Shown: positions 1-64,000, numbered from the stretch's first letter. The stretch is 64,000 nucleotides of DNA from Bdellovibrionales bacterium (GCA_019695175.1 JAIBAM010000002.1:62001-126000); one strand, 5' to 3'. A program made the numbers and translations. Notes: generated by a model not told the origin, from the letters alone.

Positions 1-2911
1 TACCGTTACCGTAACCCACATTGATAGTCGCACGAATTAATCCGTTTGCTGTGGGAGAAAAGTCCACTGATATCGTACAGCTAGAATTTCCCGATAGAGT
101 ACTGCTGCAGGTCCCTCCAGTTCCAGGAAAAGTTCCTCCAGTATACTTAAAGGCTGTGGCGTTAGAACTGGCGGACAACGCAACGGACGCGCCCCCTACC
201 GATGTTGTTATGGAAAGACCTGATGCGGCACTACCCCCGCTGTTCCTTATGGTAATTATTTCTCTTCTTCTTTCTCCAACTTTTACTGCAAGCACATTGA
301 CAGGAGAAATTTCCAGCAATGCATTACTTACGGTACTTCCCGTAAGGCTACTCGTTGCCGTCCTGGCTGCAGCTCCATTGTTGTAATTGATCGTTAGTGT
401 TCCCGTATGCGCCGAAGCCGAACTTGCTGGTGTGTATTTAACTTTAATAGTGCAGGAGCTTCCTACATTCAAAGAGGTCCCACAAGTTCCTCCACCAGGA
501 TACCCCCCACCACCACTATAGGAAAAAGATCCACTTAAAGCAGCTCCAGATAAACCACTCAAAGCACTTCCCCCTGCAGCTGCAGTATTACTTAAGGTTA
601 TAACCTGCTCGACAGCAGAACTCCCGATAGCTCGCGAACCAAAATCAACTGCAGCGGGTGTCAAAGTTGCGACCCCTACAGCAACGGTTCTTCCCGTAAG
701 GCTACTCGTTGCCGTCCTGGCTGCAGCTCCATTGTTGTAATTGATCGTTAGTGTTCCCGTATGCGCCGAAGCCGAACTTGCTGGTGTGTATTTAACTTTA
801 ATAGTGCAGGAGCTTCCTACATTCAAAGAGGTCCCACAAGTTCCTCCACCAGGATACCCCCCACCACCACTATAGGAAAAAGATCCACTTAAAGCAGCTC
901 CAGATAAACCACTCAAAGCACTTCCCCCTGCAGCTGCAGTATTACTTAAGGTTATAACCTGCTCGACAGCAGAACTCCCGATAGCTCGCGAACCAAAATC
1001 AACTGCAGCGGGTGTCAAAGTTGCGGCCCCTACAGCAACGGTTTCACCTGTTAAAGCCTTGGAAACAGAAGTACTCGTTGCGCCATTATTATAGGTAATC
1101 GTTAAACTTCCGCTATGACTGACAGCAATACTTGCCGGGGAATAGCTAATCTTAATCGTGCAAGAGGCTCCAGCCGCCAAACTACCATTAGTTCTGCAAG
1201 TACCATCAGTTCCGGGAAACCCCGCTGTCCCTTTATAAGAAAAAGGACTTGTTAAAGCAGCTCCAGAAATATTTGTAATACTGCTTCCAAGGGAAGTATT
1301 ACTCAAAGTAACTAATAAATCTGTAGGTCCACTTCCAATTGTCCTTTGGCCAAAAGTTAATGTTGTCGGCGATAAGGAAGCAACTCCTGGCGCAATAGTT
1401 TGGGCTGTTAGTGCTTTCACCACAGAAGTATTTACCCTTCCATTATTGTAATTAATCGTTATGTTCACGCTATGTGCTAAAGGTCCATTTGCTGGAGTAA
1501 ATAAAATAACTAAGGTACAGGAAGCTCTAGCCGCCAAACTACCTCTTGCAACACAAGAACCCCCTGTTCCCGGAAAGCTCCCTCCTTTGAATGAAAAAGG
1601 TGCTAGTAATCCGGTAACTTCAATTTGATTGATTGCACTTCCCCCTGCAGCTGCGTCATTTCGTACCCTCAAGGTTAACTCTCTCGCTGAGCTTCCAATA
1701 ACCCCTGAACCAAAGTTCACTGGATCTGAAGAAGGAGCCTCGCCGCTGTCTGCAGAAATTGAAGCAACACCAGCAACCACAGTTTGACCCCTCAAATTTC
1801 TAGATACAGAGGTCGTATCAACTCCATTATTATAATTGATGGTAAGTGCCCCTGAATGACTTCCAGCTACTGTCGTTGCCAGATAACTCACTACGACCTG
1901 ACAGCTCGAATTTCCACTTAAACTACCTCCTGACACGCATGTACCTCCTTCACCAGGGAAAGTTCCCCCTTTAAATGAGAAGGGTCCATTTATTAATGGA
2001 GTTGCATTCAAAGCAGATGCAGATATTTGCGTCGTATTGGAAATAGTAAATCTTTGTTCTATTGGTACAGTATCTCCAAGGACCTTCGAATCAAAAGCAA
2101 AGGGCTCAGCTGAAGGGCTAATACTTAACACTGCCAAATTAGGAACGGGAGGTGCAGTTGCTGATCCAGAAACTGAAAAAACATAACTTAAAAGTGTGTC
2201 TTCTTCTCCTGAATCATCCTTACTGTGATAATTTAACAAAATGGAATGACTGTAACTTCCGACATTCGTAGGTGAAAAAGATATGACCAACCTACAATTC
2301 TGTTGCGCTAAAAGTTCACTTCTACAGTCTCCACCCTCACCTGGATAAGTTCCACCTTTATAACTAAATCCATTCCCCAAAGTTGAACTATTTATATTTA
2401 TGGCGCTTTTTTGTCCGGTATTTTTTAAAACAAATGTATGTTCTGCAGTTGCACCAGAAACCAATGATGAAAAATTATAACTGTTTGAAGGTAAATCCAA
2501 AATTTCCAATTTTGCAGGTGATATATTTTGAACAGTCAAACCTAAATTAACAATCCAATTTGATAGGATATTTATATCTTCTGGTGAAAGATTGGCACGA
2601 CCCATCGGCATTCGACCCGTGCTTACAGCTTGGAATAACACAGAGGCTTCAGGGTTCCCAGGAATAACGTAGTTTTTATCAATTAATTCTTGATCATTTA
2701 GTATGTCCTTAGGACCATTACCAGTAAAACTACCATTGTGACATTCAGAACAGTTCGCCCTGCGAACATTTTCTGAACTTTCATTGATTGAATTTGTTGA
2801 ATTCGAACTTAAGGACCTATTTATCGGATTAAATTGTCCACAACTCTGGTGGAAGATCAGAACTGTAAATATGAAGATCATCACCCCCAACATCCACTTT
2901 AACTTTTTCAT
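1..2911 (-). CDS. Cytochrome-c lipoprotein with Hydin-like (choice-of-anchor D) repeats, partial
   Basis: Open frame entering from the left edge, so the C-terminus is missing; about 970 codons are visible. The start at 2911 follows an AGGGGC-type ribosome site. Residues 1-23 are a hydrophobic signal and Cys24 in HQSCG is a plausible lipidation site. A small c-type cytochrome domain follows, with heme motif CSECH (Cys54, Cys57, His58) and a likely axial Met in GRMPMG (101-103). The rest is a series of roughly 115-residue immunoglobulin-like repeats, each with a SFSYKGG..FPG..G.C core and an SxTxxYNNG motif, typical of ASPM-SPD2-Hydin/choice-of-anchor D proteins. It probably sits on the outer membrane or cell surface. 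It is the last visible gene of a cluster with the DUF1501-like and DUF1588-like genes upstream. The function is not known; surface binding is an inference. Confidence 0.8.
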   Translation of the reverse strand, partial: MKKLKWMLGVMIFIFTVLIFHQSCGQFNPINRSLSSNSTNSINESSENVRRANCSECHNGSFTGNGPKDILNDQELIDKNYVIPGNPEASVLFQAVSTGRMPMGRANLSPEDINILSNWIVNLGLTVQNISPAKLEILDLPSNSYNFSSLVSGATAEHTFVLKNTGQKSAININSSTLGNGFSYKGGTYPGEGGDCRSELLAQQNCRLVISFSPTNVGSYSHSILLNYHSKDDSGEEDTLLSYVFSVSGSATAPPVPNLAVLSISPSAEPFAFDSKVLGDTVPIEQRFTISNTTQISASALNATPLINGPFSFKGGTFPGEGGTCVSGGSLSGNSSCQVVVSYLATTVAGSHSGALTINYNNGVDTTSVSRNLRGQTVVAGVASISADSGEAPSSDPVNFGSGVIGSSARELTLRVRNDAAAGGSAINQIEVTGLLAPFSFKGGSFPGTGGSCVARGSLAARASCTLVILFTPANGPLAHSVNITINYNNGRVNTSVVKALTAQTIAPGVASLSPTTLTFGQRTIGSGPTDLLVTLSNTSLGSSITNISGAALTSPFSYKGTAGFPGTDGTCRTNGSLAAGASCTIKISYSPASIAVSHSGSLTITYNNGATSTSVSKALTGETVAVGAATLTPAAVDFGSRAIGSSAVEQVITLSNTAAAGGSALSGLSGAALSGSFSYSGGGGYPGGGTCGTSLNVGSSCTIKVKYTPASSASAHTGTLTINYNNGAAARTATSSLTGRTVAVGVATLTPAAVDFGSRAIGSSAVEQVITLSNTAAAGGSALSGLSGAALSGSFSYSGGGGYPGGGTCGTSLNVGSSCTIKVKYTPASSASAHTGTLTINYNNGAAARTATSSLTGSTVSNALLEISPVNVLAVKVGERRREIITIRNSGGSAASGLSITTSVGGASVALSASSNATAFKYTGGTFPGTGGTCSSTLSGNSSCTISVDFSPTANGLIRATINVGYGNG
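336..1043. repeat. Two tandem 354-bp coding repeats, nearly identical
   Basis: Copies 336-689 and 690-1043 lie head to tail at an exact 354-bp period (118 codons). By eye they differ at one base (672 a versus 1026 g), giving one Val/Ala change. The period keeps the reading frame and equals one Hydin-like repeat of the lipoprotein gene, whereas flanking repeats are clearly diverged. This indicates a very recent duplication of one domain. Confidence 0.93.
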
Positions 2912-2969
2912 ACAAGCCCCTGTTTTTTTTAAAACTTTATTCATTTATATTTTGTTCTTAAATTTTATC

Positions 2970-4811
2970 TCAACTTTTATTATCTACATTTTCAGGTAAA
3001 CCATTAAATGGTGCCTTCACTGTAAAGTCACCCGGTGTATTAAAAATCAACCTCGACGGGTCAAGACCCTTTACCTGATCCATTGGATAACCCAACAACT
3101 TCATAATTGAAGCCCAAAAATCGAATATTTTTAATGGTGAGTTGTTTCCTGTGGAAGGTGCAGGAGCAAAGCGCCCCCAAGTTCCTCTGTACTTTAAATC
3201 AGAATCTCCACCTGTACCGGAAGCATCTCGAAGAATATTTCCGTAAACTTTCAAACCGTTGATTTTTCCAGAAATTAACGAAACATTCGCTGAAGTAGAA
3301 TGATCTGAACCTGAACCATCAGGCAGGTAGCTTTTAATTTTTTCATCGTAAAATTGGTCCCTAGGACTGCGATTAAATTCACCGGCCATATAGATTAATG
3401 TTTCATCAAACATTTTTTTTGTATCTAATTGCGCGATAAGTTCCAACAAACAGGCCGTAAAAGAGAGATAGAACATGCTGTTGATCAAAATCCCCGGCAT
3501 ATAACCCACAAGATGCTGATCGAGCCCTGTTGAATAATCATTGTTTATTTCAACATTCTTCGAAAAATCAAAAGTGTTTGAATTATCAAATTTACACTCT
3601 ACAAATTTCGCAGACAATCTGATGGGGGATGGCACAACTACAGATATAGAAGGACACAAGTTGTTAACCATAAGAAACTCTATCACTGCAAATCGAGCTG
3701 CCAATGTATCCGATTGTGACCTATCTGTGACAAATAAAGACCTTAAATCTATATTGTTGCCAGCAACATTTGCAAAAATTTGGTTGGTGTCCTTTAAATA
3801 GGACCTTAATTCATTTGTTTTCGCATTAAGTTTACCAATGGGTTTATCATTTATTCCAACATAAGTTGTTTTAAAAGTTCTATCTATGAGATCCTTATAT
3901 TTATTAAATAATGTTTCCCAAACAATTGGTAAATTATCAAAAATTGTAATCGTATTGTCATATAGTAAATTCAGTGAATTACCTGCATTTCCTCGTAACG
4001 CCAGATCGTATGATGAAGATCCATTAAGTGCCTCTAGAGCCGATTCAATTTTTTCTAAAACTTTTCTAGAATTGGTTACAACAATATTAGAATAAGAATT
4101 ATTCGTCTTAACTGGAAGTAACGAGCTAAATAAATTTGATAATTCATTAACTTCTCCCCTTTTGACGTTGTATGATGTTGCACTGTAGGAGAGTCGACTT
4201 TTAAAAATGGAACGACTGGAGCCATTCAATATGAGAGATCGTAAGATATTTTTATTTGAAGCCAAATTGGCTCTATCTGCAGTTGGACTATGTATTGTTG
4301 GTTCACCAAAACGACCGGACTGATGAAGAGCATTTGCTGCCTCATGAACTGGAATTCCAACATCAATTCCTCTAAAAGACATTAAATGGCCCAACAAATC
4401 ACTGGCCCTTCTTGTCTTATTATCAGGAGCTGGCACATTCAAACTAAATAAATATGGTACATTATATCCAGAATGTTGTACTGTTCGATACGCCCCATCA
4501 ACATATCGACCCCCATTATCGTTTCCTGAACCCACAACATAAACATTTTTTACCATCGAATTATTCATGAACGCACTGTTACTTAATGGCTTCAAGAAAA
4601 GATCAAAGAACCAGCTTGGCGGAGCTCCAGCAAAATTAATATGTAAAAAATTTTTTATTGCTTGAGAATTTGCTGCTTCTGTAGCCCACAATTTCTGTGT
4701 CTGACTTGCTAAAATTGATGAAAAAACTGTTTCAAATAAATTATATTTTATAATCGTATCACTAAAGTCTTTAATAAACTGTCTTCGTGAGTTTTTCTGT
4801 CTTTTTTTCAT
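2970..4811 (-). CDS. DUF1501-like Tat-exported protein
   Basis: 613 residues. The N-terminus MKKRQKNSRRQFIK carries a twin-arginine-like motif, as in DUF1501 proteins, though the following hydrophobic stretch is weak. The C-terminal third has GEFNRSPR followed by SGSDHSTS, which resembles the EFGRTPR...GRDHW signature of DUF1501 (alkaline phosphatase/sulfatase-like fold). The middle is diverged and lacks an obvious full set of metal ligands, so catalysis is uncertain. It lies 24 bp downstream of the DUF1588-like heme gene and 58 bp upstream of the Hydin-repeat cytochrome lipoprotein, so the three are probably co-transcribed. In Planctomycetes and Myxobacteria DUF1501/DUF1552 genes are typically paired with DUF1592/DUF1588 cytochrome genes, which supports the assignment. 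The function of the family is unknown. Confidence 0.6.
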   Translation of the reverse strand: MKKRQKNSRRQFIKDFSDTIIKYNLFETVFSSILASQTQKLWATEAANSQAIKNFLHINFAGAPPSWFFDLFLKPLSNSAFMNNSMVKNVYVVGSGNDNGGRYVDGAYRTVQHSGYNVPYLFSLNVPAPDNKTRRASDLLGHLMSFRGIDVGIPVHEAANALHQSGRFGEPTIHSPTADRANLASNKNILRSLILNGSSRSIFKSRLSYSATSYNVKRGEVNELSNLFSSLLPVKTNNSYSNIVVTNSRKVLEKIESALEALNGSSSYDLALRGNAGNSLNLLYDNTITIFDNLPIVWETLFNKYKDLIDRTFKTTYVGINDKPIGKLNAKTNELRSYLKDTNQIFANVAGNNIDLRSLFVTDRSQSDTLAARFAVIEFLMVNNLCPSISVVVPSPIRLSAKFVECKFDNSNTFDFSKNVEINNDYSTGLDQHLVGYMPGILINSMFYLSFTACLLELIAQLDTKKMFDETLIYMAGEFNRSPRDQFYDEKIKSYLPDGSGSDHSTSANVSLISGKINGLKVYGNILRDASGTGGDSDLKYRGTWGRFAPAPSTGNNSPLKIFDFWASIMKLLGYPMDQVKGLDPSRLIFNTPGDFTVKAPFNGLPENVDNKS

Positions 4812-4835
4812 AAAAAAATTCCACCATCTAGTTTT

Positions 4836-6311
4836 TTAAAATGAATTCAATTTAAAATCTTTCAACTTATATTCCGGCAAATCAAATATAGCTTTGATTA
4901 GTTCATTAGTTCTTTTATTGTGTTTATTTTTCAGATCTATTCCTAAGTTCACAACTCGATCTCGATAAAACTTTTTATTTGCAGATAAATTATTTACTTG
5001 ATCTGGCGTCATTGGTTCAATCTCCACATTGATTCCAGTGAAATATTGATAATACCTTTTAGCGGCGCAAATATAGAAATCATCTGTGTCCTCAATCACA
5101 CTGCCTAGATCTGAAAAACTTTGAATGGTTCTATTGACTAAAGTTCCTTTATAGTCTCGAAAATAAAACTTTCCATAGGGTTTGGTATTAGAATAATTAT
5201 CATATTGAGTGGAATTCCACGTGGTCAGAGAGGAAGTCTTATTTTCGGGAATTAAAAATGAAGCATTAAATACCTTTGGTGTATTAGTCAGTGTGCATCC
5301 AGCAGCGGACCAATAATGAGAAAAATTTCGTAAAATCCCACCCACTTGATCCATCGTTGCATGACATTGAATGCAAGTTGCTTGTTTTCTAAAAGGAAGT
5401 GCACTAGCTTGATTATCAATAAAAGCAGTAGCATCTCTCTCATATATGACAGGTAATTTTCGACAAAGTAGATCTTCAAAAAGATATTTTGACCAACTTC
5501 TTGGCATTGATAAAAGATTTGGAACCAAACCAATATTATTACTATAATTGCTTAATAAATATGCTTGAGTACCTAAAATCCCACCACCAAGATTTTTCAA
5601 AGGATCCTGATTTGTGAGTTGTTTTTTGGGGTCCTTTGCCTTAGTTAAGGTGAGATTCATTGAATTCCCAGGCCCCACCCCGTATAAAAGTCCATTTGGA
5701 GTGAAATTGTAAGAAACTTGACTGGTCGATGTTACATTCAATTTTGCATCGGTGATCCTTGGGGAAAAAACTGATTTTGTAGGATTTGGCACTTCGCGAA
5801 TGGCTCTCAAATTGGATGTAGAAGTGACAACTAAATTGTAACCAAAGGTGCTATCAAATAATGCTTTGGTAAAAAATAATACGGATTCTTGGGGGTCAAC
5901 GACACTATTGGTTACAGATTCGATACAAGGGTCAAAAAAACTAAACTTTTTATTATGAATCCATGTTGAGTGTAAATCGTGCATGGATGAAACTACTTTT
6001 ATTGCTAAATCGCGTTTTATTGAGTCGTTATTAAAAGTGGAAATTTGTTTTGTAGTTGACTCAAACATACCTAAATTCAACAAATCTTGACAGGCTTGTA
6101 CCCCAGTCTTTTGGTTCCTATTAATCTCTGCTAAAAAAGGATCGTTATCTGGAGGTGTGTTTCGAGTTAGCTTAGCCGAGCATCTTTGATAAATCTGTAG
6201 GTTATTCAGGGTGACACTTGTTTCAGAAAAACTTTGGAAAGGGATAAAGAAAATAAAACCTAATATAAAAATATTTATATATTTTTTTGACACTATTTTT
6301 TTTCGAATCAT
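4836..6311 (-). CDS. DUF1588-like secreted c-type heme protein
   Basis: 491 residues from Met at 6311, which has an AAAGGA site about 9 bp upstream and begins a clear signal peptide (MIRKKIVSKKYINIFILGF). An upstream in-frame start at 6386 would bury that signal and is less likely. A segment GGGILGTQAYLLSN...LFEDLLCRKLPVI resembles the DUF1588 opening (RAGILTQPAFL...VLENLLC). It is followed by the heme-binding motif CIQCH at about 313-317 and MDQVGGILRNFSHYW, matching the family pattern C..CH..MDP.G..LENFD. The protein is therefore probably periplasmic or surface-exposed with one covalent heme. It is the first gene of the cluster with the DUF1501-like protein. The electron-transfer partner is unknown. 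Confidence 0.62.
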   Translation of the reverse strand: MIRKKIVSKKYINIFILGFIFFIPFQSFSETSVTLNNLQIYQRCSAKLTRNTPPDNDPFLAEINRNQKTGVQACQDLLNLGMFESTTKQISTFNNDSIKRDLAIKVVSSMHDLHSTWIHNKKFSFFDPCIESVTNSVVDPQESVLFFTKALFDSTFGYNLVVTSTSNLRAIREVPNPTKSVFSPRITDAKLNVTSTSQVSYNFTPNGLLYGVGPGNSMNLTLTKAKDPKKQLTNQDPLKNLGGGILGTQAYLLSNYSNNIGLVPNLLSMPRSWSKYLFEDLLCRKLPVIYERDATAFIDNQASALPFRKQATCIQCHATMDQVGGILRNFSHYWSAAGCTLTNTPKVFNASFLIPENKTSSLTTWNSTQYDNYSNTKPYGKFYFRDYKGTLVNRTIQSFSDLGSVIEDTDDFYICAAKRYYQYFTGINVEIEPMTPDQVNNLSANKKFYRDRVVNLGIDLKNKHNKRTNELIKAIFDLPEYKLKDFKLNSF

Positions 6312-6642
6312 TACGTTTAATCCTTTTTCAAAAGCACATTTTAAATTGAGTGTATACAAATTAAACGTCCTGATAACGAGAACCAACTAAAGTCATATCG
6401 ACGATATTTTTTTAAACTTTATACAAGAATAGAATTTTTTATTGAGTGTCTTAAGTTGATGCAGTTGAATGAAACTAATTTGAAATGAATGTAATTAATT
6501 TGAAATGGTTGAACTATGTTTAGTTTAGTTTAGTTTATTTTAGTTTAGTTTAGTTTAGTTTAGTTTAGTTTAGTTTAGTTGTTTTATTTTGCGACAAAAA
6601 CTATTGATTAAAAAGTCCTCTGTTATTATTTATTTAACCGGT
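6312..6642. other. Intergenic region with microsatellite
   Basis: 331 bp, very AT-rich, between the end of the glycine-rich protein gene and the start of the DUF1588-like gene. It should hold the promoter of the three-gene cluster. Apart from the GTTTA repeat array and a short imperfect duplication of AATTTGAAATG just before it, I see no gene and no clear terminator. Confidence 0.7.
6518..6580. repeat. (GTTTA)12-13 microsatellite
   Basis: Twelve full copies of a 5-bp unit plus a partial one. Only the fifth unit varies (TTTTA). It lies about 207 bp upstream of the DUF1588-like start codon and about 60 bp beyond the stop of the glycine-rich protein gene. Uninterrupted short repeats of this length are prone to slippage, so length variation between cells is likely. 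Confidence 0.95.
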
Positions 6643-8655
6643 TCACCTTGCTGCGCCCCCTCCTTTTCTTCCTCTGCCGCCGGCGGTTCCACTAGCCCCC
6701 TTAGCCCCTCCAGACTCCGAGCCGTGAGCGCCTGCAGCTTGTCCTGCAGCAGCAGTACCTCCAATTCCTGAGCGGGACCCACCCTGGCGGCCTTCATTTC
6801 CCACGGCTTTGCCTCCACCCCCTCCAGGACCTGTTCCACCAGCACCGCCACCACCTCCGCCACCATCTCCTCCTCCTCTATAAAGATCATTCATAGGGTC
6901 AGGGCACTTTCTTTCTGATTCATAACAAACAGTTGTATCGAGCCCACATGCCTGAGCCATGGACTGGCAAAACTTTGTATTGTTAGCAAAATTTTCAAGT
7001 TGCGGGGACATATTTTTACAAAGTAAAAAGGTGGGGCTGGTTTCCATTCTTTTTTTAATAGCCTCGCCACAAAACTCTAACTCAGACTGATCCCCTGCTG
7101 AGTTAATCAGGTTATAACTATTTTCAATATATTTTTTTTGCGGAATGGCAGGCGATCCACTTGCAAAGTCATCACTACAGAATATTTTAGCTGCACCTAT
7201 CATTTTATGACCGATGGGCCAGCTGGAAAAATCAGATTTAAAACCAAATGTATCTAGATATCTGGATTCATCTTCTGTTTTATAAACAAAAATTTGATTG
7301 TAATCAGAAAAATCGAATTTTTTATTATTCTTCAAAAAGGGGGTAACATAGGTTGGGTTGGTAAAGATTTTACTGCGAGGATATTCCTCTTGATCGGTGC
7401 AATAGCTAAATGAACGCATCATATTAATCACCCGATTTTGCAGCTTGGCGGGTGTATCATACTTTTCAGGATCGCACATATGCGCCGAGACGCCTAACAA
7501 GGTCACCCAATTGTCTATGGTTTTGTTTTCCAATTCTGGTTCCCCACTAAACTTGGCGCCACAAGCCACACAAGCTAAGTAACCTAATTTACTTTGAGTC
7601 TCTTCAACACAATTCTCAATTTTCTTTTTTTGGGCTTCACTTAAACGCGTAATAGGTGGAGCGTGTTCAACTGGTATTCCATCTTTGGGAATTCCTTTTC
7701 CATCTGGAAACCAAGGACCTTGAGGCTCTGCTTTTAAATTCGAAAAAAGTCTTTTCATTGCAGCACAATCATTTATTTGTTGTTGGTTTGCATTTGTTGT
7801 TCCTGTTGTTTCTTCCCCTGAACCACAGTATTGTTCAAAATTAACTCCATTTTTACTTGTCACTACTTTAATACGATCAACATTTTTCCTTATTTCGTTT
7901 AACCAACTTTCCCAAAGTGCCTTTTCTGTTGGGTTGCTGGAATTATTTTTAATTTTTCGATTTATAACTTTAATTAAATTACCATCAGCGACCTGAATTT
8001 CAAATTGATCAACACAGAGTTGGGTTAAGTTTTTGGAACCATCATTCGGTTTATCAATACAAATATGTTTACTACCATTGGGGGCCGGAATGTCAAAGGC
8101 AGGTCCAAAACACCAAATTTTACCCTGGGGGCAAAATTGAGTGTTAACACCTTCAGGCTTACAAAAAGTTTTACCATTCCTGGTGATGTAAGAGCTCACC
8201 CAACCGGCATAAATACAATAAGGATCCGAGCCTGGAACAGTGCTTGCACCCGATTCTCCCCAGACTGAAAAATCCAACTCCCGTTCTATAAATGTTCTAA
8301 TTTCTTTCCAAGGGTTCATTGCCACTAATTTTGATTTATATTGCATCCTCTCTAATTGAACCAGCAACTGATGCAAAAACTTAAAATAAATAACTTTAGC
8401 ACGGTTATCGAGTTTTTCAATTTGCTGAGGCGTCAAAATATAATCAGAAAACTTTTTATTATTTTTAGATCTATTAGGGCTGGCTATTTTTTTTATTTTA
8501 GTATTTAAAAATTTATTCTTATGATCCGTTGCACGGGTCGCAGTATGGTTGTTTTTTGACTCCGCCCCTACATCACTTTGAAAGTTCAAAATAAAAACTA
8601 AAAAGCAATATGCACAAAATTTGATTTTTAAAAAAAACGTCGACTTGCCTTGCAT
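6643..8655 (-). CDS. Secreted protein with glycine-rich tail, unknown function
   Basis: About 670 residues. The annotated start is ATG at 8655, with GTG at 8658 immediately before it and AAGGG 9 bp upstream. The N-terminus holds a hydrophobic segment (FCAYCFLVFILNF) that fits a signal peptide. The central part, roughly residues 130-590, has many cysteines (for example CIYAGW, CFGPAFDIP, CVACGAKFSG), suggesting a disulfide-rich or metal-binding extracytoplasmic domain I do not recognise. The last 75 residues are almost only Gly, Ala, Ser, Arg and Lys in GGG/GGA runs, and the DNA here (about 6645-6890) is strikingly GC-rich against the AT-rich body. The tail may be surface-exposed or cell-wall-contacting; this is inference. 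Confidence 0.7.
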   Translation of the reverse strand: MQGKSTFFLKIKFCAYCFLVFILNFQSDVGAESKNNHTATRATDHKNKFLNTKIKKIASPNRSKNNKKFSDYILTPQQIEKLDNRAKVIYFKFLHQLLVQLERMQYKSKLVAMNPWKEIRTFIERELDFSVWGESGASTVPGSDPYCIYAGWVSSYITRNGKTFCKPEGVNTQFCPQGKIWCFGPAFDIPAPNGSKHICIDKPNDGSKNLTQLCVDQFEIQVADGNLIKVINRKIKNNSSNPTEKALWESWLNEIRKNVDRIKVVTSKNGVNFEQYCGSGEETTGTTNANQQQINDCAAMKRLFSNLKAEPQGPWFPDGKGIPKDGIPVEHAPPITRLSEAQKKKIENCVEETQSKLGYLACVACGAKFSGEPELENKTIDNWVTLLGVSAHMCDPEKYDTPAKLQNRVINMMRSFSYCTDQEEYPRSKIFTNPTYVTPFLKNNKKFDFSDYNQIFVYKTEDESRYLDTFGFKSDFSSWPIGHKMIGAAKIFCSDDFASGSPAIPQKKYIENSYNLINSAGDQSELEFCGEAIKKRMETSPTFLLCKNMSPQLENFANNTKFCQSMAQACGLDTTVCYESERKCPDPMNDLYRGGGDGGGGGGGAGGTGPGGGGGKAVGNEGRQGGSRSGIGGTAAAGQAAGAHGSESGGAKGASGTAGGRGRKGGGAAR

Positions 8656-8976
8656 CACTCCAGACCCTTATTAAAAATTATCATTAAACATTAATAAATT
8701 AATTTTATTCAATAAATGAAGGTCCGCCAATTTATAAAAGGACTAGGCCTTTACTTGCGTCGAGTAAGTCCGAAAATTTACCTAAACCTTAGTAAATATA
8801 AAATATATAATTTGATATAAAAATTCCCATGCCATTAATAAAGATCCAGTTCTTTGAAAAATAAATAAGGTTGAAGGGTTAGAAACCTTCCACCTTATTT
8901 ATTTTTGGTTTATTTTGGTCTAGGATATAAGAACTCTTCCTAAAGACCCATGAAAAGGCCCCTGAGAATTCTTAAC
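8656..8976. other. Intergenic region
   Basis: About 320 bp between the glycine-rich protein gene and copy A of the TSP1/vWA gene. It contains the copy A terminator hairpin near 8860-8906, and AT-rich sequence that should include the promoter of the glycine-rich protein gene. No RNA gene was recognised. Confidence 0.6.
8858..8906 (-). terminator. Rho-independent terminator, TSP1/vWA copy A
   Basis: On the minus strand an arm AATAAGGTGGAAGG is followed by a short loop, then CCTTCAACCTTATT and a T-rich stretch. The stem is about 14 bp with one mismatch. It lies about 70-120 bp after the stop codon at 8977. Confidence 0.75.
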
Positions 8977-10290
8977 TTAGTTTGGACAAGTGTATTCTAT
9001 TGTAACCACCGTGTTTTCAGGAAGGACTGGATTGAATTTCATCACCGATCCTGTCACTGTTGTGGTCGTAGTCATTGCAGGACTTAGAGTCACTTTGGGA
9101 GTGGACATCGGTTGACACTCTAACTGCACATTCTCCAGCTTATTACGAATGATCTCCTTGGTAAATTGCAAGTGACTATAGTAATCGTTGTCACAAATGC
9201 TGCCTACAAAACCACCCGTCATATTGGAAAGCTGATTAAAAAAGGTCCCATAGTAGGATGGAATGTATTCGCCCTCATTGTTCCTCTCTTGTCTGTTTTG
9301 AGCGTTAAAACATTGTTCATCCCCTGGTCTTACTATGATGGAGTTCACAATAAGAGGCTTTACAAAACCACCGCTATTAAATATTTGGCTTACAGTGGCA
9401 ACAAAAGATTCAGGTCGATCCAGATATTCTATATCACGATATTGGGTTGGATTGAGAGCTCGATTTCCTCCCACACTTCGTTCATCCTCGTCTGAAATCA
9501 ATATAACAACTTGTGTTGCCCGCGGCCTGAAACAACCAATGTGACGATAGTTTTTCACGGCTAAATTCATAGCGTAAATCCCTCGTTCATCATTGCTTGA
9601 TTCTGTATATCCAGCTCCGATCCAATCAATCGTGTCACGAAATAGTTTTTCTTTATTCGGTGTATTCTTATTTAAAATTCCACTGGTGTCTTGTTGATTT
9701 TCTGGCTTATCATCATCAACCCAAATCAGTGGACTGCCTTCAAATTCAACAGTATCTGATGTTGTAATACAAGCCTGATAATCCACACCAAGAGTCTCCA
9801 ATCCATTTAAAAAACCTACCATTCGCGAAGCCAACTTGCTGTTGTCTGGGTACATGGAATTGGAATCATCCACGACAAGAAGGATATCAACCTGATTTTG
9901 TCCCGGTTCTACCCTCACCGTCTGTCTCACGGAGCGACCTTGGGGAACACAAACTTGGGTATTGCATGCCTGTTGGACGGAAGGCTTAGTCGCTAATAGA
10001 GCACAAGAACTGTCCCCAACCACTTCCCCATTACTTTGACGACAAATCACACTTCGACTCTGTGTCCCTCCACCACACTGTTTTGAACAAGCTCCCCAGT
10101 CACCCACATCCCAAGTAAGTGAAATGGGTAGAGGGCAATTATCACCCTCACACGTACTTCCCACACTTGACAGACCATTAGAATGAAATTTAACCGGAGC
10201 ACAGGATGTCAGCATAAAAGCTATCCCAACTAAAAATAGATAAAGAAAACTTTTTTTATTTGATAAGTTGTTTACTTTAATCGCACTCAT
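8977..10290 (-). CDS. TSP1 + von Willebrand A lipoprotein, copy A
   Basis: 437 residues. Signal peptide with lipobox LTSC (Cys30), so a lipoprotein. Residues about 58-114 form a thrombospondin type 1 repeat (WDVGDWGAC, CGGGTQSRSV, six cysteines). A vWA domain follows from about 133 with an intact MIDAS motif DDSNS (Asp141, Ser143, Ser145) and ISDEDERS further on. The C-terminal 50 residues are Thr-rich. The start has AAAAGGGG 6-10 bp upstream. The domain pair is best known from adhesive and motility proteins, so a metal-dependent adhesin on the surface is likely but unproven. The amino-acid sequence is identical to the copy at 13243-14556. Confidence 0.85.
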   Translation of the reverse strand: MSAIKVNNLSNKKSFLYLFLVGIAFMLTSCAPVKFHSNGLSSVGSTCEGDNCPLPISLTWDVGDWGACSKQCGGGTQSRSVICRQSNGEVVGDSSCALLATKPSVQQACNTQVCVPQGRSVRQTVRVEPGQNQVDILLVVDDSNSMYPDNSKLASRMVGFLNGLETLGVDYQACITTSDTVEFEGSPLIWVDDDKPENQQDTSGILNKNTPNKEKLFRDTIDWIGAGYTESSNDERGIYAMNLAVKNYRHIGCFRPRATQVVILISDEDERSVGGNRALNPTQYRDIEYLDRPESFVATVSQIFNSGGFVKPLIVNSIIVRPGDEQCFNAQNRQERNNEGEYIPSYYGTFFNQLSNMTGGFVGSICDNDYYSHLQFTKEIIRNKLENVQLECQPMSTPKVTLSPAMTTTTTVTGSVMKFNPVLPENTVVTIEYTCPN

Positions 10291-10310
10291 AAAAACCCCT
10301 TTTATATATT

Positions 10311-10332
10311 TTCACATTCCTAATTATGTGAA
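10311..10332. promoter_or_regulatory. Inverted repeat upstream of vWA copy A
   Basis: TTCACAT - 8 bp - ATGTGAA, lying 20-40 bp upstream of the start codon in the likely promoter. A second inverted repeat, TGTTTCA-TCT-TGAAACA, lies at 10388-10404. Both are preserved in copy B. They are candidate operators; the regulator is unknown. Confidence 0.45.
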
Positions 10333-10467
10333 TTACAAGGGGCGTACCATGCCAAAGCGAATTCAATTGGATTTGACTTCATCACTCTGTTTCATCTTGA
10401 AACACAGTTCTCTTTTTTGTTCTGTATCGTAAAAAAAATGAGCATGTCTCAAAATGAGAAAAATATT

Positions 10468-10482
10468 CTGACTTCGTCGATT
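10468..10482 (+). repeat. Left 15-bp terminal inverted repeat
   Basis: CTGACTTCGTCGATT. Its first six bases overlap the end of direct repeat copy A. An additional inverted repeat (TTGAAATGA, 7-bp loop, TCATTTCAA) lies directly inside it at 10483-10507. Confidence 0.85.
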
Positions 10483-10556
10483 TTGAAATGAACACAAGTC
10501 ATTTCAATAACCTGTCAACCCCCTAAATATATACAACTAGACGGCGTAAAAAAGTT

Positions 10557-10610
10557 GTCTGTGATATATCTGCGGCTAGAAGGGTCTGTGATATATCAGA
10601 GGCTAGAAGG
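10557..10610. repeat. Two 27-bp tandem repeats downstream of fic
   Basis: 10557-10583 and 10584-10610 share GTCTGTGATATATC and GGCTAGAAGG, with two mismatches. They lie about 75 bp past the fic stop codon, near the left end of the island. They could be a binding site for a recombinase or a remnant of a transposon end. Confidence 0.9.
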
Positions 10611-10683
10611 TATGGGCCTTAGAGAAGAAGAGCCTGACGCTTTACGATCGTCTTTTGCCGCATTTCTTACTGCTCATGAAAAC

Positions 10684-12087
10684 TCACTGCAAATTCTTCC
10701 ACTCTTGGAATTCGCTCGGTCGAATTTTGAACCGCGCGATATTTCCGTCGTGGAGGCTGAGGACTTCTGTTTCTATTAGCTTAAACAACTCCGCGGAATC
10801 AGCCTCGGGAAGCTTTTTCGCTTCCAGAAGAATCTGAATGCGATAAACCACCTGTGGCCCAGCCACTTTTTCCAGGATCACGGTGCGAATGATCTCTTGA
10901 ATCTCACCTCGGTATTTCAGCTTGAGCAGGTTTGGCTCTCCCACTGTCTGCTGAATCGCCGAATAGCGCTGCGCCGACCGCGTGTAGGCCCAAAGGTAAA
11001 GATCGCGGAAAAGGCTCACGTCGTTTTTCTCGTAAACGCCGAGAAGAGATTTAACGTAGGCTTCATTTTCCACGTCCATAAACGAAAGCGGCCGCAAATT
11101 CTTTTTGATCAGCGAGATATTCGCCGCAAGGCGTGCAGTGCGCTTGTTCACATCCTCGAAAGCTTGCATGTATGAGAGTTGCACCAACGCGAAGAAGGAT
11201 TGCTCAAATGGATCTTCGATGAGGTTGAGTTTCTCGATAAAAATCTGAAAGCACTCTTTCAAAATGTGCGGGTTTTCGAGCGGCATATAGTTCGTGCCGC
11301 CAATGCCCACCGCAATTTGACGAACGCGACCCGATGCACTCGGATCCCCCAAGAGGTTTTCTGAAAGAAGTGCGTGGATACTGCACACCTCGTGGAAGCT
11401 GATTTTTTCTTCAGCCGCCGATTCGATGATATATTCGATAGCTCCCTTGTGGTTCAAAATCATCTGCGTTTCGGAGGCATCTTTGCCGGATGCACTTTCG
11501 CCGAGTTCGATGAGGCGCTTGGTTTCCAAGAGAGAATAAGTATTTCCCTCGAGGCGGCTTGAGTTCCACGACAGGTCGATCAAAAGGCGATTCAAAATAT
11601 TGCGTGCATACGTTCCCGCGGGTCGAGCCGCGCTTTCGGCAGTACCCGTTTTCAAGAGCTCCGCCCGTTGAGCGTCCGTGAGGTAGAAGGATTTATTCGG
11701 CTCATACGCGCGCAGGAAATCCTGTTTGTATCCAACCGGCGCACGCGCCTGGAGCGATTGAGAAACGTATTTCAAAAGGCGTACACTCTCTTGGGAGAGA
11801 GGAATATCTTTGAAGGATTTCAAGCCTTCCTGTGGTTTCGGCGCTTCGGCCGCGGCGGGAGTGGTAGTGGTCAGGGCGGCATACACGCGCGCGCGCGCGG
11901 CCCCGCGTGCCTCGAGCACTCCGCGCTCCACGAGCGTCGTAAGCACACGGCGGATCGCTTTTCGATCGCCTTCATCCGACTTTAACATCCCGGCCGCTTG
12001 AGCAACGTCGGGCACGCTGATCTCTTTTTTTTCTTTCAGGAGCCCTAAAACGAGCGCCTCAAGATCAGCCTTTTTCTTTGCCACCAT
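10684..12087 (-). CDS. wHTH-Fic family protein with a non-canonical Fic motif
   Basis: 467 residues from Met at 12087, which has GTGGAG 5 bp upstream; a longer frame from 12147 would read into the operators. Residues about 8-72 look like a winged helix-turn-helix, and a Fic domain covers about 170-370. An inhibitory-helix motif SSRLEG (about 176-181) fits self-inhibited class II Fic proteins. The active-site loop reads QAFEDVNKRTAR (about 308-319) where AMP-transferring Fic proteins have HxFx(D/E)GN(G/K)RxxR, so the catalytic His is Gln and the Gly is Val. AMPylation is therefore doubtful and a DNA-binding or regulatory role is likely. GC content is well above its neighbours', pointing to horizontal transfer. 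Confidence 0.8.
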   Translation of the reverse strand: MVAKKKADLEALVLGLLKEKKEISVPDVAQAAGMLKSDEGDRKAIRRVLTTLVERGVLEARGAARARVYAALTTTTPAAAEAPKPQEGLKSFKDIPLSQESVRLLKYVSQSLQARAPVGYKQDFLRAYEPNKSFYLTDAQRAELLKTGTAESAARPAGTYARNILNRLLIDLSWNSSRLEGNTYSLLETKRLIELGESASGKDASETQMILNHKGAIEYIIESAAEEKISFHEVCSIHALLSENLLGDPSASGRVRQIAVGIGGTNYMPLENPHILKECFQIFIEKLNLIEDPFEQSFFALVQLSYMQAFEDVNKRTARLAANISLIKKNLRPLSFMDVENEAYVKSLLGVYEKNDVSLFRDLYLWAYTRSAQRYSAIQQTVGEPNLLKLKYRGEIQEIIRTVILEKVAGPQVVYRIQILLEAKKLPEADSAELFKLIETEVLSLHDGNIARFKIRPSEFQEWKNLQ

Positions 12088-12106
12088 ATTTACTCCACAT
12101 TCGGAA

Positions 12107-12238
12107 TATCGGGACAGTTTTTGTCCCAATACCCCCATATAATGCATTATATTCTTATTTTTGTCCCAATTTCAATTATCGGGACAAGATTGTGTCCCGA
12201 TACCCAGATTTTTGTCCCAATTCACATATATTGGGACT
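12107..12238 (-). promoter_or_regulatory. fic promoter with GGGACA/TGTCCC operator array
   Basis: Seven half-sites of the form TTGTCCC(A/G)AT occur within about 130 bp: paired at 12107-12130, single at 12161-12170, a perfect palindrome with 10-bp arms at 12177-12202 (TATCGGGACA, 6 bp, TGTCCCGATA), and paired at 12212-12238. On the minus strand a promoter TTGAAA (12175-12170), 18-bp spacer, TATAAT (12151-12146) has one half-site inside the spacer. The palindrome ATATAATGCATTATAT (12137-12152) overlaps the -10 box. Autoregulation by the wHTH-Fic protein is the simplest reading. Confidence 0.75.
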
Positions 12239-12289
12239 GAGGCCCTTTTTAGCCGTCCTTTCGCCGCTATAGCTCTCGCAGGCGGTCCG

Positions 12290-12596
12290 CGAAAACGTCG
12301 CGCCGCCGCGCGCGCCCCGCGATCCCTCGATTTGAGGGTGATCGGCACACAAAGCCCCACCAGGCGCGACAGCGTGCACTCGTGAAGCATCACCCGCAGC
12401 TCCTCCGGGGTTATGATTCGTGGTCATGAAGGTAGGAAGATCCGAGTTCAGCCGCCAATCCAGGATTTGAAAAAGAAGCTCAGTTTCCCAGGGCTTTTCT
12501 TGCTGGGCTCCAAGATCATCCAGAAAGAGCACGTCGGCAGGGTATCGTTGAACACCGGCTCCGCGCAGGATCCTCGCAGGCAAAATCTTTTGTCAT
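12290..12596 (-). pseudogene. Truncated, frameshifted dnaC-like helicase-loader fragment
   Basis: On the minus strand, reading from about 12596, the frame gives ADVLFLDDLGAQQ, a Walker B region, then LDWRLNSDLPTFMTTNHNP, the sensor-1 region of DnaC/DnaI-type loaders. The frame then breaks at a CCCC run near 12405. In the next frame EELRVMLHECTLSRLVGLC continues the family pattern. A one-base insertion explains the break. The Walker A half is missing. IstB of IS21 elements is an alternative, but the TTNHNPEEL pattern fits DnaC better. Confidence 0.6.
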
Positions 12597-12617
12597 CCGA
12601 TCGAAGAGAACCGGCCG

Positions 12618-12644
12618 CTCTAAGTTTTAGTAGAAAACTTAGAG
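12618..12644. repeat. Perfect 11-bp inverted repeat
   Basis: CTCTAAGTTTT - AGTAG - AAAACTTAGAG, immediately beyond the truncation point of the dnaC-like fragment. It may be a terminator-like hairpin or a recombination scar. Confidence 0.85.
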
Positions 12645-13114
12645 CTTCTCTCAGACAATGGTTGTCATTACGATGCAAAGATCTTTCGCAACGAAATAAA
12701 ACGCCTCGGCATTAACCATGGGTTATGTTGAAAAATTAGCTTAAAAGTGCTCGCGTCATACCTGTCCCATCTGCTGGGATTGGACAGTGTTGAAAATGTG
12801 GGTGCACTACACCGTCACCGATTATTATAAATTCCGTCCGATTTTTTTTAAGCGATATTCAAGTCACAATTCCTGCGCATTTTTCCGAAAAATAAAAATT
12901 AGAATTTGAGTGGGTGTGACTTCACCGGCCAGCTGGTTTTACCATGGGGTTTTTTAATTTGTTTTACAAACATAACCCCAATTGAAATTAAAAATTCCTA
13001 AAAGGCAAAATAAATCAAAAAAACGCTAGGTCCCTACAAGGGCAGTTTAAAAAAATTAAGACTTATTCTTCGATTAAAGATCTGTTCAGACCCTTCTACA
13101 AAAATGAGTTTTTT
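12645..13114. other. Non-coding right part of island
   Basis: About 470 bp with no convincing gene on either strand. The base composition falls back to AT-rich. It contains A/T runs and the imperfect inverted pair GGGGTTTT.../...AACCCC near 12945-12980. No transposase remnant was recognised. Confidence 0.5.
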
Positions 13115-13129
13115 AATCGACGAAGTCAG
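13115..13129 (-). repeat. Right 15-bp terminal inverted repeat
   Basis: AATCGACGAAGTCAG, the exact reverse complement of 10468-10482. It is followed within two bases by the hairpin of the second TSP1/vWA unit. Confidence 0.85.
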
Positions 13130-13130
13130 G

Positions 13131-13175
13131 AATAAGGTGGAGGGTTTCTAACCTTCCACCTTATTTATTTTTGGT
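13131..13175 (-). terminator. Rho-independent terminator, TSP1/vWA copy B
   Basis: Stem AATAAGGTGGAGGG / CCTTCCACCTTATT followed on the minus strand by sequence of the same type as in copy A. Relative to copy A the loop AGA is replaced by its reverse complement TCT, and the left arm differs by a one-base deletion and substitutions. It serves the gene ending at 13243. Confidence 0.65.
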
Positions 13176-14740
13176 TTATTTTGGTCTAGGATATAAGAAC
13201 TCTTCCTAAAGACCCATGAAAAGGCCCCTGAGAATTCTTAACTTAGTTTGGACAAGTGTATTCTATTGTAACCACCGTGTTTTCAGGAAGGACTGGATTG
13301 AATTTCATCACCGATCCTGTCACTGTTGTGGTCGTAGTCATTGCAGGACTTAGAGTCACTTTGGGAGTGGACATCGGTTGACACTCTAACTGCACATTCT
13401 CCAGCTTATTACGAATGATCTCCTTGGTAAATTGCAAGTGACTATAGTAATCGTTGTCACAAATGCTGCCTACAAAACCACCCGTCATATTGGAAAGCTG
13501 ATTAAAAAAGGTCCCATAGTAGGATGGAATGTATTCGCCCTCATTGTTCCTCTCTTGTCTGTTTTGAGCGTTAAAACATTGTTCATCCCCTGGTCTTACT
13601 ATGATGGAGTTCACAATAAGAGGCTTTACAAAACCACCGCTATTAAATATTTGGCTTACAGTGGCAACAAAAGATTCAGGTCGATCCAGATATTCTATAT
13701 CACGATATTGGGTTGGATTGAGAGCTCGATTTCCTCCCACACTTCGTTCATCCTCGTCTGAAATCAATATAACAACTTGTGTTGCCCGCGGCCTGAAACA
13801 ACCAATGTGACGATAGTTTTTCACGGCTAAATTCATAGCGTAAATCCCTCGTTCATCATTGCTTGATTCTGTATATCCAGCTCCGATCCAATCAATCGTG
13901 TCACGAAATAGTTTTTCTTTATTCGGTGTATTCTTATTTAAAATTCCACTGGTGTCTTGTTGATTTTCTGGCTTATCATCATCAACCCAAATCAGTGGAC
14001 TGCCTTCAAATTCAACAGTATCTGATGTTGTAATACAAGCCTGATAATCCACACCAAGAGTCTCCAATCCATTTAAAAAACCTACCATTCGCGAAGCCAA
14101 CTTGCTGTTGTCTGGGTACATGGAATTGGAATCATCCACGACAAGAAGGATATCAACCTGATTTTGTCCCGGTTCTACCCTCACCGTCTGTCTCACGGAG
14201 CGACCTTGGGGAACACAAACTTGGGTATTGCATGCCTGTTGGACGGAAGGCTTAGTCGCTAATAGAGCACAAGAACTGTCCCCAACCACTTCCCCATTAC
14301 TTTGACGACAAATCACACTTCGACTCTGTGTCCCTCCACCACACTGTTTTGAACAAGCTCCCCAGTCACCCACATCCCAAGTAAGTGAAATGGGTAGAGG
14401 GCAATTATCACCCTCACACGTACTTCCCACACTTGACAGACCATTAGAATGAAATTTAACCGGAGCACAGGATGTCAGCATAAAAGCTATCCCAACTAAA
14501 AATAGATAAAGAAAACTTTTTTTATTTGATAAGTTGTTTACTTTAATCGCACTCATAAAAACCCCTTTTATATATTTTCACATTCCTAATTATGTGAATT
14601 ACAAGGGGCGTACCATGCCAAAGCGAATTCAATTGGATTTGACTTCATCACTCTGTTTCATCTTGAAACACAGTTCTTTTTTTTGTTCTGTATCGTAAAA
14701 AAAAATGAGCATGTCTCAAAATGAGAAAAATATTCTGACT
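13150..14740. repeat. Long direct repeat, copy B (about 1.59 kb)
   Basis: Second copy of 8884-10473, ending at TATTCTGACT, where copy A runs on into the island's inverted repeat. Recombination between A and B would remove 4.27 kb, that is one gene copy and the whole island. Confidence 0.95.
13243..14556 (-). CDS. TSP1 + von Willebrand A lipoprotein, copy B
   Basis: 437 residues, identical in protein sequence to the gene at 8977-10290: lipobox Cys30, TSP1 repeat at about 58-114, vWA domain with MIDAS motif at 141-145. It keeps the same upstream sequence, including the inverted repeat at about 14577-14598, so it should be expressed and regulated like copy A. Whether A or B is the ancestral copy cannot be told from this window; B keeps unique flanking DNA upstream (14741 onward), and A keeps it downstream. 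Confidence 0.85.
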   Translation of the reverse strand: MSAIKVNNLSNKKSFLYLFLVGIAFMLTSCAPVKFHSNGLSSVGSTCEGDNCPLPISLTWDVGDWGACSKQCGGGTQSRSVICRQSNGEVVGDSSCALLATKPSVQQACNTQVCVPQGRSVRQTVRVEPGQNQVDILLVVDDSNSMYPDNSKLASRMVGFLNGLETLGVDYQACITTSDTVEFEGSPLIWVDDDKPENQQDTSGILNKNTPNKEKLFRDTIDWIGAGYTESSNDERGIYAMNLAVKNYRHIGCFRPRATQVVILISDEDERSVGGNRALNPTQYRDIEYLDRPESFVATVSQIFNSGGFVKPLIVNSIIVRPGDEQCFNAQNRQERNNEGEYIPSYYGTFFNQLSNMTGGFVGSICDNDYYSHLQFTKEIIRNKLENVQLECQPMSTPKVTLSPAMTTTTTVTGSVMKFNPVLPENTVVTIEYTCPN

Positions 14741-14823
14741 CTATTTTTAATTTGCTCTGGAGTGGAACTGTTTATGAGGTTTATGGTGGACCCAGTATCT
14801 AGACAATGGATTCCATTATAATT

Positions 14824-15378
14824 TTAACCGTTTAACCATTCTTTGATGGCGTTTCGCACACTAGAAGCGAATTTCGCCTTATTAGCGTCAGTTCCAGCCT
14901 CTATCATTCTCAAATTTCTTTCGTAAATTTCTATAAATTTTTTATAATGTAACAAAACCGTAGAAACGGTCGAAGTGTTATAATCATACTGAAAAGCGTT
15001 TACGAGAAGCTCCACTACCAATTTTATCTGAGCTTCCCTTATTTGTGTTCCCATTTTTTTTTCCTCGCCACTTGGTAGTGATTGCATTAAAGAAAGGCAC
15101 ACATTGGTGTTTGGAAATAATTTAGTTTTTAATTCCTGTTCCGTCGTTCTTTTATCACTTGATATATCAAACCCCCCTTCGATTGTAAGAACATCATTGG
15201 GCCATTGAGAAATGGGATTTTGAAAAAGAGTCTTCATTTTAATTAGAACACTAGAAATTTCATTCCACTTCATACGAACATCACACTCCGGAATTTTTAA
15301 AGTAAATTTTGCCTTTTCCGATTGACCATGGACCGCAAGGGAACAACAAATGCAAGACACAAAAAATAAGAGTTTCAT
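14824..15378 (-). CDS. Secreted protein of unknown function
   Basis: 184 residues with a signal peptide (MKLLFFVSCICCSLAVHGQ). I recognise no domain; it is mostly helical and charged, with a conserved-looking ECDVRMKWNEI segment. Its start overlaps the stop of the SH3-CHAP gene by 4 bp, so the two are translated from one message. It may be a partner, inhibitor or chaperone of that cell-wall enzyme, which is inference from position only. Confidence 0.65.
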   Translation of the reverse strand: MKLLFFVSCICCSLAVHGQSEKAKFTLKIPECDVRMKWNEISSVLIKMKTLFQNPISQWPNDVLTIEGGFDISSDKRTTEQELKTKLFPNTNVCLSLMQSLPSGEEKKMGTQIREAQIKLVVELLVNAFQYDYNTSTVSTVLLHYKKFIEIYERNLRMIEAGTDANKAKFASSVRNAIKEWLNG

Positions 15379-16388
15379 GATTCACTAACTCCACAACTTT
15401 TTTTTAAAGCGTCAGTGCATTGAGAACAATTTTTCATAACTAATACTCCAATTAAGGGACGACAATATTCTGCATACAAACCCCATATATTTTTATTTAC
15501 ATGTGCATCATAATAGTAGGATTCAGGCGATGCTTTAATTTCTATGTGACCATATTTTTTTCCAGGGCCTGCACACCTTCGATCAGCAGTGCCGCTATAA
15601 ATTAAAATAGACCCATTGGGGGCATTAAATGGATTATTAATCAATGCACCTTCGGGGGAACGAGAATTTAAAATATTTTCAAAACCTAGCTGCAGGTATC
15701 TTTTCAATCTCTCTGTCCCATTGTCCAGTCCGCCCCCTGGATAAACCCCGGCAGTTTTTAAAGCTGTTCTTACAGCGACCCCGCACTGTCCATATCCCCT
15801 ATCCCTTCCATGATATTTAGTTCTCACTGTTTTTTTTGCTCCATTGATAATTGCAGTTGCAACACATTGAGCGAGGGGACTTAGCTCAGAGGAAACGAGA
15901 GTTGGATCTGGCAATGGAACACCACTCCTAGCTGTTTCTTCAGCATATTGTTGCGTCGCAAGTAAAATCTTATAGGCTTCATTCAGTAAATTCGAGCCGT
16001 TATCAGACTGTACACAATTCAGGCATCCTAAACCGGCCTCAAGCTCTTTCCCATATTTTTCCCCCCAAGCTCCTCCGGCTGCAGCCTCTGGTGTGGGGGA
16101 TAAACGCACATATCGACGGTCATTATAAATAAATCCTATTTTACCATTCCCCGAACCGATTCGCACCTTAAGCCAACGACCCTTGCGACTCAGTATCTGA
16201 AATTGTTGTCCAGGTCGAAGAGTACCCAATTGGGCCCCTTGTGGGTTTTTTCGCAATCGAAGGTTCACTTTTGAAAAACCTATACTAGAACTTTTTTCTT
16301 CAGCAAAACAGAGCCTATTCATTTGTACACTGAAAAATAGAAGCAAACTAAAAAAATGACTTTTTTTAAAACTAAATTTTTTTTTCAT
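15375..16388 (-). CDS. Secreted SH3b + CHAP-like cell-wall hydrolase
   Basis: 337 residues. A signal peptide is followed by a bacterial SH3 domain (about 36-98, VNLRLRKNPQGAQLGTLRPGQQFQIL) that should bind cell wall. The C-terminal half fits a CHAP/NlpC-type cysteine amidase: GQC with likely nucleophile Cys202, NAPNGSILIYSG, and GHIEIK with likely catalytic His281. Extra cysteines (122, 125, 175, 272) suggest disulfides. It probably cuts peptidoglycan peptides in the periplasm or outside the cell. The following gene overlaps it by 4 bp. The exact bond specificity cannot be told. Confidence 0.72.
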   Translation of the reverse strand: MKKKFSFKKSHFFSLLLFFSVQMNRLCFAEEKSSSIGFSKVNLRLRKNPQGAQLGTLRPGQQFQILSRKGRWLKVRIGSGNGKIGFIYNDRRYVRLSPTPEAAAGGAWGEKYGKELEAGLGCLNCVQSDNGSNLLNEAYKILLATQQYAEETARSGVPLPDPTLVSSELSPLAQCVATAIINGAKKTVRTKYHGRDRGYGQCGVAVRTALKTAGVYPGGGLDNGTERLKRYLQLGFENILNSRSPEGALINNPFNAPNGSILIYSGTADRRCAGPGKKYGHIEIKASPESYYYDAHVNKNIWGLYAEYCRPLIGVLVMKNCSQCTDALKKSCGVSES

Positions 16389-16508
16389 CTTAATGAAGAT
16401 TTAGTTTACTTTTTTTAACTAAAAATTGATATTTAAATTCATTTAGATAAAACTTTAATCAAGTCCTACACTTATTTTAGTAACAGGCCCATTCAAGGGA
16501 ATCATTTA

Positions 16509-17405
16509 ATGAAGATCCTAGTCTTGCTTTTCTTATCAAAGTTAACTTTATTCCTCAGACTTCTTTTATTGGTGTTTTTTTTCCATAACCAAGTTCATGC
16601 TTCTGGTGAAACTGAAAGCCCCACGACCTTAAAAGTCATCCAGGATAAAAAATTAGTTCAAACTCTCACTTATTCCTATCTCGACCAACATCCGCAAAAA
16701 CAATATTTAAAAATTCCCCAAGATCCAGCCTATGACAATCAACCAAGGGAATATGATGCTATTCCCTTCCAAGCTCTTTTTCCTCAGATAAAAAAAAATC
16801 CAAATACTTTTTTTCAGATTAAGGCCACTGATGGATTCACCTCTCTTTTATCAGCAGACAAACTGCTCCATCAAGATCAAACAAAATCCATTGCCTACCT
16901 TGCCTTTGAACCTCCGCAAAAATGGCCTCTACTTAGTAAAAGCCATAAGACAGCCGGTCCTTTTTATCTAATATGGTCCCACCCCGAGCTCAGTCATATT
17001 CAAAAGGAAGAGTGGCCCTACAGCATTGTTACAATTGAAATTAAAACAAATTCTTTAGAGAATCTATTTCCTCAAATATTTCCCAAACCAATATCAAAAG
17101 CCAACTCTGCAAGTCAAAAGGGACTCCATGTATTTGTAAAAAACTGTTTTACCTGCCACACTCTCAACCAAGCGGGAGAGAGCTCCATGGGACCTGATTT
17201 AAATCTTCCCATGAACCCAACAGAGTATTTTAAACCTAAGATCTTAAAACAATTTATTCGAGCGCCTGAAAGCGTCCGAACATGGCCAAACAGAAAAATG
17301 GTTGGTTTTAATAAAGATCAGCTATCGGAAAGGGAGTTGGACCAACTTATCTCCTATTTACAAATAATGGCCCTGCAGAAGAAATTACCCGATCTAAAAA
17401 AATAA
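16509..17405 (+). CDS. Periplasmic cytochrome c fused to a molybdopterin-oxidoreductase-like domain
   Basis: 298 residues with an N-terminal signal/anchor. Residues about 35-180 resemble the sulfite-oxidase-like molybdopterin-binding fold (YDAIPFQALFP, IKATDGFTSLLSADKLL, GPFYLIWSHPEL), but the cofactor-binding Cys is absent, so it is probably a non-catalytic version. The C-terminal domain is a mono-heme cytochrome c with CFTCH (Cys213, Cys216, His217) and likely axial Met264. It likely passes electrons in the periplasm. The gene stands alone with AT-rich flanks. Confidence 0.68.
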   Translation: MKILVLLFLSKLTLFLRLLLLVFFFHNQVHASGETESPTTLKVIQDKKLVQTLTYSYLDQHPQKQYLKIPQDPAYDNQPREYDAIPFQALFPQIKKNPNTFFQIKATDGFTSLLSADKLLHQDQTKSIAYLAFEPPQKWPLLSKSHKTAGPFYLIWSHPELSHIQKEEWPYSIVTIEIKTNSLENLFPQIFPKPISKANSASQKGLHVFVKNCFTCHTLNQAGESSMGPDLNLPMNPTEYFKPKILKQFIRAPESVRTWPNRKMVGFNKDQLSERELDQLISYLQIMALQKKLPDLKK

Positions 17406-17574
17406 AACCCGTTTAAAATCAGTAAAAGTAAAATAAAAACTACAAATTAGAGTCGGATTTTTACAAAAACAAAAACTTAGTGTAGAACTGGGATGAAATT
17501 TTCCTTACATTTCCCTAAAAATATTGTTTGGAGATGATGCGAATCGCAAAATAATTATAAGGAGCCTCAATACT

Positions 17575-18132
17575 ATGATTATCTATGAAGCCACTCCCAA
17601 TCCTAACTCAATGAAATTTATTGTCACTGACCGAGTGCTATCTAATGAAAGCCTTCACTTTTCCTCCCTTCAATCAAGTCATAGAAGCCCCTTGGCGCAA
17701 AAGCTTTTTGGGTTCCCTTGGATGTCTCAAGTTCTTATTGGAAGCAATTTTATTACTATAACGAAACAAGATTGGGTGGATTGGACTGTACTTGCTGATC
17801 CTTTGGTAAATTTACTGGAAGAACATCTGACGCAAGGTTTACCCATCATCTTACCCGCCACTTCTGGACAACCTTTAGAGACAACAAAAAACGCTTCGGA
17901 GTTGGAACAACAAATTCAACAAGTTATTAATGAAGAAATTCGACCCGCCTTGGCCCTTGACGGAGGCGATATTATTTTTGAGCGTTTTGATAAGGGAATT
18001 GTTTATTTACAAATGCTCGGTTCCTGCTCTGGTTGCCCCAGCGCTACAATGACCCTTAAAGAAGGAATAGAAACCCGTCTTAAAAATCAATTTCCTCAAG
18101 TTCTAAGTGTTTTATCCATAGGCGGCTCTTGA
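17575..18132 (+). CDS. Nfu-type Fe-S cluster scaffold/carrier protein
   Basis: 185 residues from Met 17575, which has AAGGAGC 9 bp upstream; an earlier in-frame codon at 17524 lacks such support. The N-terminal 85 residues match the Nfu N-terminal domain (EATPNPNSMKFIV, FPWMSQVLIGSNFITITK). The C-terminal NifU-like domain has LALDGGDI and CSGCPSATMTLKEGIE, with the two cysteines that hold a bridging cluster. It delivers Fe-S clusters to client proteins in the cytoplasm. Confidence 0.92.
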   Translation: MIIYEATPNPNSMKFIVTDRVLSNESLHFSSLQSSHRSPLAQKLFGFPWMSQVLIGSNFITITKQDWVDWTVLADPLVNLLEEHLTQGLPIILPATSGQPLETTKNASELEQQIQQVINEEIRPALALDGGDIIFERFDKGIVYLQMLGSCSGCPSATMTLKEGIETRLKNQFPQVLSVLSIGGS

Positions 18133-18364
18133 AATGAAGTCGATAGAATCCAAGCAATCCCTTGTCACTGAAAAATTTACGGGGAGTGTGAAAAATTTAA
18201 GGTAAGTTCCCTCTTTCTTCTTTTCATAAAATGCTCTAGTTTCTTGGACAAGATTTCTTCATAGAATTTGGGAGCTCGGAAGGGGTTTACTTTAAGCAAA
18301 GCCGTTGCGTTGATGGGATATTTTTAAGGTTTTTCTTATTGGAATAAAATGGGGGGACATTACT

Positions 18365-19072
18365 TTGGGGAAACTGTCGTTTATTTTATCGGTAAAAATA
18401 AAATTAGGGTTGCTTTTGATTTTTGGTTTTATAACGTTCCATTTTTCTTTAAAAAGTGGGTTTACCACTTTGGCTTATGCAAGCGAAACCGCATCAGAGA
18501 AATATAAAAACCCCCTCCGGGTTTTTTTATATAGAGAGCAAATTCAAAGCGAACACTCAGAACCCAATCGAAGATTCTTTGATAAAAACCCCTCCTATCA
18601 GATTTCCCTTGAGGTGATGAGGGGATATCTTTTTTTATATTATCCAAAGATCCCTGAATCCCCTCCATTGTTAATAGGTTATTGTGGTCTAGGTTGCAAC
18701 TTGACCCAAACAGAACACCTTGTTGGCTATATTAGAAATTTAAGTGACGATCCCAAAAATCAATTCAGTAAATATATCTTATATCAATTCAAAGCTCGTG
18801 GAAAATTCAGCATCCTTCTTGTAACTACAGAAGGTATTTATTTACTCAATCAATTGCAGAAAAATTCCTCTGATTCCTCTGAGTTGTTGGCACTTGATTC
18901 GACTACTCATATTCCATTGACGGCAATTCAACCAAACGTTACTGCAACACCTGAAGGACCGATCTGGAAAACCCCAGGGTTTTTACTCTTGCAAATACGA
19001 TCACCTTTTGATTCTCCAAATAAAATTATTGATGTTACACATGCATCTTCGTGCTTTGGGCTTCTACTGTAA
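18365..19072 (+). CDS. Secreted protein of unknown function
   Basis: 235 residues starting at TTG 18365 with GGGGGA about 8 bp upstream. An N-terminal hydrophobic segment (LGLLLIFGFITFHFSL) ending near AYASETASEK fits a signal peptide. The rest shows a beta-rich pattern with two close cysteines (GYCGLGCNLTQ) and no family I recognise. It is followed at about 19118-19150 by a GGGTTGT...ACAACCC hairpin shared with the convergent AsmA-like gene. Confidence 0.6.
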   Translation: MGKLSFILSVKIKLGLLLIFGFITFHFSLKSGFTTLAYASETASEKYKNPLRVFLYREQIQSEHSEPNRRFFDKNPSYQISLEVMRGYLFLYYPKIPESPPLLIGYCGLGCNLTQTEHLVGYIRNLSDDPKNQFSKYILYQFKARGKFSILLVTTEGIYLLNQLQKNSSDSSELLALDSTTHIPLTAIQPNVTATPEGPIWKTPGFLLLQIRSPFDSPNKIIDVTHASSCFGLLL

Positions 19073-19151
19073 GTAATTTTTTGAACCTGTGATCACGATT
19101 AAAACAAAAATATGGGGTTGTTTTTCATATTTATCAGACAACCCTGGGGGC

Positions 19152-21254
19152 CTACTCCATTAATAAAACCTCAGGCCAAAAGCCCTTCAACTTATAATTT
19201 CCTAGGGCGCCCACTTTCATTTCCCCTTCAACATGACCTTTGGACCAAGAGCCTCGGCTTAAAAATTTAGATCCCAGACTCTGGGGGATCTTACCTTTTA
19301 AATCCCAATTCCAATTGGAACCATCAACGCTGAGTTGACCCTTTACATTTTGTACAGCAACCCGACCATCACTTTTGCGCCACTCCTTCCACAAGATATC
19401 CAACCCTTTAAATCCTTTAGGCATATTTTCCCAAAGTAATTCCATCACAGACACTTTCAACTGAACTTTTTCATTTTTGTAAACACTTTCAATTTTAAAT
19501 TGTTGAGCTCGACAATCTTTACCACTTAAAATCCCAACACTGCCCTTTCCAATCCAGTTTTTTAAGTGTCCATTGTATAAATTTCCTGTCCCCTGGAGTG
19601 TGACGTCGTTCATCTCCCCTCGAAGCATGAGCTTTTCCACAGCAGAATTAAATTTCAATTGTTTTATATTCAAATGAAACCATCCATTCAGAAAATTTTT
19701 GTCCAATTGAAATCTGGCCTGGATATCGGACTGACCATTTTCCAAATCAACCTGATCAATAAATCCATAAATCTTATCTGTTTTAAGTTCTAACCGCCCC
19801 TCCAAACGACTGACTTTTTGTTTTTCCTGAATACTTTGTCTGGAAAACAAAATGTCTAAATCAGTCATTTCACCTTTAAAGGAAGCGTTCTCTCCAGAAA
19901 AAATTTGCAAGGTCCCATTTAAAAAACCAAAATTACCAATAACCCCACTGTAACCCCTTCGATCCACACTTTCTAAAATCTGCTGAATGGAAAAATGTCG
20001 AAAATCCACAGAAAACTTTGAAAATTTTTCTTTCTTTTCCAAAGGAAAAAAATTCCAGTCTTTTATTTGTAAAATTCCGCCCGAACCCACTAAAATAAAA
20101 TTTTCCCCACGAATATCCAGTGATGGTTTCCCTACAAAAAGATTTGAGAAACTCCCCTTTATGATAAACTTTCCATTGACCCACAATCTCTTAGGTTGAA
20201 AATTATCCATTTCAATTATGTGGAACCTCTGAAATCCTTCCACAATTTGGAGTGCAGGAACATTGGCAACCTGAAGAAGACCGGTGTATTCCTTCTTTTG
20301 CAACTGGATCTGTCCACTGGACACAACTTTACCTTCACGCATAGGAATCTCTAAAAGATGATCCAGAGAGGATTGGGAAATATTGATTTTAAAGATAACA
20401 GGTGTTCTACCCAAAACTTCATACCAAACCGAGGTGGGATTCAAGGATCCCATAAGAGCAATTCTTTGGGAAACTGAATTAAAAAGAATCCTTAAATGGG
20501 AAAAATCGACAAAATCCTGATTTGGAAAAGGCCCCAAAATCTTTAAGTTACTAATCTCAATACCATCAATTTTATTTAAAAAACGATTCCAAAAATCAGG
20601 CCATTGCATTTTCAAAAAATCCGTTATTTTATTTTCCCATCTCCCCCATAATTCTTTATTCTCCTTTTGCCCCTTAAGAAAAGGTGACTTTTGTTCATTG
20701 GCCTCAAGTTTAAAAGTTGGTGAGTCCGGATCAAACCTCAATTTTTTAGCTAAAAAATGAATGTCATGATTTTCTTGATGTTGCGAATCTGAATTATTTT
20801 GCTTTAAATTTTCCTGGGACGAACCCACCTCACTTTGTAACTGTGGACTCCAAAGAGATCCACCTTGTACTTGAACCAAACCCAAACGTACTTTTTTTTG
20901 TAATAAATCCGAAAGCGAAAGAGGGCAAAACACTTCATAAAGAATAACTTCGAAGGGTCCATTCTCAGATTCATTATTATAAAATTTTAGATTTTTAAAC
21001 TCCAGACCCACTCGCGGCCACCAACCATCAGCCAATTTGACTCGCGCATGGGAAAATTGCACTTTCATAGGAAGGAGTTGGGGAGACATTACGCTCACCA
21101 CCCAATGTCGAATTTGTCTCTCTGAAAGTAACACTCTAACAGAGCCACCCAAGAAAAAAGCCACAAGGATGGCAACAATAAACCAAACCCCACCTAAGGG
21201 AGCCAATGATGACGTTACGGATTTATTTTGCTCTATCTTAGGATTGTGGCCCAC
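19152..21254 (-). CDS. AsmA-like envelope protein
   Basis: 700 residues with one N-terminal transmembrane helix (about 22-45) and a long beta-rich periplasmic part. The opening VQFSHARVKLADGWWPRVGLEFKNLKFYN and repeated 'LxGxLxLxxxxxxG' patterns fit the AsmA/TamB/YhdP superfamily, whose members bridge the inner and outer membranes and move lipids. Length and single N-terminal anchor match AsmA. Assignment rests on architecture, not on a diagnostic motif. The gene is convergent with its left neighbour and stands alone. Confidence 0.58.
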   Translation of the reverse strand: MGHNPKIEQNKSVTSSLAPLGGVWFIVAILVAFFLGGSVRVLLSERQIRHWVVSVMSPQLLPMKVQFSHARVKLADGWWPRVGLEFKNLKFYNNESENGPFEVILYEVFCPLSLSDLLQKKVRLGLVQVQGGSLWSPQLQSEVGSSQENLKQNNSDSQHQENHDIHFLAKKLRFDPDSPTFKLEANEQKSPFLKGQKENKELWGRWENKITDFLKMQWPDFWNRFLNKIDGIEISNLKILGPFPNQDFVDFSHLRILFNSVSQRIALMGSLNPTSVWYEVLGRTPVIFKINISQSSLDHLLEIPMREGKVVSSGQIQLQKKEYTGLLQVANVPALQIVEGFQRFHIIEMDNFQPKRLWVNGKFIIKGSFSNLFVGKPSLDIRGENFILVGSGGILQIKDWNFFPLEKKEKFSKFSVDFRHFSIQQILESVDRRGYSGVIGNFGFLNGTLQIFSGENASFKGEMTDLDILFSRQSIQEKQKVSRLEGRLELKTDKIYGFIDQVDLENGQSDIQARFQLDKNFLNGWFHLNIKQLKFNSAVEKLMLRGEMNDVTLQGTGNLYNGHLKNWIGKGSVGILSGKDCRAQQFKIESVYKNEKVQLKVSVMELLWENMPKGFKGLDILWKEWRKSDGRVAVQNVKGQLSVDGSNWNWDLKGKIPQSLGSKFLSRGSWSKGHVEGEMKVGALGNYKLKGFWPEVLLME

Positions 21255-21433
21255 TCGTCCCCCAATCTTTATCCAAAGCCCTAGATCCTTGTCTTTTGGA
21301 CACTAGAGTCGAATGGGAAACTTTGCACCAGCGACCCTTTGCTGATAGAAGTATTTTTTCTCAATCGACTTTCAGAATTTATTAGCTCTGGGCAACGCAA
21401 TAATTTACTAAATTACTATGATAATAATTGTGA

Positions 21434-21913
21434 CTATTTAAAATAAAAATTAAGGACTTCTAACTCTCGCTCTCCTTTAGGAGTTTTCATTTCTACGTAA
21501 TCACCCTTTTTCTTTCCGATCAAACTTCGCGCTAAAGGAGAAAATATAGATATTCTCCCTTCTTTAACACTGGCCTCATCCTCACCCACTATTTGATATT
21601 CAAGCTTTTCATTGGTTTCACAATCTTCAAGCATAACAAAAGCACCAAAAATAATGGTGTTGGACTTAAGTAGGGAGGTGTCCACAACTTCTGCATTAGC
21701 CAGTTTACCTTGCACTTCAGCAATTCTCGCCTCGACAAAAGCCTGTCTTTCTTTTGCAGCATCATAGTCCGCATTTTCACTAATATCCCCATGGCCACGA
21801 GCTTCTTCTATAGCACGAATAACCGAAGGCCGTTCTGAATGTAAAAGATTTTTTAATTCATTTTCTAACTTAGCTTTCCCGGCTAAAGTCATAGGTTGGC
21901 GATCTGTCATCAT
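21434..21913 (-). CDS. greA: Transcription elongation factor GreA
   Basis: 159 residues. I chose Met 21913 because GGAG lies 6 bp upstream; Met 21910 is also possible, while Met 21925 has no ribosome site. The N-terminal coiled coil carries GHGDISENADYDAAKERQ, with the acidic tip residues that enter the RNA polymerase secondary channel. The C-terminal FKBP-like domain (IFSPLARSLIGKKKGDYVEMKTPKGERELEVL) is standard. It rescues backtracked polymerase by stimulating RNA cleavage. Confidence 0.96.
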   Translation of the reverse strand: MMTDRQPMTLAGKAKLENELKNLLHSERPSVIRAIEEARGHGDISENADYDAAKERQAFVEARIAEVQGKLANAEVVDTSLLKSNTIIFGAFVMLEDCETNEKLEYQIVGEDEASVKEGRISIFSPLARSLIGKKKGDYVEMKTPKGERELEVLNFYFK

Positions 21914-22038
21914 ATCACACTCCATGGGATAAAAATTTAGGCCCCGTATTATATTGAAAACCCTTCATACGGCAACAAAAAACGTATAAAAACAATTTCA
22001 AGGCAATTTTTAAAAATCCCGATAAGATCAAAAGATAG

Positions 22039-23055
22039 ATGAGAACACATGCAAAAATCCAATCTTTAAATGTTTCTGAATTGGTTAAAAAAATTAATCA
22101 AGCTCAAACGATTATTCTTACCACTCACAAACAATGTGATGGCGATGGCTTGGGAGCCATGATGGCACTGTATTATGGACTCAAAAAAGTAGGAAAAAAA
22201 GTTCGAGTGATCGCCGTCGATGAGGTTCCCAAAAAATATCATTTCTTAAACCCCGAACTTCATATTGAGGTTTTTGAAAAAAATATACCCCCTATTCAAA
22301 AATCTGATCTGGCACTTATTTTTGACACTAATGATAAACGCTTGGTCGCTCCTTTATTTGAAAAACTCGAAGAAAATTGTGGAGTGATCTTATTTGTTGA
22401 CCATCACCCCATTCTAAATGAAGGCCCGGAGCCCACAGAAAACTCTTACATCGAAACTCAAGCTGCTAGCACCGGTGAGATCGCCTTTTTCATACTTAAA
22501 GGACTTAATTTACATTTCGATGAATCCATTGCTCGAGCTCTTTATACCAGTATCACCTTTGATACTCAGCTTTATCGATTTGTACGAAACTCACCCAACA
22601 GTCACCTTATTGCAGCGGAACTTCTTACGTACATTCATAATGCAGAGGAAATTCATCGCTATCTCTTTGCCACCCATACCAAAGAAAAAATTTCTTTTTT
22701 GGCCCTAGCATTTAGTCAAATTGAGTATTTTGCTCACAATCAAATTGCTGTTTTAAAATTGCGTCGTGACGATATTCTTAAACACAACCTGGACATGGAT
22801 GACTCTAGAGATGTTATTGATATGATCATGAATATCAACTCACTGCAGGCCGCTGCACTGTTTAGAGAAGATGCCACTCAAGAGTACAAAATGAGTTTAC
22901 GGAGCAAAGGTCAGATTGAAGTTCTTGGCATTGCAGAAGAGTTCCAAGGAGGTGGGCATATGTTTGCCTCAGGCGCCACAATCAAAGGGAATTACGATCA
23001 GGTCAAAAACCGTGTGGTTGAGCTCTTACACAATCGACTTAAAAATCGTCGTTAG
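22039..23055 (+). CDS. nrnA: DHH-family nano-RNase / pAp phosphatase (NrnA-like)
   Basis: 338 residues. The DHH domain shows QCDGDGLGAMMAL, DTNDKRL, VDHHP and STGEI, which carry the metal-binding residues. The C-terminal DHHA1 domain has MSLRSKGQIEVLGIAEEFQGGGHMFASGATI. This fits NrnA proteins, which degrade very short RNAs and dephosphorylate pAp; a c-di-AMP phosphodiesterase role is another possibility for the family. Ribosome site is weak. Confidence 0.85.
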   Translation: MRTHAKIQSLNVSELVKKINQAQTIILTTHKQCDGDGLGAMMALYYGLKKVGKKVRVIAVDEVPKKYHFLNPELHIEVFEKNIPPIQKSDLALIFDTNDKRLVAPLFEKLEENCGVILFVDHHPILNEGPEPTENSYIETQAASTGEIAFFILKGLNLHFDESIARALYTSITFDTQLYRFVRNSPNSHLIAAELLTYIHNAEEIHRYLFATHTKEKISFLALAFSQIEYFAHNQIAVLKLRRDDILKHNLDMDDSRDVIDMIMNINSLQAAALFREDATQEYKMSLRSKGQIEVLGIAEEFQGGGHMFASGATIKGNYDQVKNRVVELLHNRLKNRR

Positions 23056-23117
23056 AGCAGCAACCAAATTTTAAAGTTCGAAGTTCTTTCTACTAAAAAG
23101 ATTTAAATCGTTAATGA

Positions 23118-23555
23118 CTAGGCTGGCTTTTGCAGACGATACTGCAACAATTCTATGACATCCTTTCGACAAGATCCACAAGCTGTACTGGCTGTAGTCC
23201 ATAGGGATATTTTTTCTGGCGTGTGAGCCCCTAAAAGAATCGACTGATCCACTCGATCTCTTTTAACAAACCGGCAGTGGCAAAGTTCTTCTTCTATCTG
23301 GGGGGGATTCCATTGAGAACGAGAACGCAGAATCAATTCCCGCAACATCATCTCCCCAGAGCTGTTACCTTCGGGTAAAATTGATTTATTTATTCTATCG
23401 ACAAGGTGGGGGCGCCATTCTTGCATCAAGGTCAACAATTCGGGTCCACCGATGCCTTGCAATCCAGCTGAAACAACTAAACCTTGGGTATCCTTCTCTA
23501 TTTTTAGAGTCAACTCATCGGCACCAGGAATGAAAACTTTTATTGTATATTCCAT
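23118..23555 (-). CDS. BFD-like [2Fe-2S] protein
   Basis: 145 residues. The C-terminal half matches the bacterioferritin-associated ferredoxin-like [2Fe-2S] domain, with CHC (Cys92, Cys94) and CGSC (Cys126, Cys129). The N-terminal 85 residues start with an IKVFIPGADELTLKIE pattern and may be a NifU-like module of unknown role. The protein may take part in iron or Fe-S handling. Two 19-bp direct repeats lie directly upstream, suggesting regulation. Confidence 0.75.
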   Translation of the reverse strand: MEYTIKVFIPGADELTLKIEKDTQGLVVSAGLQGIGGPELLTLMQEWRPHLVDRINKSILPEGNSSGEMMLRELILRSRSQWNPPQIEEELCHCRFVKRDRVDQSILLGAHTPEKISLWTTASTACGSCRKDVIELLQYRLQKPA

Positions 23556-23612
23556 AAGTTTTTATCACACCCATAAAAAGAAAAAGCGTTTCAATTTTTT
23601 TAAAACCTGTTC

Positions 23613-23654
23613 CAATTGATAACTGTCTATTGTTGCAATTGATAACAGTCTATT
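23613..23654. repeat. Two 19-bp direct repeats, candidate operator
   Basis: CAATTGATAAC(T/A)GTCTATT at 23613-23631 and 23636-23654, with one mismatch and a 23-bp period (about two helical turns). They lie 58-99 bp upstream of the BFD-like start, so a regulator could bind both on one face of DNA. The regulator's identity is unknown. Confidence 0.8.
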
Positions 23655-23715
23655 CTAGTTAATACTGAATACCTCTCCTATAGGCTCCTGTTTTGGAATG
23701 CAGGAATCTTTCTTT

Positions 23716-25224
23716 CTAAAATAACAACTCTTTCTGAGTCCGATTTTTTCTTGAAAGAGGAAAACTACATATAAATTCTGCTCCTGAGCCAAATTCACTT
23801 TTTACTTGGACCTCTCCCCCATGACTCTGCATGATTTGTTTAACCAAGGAAAGACCAATACCAGACCCACCCACTTGCCTTGAGCGTGCCTCATCCACTC
23901 GGTAGAATCGTTCAAAAAGAAAAGCCTGGCTTTGCAAGGGAATTCCTGGTCCATCATCTTTGACATGTAACTCCACATTGAACTGACCCAACGTCCAACT
24001 GATTTCAATAATTCCACCTTGAGGAACATATCTAACTGCATTCTGTAAAAGATTTCTTAAAACTTGTTCCACGCGACTTTCATCCCCATAAAGCTGTTCT
24101 ATTTCGAATTTCTTTTTCACAGTGTGAAAACGACCGTCCACTTGATTTAAAACAATTTCAGTAAGGGACTTCAAATCCATATTTTTTTTATTTAATTTCG
24201 CTCCCGATTGTAAAATAGATAAATCTAAAAGATCGTCTACAAGATGGGCCAATCGCTCCACATTGCGATCTATGATATTTAAGAAGGATTTGATCTCATT
24301 TCCATTTTGAACAGGGATCGGTTGAGAACACTGGGTAAATTTGGATAGATCCGCTTGGACAGTTTGTAAATACCCCTTAATGGAGGTCAGAGGGGTTTTT
24401 AATTCATGGGAGACATTTCCCACGAACTCAACACGCATTTGTTCGGCCTTTTTCATTTCGGTCACATCATGAAAAACAGCCACCGCTCCATAAATTTCTT
24501 GATTGTGTTTTTTCTTTAAAGGTGCCACAGAAACTTGAAAGTTTTTTTCGAGGCGATCGCTCATTTGCAACTGAACATTTACCCGACAATGAATTCCTTT
24601 TTTTAAACTAGATTCATAGGCAAATAATATATCTGGAGCCCTTAAAACTTCGCTAAGACTTTGTTTTAAAACCTCATCCTCTAAATCCCCTGATTCCGAT
24701 TTTGGCTGAAAGAGAAGCGCAAATTGAGAATTATAAAATAAGATATTGAAATGTTGATCAATGGCCAAAACAGCTTCATTAATGGCAGCCATAATGGTTC
24801 GCAATTCGGTTTTTTCTCGGGAAAGTCGAATTGTTTTTATTTGTAAATCTCGACTCAATTCACCCAGAGCTCTCTCAAACTCATACCATTCCCCAGGCTC
24901 ATCGGAACCAAATAACTCTTCTTCTGTTCCTTCTTCGAGGGGAAATCTTTGGATGCGTTGAATTTTGGCTAACAAACGACCTAAGGGAAAAATAAGTCGC
25001 CCCGCCATCCATAAGGAAATAGCTACCACCGTCACCGCTGATGCCCCCAGAGTGACTAAAACTATCTTTCGTCCCATTAAAAATGATTCTTGATTAAAAT
25101 TTTGATGCAAAAGCCATAAATAAATGAGGCCATCGACTAATAATAGCAATGCTGATGTAACTAATATTTGTTTAAAAAAGAGCCAACGAAAAAGCCGCCG
25201 AGGAAAAGGAGCTGAAAAATTCAT
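23716..25224 (-). CDS. phoR: Phosphate-sensing histidine kinase PhoR
   Basis: 502 residues: two N-terminal transmembrane segments (about 17-38 and 54-80), a HAMP-like linker, a PAS domain (about 140-255) and a kinase core. The phosphorylated His is His273 in VSHELKTPLTS. ATP-binding boxes NLLQNAVRYV, DDGPGIP and GSGIGLSLVKQI are intact. Its start overlaps the stop of phoB by 4 bp, and it is the last gene of the pst-pho operon. Absence of a large periplasmic domain fits PhoR, which senses PstSCAB/PhoU state. Confidence 0.93.
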   Translation of the reverse strand: MNFSAPFPRRLFRWLFFKQILVTSALLLLVDGLIYLWLLHQNFNQESFLMGRKIVLVTLGASAVTVVAISLWMAGRLIFPLGRLLAKIQRIQRFPLEEGTEEELFGSDEPGEWYEFERALGELSRDLQIKTIRLSREKTELRTIMAAINEAVLAIDQHFNILFYNSQFALLFQPKSESGDLEDEVLKQSLSEVLRAPDILFAYESSLKKGIHCRVNVQLQMSDRLEKNFQVSVAPLKKKHNQEIYGAVAVFHDVTEMKKAEQMRVEFVGNVSHELKTPLTSIKGYLQTVQADLSKFTQCSQPIPVQNGNEIKSFLNIIDRNVERLAHLVDDLLDLSILQSGAKLNKKNMDLKSLTEIVLNQVDGRFHTVKKKFEIEQLYGDESRVEQVLRNLLQNAVRYVPQGGIIEISWTLGQFNVELHVKDDGPGIPLQSQAFLFERFYRVDEARSRQVGGSGIGLSLVKQIMQSHGGEVQVKSEFGSGAEFICSFPLSRKNRTQKELLF

Positions 25225-26003
25225 TTTTTTTCCACGTCAAGGAATCGAACTCGATAACCCACACCACGAATGGTTTCAATGAGATCCGCATACTCTTTAA
25301 GTTTTTTTCGAATACCAAACACATGAGTGTCTACAGTTCGACCCACCACATTCACCCCTTCACCTTGAATTTCTTCAATCAACTTTTCCCTTGAAAGAAC
25401 TTTACCTTGATGACTGAATAAAGCCTCCATTAAACGAAATTCAGATCGAGTGAGATCCAGTTTTTCCCCTTGCAAGAAACTCTCATAAGAGTCTGGAAGC
25501 AATAAAAGCTCCCCCACCCTCAATTCTCTACTTTTTGGTATTGCTTGAGTTTGGTTAAACTTCTTTTGTTGCTGCAACCACTGGTTCCTCCGTAGGAGTG
25601 CATGAACCCGAGCCATGAGGACCAGCGTATCAAAAGGCTTGCATAAATAGTCGTCGGCCCCGGCATCTAAACCCGTCGCAATGTGCTCTGGAGCCGATCG
25701 AGCTGTAACAAACAAAATAGGTAAATGATCATAACGAGGCTGAGTTCTCATCCAACGCGTGACCTCTAAACCATTTCGTTCCGGAAGCATCCAATCAATA
25801 ACAACCAATTGAAATTCAAATTGATCTAGCCATGATTGAGCTTGTTTTCCATCTTCGACTTCCTTGACAAAAAAACCCTCTCGACGAAGATGCAAAGAGA
25901 TAAGTTCGCGGATCTCGAGCTCGTCCTCTACTACCAAAATATGTTTATTGCTTGTCATTAAAGTTGGAGTAAATGATTCTTGTTTATTTAAAATTTCCTT
26001 CAT
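25221..26003 (-). CDS. phoB: Phosphate response regulator PhoB
   Basis: 260 residues. Start 26003 has AGGGGA close upstream; a later Met at 25958 lacks a ribosome site. The receiver domain has LVVEDE, phosphoacceptor Asp70 in VVIDWMLPERNG, and the Lys switch in DDYLCKPFD. The C-terminal winged helix (LTRSEFRLMEALF, VGRTVDTHVFGIRKKL, IRGVGYRV) binds Pho boxes. It should act on the site found upstream of pstS. Confidence 0.95.
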   Translation of the reverse strand: MKEILNKQESFTPTLMTSNKHILVVEDELEIRELISLHLRREGFFVKEVEDGKQAQSWLDQFEFQLVVIDWMLPERNGLEVTRWMRTQPRYDHLPILFVTARSAPEHIATGLDAGADDYLCKPFDTLVLMARVHALLRRNQWLQQQKKFNQTQAIPKSRELRVGELLLLPDSYESFLQGEKLDLTRSEFRLMEALFSHQGKVLSREKLIEEIQGEGVNVVGRTVDTHVFGIRKKLKEYADLIETIRGVGYRVRFLDVEKK

Positions 26004-26039
26004 TTTCCCCTACCTCGTCATTTTATCTAGAATCCTGTT

Positions 26040-26702
26040 TTAATCATTTTTAGCATGGCGAACGTCATCCCCTGTTGCTAAAAATATAACTTCCTCTGCA
26101 ATATTTGTCGCATGATCGGCCAATCGTTCAAAATTTCTTGCAATGGTTATCATCCCTAAAGAAGGTTCAATCTCTTCGGTATTCAATCTCATGGAGGACA
26201 CCATTTCTTGGATGATTTTATCCTTAAGCTGATCCACTTCATCATCTCTTTTTAAAATCTCTTGGGAAAGACTCACATCCCGACGAACAAATGCGTCCAA
26301 ACTATCCCGCACCATGGAGCGAACCCGTTCTGAAATTTTTAAAAGATCTGGAAGCATTTTGATCGCCTGTCCCTGCAAAAATAAGTCTGCAGCACAGTGT
26401 GCAATATTCACCACTTGATCTCCCATGCGCTCCAAATCCGTATTGATTTTTATTGCGGCAATGACCAAACGCAAATCCTTCGCCACAGGAGCTTGTTTTG
26501 CAATCAATTGCACGCACAAATTGTCCACCTGTATTTGCAAATCATTTACTTTTTGTTCCTGCAAATGAACTTCCGCCAAGCGATGGGGATCACGAGTGAA
26601 TAAAGCCTGGCAAACTTCCGCCAAAGCTTTTTCCACAGTTCCACCCATTGCGAGAACAAGGGCTTTTATTCCTTGCAAATCAATTTCAAAATGTCGAATC
26701 AT
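26040..26702 (-). CDS. phoU: Phosphate signalling protein PhoU
   Basis: 220 residues forming two PhoU three-helix repeats, with the characteristic DLERMGDQVVNIAHCA and NFERLADHATNIAEEV motifs. PhoU links PstSCAB activity to PhoR and keeps the regulon off when phosphate is plentiful. It lies between pstB (9-bp gap) and phoB. Confidence 0.96.
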   Translation of the reverse strand: MIRHFEIDLQGIKALVLAMGGTVEKALAEVCQALFTRDPHRLAEVHLQEQKVNDLQIQVDNLCVQLIAKQAPVAKDLRLVIAAIKINTDLERMGDQVVNIAHCAADLFLQGQAIKMLPDLLKISERVRSMVRDSLDAFVRRDVSLSQEILKRDDEVDQLKDKIIQEMVSSMRLNTEEIEPSLGMITIARNFERLADHATNIAEEVIFLATGDDVRHAKND

Positions 26703-26711
26703 AAATTATTC

Positions 26712-27491
26712 TTACCCAAAACGACCGGTTATATATTGTTCGGTACGAGAATCCCTAGGCTTGGTAAAAACTTGAACTGTATCCCCATACTCAATCATTG
26801 ATCCCAACAAAAAAAATCCTGTTTTGTCTGAAATTCTTGAGGCCTGCTGCATGTTATGAGTCACCATTATAACAGTCACGCGATTTTTTAACTCTTGTAC
26901 TAACTCTTCAATCCGTGCGGTAGAGATTGGGTCTAACGCACTTGTGGGTTCATCCATTAAAATCACTGGTGGATTGATTGCCAGAGCTCGAGCTATACAT
27001 AACCGTTGCTGTTGCCCCCCAGAAAGGCTTGTTCCCAATTTGTTTAACTTATCTTTAACTTCATTCCAAAGTGCAGCTTGCTTTAAACTTTGTTCCACTT
27101 TTTCTTCAAGAAGAGCACGACGACGAAGGCCCATTAATTTAGGTCCAATAGCCACATTGTCAAAAATGGAAAGGGCAGGGAAGGGATTGGGTTTTTGAAA
27201 CACCATCCCAACACGACGACGTATTAAAACTGGGTCCACTCCTTTACCGTAGATATCTTTTCCTTCCAACCACACCTGTCCTTTGACTTTGGCCCCTGGA
27301 GTTTCTTCGTGCAATCGATTCAAACAGCGAATAAAGGTGGACTTTCCACAGCCTGAAGGCCCAATGACAGCAATAACTTGGTTAGGAAAAATACTTACAG
27401 AGACCCCTTTAACCGCATGGAAAGGACCAAAGTAGGCCTGTAATTCATCCGTTCGCAGTACAGGATTTTTTTGTGCTTCTTCAACTCCCAT
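26712..27491 (-). CDS. pstB: Phosphate ABC transporter ATP-binding protein PstB
   Basis: 259 residues with Walker [10 protein letters not shown], signature [15 protein letters not shown], Walker [14 protein letters not shown] and the H-loop [11 protein letters not shown]. The ending YITGRFG is typical of PstB. It powers phosphate import through PstC and PstA. The 7-bp gap to pstA indicates co-translation. Confidence 0.97.
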
Positions 27492-27498
27492 TATTCTT

Positions 27499-28338
27499 CT
27501 AACTCCTCACCCGCCCCAAAAAACGAGTGGCTAAATTCATAAATAAAATCAACGTAACCAAAACAAAAGATCCGGCCCAAGCTTGTTGTTCTAAATCTGC
27601 AAAACCACTGCGAGCCCAATTAAAAATCTGTACCGACATAGACGCTGTGGGTTGACTTAAAGAACGAGCGTAAAATTGGTTTCCCAGAGCCGTGAATAAA
27701 AGTGGCGCGGTCTCACCAAATATTCGTGCAACAGCCAACATTATTGCAGTCAAAACAGCCTTTCTACAGCCAGGCAATAGTATTTGTAGAATCACTCGCC
27801 AACGAGATAAACCCAAAGCTAAGCCTGCTTCCCGTATGTGCCCCGGCATTAGTTTAAAAATCTCTTCACTACTGCGAGCCACAATTGGAAGCATAATTAA
27901 CGCTAAAGAAAAAGCCCCCGCATAGGCCGAAAACCCATAGCGAATCACCACAATCCCATAAACAAAAATTCCTACAATTATCGAGGGAACACAGGTTAAT
28001 AAGTCCAAAGAAAACCGTAAAATATTTGCTGTTTTTCCCACACCATATTCACTGAGATAAACTCCAGACACAATGCCCAGAGGAATTCCAACAATACTGG
28101 CTAAGGCAACCATGACTAGACTGCCGACAATACTGTTAGCCATTCCTCCTGTAGAGCCTGTAGGTCCGGGGAGCGTAGTTAAAAAACTCCAACTCAAAAC
28201 ATTTCCCCCCTGACGAAGAACATAAAATAAAATCATGATCAAAGGTAAAAGGGCCAAAAATGTAAACAAAAACAATACTATCTTAGCCATCCAATTTATA
28301 ATTCTTCGCTGCAAATAGGTCCAATTTTTAAAATTCAT
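27499..28338 (-). CDS. pstA: Phosphate ABC transporter permease PstA
   Basis: 279 residues, six predicted membrane helices, with the permease EAA-like loop [24 protein letters not shown] that contacts Pst[17 protein letters not shown] near residue 60 is characteristic of PstA. Its start overlaps the stop of pstC by 4 bp. Confidence 0.96.
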
Positions 28339-29390
28339 TTGGCGCCCCTGAATTTTCTCTCAATGCGCCAGACAACAAATCGAGCCCCGCCATTCACCAA
28401 TATAGAAACAGCAAAAAGTGTGAGTCCTACCCCCGTCAGCGCAGATAAGTGAAGGTCACTGTCGGCCTCCGCATATTGATTGGCTAGAACACTCGCCATG
28501 GTTTGTGCCGGCGCTAAAAGAGACCAATTCAACTCAATACGATTACCAATAACCATGGTCACAGCCATGGTTTCCCCTAAAGCTCTCCCCAACCCCAAGA
28601 TAATACCGCCAATAACTCCAGACATTCCTGCTTTTAGTACTGCTAAACAGATCATTTCCCATCGCGTCGCGCCCAATGCCAGTGCAGCTTCACGATGGGA
28701 CTGTGGGATAGCCCTAAAAACTTCCCGACAAGTGGAGGCTATGGTAGGAACAATCATAATAGCCAATACAATACTGGCCGCCATGATTCCCACTCCTAAG
28801 GGGTAACCCTTGAACAAGGGCATCCAGGAAAAGTGATCCACTAGCCAAGGCTGAAGGCTTTGCCGTAACCAAGGCACCAAAACAAAAAGTCCCCAAAAAC
28901 CATAAACCACACTAGGGATAGCCGCTAAAGTTTCAATTAAAAAAGAAAGCGCATGAGCCAAACGACGAGGGGCTATTTCATTCAAAAAAAGAGCCACTCC
29001 CACCCCAACGGGAACGGCCAATATAAGAGCTCCCAAAGAAGTAAAAAGAGTCCCATGGATAAGCGCCAGGGCCCCGAACTCTTGAGTTACGCTATTCCAC
29101 TCTGTATTGAAAAAAAACCGGAAACCAAAGTGATGCAAGGCGGGCCAAGACATCTTAAAAATCAAAACCACCATACTTAAGAGGAGGAAAATAATTCCCC
29201 ATGAAGTGATTTTTAATCCATAATAAAAGGCACGATCCGCGAAATGGATTTCACTTTTCTTTGGTGGTTTGGGTTTCTTTGGAGACAGGCTCTGAGTTTG
29301 GTCTCTCTGATTGCGTAATTTTGGATTCAAATCCAGAGCTTTAATTTTCGCCAAACAAGTTCTTTTGTAACGTAAAAACATTCTATTCAA
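28335..29390 (-). CDS. pstC: Phosphate ABC transporter permease PstC
   Basis: 351 residues with six predicted membrane helices and loop QSHREAALALGATRWEMICLAVLKAG. About 45 extra N-terminal residues, rich in Lys, Pro and Arg, precede the first helix; they are cytoplasmic and of unknown role. It overlaps pstS by 8 bp and pstA by 4 bp. Confidence 0.96.
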   Translation of the reverse strand: MNRMFLRYKRTCLAKIKALDLNPKLRNQRDQTQSLSPKKPKPPKKSEIHFADRAFYYGLKITSWGIIFLLLSMVVLIFKMSWPALHHFGFRFFFNTEWNSVTQEFGALALIHGTLFTSLGALILAVPVGVGVALFLNEIAPRRLAHALSFLIETLAAIPSVVYGFWGLFVLVPWLRQSLQPWLVDHFSWMPLFKGYPLGVGIMAASIVLAIMIVPTIASTCREVFRAIPQSHREAALALGATRWEMICLAVLKAGMSGVIGGIILGLGRALGETMAVTMVIGNRIELNWSLLAPAQTMASVLANQYAEADSDLHLSALTGVGLTLFAVSILVNGGARFVVWRIERKFRGAK

Positions 29391-30432
29391 ATTTCACAGT
29401 ACTGAGGCTTTTTAGAGCGGCCTCACGAAAAATTTTTGGTAAAGCCCCATAGTGCAATTCGGTTGCTGTCGTCTGGCCCTGATTCAAAGCCCAATTTAAA
29501 AAGCCAATCAATTTTTGTCCTGACTCTTTTTGCATTTTTTGTCGCAAAAGAATGTAAGTAAAAGAGCTTATAGGATATGACCCCTTGTCAAGGCTCCCGA
29601 GCAGAGAGACCCTCATATCTTTGATTTTAGTGATGTCACTTGCCGCTGCCGTTAAAGCTTTCACTGAGGGCTCCACAAAAATACCGTTATTATTTTTAAT
29701 GCTTGCCATAGTTAATTTATTAGCCATTGCAAATGTCATTTCCATATAGCCAATGGCGCCCGGATTTTGCCGCACCAATCCCAAGACTCCGTCATTTCCC
29801 TTACCGCCCAATCCCACAGCAAATTTAATGGATTTTCCCTGTCCAAACTTATCTTTCCAATCTTTAGCTTTCAGCGATAGATATTCCGTGAAGACTGCAG
29901 TCGTTCCACTTCCATCAGACCGATAAGCAACAGTTATAGGAAGATTGGGAAGGGCGACTTTGGGATTTAATTTTTGAATCCTTACATCGTTCCACTGAGT
30001 CACTTGGCCAGAGAAGATGGCGCCAATCAGTTCACCATCCATCTTCAAACTCACTGTCACACTCGGTAAATTATAAGTGATCACAACCGCACCAATGGCT
30101 GTGGGAATTTGAAGTATCGGCCACTTGGCTTGCTTTATTTCATTCTCTTTCATGGGATCATCGGAGGCGCCAAAAAAGGTGGTTTCAGCCACAAATTGAC
30201 GGACTCCAGCGGAGCTCCCGGTGGGTTGATAATTAATCTCAACAGATTCATCCACCATTCGATAATTGGCCGCCCACTTGGAGTATAAAGGCGCTGCAAA
30301 TGTAGATCCCCCACCGGTAATAGAAAGGGTTGCAGCTCCCCCTTGTAAACAATACTGACTCAAAAAAATAACTATCAAACAACCCAGTAATGTTCGGGAC
30401 CTATTCCTAGTTAAATTTCTTAAAACATTCAT
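29383..30432 (-). CDS. pstS: Phosphate-binding protein PstS
   Basis: 349 residues with a signal peptide. Phosphate-binding segments GGGSTFAAPLYSKW, TGSSAGVRQF, and SDGSGTTAVFTEYL are all present, as in periplasmic PstS. It is the first gene of the seven-gene operon and has a Pho box 46-63 bp upstream of its start. Confidence 0.97.
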   Translation of the reverse strand: MNVLRNLTRNRSRTLLGCLIVIFLSQYCLQGGAATLSITGGGSTFAAPLYSKWAANYRMVDESVEINYQPTGSSAGVRQFVAETTFFGASDDPMKENEIKQAKWPILQIPTAIGAVVITYNLPSVTVSLKMDGELIGAIFSGQVTQWNDVRIQKLNPKVALPNLPITVAYRSDGSGTTAVFTEYLSLKAKDWKDKFGQGKSIKFAVGLGGKGNDGVLGLVRQNPGAIGYMEMTFAMANKLTMASIKNNNGIFVEPSVKALTAAASDITKIKDMRVSLLGSLDKGSYPISSFTYILLRQKMQKESGQKLIGFLNWALNQGQTTATELHYGALPKIFREAALKSLSTVKFE

Positions 30433-30462
30433 TAAAATCTCCTGGCGCTCTGGCTTACCACC

Positions 30463-30495
30463 CTTATAGGCTAGAATTCACGTCTTTTTCACGTC
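30463..30495 (-). promoter_or_regulatory. Pho box and -10 element of the pst operon
   Basis: On the minus strand GACGTGA-AAAA-GACGTGA (30495-30478) is two identical 7-mers at an 11-bp period, the layout of a PhoB site in which the box replaces the -35 element. A -10 element TATAAG (30468-30463) follows after 9 bp. The pstS start is at 30432. Confidence 0.8.
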
Positions 30496-30572
30496 AGATT
30501 TTAGTTAATATTAATTTTTGACAATTTCACTCCCATTGGAAAAAATAACCCTATGATATCTTTGAGAATTAC

Positions 30573-31583
30573 ATGCGCATTGGAATAGTTGATTTAGGAA
30601 CCAATTCAGTTCGCTTTGCTCTTTATGAAGAGAACCTTGGACAAATCCACTGCCTCTACAAAAAGAAGCTCATGCTAAGACCAGGACAGGGTGTTTACCA
30701 AACCGGTCGACTGAAAAAAAGCGTGGTCCGACGACTAGTGAACGCCTTTACCAAATACCGCCACTTGGCCGATCAGTTTTCTGTAGAAACCATCTATGCT
30801 GCTGCCACGGCAGCCCTCAGAGAAGCTGAGAATGCAAACAAAGTGATACGACGCATTATGAACCAGAGTGGTATCAAAATTCAGATCATCAGTGGCGAAA
30901 AAGAAGCCCAACTTATCGCCCAAGGGATTCTCCACTTTGACGCCCCTAAATCCAACCCCTTTTGTCTCATTGATATAGGAGGTGGTTCCACTGAAATATC
31001 TCTGTTTGATAAGAAAAAATTCAAACTGTTCCCCTACAAAAAGCCTGCACAAATTCGCCCCAAACAACAACTAAGCCTGCCTCTTGGGGCTTTTCGACTG
31101 CAACAAATGTTTTTACCCCACCCTCAAAGCCATCATCTTTCCCATCGTTTGGCCCATTTATCCCAAATGCGCCATTGGATCGGACTAGAGTTGGAAAAAT
31201 CTTTGGGTCGATTTTCTAAAAACGACCTCACTTTGGGGATTGGTTCCAGCGGAACCATTCGCGCTCTAGCCCGCATTTTGGATCCTAAATTTGTACGTCA
31301 AACTTTACCCTTAAACGCGACAAGTAAAAAAAATAAAGTTCAGTCAAAGCTCTGTTTCACGCAAAATGATTTACAGCAACTTATTGAAGAAATGCTCTTT
31401 ATGACAAAAACTGAACTTCTCCGTTTACCAGGCATGGAGTTACGCCGAACAGAAACAATATTCAGTGGAGCCGTTTTATTATTTGAAATTTTAAATTTCC
31501 TGAATATTAAAAGAGTCCAAACCACCCACTGCGGATTAAGAGATGGACTTCTGTTACAAGCTCTTTATGAAGCAAAACATTAA
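30573..31583 (+). CDS. ppx: Exopolyphosphatase / pppGpp phosphohydrolase (Ppx/GppA)
   Basis: 336 residues of the acetate-kinase/Hsp70-like fold: VDLGTNSVRFALYE at the start, AAATAALREAENA, and IDIGGGSTEISLF. The length is that of the short two-domain Ppx form. It reads divergently from the pst operon with 140 bp between starts, so polyphosphate hydrolysis and phosphate uptake are controlled from one region. Confidence 0.92.
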   Translation: MRIGIVDLGTNSVRFALYEENLGQIHCLYKKKLMLRPGQGVYQTGRLKKSVVRRLVNAFTKYRHLADQFSVETIYAAATAALREAENANKVIRRIMNQSGIKIQIISGEKEAQLIAQGILHFDAPKSNPFCLIDIGGGSTEISLFDKKKFKLFPYKKPAQIRPKQQLSLPLGAFRLQQMFLPHPQSHHLSHRLAHLSQMRHWIGLELEKSLGRFSKNDLTLGIGSSGTIRALARILDPKFVRQTLPLNATSKKNKVQSKLCFTQNDLQQLIEEMLFMTKTELLRLPGMELRRTETIFSGAVLLFEILNFLNIKRVQTTHCGLRDGLLLQALYEAKH

Positions 31584-31601
31584 TCCTTGAAGGAATACTC
31601 C

Positions 31602-32369
31602 ATGACCAAATTAAGTGTGAACATAAATAAGCTCGCCACGCTTCGTAACTCTCGCGGAAAAAATCAACCCAATCTCTTATACTTTGGCAAAAAAATTCTT
31701 GAGTGGGGCGCTCATGGGCTTACCGTTCATCCCCGTCCCGACGCTCGTCATATTAAAAAACAAGATGTGATCGAACTTCATCAGTTGGTGCAAAAATTCA
31801 ATCTGGAAAATAGTTCTCAAACCGAATTCAATGTGGAAGGCTACCCCAGTGCTGACTTCTTAAATCTTGTGGATTCAGTTCGCCCTCATCAAGTCACTCT
31901 GGTACCTGATAAGCCAGAAGCATTGACCTCCCAGGCCGGATGGGAAATTTCTAATTGTGAAAAACTACTCCACCCAGTGATCACCCAACTGCAAAAATCA
32001 GGGATAAGAGTTTCCCTTTTTATTGATCCCAATTCCTTTACCAAAAAAGATCTCGATGTTCTAACTTTCATTCGACCCGATCGAGTCGAACTCTATACGG
32101 AAAAATATGCTGATAATTTTGGCACATCGATGCAACAGGAGACACTTGAAAATTACAAAATCTGTGCTCAAAAAATAAGCACCATTGGAATAGGACTTAA
32201 CGCGGGACATGATTTAAATAAATTTAATTTATACGCTTTTCTTCAAAGCCTTCCGCAAATAGATGAGGTCTCTATCGGTCACGCTTTAATTTGCGAGTCT
32301 TTGGAAGAAGGTTTGTGTCAAACCGTAAAGTGTTATTTAAAAATTTTATCATCTACCAATTTGCTTTGA
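31602..32369 (+). CDS. pdxJ: Pyridoxine 5'-phosphate synthase PdxJ
   Basis: 255 residues from Met 31602 (AAGGA 7 bp upstream). The TIM-barrel motifs LSVNINKLATLRNSRG, GLTVHPRPDARHI, NVEGYPS, VTLVPDKPEALTSQAGW and IGIGLNAGHDLN are those of PdxJ, which makes pyridoxine phosphate, the vitamin B6 ring. A long inverted repeat overlaps its last codons. Confidence 0.96.
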   Translation: MTKLSVNINKLATLRNSRGKNQPNLLYFGKKILEWGAHGLTVHPRPDARHIKKQDVIELHQLVQKFNLENSSQTEFNVEGYPSADFLNLVDSVRPHQVTLVPDKPEALTSQAGWEISNCEKLLHPVITQLQKSGIRVSLFIDPNSFTKKDLDVLTFIRPDRVELYTEKYADNFGTSMQQETLENYKICAQKISTIGIGLNAGHDLNKFNLYAFLQSLPQIDEVSIGHALICESLEEGLCQTVKCYLKILSSTNLL

Positions 32370-32411
32370 ATTATTTTATAAATATAATTTATTTATAAAA
32401 TAATTCAAAGC
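32363..32411. repeat. Perfect 22-bp inverted repeat overlapping pdxJ stop
   Basis: Two 22-bp arms around a 5-base loop (TAATT at 32385-32389). The arms are nearly all A/T and start in the last two pdxJ codons. A second smaller hairpin (ACCAAGGAAA / TTTTCCTCGGT) follows near 32435-32456. It may be a transcription end or 3' RNA-stability element, but there is no GC-rich stem with a U-run. Confidence 0.9.
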
Positions 32412-32568
32412 ATTAAACATTATTTCAAATCACCAAGGAAATTTTCCTCGGTAATTTGTCTTCTTTCAAAAATAAAGCCCATTGAAGACGGCACAGACTT
32501 TGCTAATTGAAATTGCCCAACAAGAAAAATTTTTTTCTTAAAAAATAAAAACAAAAAAGGAGAGGGAG

Positions 32569-33498
32569 ATGATAAAAAAATTGCTTATTTTATTAGCAAT
32601 AAGTGCGGGCAGTCTTCATGTGGCTGCTGAAAGTGGGGAACTCGACGAAGTGGGTTATTGGCCACCGGAAAATACTCACAGTAGTAATAGGGACGCTGAA
32701 TCTGCTGAAAGAACTGCCGAGCTCAGAAGAAAACTAAGAGATGAAGCCGCTGAAGTACCAGCTATTATAAGACCCTTTGCGGGAGCTCCCCTTCTTATTG
32801 CTGGAGAAACCGTTGGCTACTTTGCAAACAGTGGTAAATTACTTGATAAAGAGGCAAGACGTTTTGTCGCAAATAGTGCTGAAGCCAAACAATGTGTTAG
32901 TGAATTTCGAGGCCCTGCTGGCAAGGCTGGTTGTTTGGTGATGTTTGCGGGTGGGCTCGCCGTGTCTCTAATCAATCTTCAGGGCGGAAGTACGGAGAAC
33001 TTAGTGATGTTTGCGACCCAAGTTTTAGGAGGTGAGTTTGGATATATCGCTGATGCCTTCAGCGATTTAGCCGCTCGCACCGGTAAAGTACCTTTGGTTC
33101 GCGAAGTCCTAACTGTTTTCTCCATTGTGACAGACACAACAGGCCAAGTGGTTTTCGTTGGTGGGTCAGCGCTGGCTGATGGAGTAAAAAGGGAAACTGA
33201 TGCTGTAGGCGCAGCGGTTATTTCACCTTTTGGTGTATTAGCTTCTCTTCTACAAGGTAGAGCCGAAACCGCGCACTACTACGCCGCGACTGGCGTATCA
33301 GGCGTGGCATGTGCTGTTCTAAACATTCCAGGTACTGCAGCGAAAATTGCCGTCGGGGTGGTGGATGTCGTTCATGGTACACTCACAGGTCACAAATCTC
33401 GTAGCGAAGTTGGTTCATGTGACTGGAGAAAACTTCGCGATGCTTACGTCCGTGGTGAGCATGGTACACCTATAGATATTCGATTGATTGATCGGTAA
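32569..33498 (+). CDS. Secreted protein of unknown function
   Basis: 309 residues. Start has AAGGAGAGGGAG just upstream. A signal peptide (MIKKLLILLAISAGSLHVAA) is followed by a charged segment (about 20-65) and then a long Gly/Ala/Val-rich part with several hydrophobic stretches (about 135-185, 200-270). I recognise no family. GC content is slightly higher than the neighbours'. It has its own strong terminator. Confidence 0.7.
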   Translation: MIKKLLILLAISAGSLHVAAESGELDEVGYWPPENTHSSNRDAESAERTAELRRKLRDEAAEVPAIIRPFAGAPLLIAGETVGYFANSGKLLDKEARRFVANSAEAKQCVSEFRGPAGKAGCLVMFAGGLAVSLINLQGGSTENLVMFATQVLGGEFGYIADAFSDLAARTGKVPLVREVLTVFSIVTDTTGQVVFVGGSALADGVKRETDAVGAAVISPFGVLASLLQGRAETAHYYAATGVSGVACAVLNIPGTAAKIAVGVVDVVHGTLTGHKSRSEVGSCDWRKLRDAYVRGEHGTPIDIRLIDR

Positions 33499-33540
33499 CA
33501 ATTAATTGATGGCCTCCAGCTTCTTCTTCCTGAAGAAGAA

Positions 33541-33572
33541 AAACCCCCTGATTTATTTCAGGGGGTTTTTTA
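33541..33572 (+). terminator. Rho-independent terminator
   Basis: ACCCCCTGA - TTTAT - TTCAGGGGGT followed by TTTTT, about 45 bp after the stop at 33498. It is the clearest intrinsic terminator in the window. Confidence 0.95.
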
Positions 33573-33777
33573 TTTATTAAAACAGTAGTCAATAAATAGA
33601 ATTAGAACCTGATCCACCCGCAATGTAGCATCTTGGATCCCATTCCTACCTTCGTTGCAATCTTCCTCTATCTGGCTCAATTGCCTCAATCTTTAAAAAC
33701 CTTGGAGTCAGTAGCAGCTGAGTGGCACAACCGAACAGACCCATCACTTTTTTAAATTGATTTTAAACTGAGAACTC
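33573..33777. other. Intergenic region
   Basis: About 205 bp between the terminator and the rpmG promoter. I see no gene, tRNA or repeat. Confidence 0.5.
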
Positions 33778-33806
33778 TTGTTTTCCTGGAGCAAAGAAGG
33801 TATACG
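33778..33806 (+). promoter_or_regulatory. rpmG promoter
   Basis: TTGTTT (33778-33783), 17-bp spacer, TATACG (33801-33806), about 22 bp upstream of the rpmG start codon. Confidence 0.6.
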
Positions 33807-33828
33807 ACCCTCTTCTCGTGGAGGAACA

Positions 33829-34011
33829 ATGGCAAAGAAAAAAGGTAAAATTAGAATTATAACCCTTGAGTGCACTGAGGCTCGAAAAGCTGGAAAACCA
33901 GTATCAAGATACACTACTAAGAAAAACACTCAGACCCATCCAGAGCGATTGGAGAAAAAGAAATACAATCCTTTCCTCCGTCAACACACCCTACATAAAG
34001 AGATTAAATAG
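33829..34011 (+). CDS. rpmG: 50S ribosomal protein L33
   Basis: 60 residues, [17 protein letters not shown]...SRYTTKKN...[20 protein letters not shown], matching L33. Only one Cys remains where zinc-binding versions have CxxC pairs, so this is a C- (zinc-free) form, or an altered one. GTGGAGGA lies 4-9 bp upstream of the ATG. It forms its own small transcript with a promoter and terminator. Confidence 0.95.
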
Positions 34012-34027
34012 TTATATATCCCATCGG

Positions 34028-34069
34028 TGGCTCGCTCATAGCAATCATCTGTTTCTGCGAGCCAGGTTT
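34028..34069 (+). terminator. Probable terminator of rpmG
   Basis: TGGCTCGC (34028-34035) pairs with GCGAGCCA (34057-34064), followed by GGTTTTATTT. The 21-base loop is larger than usual, so this is only probable. Confidence 0.5.
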
Positions 34070-34395
34070 TATTTGAACGCAATTGCTGTTTGCCGTATTT
34101 TCAGAAATCTTCAAAAAAGTCCAAACAACACCTTGGGTTCTAAATCTTGCAGAAGAAGCGCCAAAGTATTTATTAGAAACTGTTGCACCACAGCTGCTCC
34201 GAATAGGTTTTTAGCCCCTCCATTGCGAAACTATTATTAAAAAAATAATTTTATATTCAACTTGACCTTGCCCCAAAAGCAGACTTGAATTTTTTTCAAT
34301 TTAGAAACAATCAAAATTTTCCGGCAACTCTTGTCATTGTAAATAGAAAAAGAGCGAAAGAAATGAATAAGAGGTTGTTCGGATTAGGGGGGAAC
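34070..34395. other. Intergenic region
   Basis: About 326 bp downstream of the rpmG terminator. An open frame covers part of it but has no ribosome site or recognisable product. The last part carries the promoter for the next gene. No RNA gene seen. Confidence 0.5.
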
Positions 34396-35925
34396 ATGAA
34401 CTCAGTCTTCACAGTCGGTATTATTATGGGTCTTGCAACTATGAGCCATGCAAGAGTGATGAAGGTCGTAGACAATTACAATCAGCCAAGAGCTCAGGTC
34501 CAAGTCACAATTGAAACTCAATCCTCAAAAATTGGATTCCACGAATCATGGCAATCAATCAGTGACGCCGACGGCTCAGGGGGAAAGGTTGTTTTAGTCA
34601 CAAACGGTCGCGGGGAGTTTACCGTACCTACAGAATGGAAGTCTCCACAAACTGTGACTTTAGAAGGAAATGATTTAGTTCGCACCACTTACTATCAGGT
34701 CAGCCCTACCCGGGAACAATTACAAATCAATGAAGCTGATGGAAATCAGAAGATTGAGGTCCAAGGAGTCCTGTCCGGGTTCAGCAACATTAAAAATGGT
34801 GATGGTAAAGTAGACGTGGGCGTTATTATGCCCGCCATTGCAGAAGATCAAATTCTTTCTTTTGACCTGGGTTCTCTGATCAGTAGTGAAAAAGACATCA
34901 TCACGGTTCTAAACCAAGAGGTTGCAGTCCCAGCAAACGTCGCTTTCCCTGAACAAAGAGAGTCCTATTTTTTCCCGATTACGCTCAATAAACCCACATT
35001 TAGGATGTCTGTTCGCAAACCAGGCTCTTACCAATTCCTGGCCCTTCATGGCCAATTTCCACTCTCACAAGTGGTTGATCAATATCGCAGAGGGGTTCCA
35101 GCCTACGACCTTATAAACTATATAAGTTTATTAAAAAGCAACCTGGTCAAAATCGATGTAAGTAATAAGATTCAAGATTTGAATATTCCTGTTTCCGGTA
35201 TCAATTTTAGTGGCTCCATCAATGCGAAAGCACCAAATTTAGCGGGTGACGACCTACTTCTCACTGTTGCCTTATCTAAAATTGCCGGCACCAATATTCT
35301 TATCCCTTCGGATGTAAAAAGACTGAAAAGCAATGAAACAAAAGCTTTAAAAATTTCGGAAAACGCTGTCGACGCTCAAGCTTTATCTGTTCTCTTTAAA
35401 GAAAAAAGCAATTTCAATTTTAGCCTCCAGTATGACAAACCCCTTGATCCCACTTCAATGGAAAGCCTGAGTATCCCCACAGATATTTTGTACGACCTCT
35501 TTAAGACTCAAGGAAATCAAAGCAAACAAGTGAACTTCAATCAGTTCAGCTTAGCACTTCATCCGAAAGCAAACTCCCAACCCGCACCATCGGTGCCCAA
35601 TCTCCTAAACCTTGTGGATGAACCCAGGGTTAATGGTACCGCTTTAAGTTTAAGTCCGCCTCCTCTTAATAATGCGATTCAGCCACTTGGAATACTTGTC
35701 ATTTACTCTGCGATTACATTAAATAATAAGGCTGAACAACGCACTAAACTTTGGGAGTTGTGGGTCCCCAATTGGAGCTCACAAATAGTACTACCGAATC
35801 TTCCCAGTTTGAGAGTTGGAGAAGCTTCGTACTATAGATGGGAAGTTCTATTTTTAGGGAGTAGTAATGTCGGTAATAACTCGACCGTCACTCATGTTTC
35901 CCGAAACATGGTGGAGATCAAATAG
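34396..35925 (+). CDS. Secreted protein with an N-terminal beta domain, unknown function
   Basis: 509 residues from Met 34396, chosen because AGGGGGGA lies 5 bp upstream and a signal peptide starts there (MNSVFTVGIIMGLATMSHA); in-frame ATGs at 34285 and 34363 lack both. Residues about 20-110 (VMKVVDNYNQPRAQVQVTIE...GRGEFTVPTEW) look like a carboxypeptidase-regulatory-like or Big-type beta domain. The rest is beta-rich with no recognised family. The next gene, a BamC-like lipoprotein, overlaps it by 59 bp. Confidence 0.65.
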   Translation: MNSVFTVGIIMGLATMSHARVMKVVDNYNQPRAQVQVTIETQSSKIGFHESWQSISDADGSGGKVVLVTNGRGEFTVPTEWKSPQTVTLEGNDLVRTTYYQVSPTREQLQINEADGNQKIEVQGVLSGFSNIKNGDGKVDVGVIMPAIAEDQILSFDLGSLISSEKDIITVLNQEVAVPANVAFPEQRESYFFPITLNKPTFRMSVRKPGSYQFLALHGQFPLSQVVDQYRRGVPAYDLINYISLLKSNLVKIDVSNKIQDLNIPVSGINFSGSINAKAPNLAGDDLLLTVALSKIAGTNILIPSDVKRLKSNETKALKISENAVDAQALSVLFKEKSNFNFSLQYDKPLDPTSMESLSIPTDILYDLFKTQGNQSKQVNFNQFSLALHPKANSQPAPSVPNLLNLVDEPRVNGTALSLSPPPLNNAIQPLGILVIYSAITLNNKAEQRTKLWELWVPNWSSQIVLPNLPSLRVGEASYYRWEVLFLGSSNVGNNSTVTHVSRNMVEIK

Positions 35926-36460
35926 TCAAAAGCACCAAGGGCGAGCTATTTGTAGCTTTTTGATTGCTGTTTTTGCATTCACTTCTATTCTTTTTTTGTC
36001 TGGTTGTGCTTTATTCGAAGAAAGGGCCGGACCCAAGCCGGCCTTGGGTCCACAGGAAAGAGTTTACTACTTCCCCATAGAAGATGTTTGGCGCGCCACA
36101 CTCATGGCGTTGCAATCCCCGAACAACTACCCTCTCAGAGTTAATAATATGGATACGGGTCTCATTGAAACCGATCGACTCAAAGGATCGGAAGCTTGGC
36201 AGGCCCCTCACATTACCGTTCCCTATGCAAGTGGCTATTCTTCTCGCTTGATTATACGGGTTATTAAAGGCAGTTTAGGCAGGCGTCCGGCTATCAAAGT
36301 CAACATACGGAAAGATGCGAAGGTGCAAAGGGATTTTTTTTCTGAACCCGAAACAGTCATTTCAGATGGTCTTGAAGAAAAAGTCATTTTGTATCGCATA
36401 GATCGTGAAATTCAAGTGGAGCGAGCCCTTCGCCGCGCCAATTTAAAGAAGAAGAAATAA
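35867..36460 (+). CDS. BamC-like outer-membrane lipoprotein
   Basis: 197 residues. Signal peptide with lipobox LSGC (Cys about 47). The mature part (YYFPIEDVWRATLMALQ...YPLRVNNMDTGLIETD) has the pattern of BamC/NlpB-type and DUF3576-type lipoproteins. Start 35867 has AGGGAG 5 bp upstream and lies inside the previous gene, overlapping it by 59 bp in another frame. A role in outer-membrane assembly is inferred from family resemblance only. Confidence 0.6.
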   Translation: MSVITRPSLMFPETWWRSNSQKHQGRAICSFLIAVFAFTSILFLSGCALFEERAGPKPALGPQERVYYFPIEDVWRATLMALQSPNNYPLRVNNMDTGLIETDRLKGSEAWQAPHITVPYASGYSSRLIIRVIKGSLGRRPAIKVNIRKDAKVQRDFFSEPETVISDGLEEKVILYRIDREIQVERALRRANLKKKK

Positions 36461-36469
36461 AGTTAATTT

Positions 36470-37111
36470 ATGCCAAAAAAAGAAATTGTTAAGCTCATTC
36501 TAGGTTTTCGCCACTTCCGGGAAAAGTTTTATTTAGGCGAGGACACTACCTACACAAAACTCTCAAATCAGGGACAGGTCCCCAAAACTCTCATCATTGG
36601 TTGCTCTGACTCTCGCGTCGACCCTGCGATACTCTCCTCCGCAGGACCAGGTGAAATTTTTGTGGTTAGAAACGTAGCTAACTTAGTTCCACCCTTCGAA
36701 TCCGGCGGAGGATTCCATGGGGTTAGTGCAGCCATTGAATTTGCAGTGGTCAATCTTCAGGTCGAAACTGTTATTGTTTTTGGACACAGGCAATGCGGTG
36801 GAATTAGAGCCCTTCTTTTCCCTGAAGAATGTCATGCCGGTGGTTTTGTCCAACAATGGATGAAGGTGGCCAAGCCTGCCAAGGAAAGAGCGCTTCAAAG
36901 TGAAGAAAGCGGTGACCCAACTCTTTTATGGAAAAAATGTGAATTAGAAAGTCTGCGGACTTCTATTGAAAACCTTCATACTTTTCCTTTTGTCGAGACA
37001 GCCATTAAAAATCGTGGACTCAATCTCATGGGAATTTATTTTGATTTGGAAAAAGGGGAGCTACTTGAACTTGAAGAATCCACCGGGTTATTTACCCCCA
37101 TTCCTCTTTAA
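36470..37111 (+). CDS. can: Beta-class carbonic anhydrase
   Basis: 213 residues. Zinc ligands Cys45, Asp47 (in CSDSRVD), His106 and Cys109 (in GHRQCGG) and the Asp/Arg dyad are intact, as is VRNVANLVPP. It converts CO2 to bicarbonate. Its 3' end overlaps the convergent ferredoxin gene by 24 bp. Confidence 0.95.
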   Translation: MPKKEIVKLILGFRHFREKFYLGEDTTYTKLSNQGQVPKTLIIGCSDSRVDPAILSSAGPGEIFVVRNVANLVPPFESGGGFHGVSAAIEFAVVNLQVETVIVFGHRQCGGIRALLFPEECHAGGFVQQWMKVAKPAKERALQSEESGDPTLLWKKCELESLRTSIENLHTFPFVETAIKNRGLNLMGIYFDLEKGELLELEESTGLFTPIPL

Positions 37112-37831
37112 AAATTGACGCAGAGATTTTTTTTCTTCAGAACCCTCTGATTTTTTAGGGAAACTGTTTGGCGCTTCACTTCGGTTCTTATGCTGGAAAG
37201 ATTCTTTTGTATTAAAAGAAGACCTTTTTTTTTGAGAATTATTAGTTGAGCTCCTGTTACTTGATGAGTTCTTAAGAAAGTTCTGAGGGAAATTTTTATT
37301 TGACGGTTTATTAAATTTTTTTTGATTCTGGTTTGAACTCTTCCCCCCACTACTCCTCTCTGAAGGGTTCAAGTTCTGATGAGCTTCAGGGGTTTGAGTC
37401 TCTCTCGCAGCCTCCACTTCAGCCTGCTTAATCAGGGCTTGATCCTCTTCGATCAAAACATCTCCAATAGAGTTGTAATCTTCGGCTTTTTCCTTATTTG
37501 CTCGAGCTAAGAACTTCTTTGGGACAGAACCCTCTTTGTTTTTTTCCAACTGCTCACTCACATCAATGGTCACGTCACCGAAACAATATAATTGGCAAGA
37601 CAACCGTCTTTGATCAATAAAGTAACCTGTACCAATTAAACTTAATTCTTTGGATGAGGGCGGAGGAACATTATACTCCCCATCCACGATTCGAACCCTG
37701 CACTCTGCACAAGAGGGCATGCCATTACAAACTGAATTTATATTTACATTGTTCTCATGGGCCAATTTCATAACTGATTGATTGGGTTTGATCTCCAGTT
37801 CAACATTAAGAGGTACGAATTTGACTTTCAT
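37088..37831 (-). CDS. [2Fe-2S] ferredoxin with long basic disordered tail
   Basis: 247 residues. Residues 1-95 form a plant/adrenodoxin-type ferredoxin with cluster ligands Cys35, Cys41, Cys44 and Cys79. From about 100 the chain is low-complexity, rich in Asn, Ser, Lys, Arg and Gln, and very probably disordered; basic tails like this often bind nucleic acids or acidic partners. Its start overlaps the tyrS stop by 4 bp, placing it last in fau-rny-tyrS-fdx. The tail is unusual for a ferredoxin. Confidence 0.85.
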
Positions 37832-39054
37832 ATAACTTTCACCTTGGCAAATTTCTTTTTTCCGGCTTTCAGTATCAATTCTTTGCCCACACTTAATTTT
37901 AGTTTCAATTGGGGATCCACAATTTTTGTTCCATCAATTTCAATGGCACCACCTAAAACCAGTCTTCGCACTTCACTTGTAGAGCTCACAAGTCCTGCTT
38001 GAGTGAAAAGATGTCCCACCCAAATTTCTTCTTTAAAATTCATATTGAGTTGTGGCATTTCATCCGGCAACCCTTTGTCCACAAAAATTCTTTCAAATTC
38101 TTGGTGGGCCATTTGAGCCCCTTCGGTACTATGAAAACGTTCGACCAACTTTTTTGCCAAATCTACTTTAAGACTTCTGGGGTGTAACTTTCCTTCCGCC
38201 ACTTCTTTTTTCATTTGTTCTAACTTTTCCACGGTTTCATCTGTCAGCAATTCGTAGTAACGCCACATCAGTTGGTCTGACACTCTCATTGTTTTACCGA
38301 AAATTTCTCTGGGCGAGTCCTCCAAAGCAATATAATTATCATAACTTTTAGACATTTTTTGCACGCCATCAAGTCCTTCTAAGAGAGGAATCGTGATAAC
38401 CACCTGTGGTTTTTGACCATAGGATTTTTGCAGTTCTCTTCCCACCAAAAGATTAAAACGTTGATCGGTGCCTCCCAATTCCACATCGGCCTTCAAAGCC
38501 ACAGAATCATATCCTTGCAGTAAGGGATATAGAAACTCATGTAATGAGATAGGCTGGTTATTTTTAAATCTTTGGGTAAAGTCCTCCCGTTCCAACATTC
38601 TGGCAACGGTGTATTGACTCTGAAGTTTTAAAAAGTCGCCCGGTTTGAAAGAATTAATCCAGGTAGAATTATAAATAACTTCCGTTTTATTTTGATCTAA
38701 AACCTTAAACACTTGTCGAGCGTAGGTTTGGGCATTTGCTTTGACTTCTTCAGAACTGAGCTGGGGTCGCGTTTCATTCCGACCCGAGGGATCCCCAATC
38801 AATCCAGTAAAATCCCCAATAACAAACAAAACATGATGACCTAATTTCTGGAATTGTCTCATCTTATTTAAGATTACTGTATGACCTAAATGTAAATCGG
38901 GACGCGAAGGGTCAAATCCCGCTTTAATTCTTAACGGCTTATTTTCTAAAAAAGATTGATTTAATTTCTCCCATAATTCTTTTTCTGAAATAACATCGAC
39001 GACACCCTTTTTTAGCTGAGTCAACTGTTCGTTGGGAGGCAAAAAAGACATCAT
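37828..39054 (-). CDS. tyrS: Tyrosyl-tRNA synthetase
   Basis: 408 residues. Class I signatures HLGH (55-58) and KMSKS (about 238) are intact, with [13 protein letters not shown] typical of TyrRS, and a C-terminal S4 RNA-binding domain (about 345-408). Two adjacent ATGs exist (39054, 39051); GAGG spacing favours 39051. The start overlaps the rny stop. It charges tRNA-Tyr. Confidence 0.96.
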
Positions 39055-40631
39055 TACCTCGCATGCTCTACGATACGTGTTTCACGCACCACATTGACTC
39101 GCACCTGGCCAGGATAATTTAGTTCCCGTTCAATTTTACGAGCAATGTCTCGAGAAAGCATAATGGCTTGTTCATCTGTAACTTTACCACTATCAACTAA
39201 AACTCTGATTTCTTTCCCCGCCTGAATAGCATAACTGTGAGCCACACCATCAAAACTATTCGCTACGGATTCTAAATCTGCTAAACGACGGACATAAGCC
39301 TCGACATTTTGTCTTCTGGCACCCGGACGCGAGCGAGCCAAATTAAAAGCAGATTGAACGAGATGGGCGGTTATGGTTTGCGCTGGGACCTCCCCGGTAT
39401 GACTGCGAATGGCGTGGCAAACATCCTCTTTTTCCCCATGTTTACGGGCAAATTCAGCTCCCACCTGAGCGTAACTTCCCTCATAGGAATGATCCAATCC
39501 TCGTCCAATCGCATGAAGGAGACCCGCCCTTTTGCCCAATTTACTATCAGCCCCAATTTCATCCGCTAAAAGACCCACAATATGGGCGACCTCTAAACTA
39601 CTTGTTAGAAGGTTTTGTCCTTCACTTTGACGATACCGTAGACCACCCAATATATTTATAATATTTGGATTTAATCCGTGAACACCCACATCAAAAGCCG
39701 CTTTTTCCCCATCATCCTTCATCGTAGACATAATCTCTGACTTTACTTTATCCACAACCTCTTCGATACGCGCGGGATGAACTCTGCCATCTTCAATCAA
39801 TTTTGCTAAGGAACGTCGAGCAATTTCTCGACGTACAGGGTCAAAGCTAGAAATAATCACTGTTTCTGGAGTCTCATCAATAATCAAATCCACACCACAA
39901 GCAGCTTCCAGAGCTCGAATATTGCGACCTTCCCGACCAATGATTTTTCCCTTCATTTCATCACCGGTAAGAGGAATAGTTGAAACTGTTCTCTCAGTGG
40001 TGACCTCCGAGGCATAACGAGAAATGGCAATCGAAAGCACTCTTTTGGCTCTCTTATCCGCCTCTTGAAGAGCCTCTTCTTCAATTTTCTGCAGTTTTAA
40101 TGCAGCCTCACTCCGCACCGTATCAGCTAGTGTTTGCATTAATTCTGCCTTAGCCTGTCCCGTCGTCATATTAGAAACAGATTGGAGTTTAGACTCCAAC
40201 TCTTCCAACTGCATTTTAGTTTTTTCATCCATTTCTTTAAGTCTTTTTTCTGAAACAGACAGTCGTTGGGTCTGTAGGTCTAAATCCTTAATCTTTCCCT
40301 GCAAAACATCGTCTTTACGTTTATAGTCTCTTTCCAACCTCACTTCTTTTTCTTTGAGAACAAGCTCGGTATTTTGCATTTTTTGTTTTTCTTTACGGAG
40401 TTCATTTTCCAGGTTTTTTCGTGCTCTAGTTTCAAAGTCCTTGGCCCTAAATTCTGCGTCTTTTTCAATTTTTATAACCTGGCTCTTCGCTCGTGCTATA
40501 ATCTTTTCAGCATCTTTTTGAGCTGCATTTCGAACCTTTTCATCTAGCATTCTTCGATAAAATAAAAACCCAAGAGCTCCAATCCCACCACCAGCCATTA
40601 CACTTAATACTGTCAATACAATCGGTGACAT
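39054..40631 (-). CDS. rny: RNase Y homologue with a degenerate HD active site
   Basis: 525 residues with the full RNase Y layout: N-terminal membrane helix (about 5-25), long coiled coil (about 30-205), KH domain with [11 protein letters not shown] (about 232-242), then the HD region (about 335-430) and the usual C-terminal [11 protein letters not shown]. The family residues that hold the catalytic metals are largely replaced: the HS(x)EVA His is Ser344 (TSSLEVA), the HD pair is His373-Ala374 (LLHAIGR), EGSH is EGSY (Tyr387), SHHGD is SHTGE (Thr412), and the Asp of AADALS is Phe429. Nuclease activity by the known mechanism looks lost; RNA binding and membrane scaffolding may remain. Operon with fau, tyrS and ferredoxin. 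Confidence 0.88.
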
Positions 40632-40634
40632 GAC

Positions 40635-41255
40635 TTATCCTTTCACCTTAATGATAAATTGATTTGTAATAATTAGGTCCATGGCAACATCATGGGGTTC
40701 ACAAGGCAAAAACTCCTCGAGAACTTGAACGGCATAAGCCAGACCTATTTTTTTTCCTTTAAACTGTGCTAAAGCACGATCGTAAAAACCTTGACCTCGA
40801 CCTAAACGAATACCCCTGCGATCAAATGCCACCCCGGGAACTAAAATGACCTGACATTGTTGTAAATCAACGGCCTTTGCTAAATTCACATTGGGTTCTA
40901 AAAACCCCCAATTACTTTTTTGCCAGGCTGTTTCTGACTCTGGTTCAAAAAATTCCAAACTCTGACCCCTTATCACAGGATACACCCGGTGCAGATTTTT
41001 CATTTGACTTAATTCCGCATAACAATCTGGTTCATCTGATAAGGCCCGATAATGGGCTAAAAAATGGGGCGGATGGATCTCAAAAAAATGCTGAAGAAGA
41101 ACTGACTTCAATTGGCGGCCTAGTTCCTGATCCGCAAGAGTCTTGGCATGGGGTGAAGACGCAAAAAAAGCCTCTAACTTTTCACCATTCTGTTTTCGCA
41201 GCAATGCTTTATTTGAAAACTCACTGTCTTTCACTTTTGGCCAAGGATTCCTCAC
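40635..41255 (-). CDS. fau: 5-formyltetrahydrofolate cyclo-ligase
   Basis: 206 residues from GTG 41255, which has GGAG 8 bp upstream; an ATG at 41321 would add a hydrophobic stretch foreign to the family. The C-terminal signature VILVPGVAFDRRGIRLGRGQGFYDRAL and the ending PCEPHDVAMDLIITNQ identify the family. It converts 5-formyl-THF to methenyl-THF. Only 3 bp separate it from rny. Confidence 0.85.
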   Translation of the reverse strand: MRNPWPKVKDSEFSNKALLRKQNGEKLEAFFASSPHAKTLADQELGRQLKSVLLQHFFEIHPPHFLAHYRALSDEPDCYAELSQMKNLHRVYPVIRGQSLEFFEPESETAWQKSNWGFLEPNVNLAKAVDLQQCQVILVPGVAFDRRGIRLGRGQGFYDRALAQFKGKKIGLAYAVQVLEEFLPCEPHDVAMDLIITNQFIIKVKG

Positions 41256-41656
41256 AAAAAACACTCCAATAACCCACTCTTCACAGATTAACAAAATTAG
41301 TAGACCAAAAAACGACACCACTTTTCCGTGGCCATCGTTTGATCAAAATCTACCCTAAAATTACTTTCCTGGCTTAGAAGGTTGGTGGAAGCAAAAAAAA
41401 CAGCAAGCTACCGCACAAAAATGAAATAAGAAAATCCTCAATCCGATTGTTTTTAATCACTATTGATACCTAAAAAATGACCTATTTCTTGGTTAAGATT
41501 ATCTAAAATACGTTTCAAACCCAAATGTCTTTATGTAAAAATATAATTAATCTTTTAACTTTCTTATTAATCCAGCCTACCTAAACCAGCGTAATATTTC
41601 ATTATTAGTTTATAAGATGGTGGGGGTCAAATTACCCCCCTTGATGGGGCAGTGTA
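41256..41656. other. Intergenic region
   Basis: About 400 bp upstream of fau and downstream of the Na/Pi cotransporter. A hairpin GGTGGGGGT...ACCCCCC near 41619-41640 may end the cotransporter transcript. I looked for 6S RNA, which is often beside fau homologues, and could not support it. Confidence 0.5.
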
Positions 41657-43312
41657 TCAGTTGCTTTTTCCCAGTGTCGGGTCAGAAGAACTAACATCGT
41701 TTAAATCCTGACCTTCTTTGACCAAAGTATAGACATGGTTAGAAAGCAATCCCGCCAAACGACGATACTCCCCCAAAACATCCATGTGAATGGATGAAGT
41801 CACAATTGTTTCTGGCCGCCCTTTAACCAGTCTAGAAATATGGCTTTCACGAAATTTTTTCTCCAATCGCCGGATATTTCTTTTGTGGAAAAGCACCTTT
41901 CGAGCCAGTTCATTATCTTGTCTTTGAAAACAACTCAGACTTAAAGTAGCAACTTGAACCGTTGCCATGTGAATTTCTTCCAATTCCCGCCACCCCTCCA
42001 CACTAAAGTCCACTCTCATGGCGTGTTTTTTACTAGCCAAATCCAGTAACATATTGTCAATCACATCTGCAGCCCCTTCTAGATCTGTGGAATAACTCAT
42101 GAGGTGAATCATAGCCAACTGGAGAGGAGAAGGAGCCTCTTCCAAGTGTTGTGCCAAATATAAATTAATTTCGCGATTGAGTAAATCCACCCGATCATCG
42201 CGCAGCCGAATGCTTTCCACCAAATCGGGATCATCACGACGAAATACTTTTAATGAATCCTCAATCATTGATTGCACCACATCTGCCATCCGCATCACTT
42301 CTCTTTCTGCGTGAGCCAGTACAACGGATGGGGATTCCCAGTCTCCTTTATGTATGTACCTAACTGAATACTCCTTTTCAGACTCGTTGGGGGGAAACAG
42401 CTTGGCAACTAAATTAGCCCCTTGCTTAATAAAAGGGTAATACAGCACCGCCGCCAATAAATTATAAGCCGTATGAATATTGGCGATGTCTCGACCCACA
42501 TTGGCTGTTTGAAAGTAGCTTGATAAAAAATGGGCGAAAGGAAAAAAGAGTAAGACCGAGGTTAACTTATAAAAACAATGGGCCCAAGCCACTTGACGAC
42601 CAATGAAATTCCCACCAATGGAGGCCACCAAAGCGGTCGCTGTCGTCCCAACATTGGCTCCAAAAACCCAATAAACGGTCTCGTCGAGAGTGATTAATCC
42701 AGCGGAAGCTAAAGACATGGCAAATCCAATTGTGATTGCGCTGGACTGTAATAAGGCTGTGATGATGGCTGTTAGCACGAGACAGTAAAATGGATTTGCA
42801 CTCATTGATGATAACAGACTTCCAAAACTTTCAATATGTCGAAGCTCATTGGTCCCTGCAGCAATCAGTTCCATGCCCCAAAAGATCAAACCAAAACCCA
42901 TACCCACCGCCATAGCGTGGGTTAAAGTGCGACTTCGCGAAAGAAAATAAACTAAAAAACTAAAAGCAAATAGAGGCAATCCGTATTGAGCCACATTAAA
43001 GCTGATAATTTGGACGGTAAAAGTGCTCCCAATGGCTGTCCCCAAAATCACACTCATCACTTGCGGTAAAGTGACGACCCTTGCAGAACCCAACCCGACC
43101 AACATGGAAGTCACTGCACCAGAACTTTGTAAAATAACGGTGAGGACCATGCCAAGAAACACTCCCCAAATAGGCTGTTTAGCGAGTGTGGTGATAATGT
43201 CTCTAATTCGATTGGCTGCAAGTTTTTCCAAATGGTCAGAAGCCAGTGACATGCCATACATAAAGATGGAAACACCAGCGATTGTAATAATTAAGGAAGA
43301 ATGTTCTGCCAC
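41657..43312 (-). CDS. Na+/phosphate cotransporter, NptA/PhoU-domain type
   Basis: 551 residues: about eight membrane helices in two inverted repeats, each with a QSS motif (TVILQSSGAVTSM and TALLQSSAITIGF), followed by GANVGTTATAL. A cytoplasmic PhoU-like helical domain occupies about 330-540. This matches the Na/Pi-II (NptA, YjbB) family; phosphate uptake or export. It complements the high-affinity Pst system elsewhere in the window. Confidence 0.9.
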   Translation of the reverse strand: MAEHSSLIITIAGVSIFMYGMSLASDHLEKLAANRIRDIITTLAKQPIWGVFLGMVLTVILQSSGAVTSMLVGLGSARVVTLPQVMSVILGTAIGSTFTVQIISFNVAQYGLPLFAFSFLVYFLSRSRTLTHAMAVGMGFGLIFWGMELIAAGTNELRHIESFGSLLSSMSANPFYCLVLTAIITALLQSSAITIGFAMSLASAGLITLDETVYWVFGANVGTTATALVASIGGNFIGRQVAWAHCFYKLTSVLLFFPFAHFLSSYFQTANVGRDIANIHTAYNLLAAVLYYPFIKQGANLVAKLFPPNESEKEYSVRYIHKGDWESPSVVLAHAEREVMRMADVVQSMIEDSLKVFRRDDPDLVESIRLRDDRVDLLNREINLYLAQHLEEAPSPLQLAMIHLMSYSTDLEGAADVIDNMLLDLASKKHAMRVDFSVEGWRELEEIHMATVQVATLSLSCFQRQDNELARKVLFHKRNIRRLEKKFRESHISRLVKGRPETIVTSSIHMDVLGEYRRLAGLLSNHVYTLVKEGQDLNDVSSSDPTLGKSN

Positions 43313-43393
43313 TAATAGTTCTTTTTATTAATTATGGATGTTCTATAAAAACCATGACGCCCTACAACGATTCTCCAAGTAATTATGACGACT

Positions 43394-44581
43394 CTATATT
43401 ATGGCGTCTACAAATTCTTTTGGATTAAACTCCCTTAAGTCCTCAATTCCTTCACCCACACCGATCCAACGGGGCGTAAGTCCCAACTCCACAGCTAAGG
43501 ATAATGCAACACCACCTTTTGCTGTACCGTCCATTTTAGTTAGAACAACATCGCTCAGATGTAGCGCCTGATGAAATTCACGAGCCTGGACAATCGCATT
43601 TTGACCTGAATTGGCATCTAAAACTAAAATCGTTTGGTGGGGAGCTTGTCCATCTAATTTGGCTAAAACTCTTTTTACCTTTTTCAATTCTTCCATCAGA
43701 TTTTTCTGAGTGTGCAATCTTCCTGCCGTATCTATGATCACCACATCAAAATTTTGGCTGCGCCCCTTTTCTAAAGCCGAAAAAGCAACCGCTGCGGGGT
43801 CTTCAACCCCAGTCGGAGCAAAAATCTCAACTTGAGCTCGATCAGACCAGACTTTAAGTTGGTCACCAGCCGCTGCACGAAAAGTATCCCCAGCTGCAAT
43901 CAATATCTTTTTACCAGATTGAGCCAACTGGTAAGCCAATTTACCGATGGAGGTTGTTTTTCCTGCCCCGTTCACTCCAACCACTAAGATAACTTCTGTT
44001 GTTCTTTTTTCCCCTTCCACAGACGAGCTTTCTGCAGCCAACTCCTTCTTGTTATTTTCAAACGCAGGTTTTGCTTGTGAAAAAATATGCATCATTTCAT
44101 TGCGTAGAGCGGCCCTAACAGTTTCAGCGGGATCACCTGGCATATTTTGGAACTGGTTTTCAATAACACGCAAAAGTTTTTCTACTGTGGCCACTCCCAA
44201 ATCACTGGTAAATAAAATTTCTTCCACTTCATCTTTGATTTGATCGGGAACACGTTTTGACTGCAGTGCTCTTTTAATTCGACCCCAGAATCCCTGACGT
44301 GTTGATTGCAAGGCTCCATTAAGTGTGTCTGCAGATTTTTCAATTGTAGTCTGGGCCGTGACAGCAGGTCTAACTTCAGCAGAGGAATCCCCTGGGTTCT
44401 TTTGCGGTGACTCAACAGTCACCGGATCCAATTCGCTTTTTTGGGAAAGCTTATCTTTTTCTAATTTTTCCTCTGGTGTGGAAAAACCATAACGAGCAAA
44501 ATAATAGGCAATCGTACCAACGATCCCTAAAATGACCGACCCGCCCAACAATAAAGTTAGAAAAAAATCATTACCTTCCAT
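43394..44581 (-). CDS. ftsY: Signal recognition particle receptor FtsY
   Basis: 395 residues. N-terminal membrane helix (about 8-27), an acidic linker, then the NG GTPase domain: GVNGAGKTTSIGKLA, DTFRAAAGDQL, DTAGRLHTQ, TKMDGTAKGG and GVGEGIEDLREF. An intrinsic membrane anchor is less usual than the peripheral form of E. coli but is known in other bacteria. It docks ribosome-SRP complexes to the membrane. 6 bp downstream of ald. Confidence 0.96.
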   Translation of the reverse strand: MEGNDFFLTLLLGGSVILGIVGTIAYYFARYGFSTPEEKLEKDKLSQKSELDPVTVESPQKNPGDSSAEVRPAVTAQTTIEKSADTLNGALQSTRQGFWGRIKRALQSKRVPDQIKDEVEEILFTSDLGVATVEKLLRVIENQFQNMPGDPAETVRAALRNEMMHIFSQAKPAFENNKKELAAESSSVEGEKRTTEVILVVGVNGAGKTTSIGKLAYQLAQSGKKILIAAGDTFRAAAGDQLKVWSDRAQVEIFAPTGVEDPAAVAFSALEKGRSQNFDVVIIDTAGRLHTQKNLMEELKKVKRVLAKLDGQAPHQTILVLDANSGQNAIVQAREFHQALHLSDVVLTKMDGTAKGGVALSLAVELGLTPRWIGVGEGIEDLREFNPKEFVDAII

Positions 44582-44587
44582 TGAGCC

Positions 44588-45697
44588 CTATATTTTTAAA
44601 GGTCTATATTCCATACCTAGATCGCGAGCCACTGGTTCGTAAGCCACATAACCACCATACACATTGACCCCTTTGAACAGAGCACGATCCTTGGCCACAG
44701 CTTCTTCCACACCCACTTCCGCTAACATGGAAAGATATTTAAAGGTGGCATTTGTCAAAGCATAGGTTGAGGTACGAGAGACCACTCCAGGCATATTGGG
44801 AACACAATAGTGAATCACTCCGTCCACTTCAAAAGTGGGATGAGTGTGTGAAGTGGGCTTGCAGGTCTCAATACATCCCCCCTGATCCACAGCAACATCA
44901 ACAACCACACTTCCTTTGCTCATGGCTTGTATCATTTTACGAGAAACCAACGTAGGCGCTTTATGACCTGTAACCAAAACAGCACCAATAACTAAATCAG
45001 CCGTGGTCACAACTCTTTCAATATTTTGCATATTTGAATAAAGAGTGCGAATGCGTCCTTGAAAAATATGATCCAAATATTCCAAACGCGCACGATTCAC
45101 ATCAAGAACTGTTACATCAGCTCCTAAACCAACCGCCATTTTTGCAGAGTTCACTCCAACAACCCCGCCCCCGACAACAACAACCTCAGCACGATCCACT
45201 CCAGTAACACCACCGAGTAAAATTCCCTTTCCACCATGGTCTCTTTGTAAGTAAGAAGCCCCAATTTGGGTGGCCATACGACCAGCCACTTCGCTCATTG
45301 GGGTTAAAAGTGGCAAAGTCCTATCCGGCAATTCAATGGTTTCATAAGCAATCGCTTTTACTTTTCTTTCACACAAAACTTTAGTGAGCTTGGGTTCGGC
45401 TGCAAGATGTAAATAAGTGTAGAGAATTTGGTTTTCCCTAAGCAAATCATATTCATCTGGCAACGGCTCCTTCACTTTTACAATCAATGCACTTCGTGAA
45501 TAAACTTCTGCCTTTGTGGGTAAAATTTTGGCCCCAGCCCTCTCGTAATCTTCATTGGAGATACCACTTCCCAAACCAGCATCTAACTCAACAAAAACAG
45601 TATGTCCTTCTGCAACCAGTTGACGAACGCCGGCCTCAGTGAGACCCACTCGGTTTTCACTAATTTTGATTTCCTTAGGCACTCCAATTGTCGTCAT
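44588..45697 (-). CDS. ald: Alanine dehydrogenase
   Basis: 369 residues from Met 45697 (AAGGG 9 bp upstream); the frame extends to 45757 without support. Motifs [57 protein letters not shown] (NAD-binding Rossmann) and [16 protein letters not shown] are typical. It interconverts alanine with pyruvate and ammonia, useful for growth on amino acids. Confidence 0.96.
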
Positions 45698-46025
45698 AAT
45701 ATAATACCCTTCTTTATATGGTTTATTACGAATTATATTTATTATAAAAAAAGACAAGGTATGCTTCTATAGCGAGAACCCTCTTCCGTCAATTGATGAT
45801 ATTTCTTGTGAAGGAACGGTCCGGCTCAGTTTATGCCCATTTCAATATTGAGATCAAATCAGTAGAAAGCGCAAAATTGATTTTAATAACTTTTAACAAA
45901 AAATCATTAAATCATTTTCAATTCCTGCAGAACTTCGGATAAACTTTTAGAAGGACTGACTCTACCTAAAAAAACAAGAAAAACGTCATAAAACCAATTT
46001 GTATCTTCAACAAGGAGCTCCTAAG
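45698..46025. other. Intergenic, divergent promoters
   Basis: 328 bp between ald and the divergently transcribed outer-membrane protein gene. AT-rich; both promoters should lie here. No RNA gene or repeat recognised. Confidence 0.5.
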
Positions 46026-46769
46026 GTGAACAGAATCTACTTGGTATTGGTAATAACCCTCATGGCAGGATCACTGACACTAACCCCTTATCGCGCGTTT
46101 GCTCAAGCTGTTGAAGTCAGTGACGAAGACACCACTGAAGAAAGCGCTGTAGGACAAAACCAAAATGTAACAGAAAGCACGGAAAAAAAAACCTCTCCGA
46201 AAGTAGGTACAGAGGCTGCTCGTAAATACTTTAAAAAAAAGACAACCTCAGGGTTTAAAACAACGAGCGCTCCGACAAAAAGCCCACTCCCTACAGGAAA
46301 CCGTTATCTTTCTCTTCAGGTGGGTGGTTTTTTAAATCAAGACACCTATAATTGGGGAACTCAAAAAAACCGTGATGTGGGAGTCCTTAATGCCGGGGTG
46401 ACTTATAAAATTGGGGAATGGACTGGCTCCATGGACCTTCTGTTCAAGGGCGATGTCACCACTTTCAACCTGGAGGAAGGTCGAGCTGTAAAAATAAGTT
46501 TTGTTCCTGCTATTACGTTCCCTGACGCTGCCAGTGGGTTTCCACTCTACTTTGGGGCTGGAGCTGGCCTGGGTATATTTTTTAAACAAATTTCTAAAGA
46601 GTCCGCTCTATCTTTGGATTATACCGTATTTGCTGGCACTCGTATTTACAATGTCTTCAAACAAGTCGGACTTTTGTTGGAAGCAGGAATCAAAAATCAT
46701 TTCTTACTTTTAAGCGATGGCCAACACAATGGAGTTTATGCTGCTGCTGGTGTGGTTTTTTTATTTTAG
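46026..46769 (+). CDS. Probable outer-membrane beta-barrel protein
   Basis: 247 residues from GTG 46026 with AAGGAG 8 bp upstream. Signal peptide ends near AFAQA. A disordered Thr/Glu/Lys-rich linker (about 25-85) precedes alternating hydrophobic strands (YLSLQVGGFL, VGVLNAGVTYKIGEWTGSMDLLFKG, VYAAAGVVFLF) ending in Phe, which fits a small outer-membrane barrel. A 19-bp palindrome (46788-46806) follows the gene. Confidence 0.65.
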   Translation: MNRIYLVLVITLMAGSLTLTPYRAFAQAVEVSDEDTTEESAVGQNQNVTESTEKKTSPKVGTEAARKYFKKKTTSGFKTTSAPTKSPLPTGNRYLSLQVGGFLNQDTYNWGTQKNRDVGVLNAGVTYKIGEWTGSMDLLFKGDVTTFNLEEGRAVKISFVPAITFPDAASGFPLYFGAGAGLGIFFKQISKESALSLDYTVFAGTRIYNVFKQVGLLLEAGIKNHFLLLSDGQHNGVYAAAGVVFLF

Positions 46770-46921
46770 CGGAAAAAGCAACCTACTTGGCTCTTAATAA
46801 GAGCCAGACACGGCAATAGATTCTAAGTAAAGCACCGACAAAAGCCTGTGATTCTGGCCTATTTGCCTCGAGCTTCAAGCTTTGATTTGACCGTTTTTTA
46901 TTTAAGAGACAACAATATTGT

Positions 46922-47773
46922 ATGTCTATGTCTGAAGTGACCGAGAAACTCATTCATTTTATCTTGCGGAAAAATGAAGCCGTCATTCAATGGCTTCTCG
47001 TTATTCTCCTCGGCCTGGCATTATGGCTTGTGATAAATTCCTTATTCTATCGATCGACAAAAAAGGAAGTCCAAGAAAATAAAAGTTCAGATAAAAACAC
47101 CACCACAGATTCTCACTCCGCCCAAATAGCTCCCCAGGAAAAGTCAGTTCAAAGCCCACCACTTTCATCTACAAAATTTGCTGATGAGAATTCACAGTTG
47201 CTCCTATTGCAAAAAGAATTGGAAGCCAGTCGTCAAGAGATCCAATCTCTTAAACAACAAAACTCCCAGGAAAAAATTGAAACAAACAAAACTGAAATAA
47301 AAAAATCATCTTCAGCCAACGAGGACTTAGAGAAAATTCAAGCCCTAGAACAACGACTCGCCGAATATGCCATTTTAGAAGACGATATCGCCAACCTAAA
47401 AATTCTCAAAGAGGAAAATGACCAATTAAAAAAAGAATTGCAAAAGCAAAATGCAATTCCACGTGAGGAGGTTAAATCACTTTCACCTTCACCCCCCATA
47501 TCCCCCGCCTCAGAAAAAGAAGAAGATGATTTACTCACAGAATTCGCCGCTTCAAATAACACCTCAGATTCCATAAAATCTGGAAACCTTGAAGACCCTT
47601 CCCCAACAGCTCCCCTTGATTCCATAAACGAAAGTGGAGATGTGGATACTTTAAAAATGTTGACTGAAATTGAAGACCTCAATGAGCTCAATGAAAGCAA
47701 TAGCTCTGCATTAGAAGAAGAGGCTGATATGGAAAAAATGGCTTCGGAGGCCAACAGATTACTGCAAAGTTAA
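46922..47773 (+). CDS. Membrane-anchored coiled-coil protein, unknown function
   Basis: 283 residues: one membrane helix at about 23-43 (WLLVILLGLALWLVINSLF), then a linker, a coiled coil (about 95-185, repeated E/K/Q/L heptads) and an acidic, disordered C-terminus. No family recognised. It precedes the HEAT-repeat protein by 72 bp and may be in the same transcript. Confidence 0.6.
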   Translation: MSMSEVTEKLIHFILRKNEAVIQWLLVILLGLALWLVINSLFYRSTKKEVQENKSSDKNTTTDSHSAQIAPQEKSVQSPPLSSTKFADENSQLLLLQKELEASRQEIQSLKQQNSQEKIETNKTEIKKSSSANEDLEKIQALEQRLAEYAILEDDIANLKILKEENDQLKKELQKQNAIPREEVKSLSPSPPISPASEKEEDDLLTEFAASNNTSDSIKSGNLEDPSPTAPLDSINESGDVDTLKMLTEIEDLNELNESNSSALEEEADMEKMASEANRLLQS

Positions 47774-47845
47774 AGCTCTATAAAAAATGAGAAGCTTTTA
47801 AATGGTTATAAATAAACATTATATTTATAACTGATTGGACAAAAA

Positions 47846-48655
47846 ATGAACCCATTGAACCCATTGAGACGTTCAAAAAATATTAAAATCCTATACAGCC
47901 TATATAGAATGATACAGTTCATTATCCTAGGAGTTTTATGGTCTTCTCCTATCAACTATGGTTTTGCTTCTATCCCCAACTCCACTCTTTTAAAAGAAGA
48001 TAAAACTGAACAAATCCTCATGATAAAAGAAATTCTAAAACTTCCCTTTGAAAATCGTGTTCAAGCTCTTAAGTCCAAAAGCAAACACACCCTGGCTCTT
48101 TTACAAAAACTCATTTTCAATCCCCAAGAAAGTCTTGAGGTGCGGTGGCGAGCCCTTACCACAACACCCTATGTGGACTCTGTCTTTGGAAAACAAATTA
48201 TTCTTGAGGCCCTCAAAAGTGAAGAGTGGTATATCCGAAATGCAGCAGCAATTTCATTGCCTGCTTTATCTCGAGATTTTGCGGTTGAGTTAAGCGGAAA
48301 GCTTTTATCAGATCCCGCACTCGTGGTCAGAACAGCTGCGGCACAAAATTTATCTCGCCTCAATGGAAGAGAAAAGGAAACTCTATTATGGGAAAAACTC
48401 AACAGCCGCGAAAACTTCAATGGTCTAGAAAGTCTTTGGGTTCGTCGCCACATTGCTAAAGCGCTAAGTCAGTTTGCTCAACCTGGTTCGGAGGCCAAAC
48501 TCATCACTTTGCTTAAGGACCAAGATCCGCGCCTTCATCCCTTTGCCCTTCGGGCTTTAGAAAGGGTGACTCAAAAAAAACTTGTATCAAAAAAAACCAC
48601 GGTGGCCGAAAATCGAAAGATGTGGCTAGAGTGGTGGGATAATAAAAATAATTAG
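47846..48655 (+). CDS. Secreted HEAT-repeat protein
   Basis: 269 residues. A hydrophobic segment ends near NYGFASIPN and acts as a signal peptide; the alternative Met at 47908 would shorten its N-terminal part. About five HEAT-like helical pairs follow (for example EEWYIRNAAAISLPALSRDFAVELSGKLL, DPALVVRTAAAQNLSRL, DPRLHPFALRALERV). Such repeats bind proteins. The start codon choice is uncertain as no ribosome site stands out. Confidence 0.65.
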   Translation: MNPLNPLRRSKNIKILYSLYRMIQFIILGVLWSSPINYGFASIPNSTLLKEDKTEQILMIKEILKLPFENRVQALKSKSKHTLALLQKLIFNPQESLEVRWRALTTTPYVDSVFGKQIILEALKSEEWYIRNAAAISLPALSRDFAVELSGKLLSDPALVVRTAAAQNLSRLNGREKETLLWEKLNSRENFNGLESLWVRRHIAKALSQFAQPGSEAKLITLLKDQDPRLHPFALRALERVTQKKLVSKKTTVAENRKMWLEWWDNKNN

Positions 48656-48707
48656 TATTGCCATCATGTCCCTCCCGAACCTATAAATCAAAACTCCGAG
48701 GGATTAT

Positions 48708-49562
48708 ATGACGGAGAATCAAGATAAAAAAATATACACTGTCTATATTATTTCTGATGGAACGGGAGAGACTGCGAGCACCATGGTTCGAGCCGCTTTA
48801 GTTCAATACCATCAATTTGATCTCAATATTGTTCGTTGCAAGAATGTTCGTACTGAACCCCAAGTTGACCACCTTATGGAGGACATCTTACGAAAACGGG
48901 GATTAATTGTCTTTACTGTGGTCTCAGAAGCCATGCGCCGAAAAATCACGTCCACCGCCTTAAGTAAAGGAATTCCTGTTGTGGACCTCATGGGACCACT
49001 TCTTAACGTGCTCGATACTTACCTTGGCTCAGCCCCGTCGGGTCATACGGCAGGAATATTAAGAGCAGTGGACGAAAGATATTTTAAAAGAATTGAAGCC
49101 ATAGAGTTCACTGTCAAACATGACGACGGAAAAATTTTAACAGACTTAGCCATGGCAGATATTATTCTATTGGGAATTAGTCGCACCAGCAAAACCCCTC
49201 TGTCTGTTTTTTTGAGTCACAAAGGGTGGAAAGTTGCAAATATCCCACTCGTTGTGGGCGCACCACTTCCCCCTGAGTTGCAAAAGGTGGATCAACGCAA
49301 AATTGTCGGCCTTATCATCGACGCCGATTCATTGGTCCGAATTCGACGCAAAAGATTGGAAAAATTTGGTCAAGACCCTGGAGGCGAATATGCCAGCATG
49401 ACCCATATTCACCAGGAAATTGAGTTTGCGAAAAACCTTTATAAACAAAACAAACGATGGCCAATATTTGATGTCACGGATCGAGCTTTAGAGGAAACGG
49501 CCGCAGAAATTGTCAGGGTTGTCGCCTCCCGCATGGACCTCAAACAAGAAGTCCTATTGTAA
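48708..49562 (+). CDS. PPDK/PEP-synthase regulatory kinase-pyrophosphorylase
   Basis: 284 residues. DGTGETASTM near the start, the P-loop GISRTSKTPLSVFL (about 152-165), and PLVVGAPLPPEL fit the DUF299 family, which switches pyruvate phosphate dikinase or PEP synthase by ADP-dependent phosphorylation and Pi-dependent dephosphorylation. Which target applies cannot be told here. Confidence 0.92.
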   Translation: MTENQDKKIYTVYIISDGTGETASTMVRAALVQYHQFDLNIVRCKNVRTEPQVDHLMEDILRKRGLIVFTVVSEAMRRKITSTALSKGIPVVDLMGPLLNVLDTYLGSAPSGHTAGILRAVDERYFKRIEAIEFTVKHDDGKILTDLAMADIILLGISRTSKTPLSVFLSHKGWKVANIPLVVGAPLPPELQKVDQRKIVGLIIDADSLVRIRRKRLEKFGQDPGGEYASMTHIHQEIEFAKNLYKQNKRWPIFDVTDRALEETAAEIVRVVASRMDLKQEVLL

Positions 49563-49614
49563 AAACGAATTGGAATTAAGATCCGATTCCAAGATACTGA
49601 GTTAAAGCGAGCAA

Positions 49615-50520
49615 TCAAGCATTGAGTGCATATTGGTGTAGGGCCTGAAAAAAGGTTTCATGCATTTGCTGTGTTTTAGCATCTCGTCGATAATACATGT
49701 TTATATTGACCGCATATTTCAATTCCTCGACCTGCACTTGGGAAACGCGACCATTTCGAACTTGTTTTCGAATCGCATGGGCCGGTAAAAAACCCCAACC
49801 GAGCCCGCTCTCAATAACCCTTTTAATCGTTCCAACATTTTCAGATTCAAAAACTGGTGCCGTCGTTAATCTCATTTCGGTCATACGTCGTTCAAGCAAC
49901 TGCCTAAAACCCGGAAAATGATCCGTAAAAGAAGCCACTGGCCTACCAATATACTGCTTCAATTCTATAGAGCTAGGTAAAGATGTATCTCTTCCTGATC
50001 CAGCCAACCAAATTTCATCCTTAAAAAGCAATCGTTTTTCAAAGTCAGGAAACTCAACACCATATTCACTTTTCATTTCCGGTAAGATAGCGACATCAAT
50101 ACTCTGACTGCGCATTTCAGAAACTATCTTTTCACCAGGTCCATAACTTAACTTAATTCGAAGTTTTGAATTGTGCTTAAGAAACATTCCAATGATAGGG
50201 CTCACGAGATAAAGACCAATAGAATTTAGAGTCCCCACTCGCAGATGACCAGCCACATCTTGCGACATGGCTTGTATAGCTACATGGGCCTGCTGAGTCA
50301 GATTGAGTATTCTCTTTGCGTAATCGAAAAGAATTTGTCCCTGTAAAGTAGGTTTAATCTGACGAACGCCACGAGCGAGCAGTTCCACTCCCAACTCGTC
50401 TTCTAAATTTCTAATCTGCTGGCTCACTGCAGGTTGAGTTAAAAACAGCTTTTCCGCTGCCGCCGTCATGCTCCCCTCAGCCATCACCGTACAAAATGTG
50501 GTCAGTTGCTGCAAGTTCAT
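49615..50520 (-). CDS. LysR-family transcriptional regulator
   Basis: 301 residues. An N-terminal winged helix (MNLQQLTTFCTVMAEGSMTAAAEKLFLTQPAVSQQIRNLEDELG) is followed by a substrate-binding domain (about 90-300). The ligand is unknown. It converges on the regulatory-kinase gene, and the 459-bp upstream region faces the subtilase gene, a possible target. Confidence 0.93.
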   Translation of the reverse strand: MNLQQLTTFCTVMAEGSMTAAAEKLFLTQPAVSQQIRNLEDELGVELLARGVRQIKPTLQGQILFDYAKRILNLTQQAHVAIQAMSQDVAGHLRVGTLNSIGLYLVSPIIGMFLKHNSKLRIKLSYGPGEKIVSEMRSQSIDVAILPEMKSEYGVEFPDFEKRLLFKDEIWLAGSGRDTSLPSSIELKQYIGRPVASFTDHFPGFRQLLERRMTEMRLTTAPVFESENVGTIKRVIESGLGWGFLPAHAIRKQVRNGRVSQVQVEELKYAVNINMYYRRDAKTQQMHETFFQALHQYALNA

Positions 50521-50979
50521 CTTAAGTTCCCCCTCTGTCAGTGAGCTCTGTAATTGAAAATTTAAGTGTCTACTTCTCTATCAACAAAGAATTTTTGGCA
50601 AAGTTTTTTTCACTAAGAACCGCATCTACAGGGGATTGTACGCAAATAACGGGACCCCACCGAACGTTTCAAAAAAGTTAAAATCCACCTACCTCTTCTC
50701 AAATGTTTTATTTTTGTTGCCAAAAAATCCTAAAGGAAGGGTCTTGTGACTATTCATAGAAATTCCTTAAAAAAATTGAAATATTTACATGATGTTTTTT
50801 TAAAAAAAAACATAAATTTTATAACTTATTGAAATAACTAATGTTTTTTATTAATAAAATTTTCTAATATCATAAAAAATTTTATACTATTGGTTAACTA
50901 TTTATTTAATCAATATGTTGCAAACCGGGGAAAGAAAGGGATTTTTAATTTTTTTATTTAAAAAGAGGGGGAGGCTAAA
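50521..50979. other. Long AT-rich intergenic region
   Basis: 459 bp between divergent genes. It has long A and T runs and a palindrome ATGTTTTTTTAAAAAAAAACAT near 50793-50814. The promoter of the subtilase gene, with GAGGGGGAGG just before its start, and the LysR promoter should lie here. No gene recognised. Confidence 0.6.
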
Positions 50980-52707
50980 ATGCGCTGGGGGAGCGAATTT
51001 TATCACGGCATAGGATGGTTATTTTGTAATTTTTATAAAAATAGAAAACCATCTTTACTTGTTGTTTTGACTTTATTTTGTGGGGGCTGCAGCCGTGGAC
51101 TTGTCGGGTTTTCTTCCCAACTAGTTAAAACGGCCCCCCGAAATAACACTGAGACAGGAATCATAGTACATCATGCAAGCCCAGAAGATATGGTACAGAT
51201 TCTTTCTAAAAATAAACAAATCAAATATAGATCGTTAAATCCCCAACATGGACAGTATGAAGTTTATAATCTGTCTCTTACAGAACTTCAAAAACAACTT
51301 CCTGAAGCATTTATATCTGCCAATGTTTTTATACCAACAGAACAAGAACCCTCTCAAACCGAACCAACAAATTCAAACCCTTCTTCGTCAGAAGAAGATA
51401 TTAGTGATTGTAGAATTGATCATGTTCGTCCTTTAGCCAAAATTTCATCTCCCTCGTTAGAAGATAGAAAAATGGCTCCCATCCAGCTTTTTGAAAAGTT
51501 GCACTTTACTGGTGAGAATAGTGAGAATCTTAGTTTTCCTGAGAAACCACTCAAAATGTTGTGGGTCGTCGAACAACCTGAAGGTTCTTTAAAAGAAGAA
51601 TTGAACATCCCCGGAAAAGATTTGGATTTAATTGTCACTGCCATGGGTTACTACCAATTGACTTTGGTTGTGCAGGATCAAAACCAGGTTTGCCACTCTA
51701 TTTCAACTGAGTTTAACGTGACTGGAAATAAAAAATATTTAGGTTATGATGCCAATTTGGAACAACAAAATTTTGATTTGTCTCCTATGAAATATTTGTC
51801 AGAAATCAATGCAGAAAAAGCTTGGACCCTCAGTACCGGAAAAAACATAACCATAGCCATTGTTGATAGTGGTGTTAATTACAATAGCCCCTACTTAAGA
51901 AATAATATCAAAATCAATTCTAACGAAATCCCTGACAACAATATTGATGACGATGGGAACGGGTTTACCGATGATGTTGTAGGTTGGGACTTTGTAAATA
52001 TAGATGCATCTCCTTTTGATGATGACGGTCATGGAAGTCACGTGGCAGGACTTGCTGCTTCATCAGTTTTCGGAGTTGCAAAGTCAGCTAAAATCCTTTC
52101 CATTAAAGCCCTATCTGTATTTGGAGGAGACGCAGGAAGTCTTTCAGCCTCCATTCTCTACGCCGTTGACCAAAAGGCTCAAATAATAAACCTTTCGTTA
52201 GGATCAGAAGGAATGATTCACCCAGCGATTAGCAACGCCCTCAAATACGCTGAAGAAAAGGGAGTACTTGTTGTTGTGGCCTCAGGAAATGGAAACCGTA
52301 GCGGTATCGGGTATGATATTGACAAAAGTCCAGTGTATCCAGCTTCACTTACGAATGATAACATAGTGGCCGTTGCTGCAAAATCTAACCAAGGTGTGCT
52401 TGCCTTGTACTCCAACTTTGGAGCCAAGTCTGTTGACGTCGTAGCTCCAGGTGGTGATAGTTCCGATGAAATCCTATCTGCATTTTTGGACAATCCTGCA
52501 AATATAAATCTTAAAGGTGGGTATGGAACATCAATGGCAACACCTATTGTTAGCGGAGTTGCAGCGCTCGTTTGGTCCAAACATCCGGAATTTAATTTCC
52601 AACAAGTAAAGGAAGTTTTGTTAAATGCGGGCACAGAAAACCCAGATCTTCGTGGGGTGGTTTTATCTTCACGATACATTGATGCTTTTGCCGCAGCAGA
52701 AAAATAG
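50980..52707 (+). CDS. Subtilisin-like (S8) lipoprotein protease
   Basis: 575 residues. Signal with Cys-rich lipobox (FCGGC, Cys37 or Cys34) suggests a lipoprotein. Residues about 55-120 resemble an I9 pro-domain, and 140-250 a PKD-like insert. The catalytic triad is complete: Asp296 (VDSGV), His351 (HGSHVAG), Ser518 (GTSMATP), with oxyanion Asn in ASGNGN. It is likely secreted or tethered on the surface and may degrade prey or host proteins; that use is inference. Confidence 0.92.
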   Translation: MRWGSEFYHGIGWLFCNFYKNRKPSLLVVLTLFCGGCSRGLVGFSSQLVKTAPRNNTETGIIVHHASPEDMVQILSKNKQIKYRSLNPQHGQYEVYNLSLTELQKQLPEAFISANVFIPTEQEPSQTEPTNSNPSSSEEDISDCRIDHVRPLAKISSPSLEDRKMAPIQLFEKLHFTGENSENLSFPEKPLKMLWVVEQPEGSLKEELNIPGKDLDLIVTAMGYYQLTLVVQDQNQVCHSISTEFNVTGNKKYLGYDANLEQQNFDLSPMKYLSEINAEKAWTLSTGKNITIAIVDSGVNYNSPYLRNNIKINSNEIPDNNIDDDGNGFTDDVVGWDFVNIDASPFDDDGHGSHVAGLAASSVFGVAKSAKILSIKALSVFGGDAGSLSASILYAVDQKAQIINLSLGSEGMIHPAISNALKYAEEKGVLVVVASGNGNRSGIGYDIDKSPVYPASLTNDNIVAVAAKSNQGVLALYSNFGAKSVDVVAPGGDSSDEILSAFLDNPANINLKGGYGTSMATPIVSGVAALVWSKHPEFNFQQVKEVLLNAGTENPDLRGVVLSSRYIDAFAAAEK

Positions 52708-52734
52708 GTTCAAAGCTCAACCGTATATATTGTG

Positions 52735-52866
52735 TTTTGCGTCTGATTTAATCTTGAAAGCGAAGACATAAGATTCGTGCGCCCCAGGAATCACAGTTGA
52801 AGCAACCCCAAGGCTACAAGCTCTAGCAGCTTTATCAGAAACTCGCCTGAGGGCCAGGACGCAAAA
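52735..52866. ncRNA. Candidate structured RNA element
   Basis: Long-range pairing TTTTGCGTC (52735-52743) with GACGCAAAA (52858-52866) encloses AATCTT/AAGATT (52750-52755, 52770-52775), GCCCCAGG/CCTGAGGGC (52781-52788, 52846-52854; one bulge), GTTG-AAG-CAAC, and AAGCT/AGCTT. On the plus strand TATATT (52726-52731) could be a -10 just before it. The minus strand also has an open frame of about 50 codons ending at 52717, so a gene remnant is an alternative. No known family matched, and strand is unresolved. Confidence 0.35.
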
Positions 52867-53067
52867 GGATCATTCCCATATGAATTATAGGGTTATATAT
52901 TGGAACAATAGATTTTGAGTTGCAGATGAAAAACAAGAAATTTAGATGAATAAATTCATTCTTTAGAAGTCGGTTTGAAGCCACTGACGTAGAAGTTTAC
53001 AAACAGACCCTAAGCGCTCATTTCTAAAAACTCATTTGTTTTTTGTTTGTGCGGAAAGGTGGTTTTC

Positions 53068-53829
53068 TTGTATCAAAAACTCCTTTATGTTTTTGTACTC
53101 ATTGCTTCATTTTCTTTGGAGCCCTGCCAAGCAAAGTTATTTTCTAACTCTTATGTCAGCTTTGAATTGCCACCTAATTGGGATTGTCGTCGAGAAGGAA
53201 CCGAATGGCTTTGCGTCAGTCAGTACAGTCAAAAAGCCAAAGAGGCCATTATTATCCTCACAGCAAAAGAAGCCGGTCCATCAGATACTCTCGCGCAGTA
53301 CGAAGCTCGACTCAAAGAACCAAGAATGTTACCAAAATCCAATGGTGGTCCCGCTGCAACCTCAAAGATATTACACGTACAACAACGTATTATAAATAAC
53401 CAACCTTGGGTCGACAGTCTCCATATGGGAAGTGAAGTTTCAAGTTATTATACAAGGTACCTTGGAACCGTTAAGGAACGTATTGCACTTCTAGTGACCT
53501 TTTCAGCTCACAAAAGCCAGTACACTCTATATAGTAATGACTTTATTAAAGCCATTGAAAGTCTTAGAGTCACCGCGAGTAAGGACTTAACCAATGGAAG
53601 TCGACCCCTAACCGGGTACCATCCAGGAAGTGAACCCTTGGGTCAACCCATACCCATGGGTGATTCCCCTTCAGATCCATTTCCCATGGAAGATCAAAAC
53701 CCCAATGGCAGCGGCATAAAAAAACTTCTAGGATTGGCGTTGATTCTTATCGCTCTTGGAATATTTATTTTTCTACGAACCCAGAAAAAAAGTACAAAAA
53801 GTACAAAAAGTACAAAAACTAAAAAATGA
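53068..53829 (+). CDS. Secreted tail-anchored protein, paralogue 1
   Basis: 253 residues from TTG 53068, with AAAGGTGG 5 bp upstream and a signal peptide (MYQKLLYVFVLIASFSLEPCQA). The body (SYVSFELPPNWDC..EGTEWLC, ILTAKEAGPSDTLAQYEARLKEP) is about 160 residues and similar to the next gene's. A C-terminal membrane helix (KLLGLALILIALGIFIFL) is followed by KST repeats encoded by three AGTACAAAA-type units. Function unknown. Its end overlaps the next start by 4 bp. Confidence 0.72.
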   Translation: MYQKLLYVFVLIASFSLEPCQAKLFSNSYVSFELPPNWDCRREGTEWLCVSQYSQKAKEAIIILTAKEAGPSDTLAQYEARLKEPRMLPKSNGGPAATSKILHVQQRIINNQPWVDSLHMGSEVSSYYTRYLGTVKERIALLVTFSAHKSQYTLYSNDFIKAIESLRVTASKDLTNGSRPLTGYHPGSEPLGQPIPMGDSPSDPFPMEDQNPNGSGIKKLLGLALILIALGIFIFLRTQKKSTKSTKSTKTKK

Positions 53830-54551
53830 TCTCACATCAGACAGTCACGATAAAATTGTTCATTGTTATTCTTTCTTTATTTTTTTTCATTTTTCCAACA
53901 GCAAGTAGAGCCAATAAATTAAATACATCTTATTTATCAGTGGAAATCCCTCCCCATTGGAGTTGCAAACAAATTCAATCCAATTGGTTTTGCAAACCAA
54001 ATCAAGGACCAGAAGAAAAATCCATCCATCTGATTGTTTCAGCAAAAGAAGCTTCACCTGAAGACACCTTAAGCTCCATGAAACGCCAACTGGAAGAACC
54101 TAAGACTTTAAATATTGAAAAACATACCATCAGTTCCACGTTTCATTGGCTCAAAGAAATTTCTCTCTCCCAACATCTTTGGATCCAATCCTTACAATTC
54201 AATCGCGAAATAGAAAATTTTTTTAGCTATTATCTCATTACAATTATTGATCAGATGAATATGTTACTTCTGCTCAATGTGGAAAAAAACAAAGTTCAAC
54301 TTCTTCAACCCACAATTGAAATGATTACTCAATCGATCCACCTAAACAATCTTTCATCTCATATTAAACCCGTTGTTCCCCAGCCTATATCAGTTTGTTC
54401 GACTCAACCCACTGAATCCTCAACCTTATGTCAACCCGTAGAATTTTCCTCGGAATCTTGGGTAAAAACATTGTTCCACCCTAAAATACTTTTCGGTATC
54501 ATCATTGGTTTAGCGCTATTGCTTATAGTTTGGTTGCAAAGAAAAAAGTAA
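53826..54551 (+). CDS. Secreted tail-anchored protein, paralogue 2
   Basis: 241 residues with signal peptide, a domain resembling its upstream neighbour (SYLSVEIPPHWSC..IQSNWFC, IVSAKEASPEDTLSSMKRQLEEP), and a C-terminal membrane helix (FGIIIGLALLLIVWL). The conserved pair of Cys residues suggests a disulfide. Translationally coupled to paralogue 1, so the two may form a heteromer in the inner membrane facing the periplasm. Family unknown. Confidence 0.72.
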   Translation: MISHQTVTIKLFIVILSLFFFIFPTASRANKLNTSYLSVEIPPHWSCKQIQSNWFCKPNQGPEEKSIHLIVSAKEASPEDTLSSMKRQLEEPKTLNIEKHTISSTFHWLKEISLSQHLWIQSLQFNREIENFFSYYLITIIDQMNMLLLLNVEKNKVQLLQPTIEMITQSIHLNNLSSHIKPVVPQPISVCSTQPTESSTLCQPVEFSSESWVKTLFHPKILFGIIIGLALLLIVWLQRKK

Positions 54552-54662
54552 GAATTAAAACCCTAGCGAAAATGGATAAAGAATATACGATTTAAGAATT
54601 TTTTACCTTTCCCAAATCCAAAAGTTGGCGAATCTAATTTTATAAGGTAGAGTACGCTATTC

Positions 54663-55082
54663 ATGGAACAATTTATTACTGGTATCTTACATTTTTCTCA
54701 ACTATTGAACAAAAGTGGGTTGAACCTTACTACCATTTTGACTTTGGGAGTTCTTTTTTCAATAAGCCTCCTCATTTCCTTAAGAGAAATTATTTTGTGG
54801 TATCTTAAAATAAACAAATTGCAAAATCAGCTCGACCAAATCAATAAGTCCATTAAAGTTATTGAACGTCGATTAGGTATCGAAAAATCCAACTCTTCGC
54901 TTAAATCAAAACCTTTAAATCAGTTATTTGTTAAAAATAATTTAAACTTACACCTGCAGAAAAGAAACAAAAACCCGGATACAGAAACCTCAGGCCGGTT
55001 GTTAGAACTTAAAAAAAGTAACCCGATGGACTTTGACCCTTCGAAAAACAATCGCCCCGTTCACTTTCCCCTAGAACATTAA
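54663..55082 (+). CDS. Small membrane-anchored coiled-coil protein
   Basis: 139 residues with one N-terminal membrane helix (about 22-45) and a short coiled coil (about 50-80, KINKLQNQLDQINKSIKVIERRL), then a basic low-complexity tail. No family recognised. It follows the paralogue pair by 111 bp and may be part of the same unit. It ends 3 bp from the convergent M16 gene stop. Confidence 0.55.
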   Translation: MEQFITGILHFSQLLNKSGLNLTTILTLGVLFSISLLISLREIILWYLKINKLQNQLDQINKSIKVIERRLGIEKSNSSLKSKPLNQLFVKNNLNLHLQKRNKNPDTETSGRLLELKKSNPMDFDPSKNNRPVHFPLEH

Positions 55083-55085
55083 TTT

Positions 55086-56549
55086 TTATAAAAATTCCTT
55101 GTAGCTTTTTTTAGTTGCCGTTTTCACTGCCGATTGCAAATTTTCAATGGAGCTTAATTGTTTTAGGATTTGTTTTTCAGGAGCATAGATAACTATTTTA
55201 ATATCGTTTGGGTGAATGTATTTTTTTATAGCTAAATTTACTTCAGATAAATTAATCTTATTTATTTTTTTATTAAACGACGATAAATAGTCTTCTGGAA
55301 CCCCTAAAAATCTCAATCGCAACAAGTTAGAGCCTAAGGATTCTGGTTGCTCTAAAATTAAAGGGAACGCCCCTTCAATCATAGTCTTCGCTTTGATTAA
55401 CTCCTTTTCGGTGATGCCCTGGTTCACAAAATCATTAAGAACCTGCAGCGTTACCTGAACTGTTTCACCCACTTTTTCAAACCTGGTAAAAGTAGAAATT
55501 GTGAATGACCCCAGGTCAAACCGATTCTCAAAGGCAGATCCTATGTCGTAAGTTAATCCTCGTTTTTCTCGTATTTCATTCATGAGCCGACTGGTAAAAC
55601 CGTCACTCAATACTGTATTGGCAATCTTTAAGGGAAGGTAATCTGGATTACTTTGTAACACTCCCTCATGTGCAAAAAGTATTTGGGCCTGCTTTAAATC
55701 CTCCCGGCTCACTATTTCCATCTGAATTCCCTGGGGTTTGGGCCAGGTTAAGGGCTCCCGTGGAGCTACAAAATCACGATCCTGCCAGTTGGCAAAAGCC
55801 TTTTCTAAGGACTCGACAATGTCCTCAGAAAACTGACCACTCACAGCCAGCATAGACTGACTCGGGCGGTAGTACTGCAAGTAGTATCGAATAATATCTT
55901 TTTTATTTATTTTTAAGAGGTCTGTTTTTAGACCTAGAATGGGTCTACCATAGGGGTGATTTACAAATAAAAATTGATCCATTGCATATGAAGCCACTAC
56001 GGAGGGGTCATCCAAATTTTGCTTTACTAGAGCTAATATTTTCTTTTTCAAACGATCCACTTCAATTGAAGCAAAAGAGGGCTCGGTAATAATTTCAGAA
56101 AAGTGTGAAATCAACTGTTCCTGGTAAAAAGACAATGCCGAGGCATTGATTATAGTAAAATCGGAACCAATTGAAGTAATAAATTCACCCGCATATTTAG
56201 CCATTTGATCGCTAAGCTCATTGAATGAATGCTTTCGTGTCCCCTGAACTAACATTTTTGCTGTCAAATTGGAAAGCCCTGAACGACCTAATGGATCCTG
56301 AAAGCCTCCTGCCTTAACTAACATGGTCATATTAAAGTACGGCAAACTTTTATCCTCAATGAGCGTGAGCTTCAGACCATTTTTTAGAGTAAAATCACGA
56401 TAGGGACGCAAATGAAAGGAATGAAATTTTTGTTCTCCCCCTGATTTTTTATTTTTTTGCACACAACCATAAAAAACCCCGAAAGATAGACTTACCACTG
56501 CTAATTTTAACAAACAGTTTCTTCGATTTATTTTTTTAATTTTCCTCAT
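55086..56549 (-). CDS. M16 peptidase-like lipoprotein, non-catalytic subunit
   Basis: 487 residues. Lipoprotein signal (FYGCVQ). The M16 fold is clear (LKNGLKLTLIEDKSLPYFNMTMLVKAGGFQDPLGRSGLSNLTAKML) but the zinc motif HxxEH is absent, as in the inactive partner of two-subunit M16 enzymes. The Arg/Tyr signature of the beta half (LMNEIREKRGLTYDIGSAF) is kept. It starts 3 bp after the catalytic partner gene. Confidence 0.88.
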   Translation of the reverse strand: MRKIKKINRRNCLLKLAVVSLSFGVFYGCVQKNKKSGGEQKFHSFHLRPYRDFTLKNGLKLTLIEDKSLPYFNMTMLVKAGGFQDPLGRSGLSNLTAKMLVQGTRKHSFNELSDQMAKYAGEFITSIGSDFTIINASALSFYQEQLISHFSEIITEPSFASIEVDRLKKKILALVKQNLDDPSVVASYAMDQFLFVNHPYGRPILGLKTDLLKINKKDIIRYYLQYYRPSQSMLAVSGQFSEDIVESLEKAFANWQDRDFVAPREPLTWPKPQGIQMEIVSREDLKQAQILFAHEGVLQSNPDYLPLKIANTVLSDGFTSRLMNEIREKRGLTYDIGSAFENRFDLGSFTISTFTRFEKVGETVQVTLQVLNDFVNQGITEKELIKAKTMIEGAFPLILEQPESLGSNLLRLRFLGVPEDYLSSFNKKINKINLSEVNLAIKKYIHPNDIKIVIYAPEKQILKQLSSIENLQSAVKTATKKSYKEFL

Positions 56550-56552
56550 AAA

Positions 56553-57935
56553 TCACTCCTCTTGAGCCGTATTTTTATCAGAAAGTTGGCTTCCTAACTC
56601 TTTTTGGGGCTCCACTGTTACGATGGATCGACTTTGTGGCTGCAAATATTTATTGGCAACATTCAATATATCCTCTGTTGTGACTTTCAAATAATCTTTA
56701 AGACTGGTAAAAATCTTTTGATAATCACCAAAATAAATTTCATTTACTGCCAATGCATGACCCACTCCCCTAAAAGTTTTTAATCCCTCCACAAACTCTT
56801 TCATGACTGCATTTTTAGCATTTTCCAACTCTTCAACTGTCACCTTTTCTTTGCGTGCGCGATAGATTTCTGCAAATAGAGAAGACAAAACTTTTTCTAA
56901 ATCTTGTTCCGGTTTTAATGACAACGAGATCATGAAAAGACCGGAGTCCGCGAGTCCCATAGAGGAGACTCCCAATTGCGTTGCAAACTGCTGGTTCCGC
57001 ACCAATTTTTTATACAACCGACTGCTGGATCCTGCTCCTAAAATATGGGCAAGGATATCTAGTGCATAGGAATCCTTATCTGTTGCTTTTACAGTCTTAT
57101 AGGAAATACCCACACTGATATTTTGCACAGGACGAATGATTTTCGCCCTTCGTTCTCCTTTTTGAACGGCTTCAACGACAGTGGGCGAGGAAGGCAAAGT
57201 TTGGGCTGGAATTTTGCTGTAATATTTATCCAGTAAGGTTTCGAGCTTTTTGGGTTCAAAATCACCCACGACCACGACCACGGCATTATTAGGAGAATAA
57301 TGAGTTTTATAAAAATCTACAAAATCCTGCAAACTCGCTCGACCTAGGTCCTCCATGGAACCAATGACTTCGGAGCGATAGGGATGAGTCAAATAGGTGA
57401 TCTTCCATAACTTCTCTTGCAACAACCCCAATATTTCATTATCTATCCTTAACCGTCGTTCCTCCTTTACCACTTCCCTTTCGCTTTTGATTTGTTCCAA
57501 ATTTAAATTTAAATGAATCATTCTATCGGATTCCAAATCAACAGCCAGTTCTAAATTTTCCGTGGGAAGCTCCATGTGGTAGGCTGTGAAATCATAAGTT
57601 GTAAAAGCATTAAATACCCCTCCCTTTTCCCCGATGAGTTTATCAATGGACCCCCCTGGATACTTAGTAGTCCCTTTAAACATAAGATGCTCAAAAAAAT
57701 GAGCCAGCCCAGTTCGTCCCGGCTCTTCATTTATGGAACCCACTTTAAACCATTGTTGATAACTAAAAAAAGGTGCAGAATGATTTTCATACATCAAGAC
57801 CGTCAAACCATTTTTCAATTGTTTTTTTTTGACCGGAATTTGAATCGCTTCACTGACTTTTTGTTCATTGGGCAAATCTGCGTGAGAGCCTTGCATCCAT
57901 CCAAAGAGAAGAAAATAAAAAAAGATTCGATCCAC
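56553..57935 (-). CDS. M16 zinc metallopeptidase, catalytic subunit
   Basis: 460 residues starting at GTG 57935 (GGGGG 4 bp upstream) with a signal peptide. The inverted zinc motif HFFEH (His79, Glu82, His83) is intact, and a distal Glu is available in REVVKEERRL. Paired with the inactive subunit, it should form a heterodimeric periplasmic oligopeptidase that clears peptides. Good match for PqqL/PPN-type M16B. Confidence 0.92.
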   Translation of the reverse strand: MDRIFFYFLLFGWMQGSHADLPNEQKVSEAIQIPVKKKQLKNGLTVLMYENHSAPFFSYQQWFKVGSINEEPGRTGLAHFFEHLMFKGTTKYPGGSIDKLIGEKGGVFNAFTTYDFTAYHMELPTENLELAVDLESDRMIHLNLNLEQIKSEREVVKEERRLRIDNEILGLLQEKLWKITYLTHPYRSEVIGSMEDLGRASLQDFVDFYKTHYSPNNAVVVVVGDFEPKKLETLLDKYYSKIPAQTLPSSPTVVEAVQKGERRAKIIRPVQNISVGISYKTVKATDKDSYALDILAHILGAGSSSRLYKKLVRNQQFATQLGVSSMGLADSGLFMISLSLKPEQDLEKVLSSLFAEIYRARKEKVTVEELENAKNAVMKEFVEGLKTFRGVGHALAVNEIYFGDYQKIFTSLKDYLKVTTEDILNVANKYLQPQSRSIVTVEPQKELGSQLSDKNTAQEE

Positions 57936-58007
57936 TCGACCCCCTACTAGACCCTTTTCCCCTCCAGATTTGGAAGAGCGGTTTTAAAGTGTGAATGGAT
58001 TTATTAT

Positions 58008-58511
58008 CTACTGAACTACAAACTCTGAAAAGTATATATTTTGGACCACACCATTTTTAAGTAAGTGATTCAGTTGTGCAATCATCTCATTTTTTAATTG
58101 TAACTTTCCTTGAACTGTTTCCAGTTCAGAGAACGTTTTACCGTTGAGCGTTTGAACAAGTATGTCGCGACCTTTCGCTCCCAGAGCAATCACTTCTTCA
58201 AACCCCTCACCATCCAACATTTCTAAATTGATTTCTAACCGAATGGCTCGGCGGGGCAACCCACTAAGATTTGTGGTCATTTTATCCAGAGTGTACAACA
58301 TCGGCTTATCTTGCAAACTTTTTTGAAAGGCTGAAATTTCACGATTTAGTTCTGCAGAGGTGATAGATGGTTTTTTGTAACCGAGAGTTGCATTGTAAAC
58401 GAGAAAACTCCCTAACCCCATACCTCCCAAGTTAAATAGAACATACCCATAAACCAAAACCGACTTCAATTTGCCTGGTGACTGTGTCTCTTGATTTTCT
58501 TGCTCAGCCAT
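58008..58511 (-). CDS. fliL: Flagellar basal-body protein FliL
   Basis: 167 residues from Met 58511 (GGAG 5 bp upstream). One membrane helix (about 20-42) is followed by the FliL domain: RRAIRLEINLEMLDGEGFEEVIALGAKGRDILVQTLNGKTFSEL...GKLQLKNEMIAQLN, ending in FSEFVVQ. It supports the flagellar stator. No other flagellar gene is nearby, so it is outside any flagellar operon. Confidence 0.9.
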   Translation of the reverse strand: MAEQENQETQSPGKLKSVLVYGYVLFNLGGMGLGSFLVYNATLGYKKPSITSAELNREISAFQKSLQDKPMLYTLDKMTTNLSGLPRRAIRLEINLEMLDGEGFEEVIALGAKGRDILVQTLNGKTFSELETVQGKLQLKNEMIAQLNHLLKNGVVQNIYFSEFVVQ

Positions 58512-58646
58512 TACGTCTCCATGGAAAAGGACAGTCAAATATCTTCTAACTAAAGAAAGTTAACAGTTCTTTTATCGGTCGAAAGAACTGGTCGTTTGAG
58601 GGGGAGCAACTTGACTTTTTTTGCGTCCCAGATTTTTAATAGGTAG

Positions 58647-59654
58647 ATGCGTCTAATCACGAAAATAAATCGAAAATTAGTTATCCTCACATTTCTCTTC
58701 AGCTTCCACACCATTGTCTGGTCTAAATCAGTGATGAACGAACCCCCTAAGCCTGATCCCACACCGATCACACCACAATCAGGGCAAGTCCCGGAAGCTT
58801 TGGTTCGCTTGGGCAACGGCCAGCACTTTTCCAACTATGCCTTTCTCATGGATAAAGGTAACCGCACTCTGACGGTTTGGAAGCAATCGCCTTCCGGTCT
58901 AGAATTGCTCTCTGCCGCTCCAGCAGACTTTGGCAGAAATAGTGGCAATAAAGTTGCCAATGGAGATTTAAAAACTCCAGAAGGGATTTATTTTTTTCAA
59001 CAGGCTAAAAATGGAGCCGAGCTGGATTTCGACCAATACGGCAAGTATGAAGTCAAAGCCTTCACACTAGACTACCCCAACTACTTTGATGCATTGGAGA
59101 AAAAATCTGGCTCTGGGATTTGGCTGCACTCTTTGCCGGATTATCTGTCCCTTTGGCGAGGATCCAAGGGCTGCGTTGTCGTTCGAAATAAAGTGATTGA
59201 AAACATCTCCCAGTATATCGCTTTAAAAAAGACCCCTATTTTAATTCAAAACTCCGTGCAATATATCAGTAAAGATCAAGCCTCCCAGCAGGAAAACCAG
59301 TGGCAAGCTTGGATGGATCAGTGGCGAGAAAGTTGGCAAAACAAACAACATAATAAATATTTAGAGCTGTACAGCAATGATTTTAAGGGCCTTGGCATGA
59401 ACAAGAAAAAGTGGGCGGCCTACAAGAAGTCACTAGCTGAGAAATATCACTACATTAAAATCAATTTATCCGAACCTCTAGTCCTCACGCACCAAAATGA
59501 AGTCATAGTTCGATTCTTACAAGACTACCATTCTGATCAAAACCAGGATTTTGGAGAAAAGACCCTCTATCTACGTCGTGAAGGTCAAGTGTTTAAGATC
59601 ATCGGTGAAGAGTGGAGTCCACTGCAACGCCCCTCTTTTGCATCAAATCATTAA
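58647..59654 (+). CDS. L,D-transpeptidase-fold protein with NTF2-like C-terminus
   Basis: 335 residues. Signal/anchor at the start. The YkuD domain (about 62-205) keeps His161 (WLHSLP) and Cys176 in SKGCVVV, the catalytic pair. The C-terminal 120 residues (WQAWMDQWRESWQNKQHNKYLELYSNDF) are NTF2-like, as in Csd6, which trims or cross-links peptidoglycan and shapes curved cells. Whether it is a transpeptidase or a carboxypeptidase is open. Confidence 0.85.
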   Translation: MRLITKINRKLVILTFLFSFHTIVWSKSVMNEPPKPDPTPITPQSGQVPEALVRLGNGQHFSNYAFLMDKGNRTLTVWKQSPSGLELLSAAPADFGRNSGNKVANGDLKTPEGIYFFQQAKNGAELDFDQYGKYEVKAFTLDYPNYFDALEKKSGSGIWLHSLPDYLSLWRGSKGCVVVRNKVIENISQYIALKKTPILIQNSVQYISKDQASQQENQWQAWMDQWRESWQNKQHNKYLELYSNDFKGLGMNKKKWAAYKKSLAEKYHYIKINLSEPLVLTHQNEVIVRFLQDYHSDQNQDFGEKTLYLRREGQVFKIIGEEWSPLQRPSFASNH

Positions 59655-59746
59655 GTGTGCATCAAATCCATTAAGTGCTGTTTTTCAAGCAGCTCTTGGT
59701 TGCAACCACTGCAGCTAAAACTTCCCCAGAACTTCAGCTATAATAA

Positions 59747-59935
59747 CTACGAATCTAAGTCCACATCATCTCCGCCACGTGTTTCCAGGTTTAAAGGGAC
59801 CGCGGATCCAGAGGAGTCTGGCAACGCATTTATGAATTTTTCCAAATCCCCTTTTGTAATCAATCCCTGATTTAAATGCCAATCAATGAGACGAACATCA
59901 AATCTCACTCTGAGTAAAGCTTCATGTAGTTCCAT
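59747..59935 (-). CDS. Small acidic protein, unknown function
   Basis: 62 residues, MELHEALLRVRFDVRLIDWHLNQGLITKGDLEKFINALPDSSG. AAGGAG stands 7 bp upstream of the ATG, which strongly supports it despite its size. It is 53 bp downstream of the rhomboid gene and reads in the same direction, likely on one transcript. The pattern suggests a small helical protein. Confidence 0.65.
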   Translation of the reverse strand: MELHEALLRVRFDVRLIDWHLNQGLITKGDLEKFINALPDSSGSAVPLNLETRGGDDVDLDS

Positions 59936-59988
59936 ATGGTTTCTCCTTAAAATATAATTTTAGAGCCTTTGAGGACCACTCTATTTAA

Positions 59989-60762
59989 TTAATTCCAATA
60001 TTTGGGTTGGTTAGATTTATTATTCTCGTCTTTATTATTAATCACTAACTTCAAACCACTTCCGTTGGTTTTTTTCTTGGTTTTATACTTTTGCCAAACT
60101 CTTTGATTCTTCCAAAAATGATATATTTTCAAAAAAATAAACCCTGAAACAAGCCCTCCCAAATGAGCCAAATTGGCTGTTTGCGAACTCACTCCTGAAC
60201 TTAGTAAATTTAAAACTTCAATGGCCCCAATGACAGCGACAAAAGCCCGAACATTCATGGGAAACATCATCATGAAGTACACCATCCTATCCCCGAATGT
60301 CATGGCATAGGCGATCATAACCCCAAACATGGCCCCTGAGGCTCCAACCACTGGAGAAGTTAACGGAGCTCCATTCCCTGAAACAATGCTGTAGATTAGA
60401 ATTCCAAAAAGGTAAAGAATCCCAGCTCCCACCCCACTGGCCAAATAGTACAACAAAAAAAATCTCCCACCCCATACAGCTTCTAATTCAGAACCAAACC
60501 ACCAAAGGATCAACATATTAAAAATCACATGGAAAACGTTGTCTGAATGAACAAAAAGATAGGTAAACGGTTGCCACAACCAATAATCCAATAATGTTGA
60601 AGCTGGTACGAGTCCAAACCACTGATAGATCAATGGCGATGATAACAACCATTTCTGAAGAATCAGTACACCAAAAAACCAAATAAAAAGATTTATGATA
60701 ATAAGTTTTTTGACGACTGGAGACAGTGGTATGGCAATTTGAAAACTTCCACCCATTTTCAT
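59989..60762 (-). CDS. Rhomboid-family intramembrane serine protease
   Basis: 257 residues with about six membrane helices. The catalytic dyad is Ser142 in GASG and His200 in AHLGG; the HVIFNM motif (78-83) is in place. A basic disordered tail follows. It overlaps the mce stop by 4 bp, showing coupling. Substrate unknown. Confidence 0.93.
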   Translation of the reverse strand: MKMGGSFQIAIPLSPVVKKLIIINLFIWFFGVLILQKWLLSSPLIYQWFGLVPASTLLDYWLWQPFTYLFVHSDNVFHVIFNMLILWWFGSELEAVWGGRFFLLYYLASGVGAGILYLFGILIYSIVSGNGAPLTSPVVGASGAMFGVMIAYAMTFGDRMVYFMMMFPMNVRAFVAVIGAIEVLNLLSSGVSSQTANLAHLGGLVSGFIFLKIYHFWKNQRVWQKYKTKKKTNGSGLKLVINNKDENNKSNQPKYWN

Positions 60763-61235
60763 CGAACGTCTCGTCCCGTGGTAGAAATAGTTATAGCTTC
60801 ACTTGGATATATGGGTTGGCTCAATTCGAGGAGCACTCCTCCTGTGGATCGGGGATGAACAAAAGCAACGCGACAATGATGAGCTCCCAAAACTGGTTCT
60901 TCGTTAATTAATTGGATTTTTGCAGTCTTCAGTTTTAGCAAAACCCCATCTATATCTTGTACCCGTAAACAAATATGGTGAATTCCAGGACCTTTTTTAT
61001 TTAAAAATTTAGCAATCGGACTTTCCTCGGATGTGGGTTCCAAAAGCTCCAAACGCGACTGATTTTTTAATTCAATGATGCCGACTTTCACTTTTTCTCT
61101 AGGCACTTCCTCGACGGATATTTTTTGAAAACCAAGTGCTTGATAAAACAAAAAGCCCTGTTGCAACTCGTGCACAGCAATTCCGACATGATCAAAACTA
61201 AAATCGCCAATATAGTCTTTAATTTTACTTATCAT
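60759..61235 (-). CDS. mce: Methylmalonyl-CoA epimerase
   Basis: 158 residues of the VOC fold: FDHVGIAVHELQQGFLFYQALGF, RLELLEPTSEESPIAKFLNKKGPGIHHICLRV and GVLLELSQP, with the expected His/Glu metal ligands. It interconverts the two methylmalonyl-CoA epimers in propionate and odd-chain or branched amino-acid use. No mutase gene is in this window. Confidence 0.9.
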   Translation of the reverse strand: MISKIKDYIGDFSFDHVGIAVHELQQGFLFYQALGFQKISVEEVPREKVKVGIIELKNQSRLELLEPTSEESPIAKFLNKKGPGIHHICLRVQDIDGVLLKLKTAKIQLINEEPVLGAHHCRVAFVHPRSTGGVLLELSQPIYPSEAITISTTGRDVR

Positions 61236-61241
61236 TTGACT

Positions 61242-61841
61242 CTACTTCTTATCACTTTTGTCTATGAAGTAAGGACTTAGCTTAGCATAAGTTTGGTCTA
61301 ATGTTTCAGCTAATACTTTTGTTTCTGCAATGATTGGAAAAAAATTAGTGTCACCAGACCATCTTGGCACCACATGCCAATGAAGGTGATCAGGTAGACC
61401 TGCCCCAGCGGCCTTACCATGGTTAAGACCCAAATTACATCCCGTAGGATTATAACATTCCATAACAGCCTTCACTGCCAAACGCAGTTGGAGTTGTAAA
61501 TCAAAGTATTCCTCATCATTTAACTCCAAAAGTTTACCACAATGTCGAGTCGGTAAAACCAACAAATGACCGCTGTTGTATGGAAACTTATTTAACATGA
61601 CCATTACATAATCTGAATGATACAAAACCAAACTTTCTTTATTTATTCCAAGTTTGTAGGCTTCACAAAAAACGCACCCTCCAGAATGGATCAGTTTTCG
61701 AACGTATTTATAGCGCTCGGGACGAAATAACAAACCTCTTTTCTGAACCCAATCACTGCTTTTTGATTTCTTAATAGTTTGTTTGGTACTTTTTCTTTGC
61801 TTCACTCCCCCAACTTTTTGACTTCCCAATATTTTTGCCAT
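61242..61841 (-). CDS. HIT-family nucleotide hydrolase or phosphorylase
   Basis: 199 residues. The HIT motif is HLHWHVVPRW, with the catalytic His in the middle; GHLLVLPTRHCGKLLEL and NLGLNHGKAAGAGLPDHLHWH resemble the AP4A-phosphorylase-like HIT proteins, with a CVFCEAY zinc-like CxxC. It probably degrades dinucleoside polyphosphates. It lies in the sppA-HIT-mce-rhomboid run of minus-strand genes. Confidence 0.87.
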   Translation of the reverse strand: MAKILGSQKVGGVKQRKSTKQTIKKSKSSDWVQKRGLLFRPERYKYVRKLIHSGGCVFCEAYKLGINKESLVLYHSDYVMVMLNKFPYNSGHLLVLPTRHCGKLLELNDEEYFDLQLQLRLAVKAVMECYNPTGCNLGLNHGKAAGAGLPDHLHWHVVPRWSGDTNFFPIIAETKVLAETLDQTYAKLSPYFIDKSDKK

Positions 61842-61869
61842 TGATAAAACTCCCTCTCACATCAATGAA

Positions 61870-62790
61870 CTAAAGACCCAAAGCACCAGGCCAAATAGAT
61901 AGTAATTGTCCGCGTAAACGAACGCGCAAGAGATCCTCAGCAAGGTTTTTCCAATTTGGAGCTTTGCTTTCTTCCTCCAGCAAAGATCGTAGGTTGAATT
62001 CCCGATGGTCCCTAGGTTTGAAAAGCTCGGGAGAATCTCCCAGACCAGTTAACTTTCCAATGAGTTTTCTAGCATCATCCATCGTTCCTACCTGGTCCGC
62101 CAAGCCCAATTTCACCGCCATTCTTCCGGTAAACACCCGTCCATCGGCATATTTGGTCACCAGTTCAGGTTTAAGTTTACGACCCGAAGCAATGGCTTCT
62201 TTAAATTGATCCAACACATCGTCGAGTAACTCTTGTAAAACAGCTCTCTCTTCTTTCTTCATAGATCTATATTCAGCGCCTGTATCCTTAAATGGACCCG
62301 TGGTCAGCGCATACCTTTGTACTTTAGCCCACTCAAAAAGTTTTTCTAAATTCGCAAACTGCATAATAACACCAATGGATCCAATCATGCAGCCCGGTGT
62401 AACCACAATCTTATTAGCAGCCACAGCCGCATAATAGGCTCCACTGGCAGCCACACCCAAGCAGGAAACCACAACTGGTTTTTTAAACTGCTCGCGAGTA
62501 CGCTTCAGTTCCATATAAATTTCTTGGCTTGGTCCTACAACTCCCCCTGGAGAATTAATATGGACCAATACTCCTTTAATATTTTCGTCCTTTCTATAGC
62601 GACGCAATTTATCTAAAAATTTCTCACCATCTTCAATCACTCCATCCAAATTGAGCAGTAAAATACTAGATTTATGCAGTTGTTGTTCTGGAGGATTGAG
62701 AACGGTCACAACAGACCCAATAGTTACAAAAAAACCCATCACAATGAAAACAGCAACGACAATAAATAAACCTATAAAAAATTTTTTCAT
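61870..62790 (-). CDS. sppA: Signal peptide peptidase SppA (short form)
   Basis: 306 residues from Met 62790 (GGAG 5 bp upstream; a Met at 62805 is less likely). An N-terminal membrane helix is followed by a single protease domain: VLVHINSPGGVVGPSQEIY, GVAASGAYYAAVAANKIVV with the nucleophile Ser, and GPFKDTGAEYRSM. It degrades leftover signal peptides in the membrane. Confidence 0.94.
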   Translation of the reverse strand: MKKFFIGLFIVVAVFIVMGFFVTIGSVVTVLNPPEQQLHKSSILLLNLDGVIEDGEKFLDKLRRYRKDENIKGVLVHINSPGGVVGPSQEIYMELKRTREQFKKPVVVSCLGVAASGAYYAAVAANKIVVTPGCMIGSIGVIMQFANLEKLFEWAKVQRYALTTGPFKDTGAEYRSMKKEERAVLQELLDDVLDQFKEAIASGRKLKPELVTKYADGRVFTGRMAVKLGLADQVGTMDDARKLIGKLTGLGDSPELFKPRDHREFNLRSLLEEESKAPNWKNLAEDLLRVRLRGQLLSIWPGALGL

Positions 62791-63191
62791 AATTTCTCCA
62801 CTCATTTAAGAGTCAAAAAAAATATCCTGGTTGTGACAAGTTGACTAGATAAGAACAAAATTCTGGCACACTGCAGCTTTTAAATTACGTGATTGTAAGA
62901 AATTATTTCGCATAGTGGTCTCGTCGAAAATAATGTGTTTTAAGAATCTCTTCAAAAATTAGGCCTTACAGGGATTAGGAATATTGGGAGTCAAGAATCT
63001 GGGATCGAAGGATCGAGAGTCGGGGATCGGGAATTAATAGCGTCTCTGAACAAGCTCTAAAAGCCTATTCATTTTTTAAGTTGCCATTTATGTTTAAACA
63101 TCGACTGTGTTTAATATCGACAATGTTTAAATATCGACAAAACCTCTTGATGAGTTTGAGAAGGTCAATGACTCGATTGGAGATTTTTTAA
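62791..63191. other. Intergenic region with short repeats
   Basis: About 400 bp between divergent sppA and the GT9 gene. Three tandem TGTTTAA(A)(C/T)ATCGAC units lie at 63091-63139, and GGATCG-type repeats at about 63000-63035. Both promoters should be here. No gene seen. Confidence 0.6.
63091..63139. repeat. Three tandem copies of TGTTTAA(A)YATCGAC
   Basis: Copies near 63091-63105, 63107-63121 and 63123-63137, each followed by two bases, give a period of 16-17 bp. They lie 55-100 bp upstream of the glycosyltransferase start and may be operator sites. Confidence 0.75.
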
Positions 63192-64000
63192 TTGGAAAAT
63201 TTAGTAGTTCAAACCGCTTTTTTGGGAGACTTAGTTTTATCTTTTCCCTTACTAAGGAATTTAAGTGAACTCTTTCCTGAAGACTCACTCACAGTGGTCT
63301 GTCGTTCAGGTTTGGGCGGGTTGGTTGAACAACTTAAGTTTGTGGATCAAGTCATCGAAGTCGACAAAAAAAATCCGACCCTTTGGAAAAATCAGAAAAG
63401 ACTTCTGCGTCAGAAAACATTTCGACACATTCTAAGTCCCCACCAATCTCCACGTACCGCTTTATTGATTCAATCACTTCGGGCCCAAGGGGAAAAAGTG
63501 GGTTTTAACCTTTGGTGGAATTCATTTGCTTTTTCCAAGCGTATTTTAAAACCAGATTATTTTCCTGACTCTCTCCGTCAACTAGCTTTACTCACAGCTC
63601 TTCATCCAACCTTTGCAGAAGAATACTCACAAGTTGCAGAGACCACTGACTTACAAAATCTGACAGACACTTCCCAAACCATTGATTTTAGATCCGTCGC
63701 TCTACCCTCTTGGGCAGAACTCCGTCGTTCTGACTTAAAATTCCTACCTGACTTTAAAACAACAAGTTCCCCTGCCAATGAAAAATCACGAACACTCTTT
63801 ATTGCACCAGGCAGTGTGTGGGCCACAAAGCGCTGGACTATAGAAGGATATAAATCTGTTGCCTCGCATTTTCTCGATTTAGGTTGGCATGTCAAAGTGG
63901 TAGGAAGCAAAGAGGAAGCGGATTTGGCCCAACAAGTCGCTCATGTAAACCCCAAAATTGAAAACTACGCCGGCCAATGGACTCTGTCAGAGACATTAAA
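63192..64000 (+). CDS. GT9 glycosyltransferase (heptosyltransferase-like), partial
   Basis: Opens at TTG 63192 with GGAG about 10 bp upstream and runs off the right edge; about 269 codons are present. LVVQTAFLGDLVLSFPLLRNLSELFPEDSLTVVCRSG matches the start of ADP-heptose:LPS heptosyltransferases, and LFIAPGSVWATKRWTIEGYKSVASHFLDLGWHVKVVGS matches their sugar-nucleotide region. It likely adds heptose to the LPS core in the cytoplasm. Confidence 0.88.
   Translation, partial: MENLVVQTAFLGDLVLSFPLLRNLSELFPEDSLTVVCRSGLGGLVEQLKFVDQVIEVDKKNPTLWKNQKRLLRQKTFRHILSPHQSPRTALLIQSLRAQGEKVGFNLWWNSFAFSKRILKPDYFPDSLRQLALLTALHPTFAEEYSQVAETTDLQNLTDTSQTIDFRSVALPSWAELRRSDLKFLPDFKTTSSPANEKSRTLFIAPGSVWATKRWTIEGYKSVASHFLDLGWHVKVVGSKEEADLAQQVAHVNPKIENYAGQWTLSETL

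What the first reader, a model, noticed from the sequence alone, without database searches (positions are those of the whole stretch)
8884..14740. Excisable island bounded by 15-bp inverted ends and 1.59-kb direct repeats
A 2.66-kb foreign segment with exact 15-bp terminal inverted repeats lies precisely between near-identical whole transcription units. Recombination across the repeats would remove exactly the island plus one gene copy (4.27 kb). No transposase is visible, so the mechanism that created a unit duplication together with an insertion is unclear and could be a new type of gene-capture or circular intermediate.
Basis: partly seen in the sequence, partly recalled or inferred. Interest (0 to 1): 0.68.

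Follow-up and report, generated by a model that had tools for sequence, protein, structure and literature searches.

The report
IS1634 insertion duplicating a whole gene
The "island" is a decayed jumping gene of the IS1634 family that now carries a foreign Fic gene instead of its transposase, and the two 1.6-kb copies around it are most likely its target-site duplication, an unusually long form of the footprint this family is known to leave, here long enough to duplicate a whole gene with its promoter.

Summary
Two copies of a 1.60-kb unit (8864-10467 and 13131-14734, 99.6% identical) flank a 2.66-kb, GC-richer segment with perfect 15-bp inverted ends. The 15-bp ends occur 16 times in this genome and belong to an IS1634-family element. 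An intact relative (1,875 bp, 547-aa transposase, NF033559 E=4e-104) lies in a Bdellovibrionales MAG; its two ends align to the two ends of the island, whose transposase interior is replaced by a Fic gene and IS debris. IS1634 and IS1549 are published as making long, variable target duplications (8-514 bp). I found 18 further insertions with both ends recognisable and flanking repeats of 24-682 bp in five phyla; other IS1634 subgroups show 4-6 bp. The 1.6-kb repeats abut the IS ends, so they are best read as a target-site duplication, the longest I found. Open: the molecular mechanism, a 6-7-bp microhomology at one junction, whether the element moved already carrying its cargo, and long-read confirmation.

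The parts
8864..10467 (.). Left copy of the target-site duplication (repeat R): terminator, 437-aa lipoprotein-like gene with a thrombospondin type 1 domain (8977-10290, minus) and its upstream region
   Evidence: Aligned to 13131-14734 at 99.6%; Pfam PF19030 E=1e-15; abuts the IS end exactly
10468..10511 (-). 3' end of the IS1634-type element (44 bp, with the 15-bp inverted end at 10468-10482)
   Evidence: 93-95% identical to other copies in the genome; matches bases 1832-1872 of the intact relative at 85%
10511..10656 (.). Dispersed ~77-bp repeat (10511-10583, plus a 27-bp tandem unit to 10610) and a 38-bp scrap of another DDE transposase (10619-10656)
   Evidence: Copies elsewhere in the genome; scrap lies inside a DDE_Tnp_1 gene in contig C32
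10684..12147 (-). Cargo: intact Fic-family gene, 487 aa, with N-terminal winged-helix-like region and SSRLEGN inhibitory-type motif
   Evidence: PF02661 E=2e-8, PF03965 E=1e-4; 92% identical to G040, 82-87% in several other families of the phylum; motif check
12107..12231 (.). Cluster of TTTTGTCCCAAT-type repeats upstream of the Fic gene (probable operator sites)
   Evidence: Repeat search, pattern scan; region shared with homologous loci
12176..12583 (-). Frameshifted DnaC/IstB-like ATPase fragment (named by eye; no Pfam hit)
   Evidence: Translation; Pfam none
12640..12786 (+). IS3-like transposase fragment (named by eye, LSDNGCHYDAKIFRNEIKRLGINHGLC, to about 12730) followed by a short dispersed palindromic repeat (12748-12786)
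   Evidence: Translation; repeat copies
12932..13130 (-). 5' end of the IS1634-type element (199 bp, inverted end 13115-13130, start of the decayed transposase gene)
   Evidence: 95-97% identical to other copies; bases 70-194 of the intact relative at 81%
13131..14734 (.). Right copy of the target-site duplication (repeat R) with a second identical 437-aa gene (13243-14556, minus); its terminator hairpin is kept but the downstream T-run is replaced by the IS end

Best explanation
An IS1634-family element inserted at a single-copy gene and left a 1.60-kb target-site duplication, so a promoter-gene-terminator unit now stands on each side of it. The element is in minus orientation; its transposase gene is gone, replaced by a Fic gene of mobile origin and fragments of other insertion sequences. 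Shown: the two inverted ends are the two ends of one IS1634-type element; the repeats abut those ends to within a base or the 6-7-bp overlap; other members of this clade have the same layout with repeats of 24-682 bp; an outgroup has the gene once, next to the same upstream neighbour. Inferred: each IS end joins the target at its own site, for example on sister chromatids or around a replication gap, so the stretch between the sites is duplicated. Also inferred: the element may already have carried the Fic cargo when it inserted, moved by a transposase supplied in trans. Homologous recombination between the repeats can later remove 4.27 kb and restore the single-copy state.
For: Ends: 16 exact copies in the genome, of two types, one leading into a decayed transposase that the IS1634 profile NF033559 recognises at the same places. 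Intact relative G139/SXSU01000092: same ends, transposase 349 bits against a cut-off of 100, both of its ends aligned to the island ends in the right order. CCTGACTT fits the family end consensus C-----YT. Long duplications: published for IS1549/IS1634, 8-514 bp; here 18 insertions of 24-682 bp with both ends recognisable, e.g. 682 bp in Aliarcobacter covering most of a Crp/Fnr gene and 610 bp in Mycobacterium riyadhense. The nearest relative groups with a 117-bp case on the transposase tree. Outgroup G011 has one copy beside the same upstream gene.
Against: 1,604 bp is 2.4 times the longest other case found. The left junction shares TCTGACT with the target, whereas most other cases share 0-2 bp (pPP1 shares GAAAACA), and the outermost C of that IS end is missing. 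No flanking repeats were found for the nearest relative itself (G139) or for three Rhodococcus members. No second insertion in this genome could be paired. Copy structure rests on an assembly.
Confidence: 0.85

Rival explanations
1. The gene was first duplicated in tandem by ordinary unequal recombination or slippage, and the IS-derived island later inserted exactly at the junction.
For: The 6-7-bp microhomology (CTGACT) at one junction is the kind of sequence seen at host-made rearrangements.
Against: It needs two independent events to meet at the same base, and the island has no short target duplication of its own. The one-event layout is found repeatedly in the same IS clade.
Confidence: 0.06
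2. Assembly artefact or mixed population: the chromosome holds one unit and the island plus one unit exists as a free 4.27-kb circle, or the loop was traversed wrongly.
For: The identical core (1,528 bp) exceeds short reads; contigs end ~124 bp inside copies of this IS; the copies differ only near the repeat edges.
Against: The repeats stop at the ends of an IS whose clade makes such repeats, also in plasmid records described as complete. A free circle would most simply be an excision product of this same arrangement.
Confidence: 0.05
3. One-ended transposition: the transposase joined only the 5' end of the IS, and host repair closed the other side by microhomology (CTGACT), duplicating the stretch between. 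A variant of the best explanation in which the length is set by repair rather than by a second strand transfer.
For: The right end keeps the full CCTGACTT terminus while the left end has only CTGACTT and shares TCTGACT with the target.
Against: Most other long duplications in the clade lack such microhomology, and a few other copies in this genome also lack the outer C.
Confidence: 0.2
4. A genuinely new gene-capture or circular-intermediate mechanism, as the reader suggested (for instance a circle carrying one unit and the island integrating by homology into a resident unit).
For: A Campbell-type integration of a unit-bearing circle would give the same layout.
Against: It needs the gene to be on the circle beforehand, with the circle joints at exactly the IS ends; the unit is found nowhere else in the genome and no replication or integration gene is on the island.
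Confidence: 0.02

Closest known systems
IS1634 (Mycoplasma mycoides) and IS1549 (Mycobacterium smegmatis), IS1634 family
   Same: Same transposase family and end type; long, variable direct repeats abutting the ends
   Different: Duplication here is 1,604 bp against a published 8-514 bp; the element here has lost its transposase and carries a Fic gene
IS1634-type insertions surveyed here (Aliarcobacter plasmid NZ_CP099557, 682 bp; Mycobacterium riyadhense NZ_OY970457, 610 bp; G275, 117 bp)
   Same: Flanking repeats stop exactly at CCTGA-type ends
   Different: Transposase genes mostly intact, no cargo, shorter repeats
Mobile insertion cassettes (MIC231 type: IS ends without transposase around passenger genes)
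   Same: Two IS ends in proper orientation, no transposase, an intact passenger gene
   Different: Those cited in PMC2266710 belong to the IS231 subgroup of IS4; movement in trans is not shown here, and the interior looks like an accretion of IS debris

Membership tests
IS1634 family | DDE transposase of the IS1634 type | tested here: not met
   The island has only the first part of a decayed transposase gene; intact and decayed members with the same ends match NF033559. It is therefore filed as a derivative, not as a complete member
IS1634 family | Terminal inverted repeats of the form C-----YT | tested here: met
   CCTGACTT at the right end; left end lacks only the outermost C
IS1634 family | Length 1.5-2.0 kb | tested here: not met
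   2.66 kb because of the cargo; the intact relative is 1,875 bp
IS1634 family, long-duplication members | Long, variable direct repeats abutting both ends | tested here: met
   1,604-bp repeat up to the ends; 18 other insertions
Mobile insertion cassette | IS ends flanking passenger gene(s), no transposase | tested here: met
   Ends and Fic ORF
Mobile insertion cassette | Moved in trans by the parent IS transposase | not testable with these tools
   Only suggested by near-identical repeats around a diverged element; no intact parent copy was found in the assembly, though multicopy contigs may be missing
Composite transposon | Two IS copies flanking the cargo | tested here: not met
   Only one 5' end and one 3' end of a single element are present

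The most novel reading that the evidence does not exclude
In this IS1634 clade each end picks its own target site, probably across sister chromatids or a replication gap, so insertions routinely duplicate whatever lies between, up to whole genes. A cargo-bearing, transposase-less derivative can therefore both import a foreign gene and duplicate a resident one in a single event.
Probability: 0.3. Interest if true: 0.65.

Novelty: new variant of a known kind. Interest (0 to 1): 0.45.

Why it matters
How IS1634-type elements make long, variable target duplications was stated to have no model in 2008 (PMC2266710). A 1.6-kb case that duplicates a complete transcription unit, together with 18 others in five phyla, shows an outcome that mostly needs no shared sequence at the junctions and is concentrated in part of the family, which makes the idea of two independently chosen sites testable. 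It also shows an IS insertion acting as a reversible gene duplication rather than a gene disruption.

Tried and rejected
Pairing the outward flanks of the other IS ends in the genome to find further long duplications: none found, because most copies stop at contig ends. First thought that the left end belonged to an IS3 element (an IS3 orfA follows it in contig C8); rejected when other copies and the intact relative showed it to be the IS1634 3' end. Target repeats around the palindromic mini-elements in C47, C43 and C24: none clear. Two other DDE transposases in the genome (C14, C32) are different elements. A scan of genome contigs with the relative's transposase returned only that relative. 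Mgal1 and Mgal7 were left out of the survey because only one inverted end is recognisable, Mgal4 because no clean repeat abuts its ends, and G296 because its repeat (at least 99 bp) runs into a contig end. No same-species comparator is held; the one same-genus genome has no close orthologue of the duplicated gene. The original IS1549 and IS1634 papers were not held.

Full report
OBSERVATION. The direct repeats, the inverted ends and the spacing are as described. The repeat is 1,604 bp up to the inverted end (1,610 with the shared CTGACT), with 5 mismatches and two single-base indels. Four mismatches and one indel are a flipped hairpin loop in the gene's terminator; the fifth mismatch and a poly-A indel lie near the right edge. 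The unit occurs nowhere else in the genome. The island is 2,662 bp and GC-richer than its surroundings.

WHAT THE ENDS ARE. The 15-bp end occurs 16 times exactly in the 2.6-Mb genome (26 with up to two mismatches, against 9 for the reversed control), often about 124 bp from a contig end, as expected for a multicopy element that broke a short-read assembly. The copies fall into two types, which proved to be the 5' and 3' ends of one element. Downstream of the 5' type runs a decayed transposase beginning MFVKQIKK, and the IS1634 profile NF033559 matches remnants at several of these places. In G139 (a Bdellovibrionales MAG, record SXSU01000092) an intact 1,875-bp element has the ends CTCCTGACTTCGTCG and a 547-aa transposase scoring 349 bits against NF033559 (cut-off 100). 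Its bases 70-194 match the right end of the island and bases 1832-1872 the left end. The island is therefore one IS1634-type element, in minus orientation, whose interior has been replaced.

WHAT REPLACED THE INTERIOR. Between the ends lie a dispersed repeat, a scrap of another DDE transposase, an intact Fic-family gene with operator-like repeats upstream, a frameshifted DnaC/IstB-like fragment, an IS3-like transposase fragment and a short palindromic repeat (the last two gene names are by eye). The Fic protein is 92% identical to one in another family of the same order and 82-87% identical to proteins in several more families of the phylum, while absent from most close relatives, so it travels horizontally. 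In G100 it lies among conjugation-type genes (TraC/VirB4-like and neighbours, named by eye). Its Fic motif reads QAFEDVNKRTAR, with Gln in place of the usual catalytic His.

WHAT THE 1.6-KB REPEATS ARE. They run up to the IS ends on both sides, which is the layout of a target-site duplication. IS1549 and IS1634 were reported to make duplications of 8-514 bp with no mechanistic model (PMC2266710). I examined further IS1634-type insertions. Eighteen with both inverted ends recognisable have exact or nearly exact repeats abutting the ends: 24, 28, 33, 44, 48, 50, 55, 62, 109, 110, 117, 125, 148, 164, 400, about 406, 610 and 682 bp, from Rhodococcus, Mycobacterium, Mycoplasmopsis, Persicobacter, Aliarcobacter and a genome of the window's own phylum. 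Elements of other IS1634 subgroups show 4-6 bp (the shortest of these could be chance). On a transposase tree the long-duplication label is clustered, and the relative nearest to the window's element groups with the 117-bp case; one short-duplication element (Microbacterium) lies inside a long group, and the Mycoplasmopsis copies fall elsewhere, so the trait is not one clean clade. No repeats were found around the G139 copy or three Rhodococcus copies. In G011 the gene is single and lies next to a homologue of the same upstream gene.

MECHANISM. Shown: the layout, its recurrence in related elements, and the single-copy outgroup. Inferred: each end attacks its own target position. The first base outside the end is A at nearly every right junction and at somewhat more than half of the left junctions, as expected if both sites follow one local preference but are chosen separately. 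A 1.6-kb stagger on one duplex would need 1.6 kb of strand separation, so joining of the two ends to sister chromatids, or around a replication gap, is the likelier route; it predicts a matching deletion on the other sister. At the left junction the target and IS end share TCTGACT, and the IS end lacks its outermost C, which leaves room for a microhomology-repaired, one-ended event here.

AGE AND CARGO. The two repeat copies differ by about three events in 1.6 kb. The island's 5' end differs from other copies in the genome at 3-6 of 123 positions plus small indels. This is compatible with a late insertion of an element that had already diverged, and perhaps already carried the cargo, but gene conversion between the repeats or consensus collapse in assembly would look the same.

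CAVEATS. The core of the repeat cannot be resolved by short reads, so the copy number and the absence of a free circle rest on the assembly. No same-species genome was available. The literature library covers open-access papers only; the two original papers were not held, so the 514-bp maximum is taken from the 2008 review and longer cases may have been published since.

Noticed in passing
window 10684-12231: The Fic-family protein and its 86-92% identical homologues share a motif with Gln in place of the catalytic His (QAFEDVNKR), and the gene has an upstream cluster of TTTTGTCCCAAT repeats; it may be an autoregulated, non-AMPylating Fic protein spread with conjugative elements in Bdellovibrionota.
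   Followed up: partly
window 12748-12786; L039 about 4516-4539: A short palindrome, TGTCCAATCTGCTGGGATTGGACA, is dispersed in the genome; in one IS copy (contig C2) it is inserted with an apparent duplication of about 9-11 bp, so it may be a tiny mobile repeat or an excision scar.
   Followed up: no
window 10511-10610: A dispersed repeat of about 77 bp (CTGTCAACCCCCTAAATA...GGCTAGAAGG) with at least ten relatives in the genome, some truncated, including a 27-bp unit repeated in tandem here.
   Followed up: no
window 8874-8883 and 13140-13149: The terminator hairpin loop is inverted between the two copies (GGTTAGAAACC against GGTTTCTAACC), the kind of change made by template switching in a hairpin.
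   Followed up: partly
L047 about 2986-3040 (contig C47:5985-6039); L045 about 3193-3278 (contig C43): Very short palindromic mini-elements made of two copies of the same IS1634 end (55 and about 87 bp), without an obvious target duplication.
   Followed up: partly
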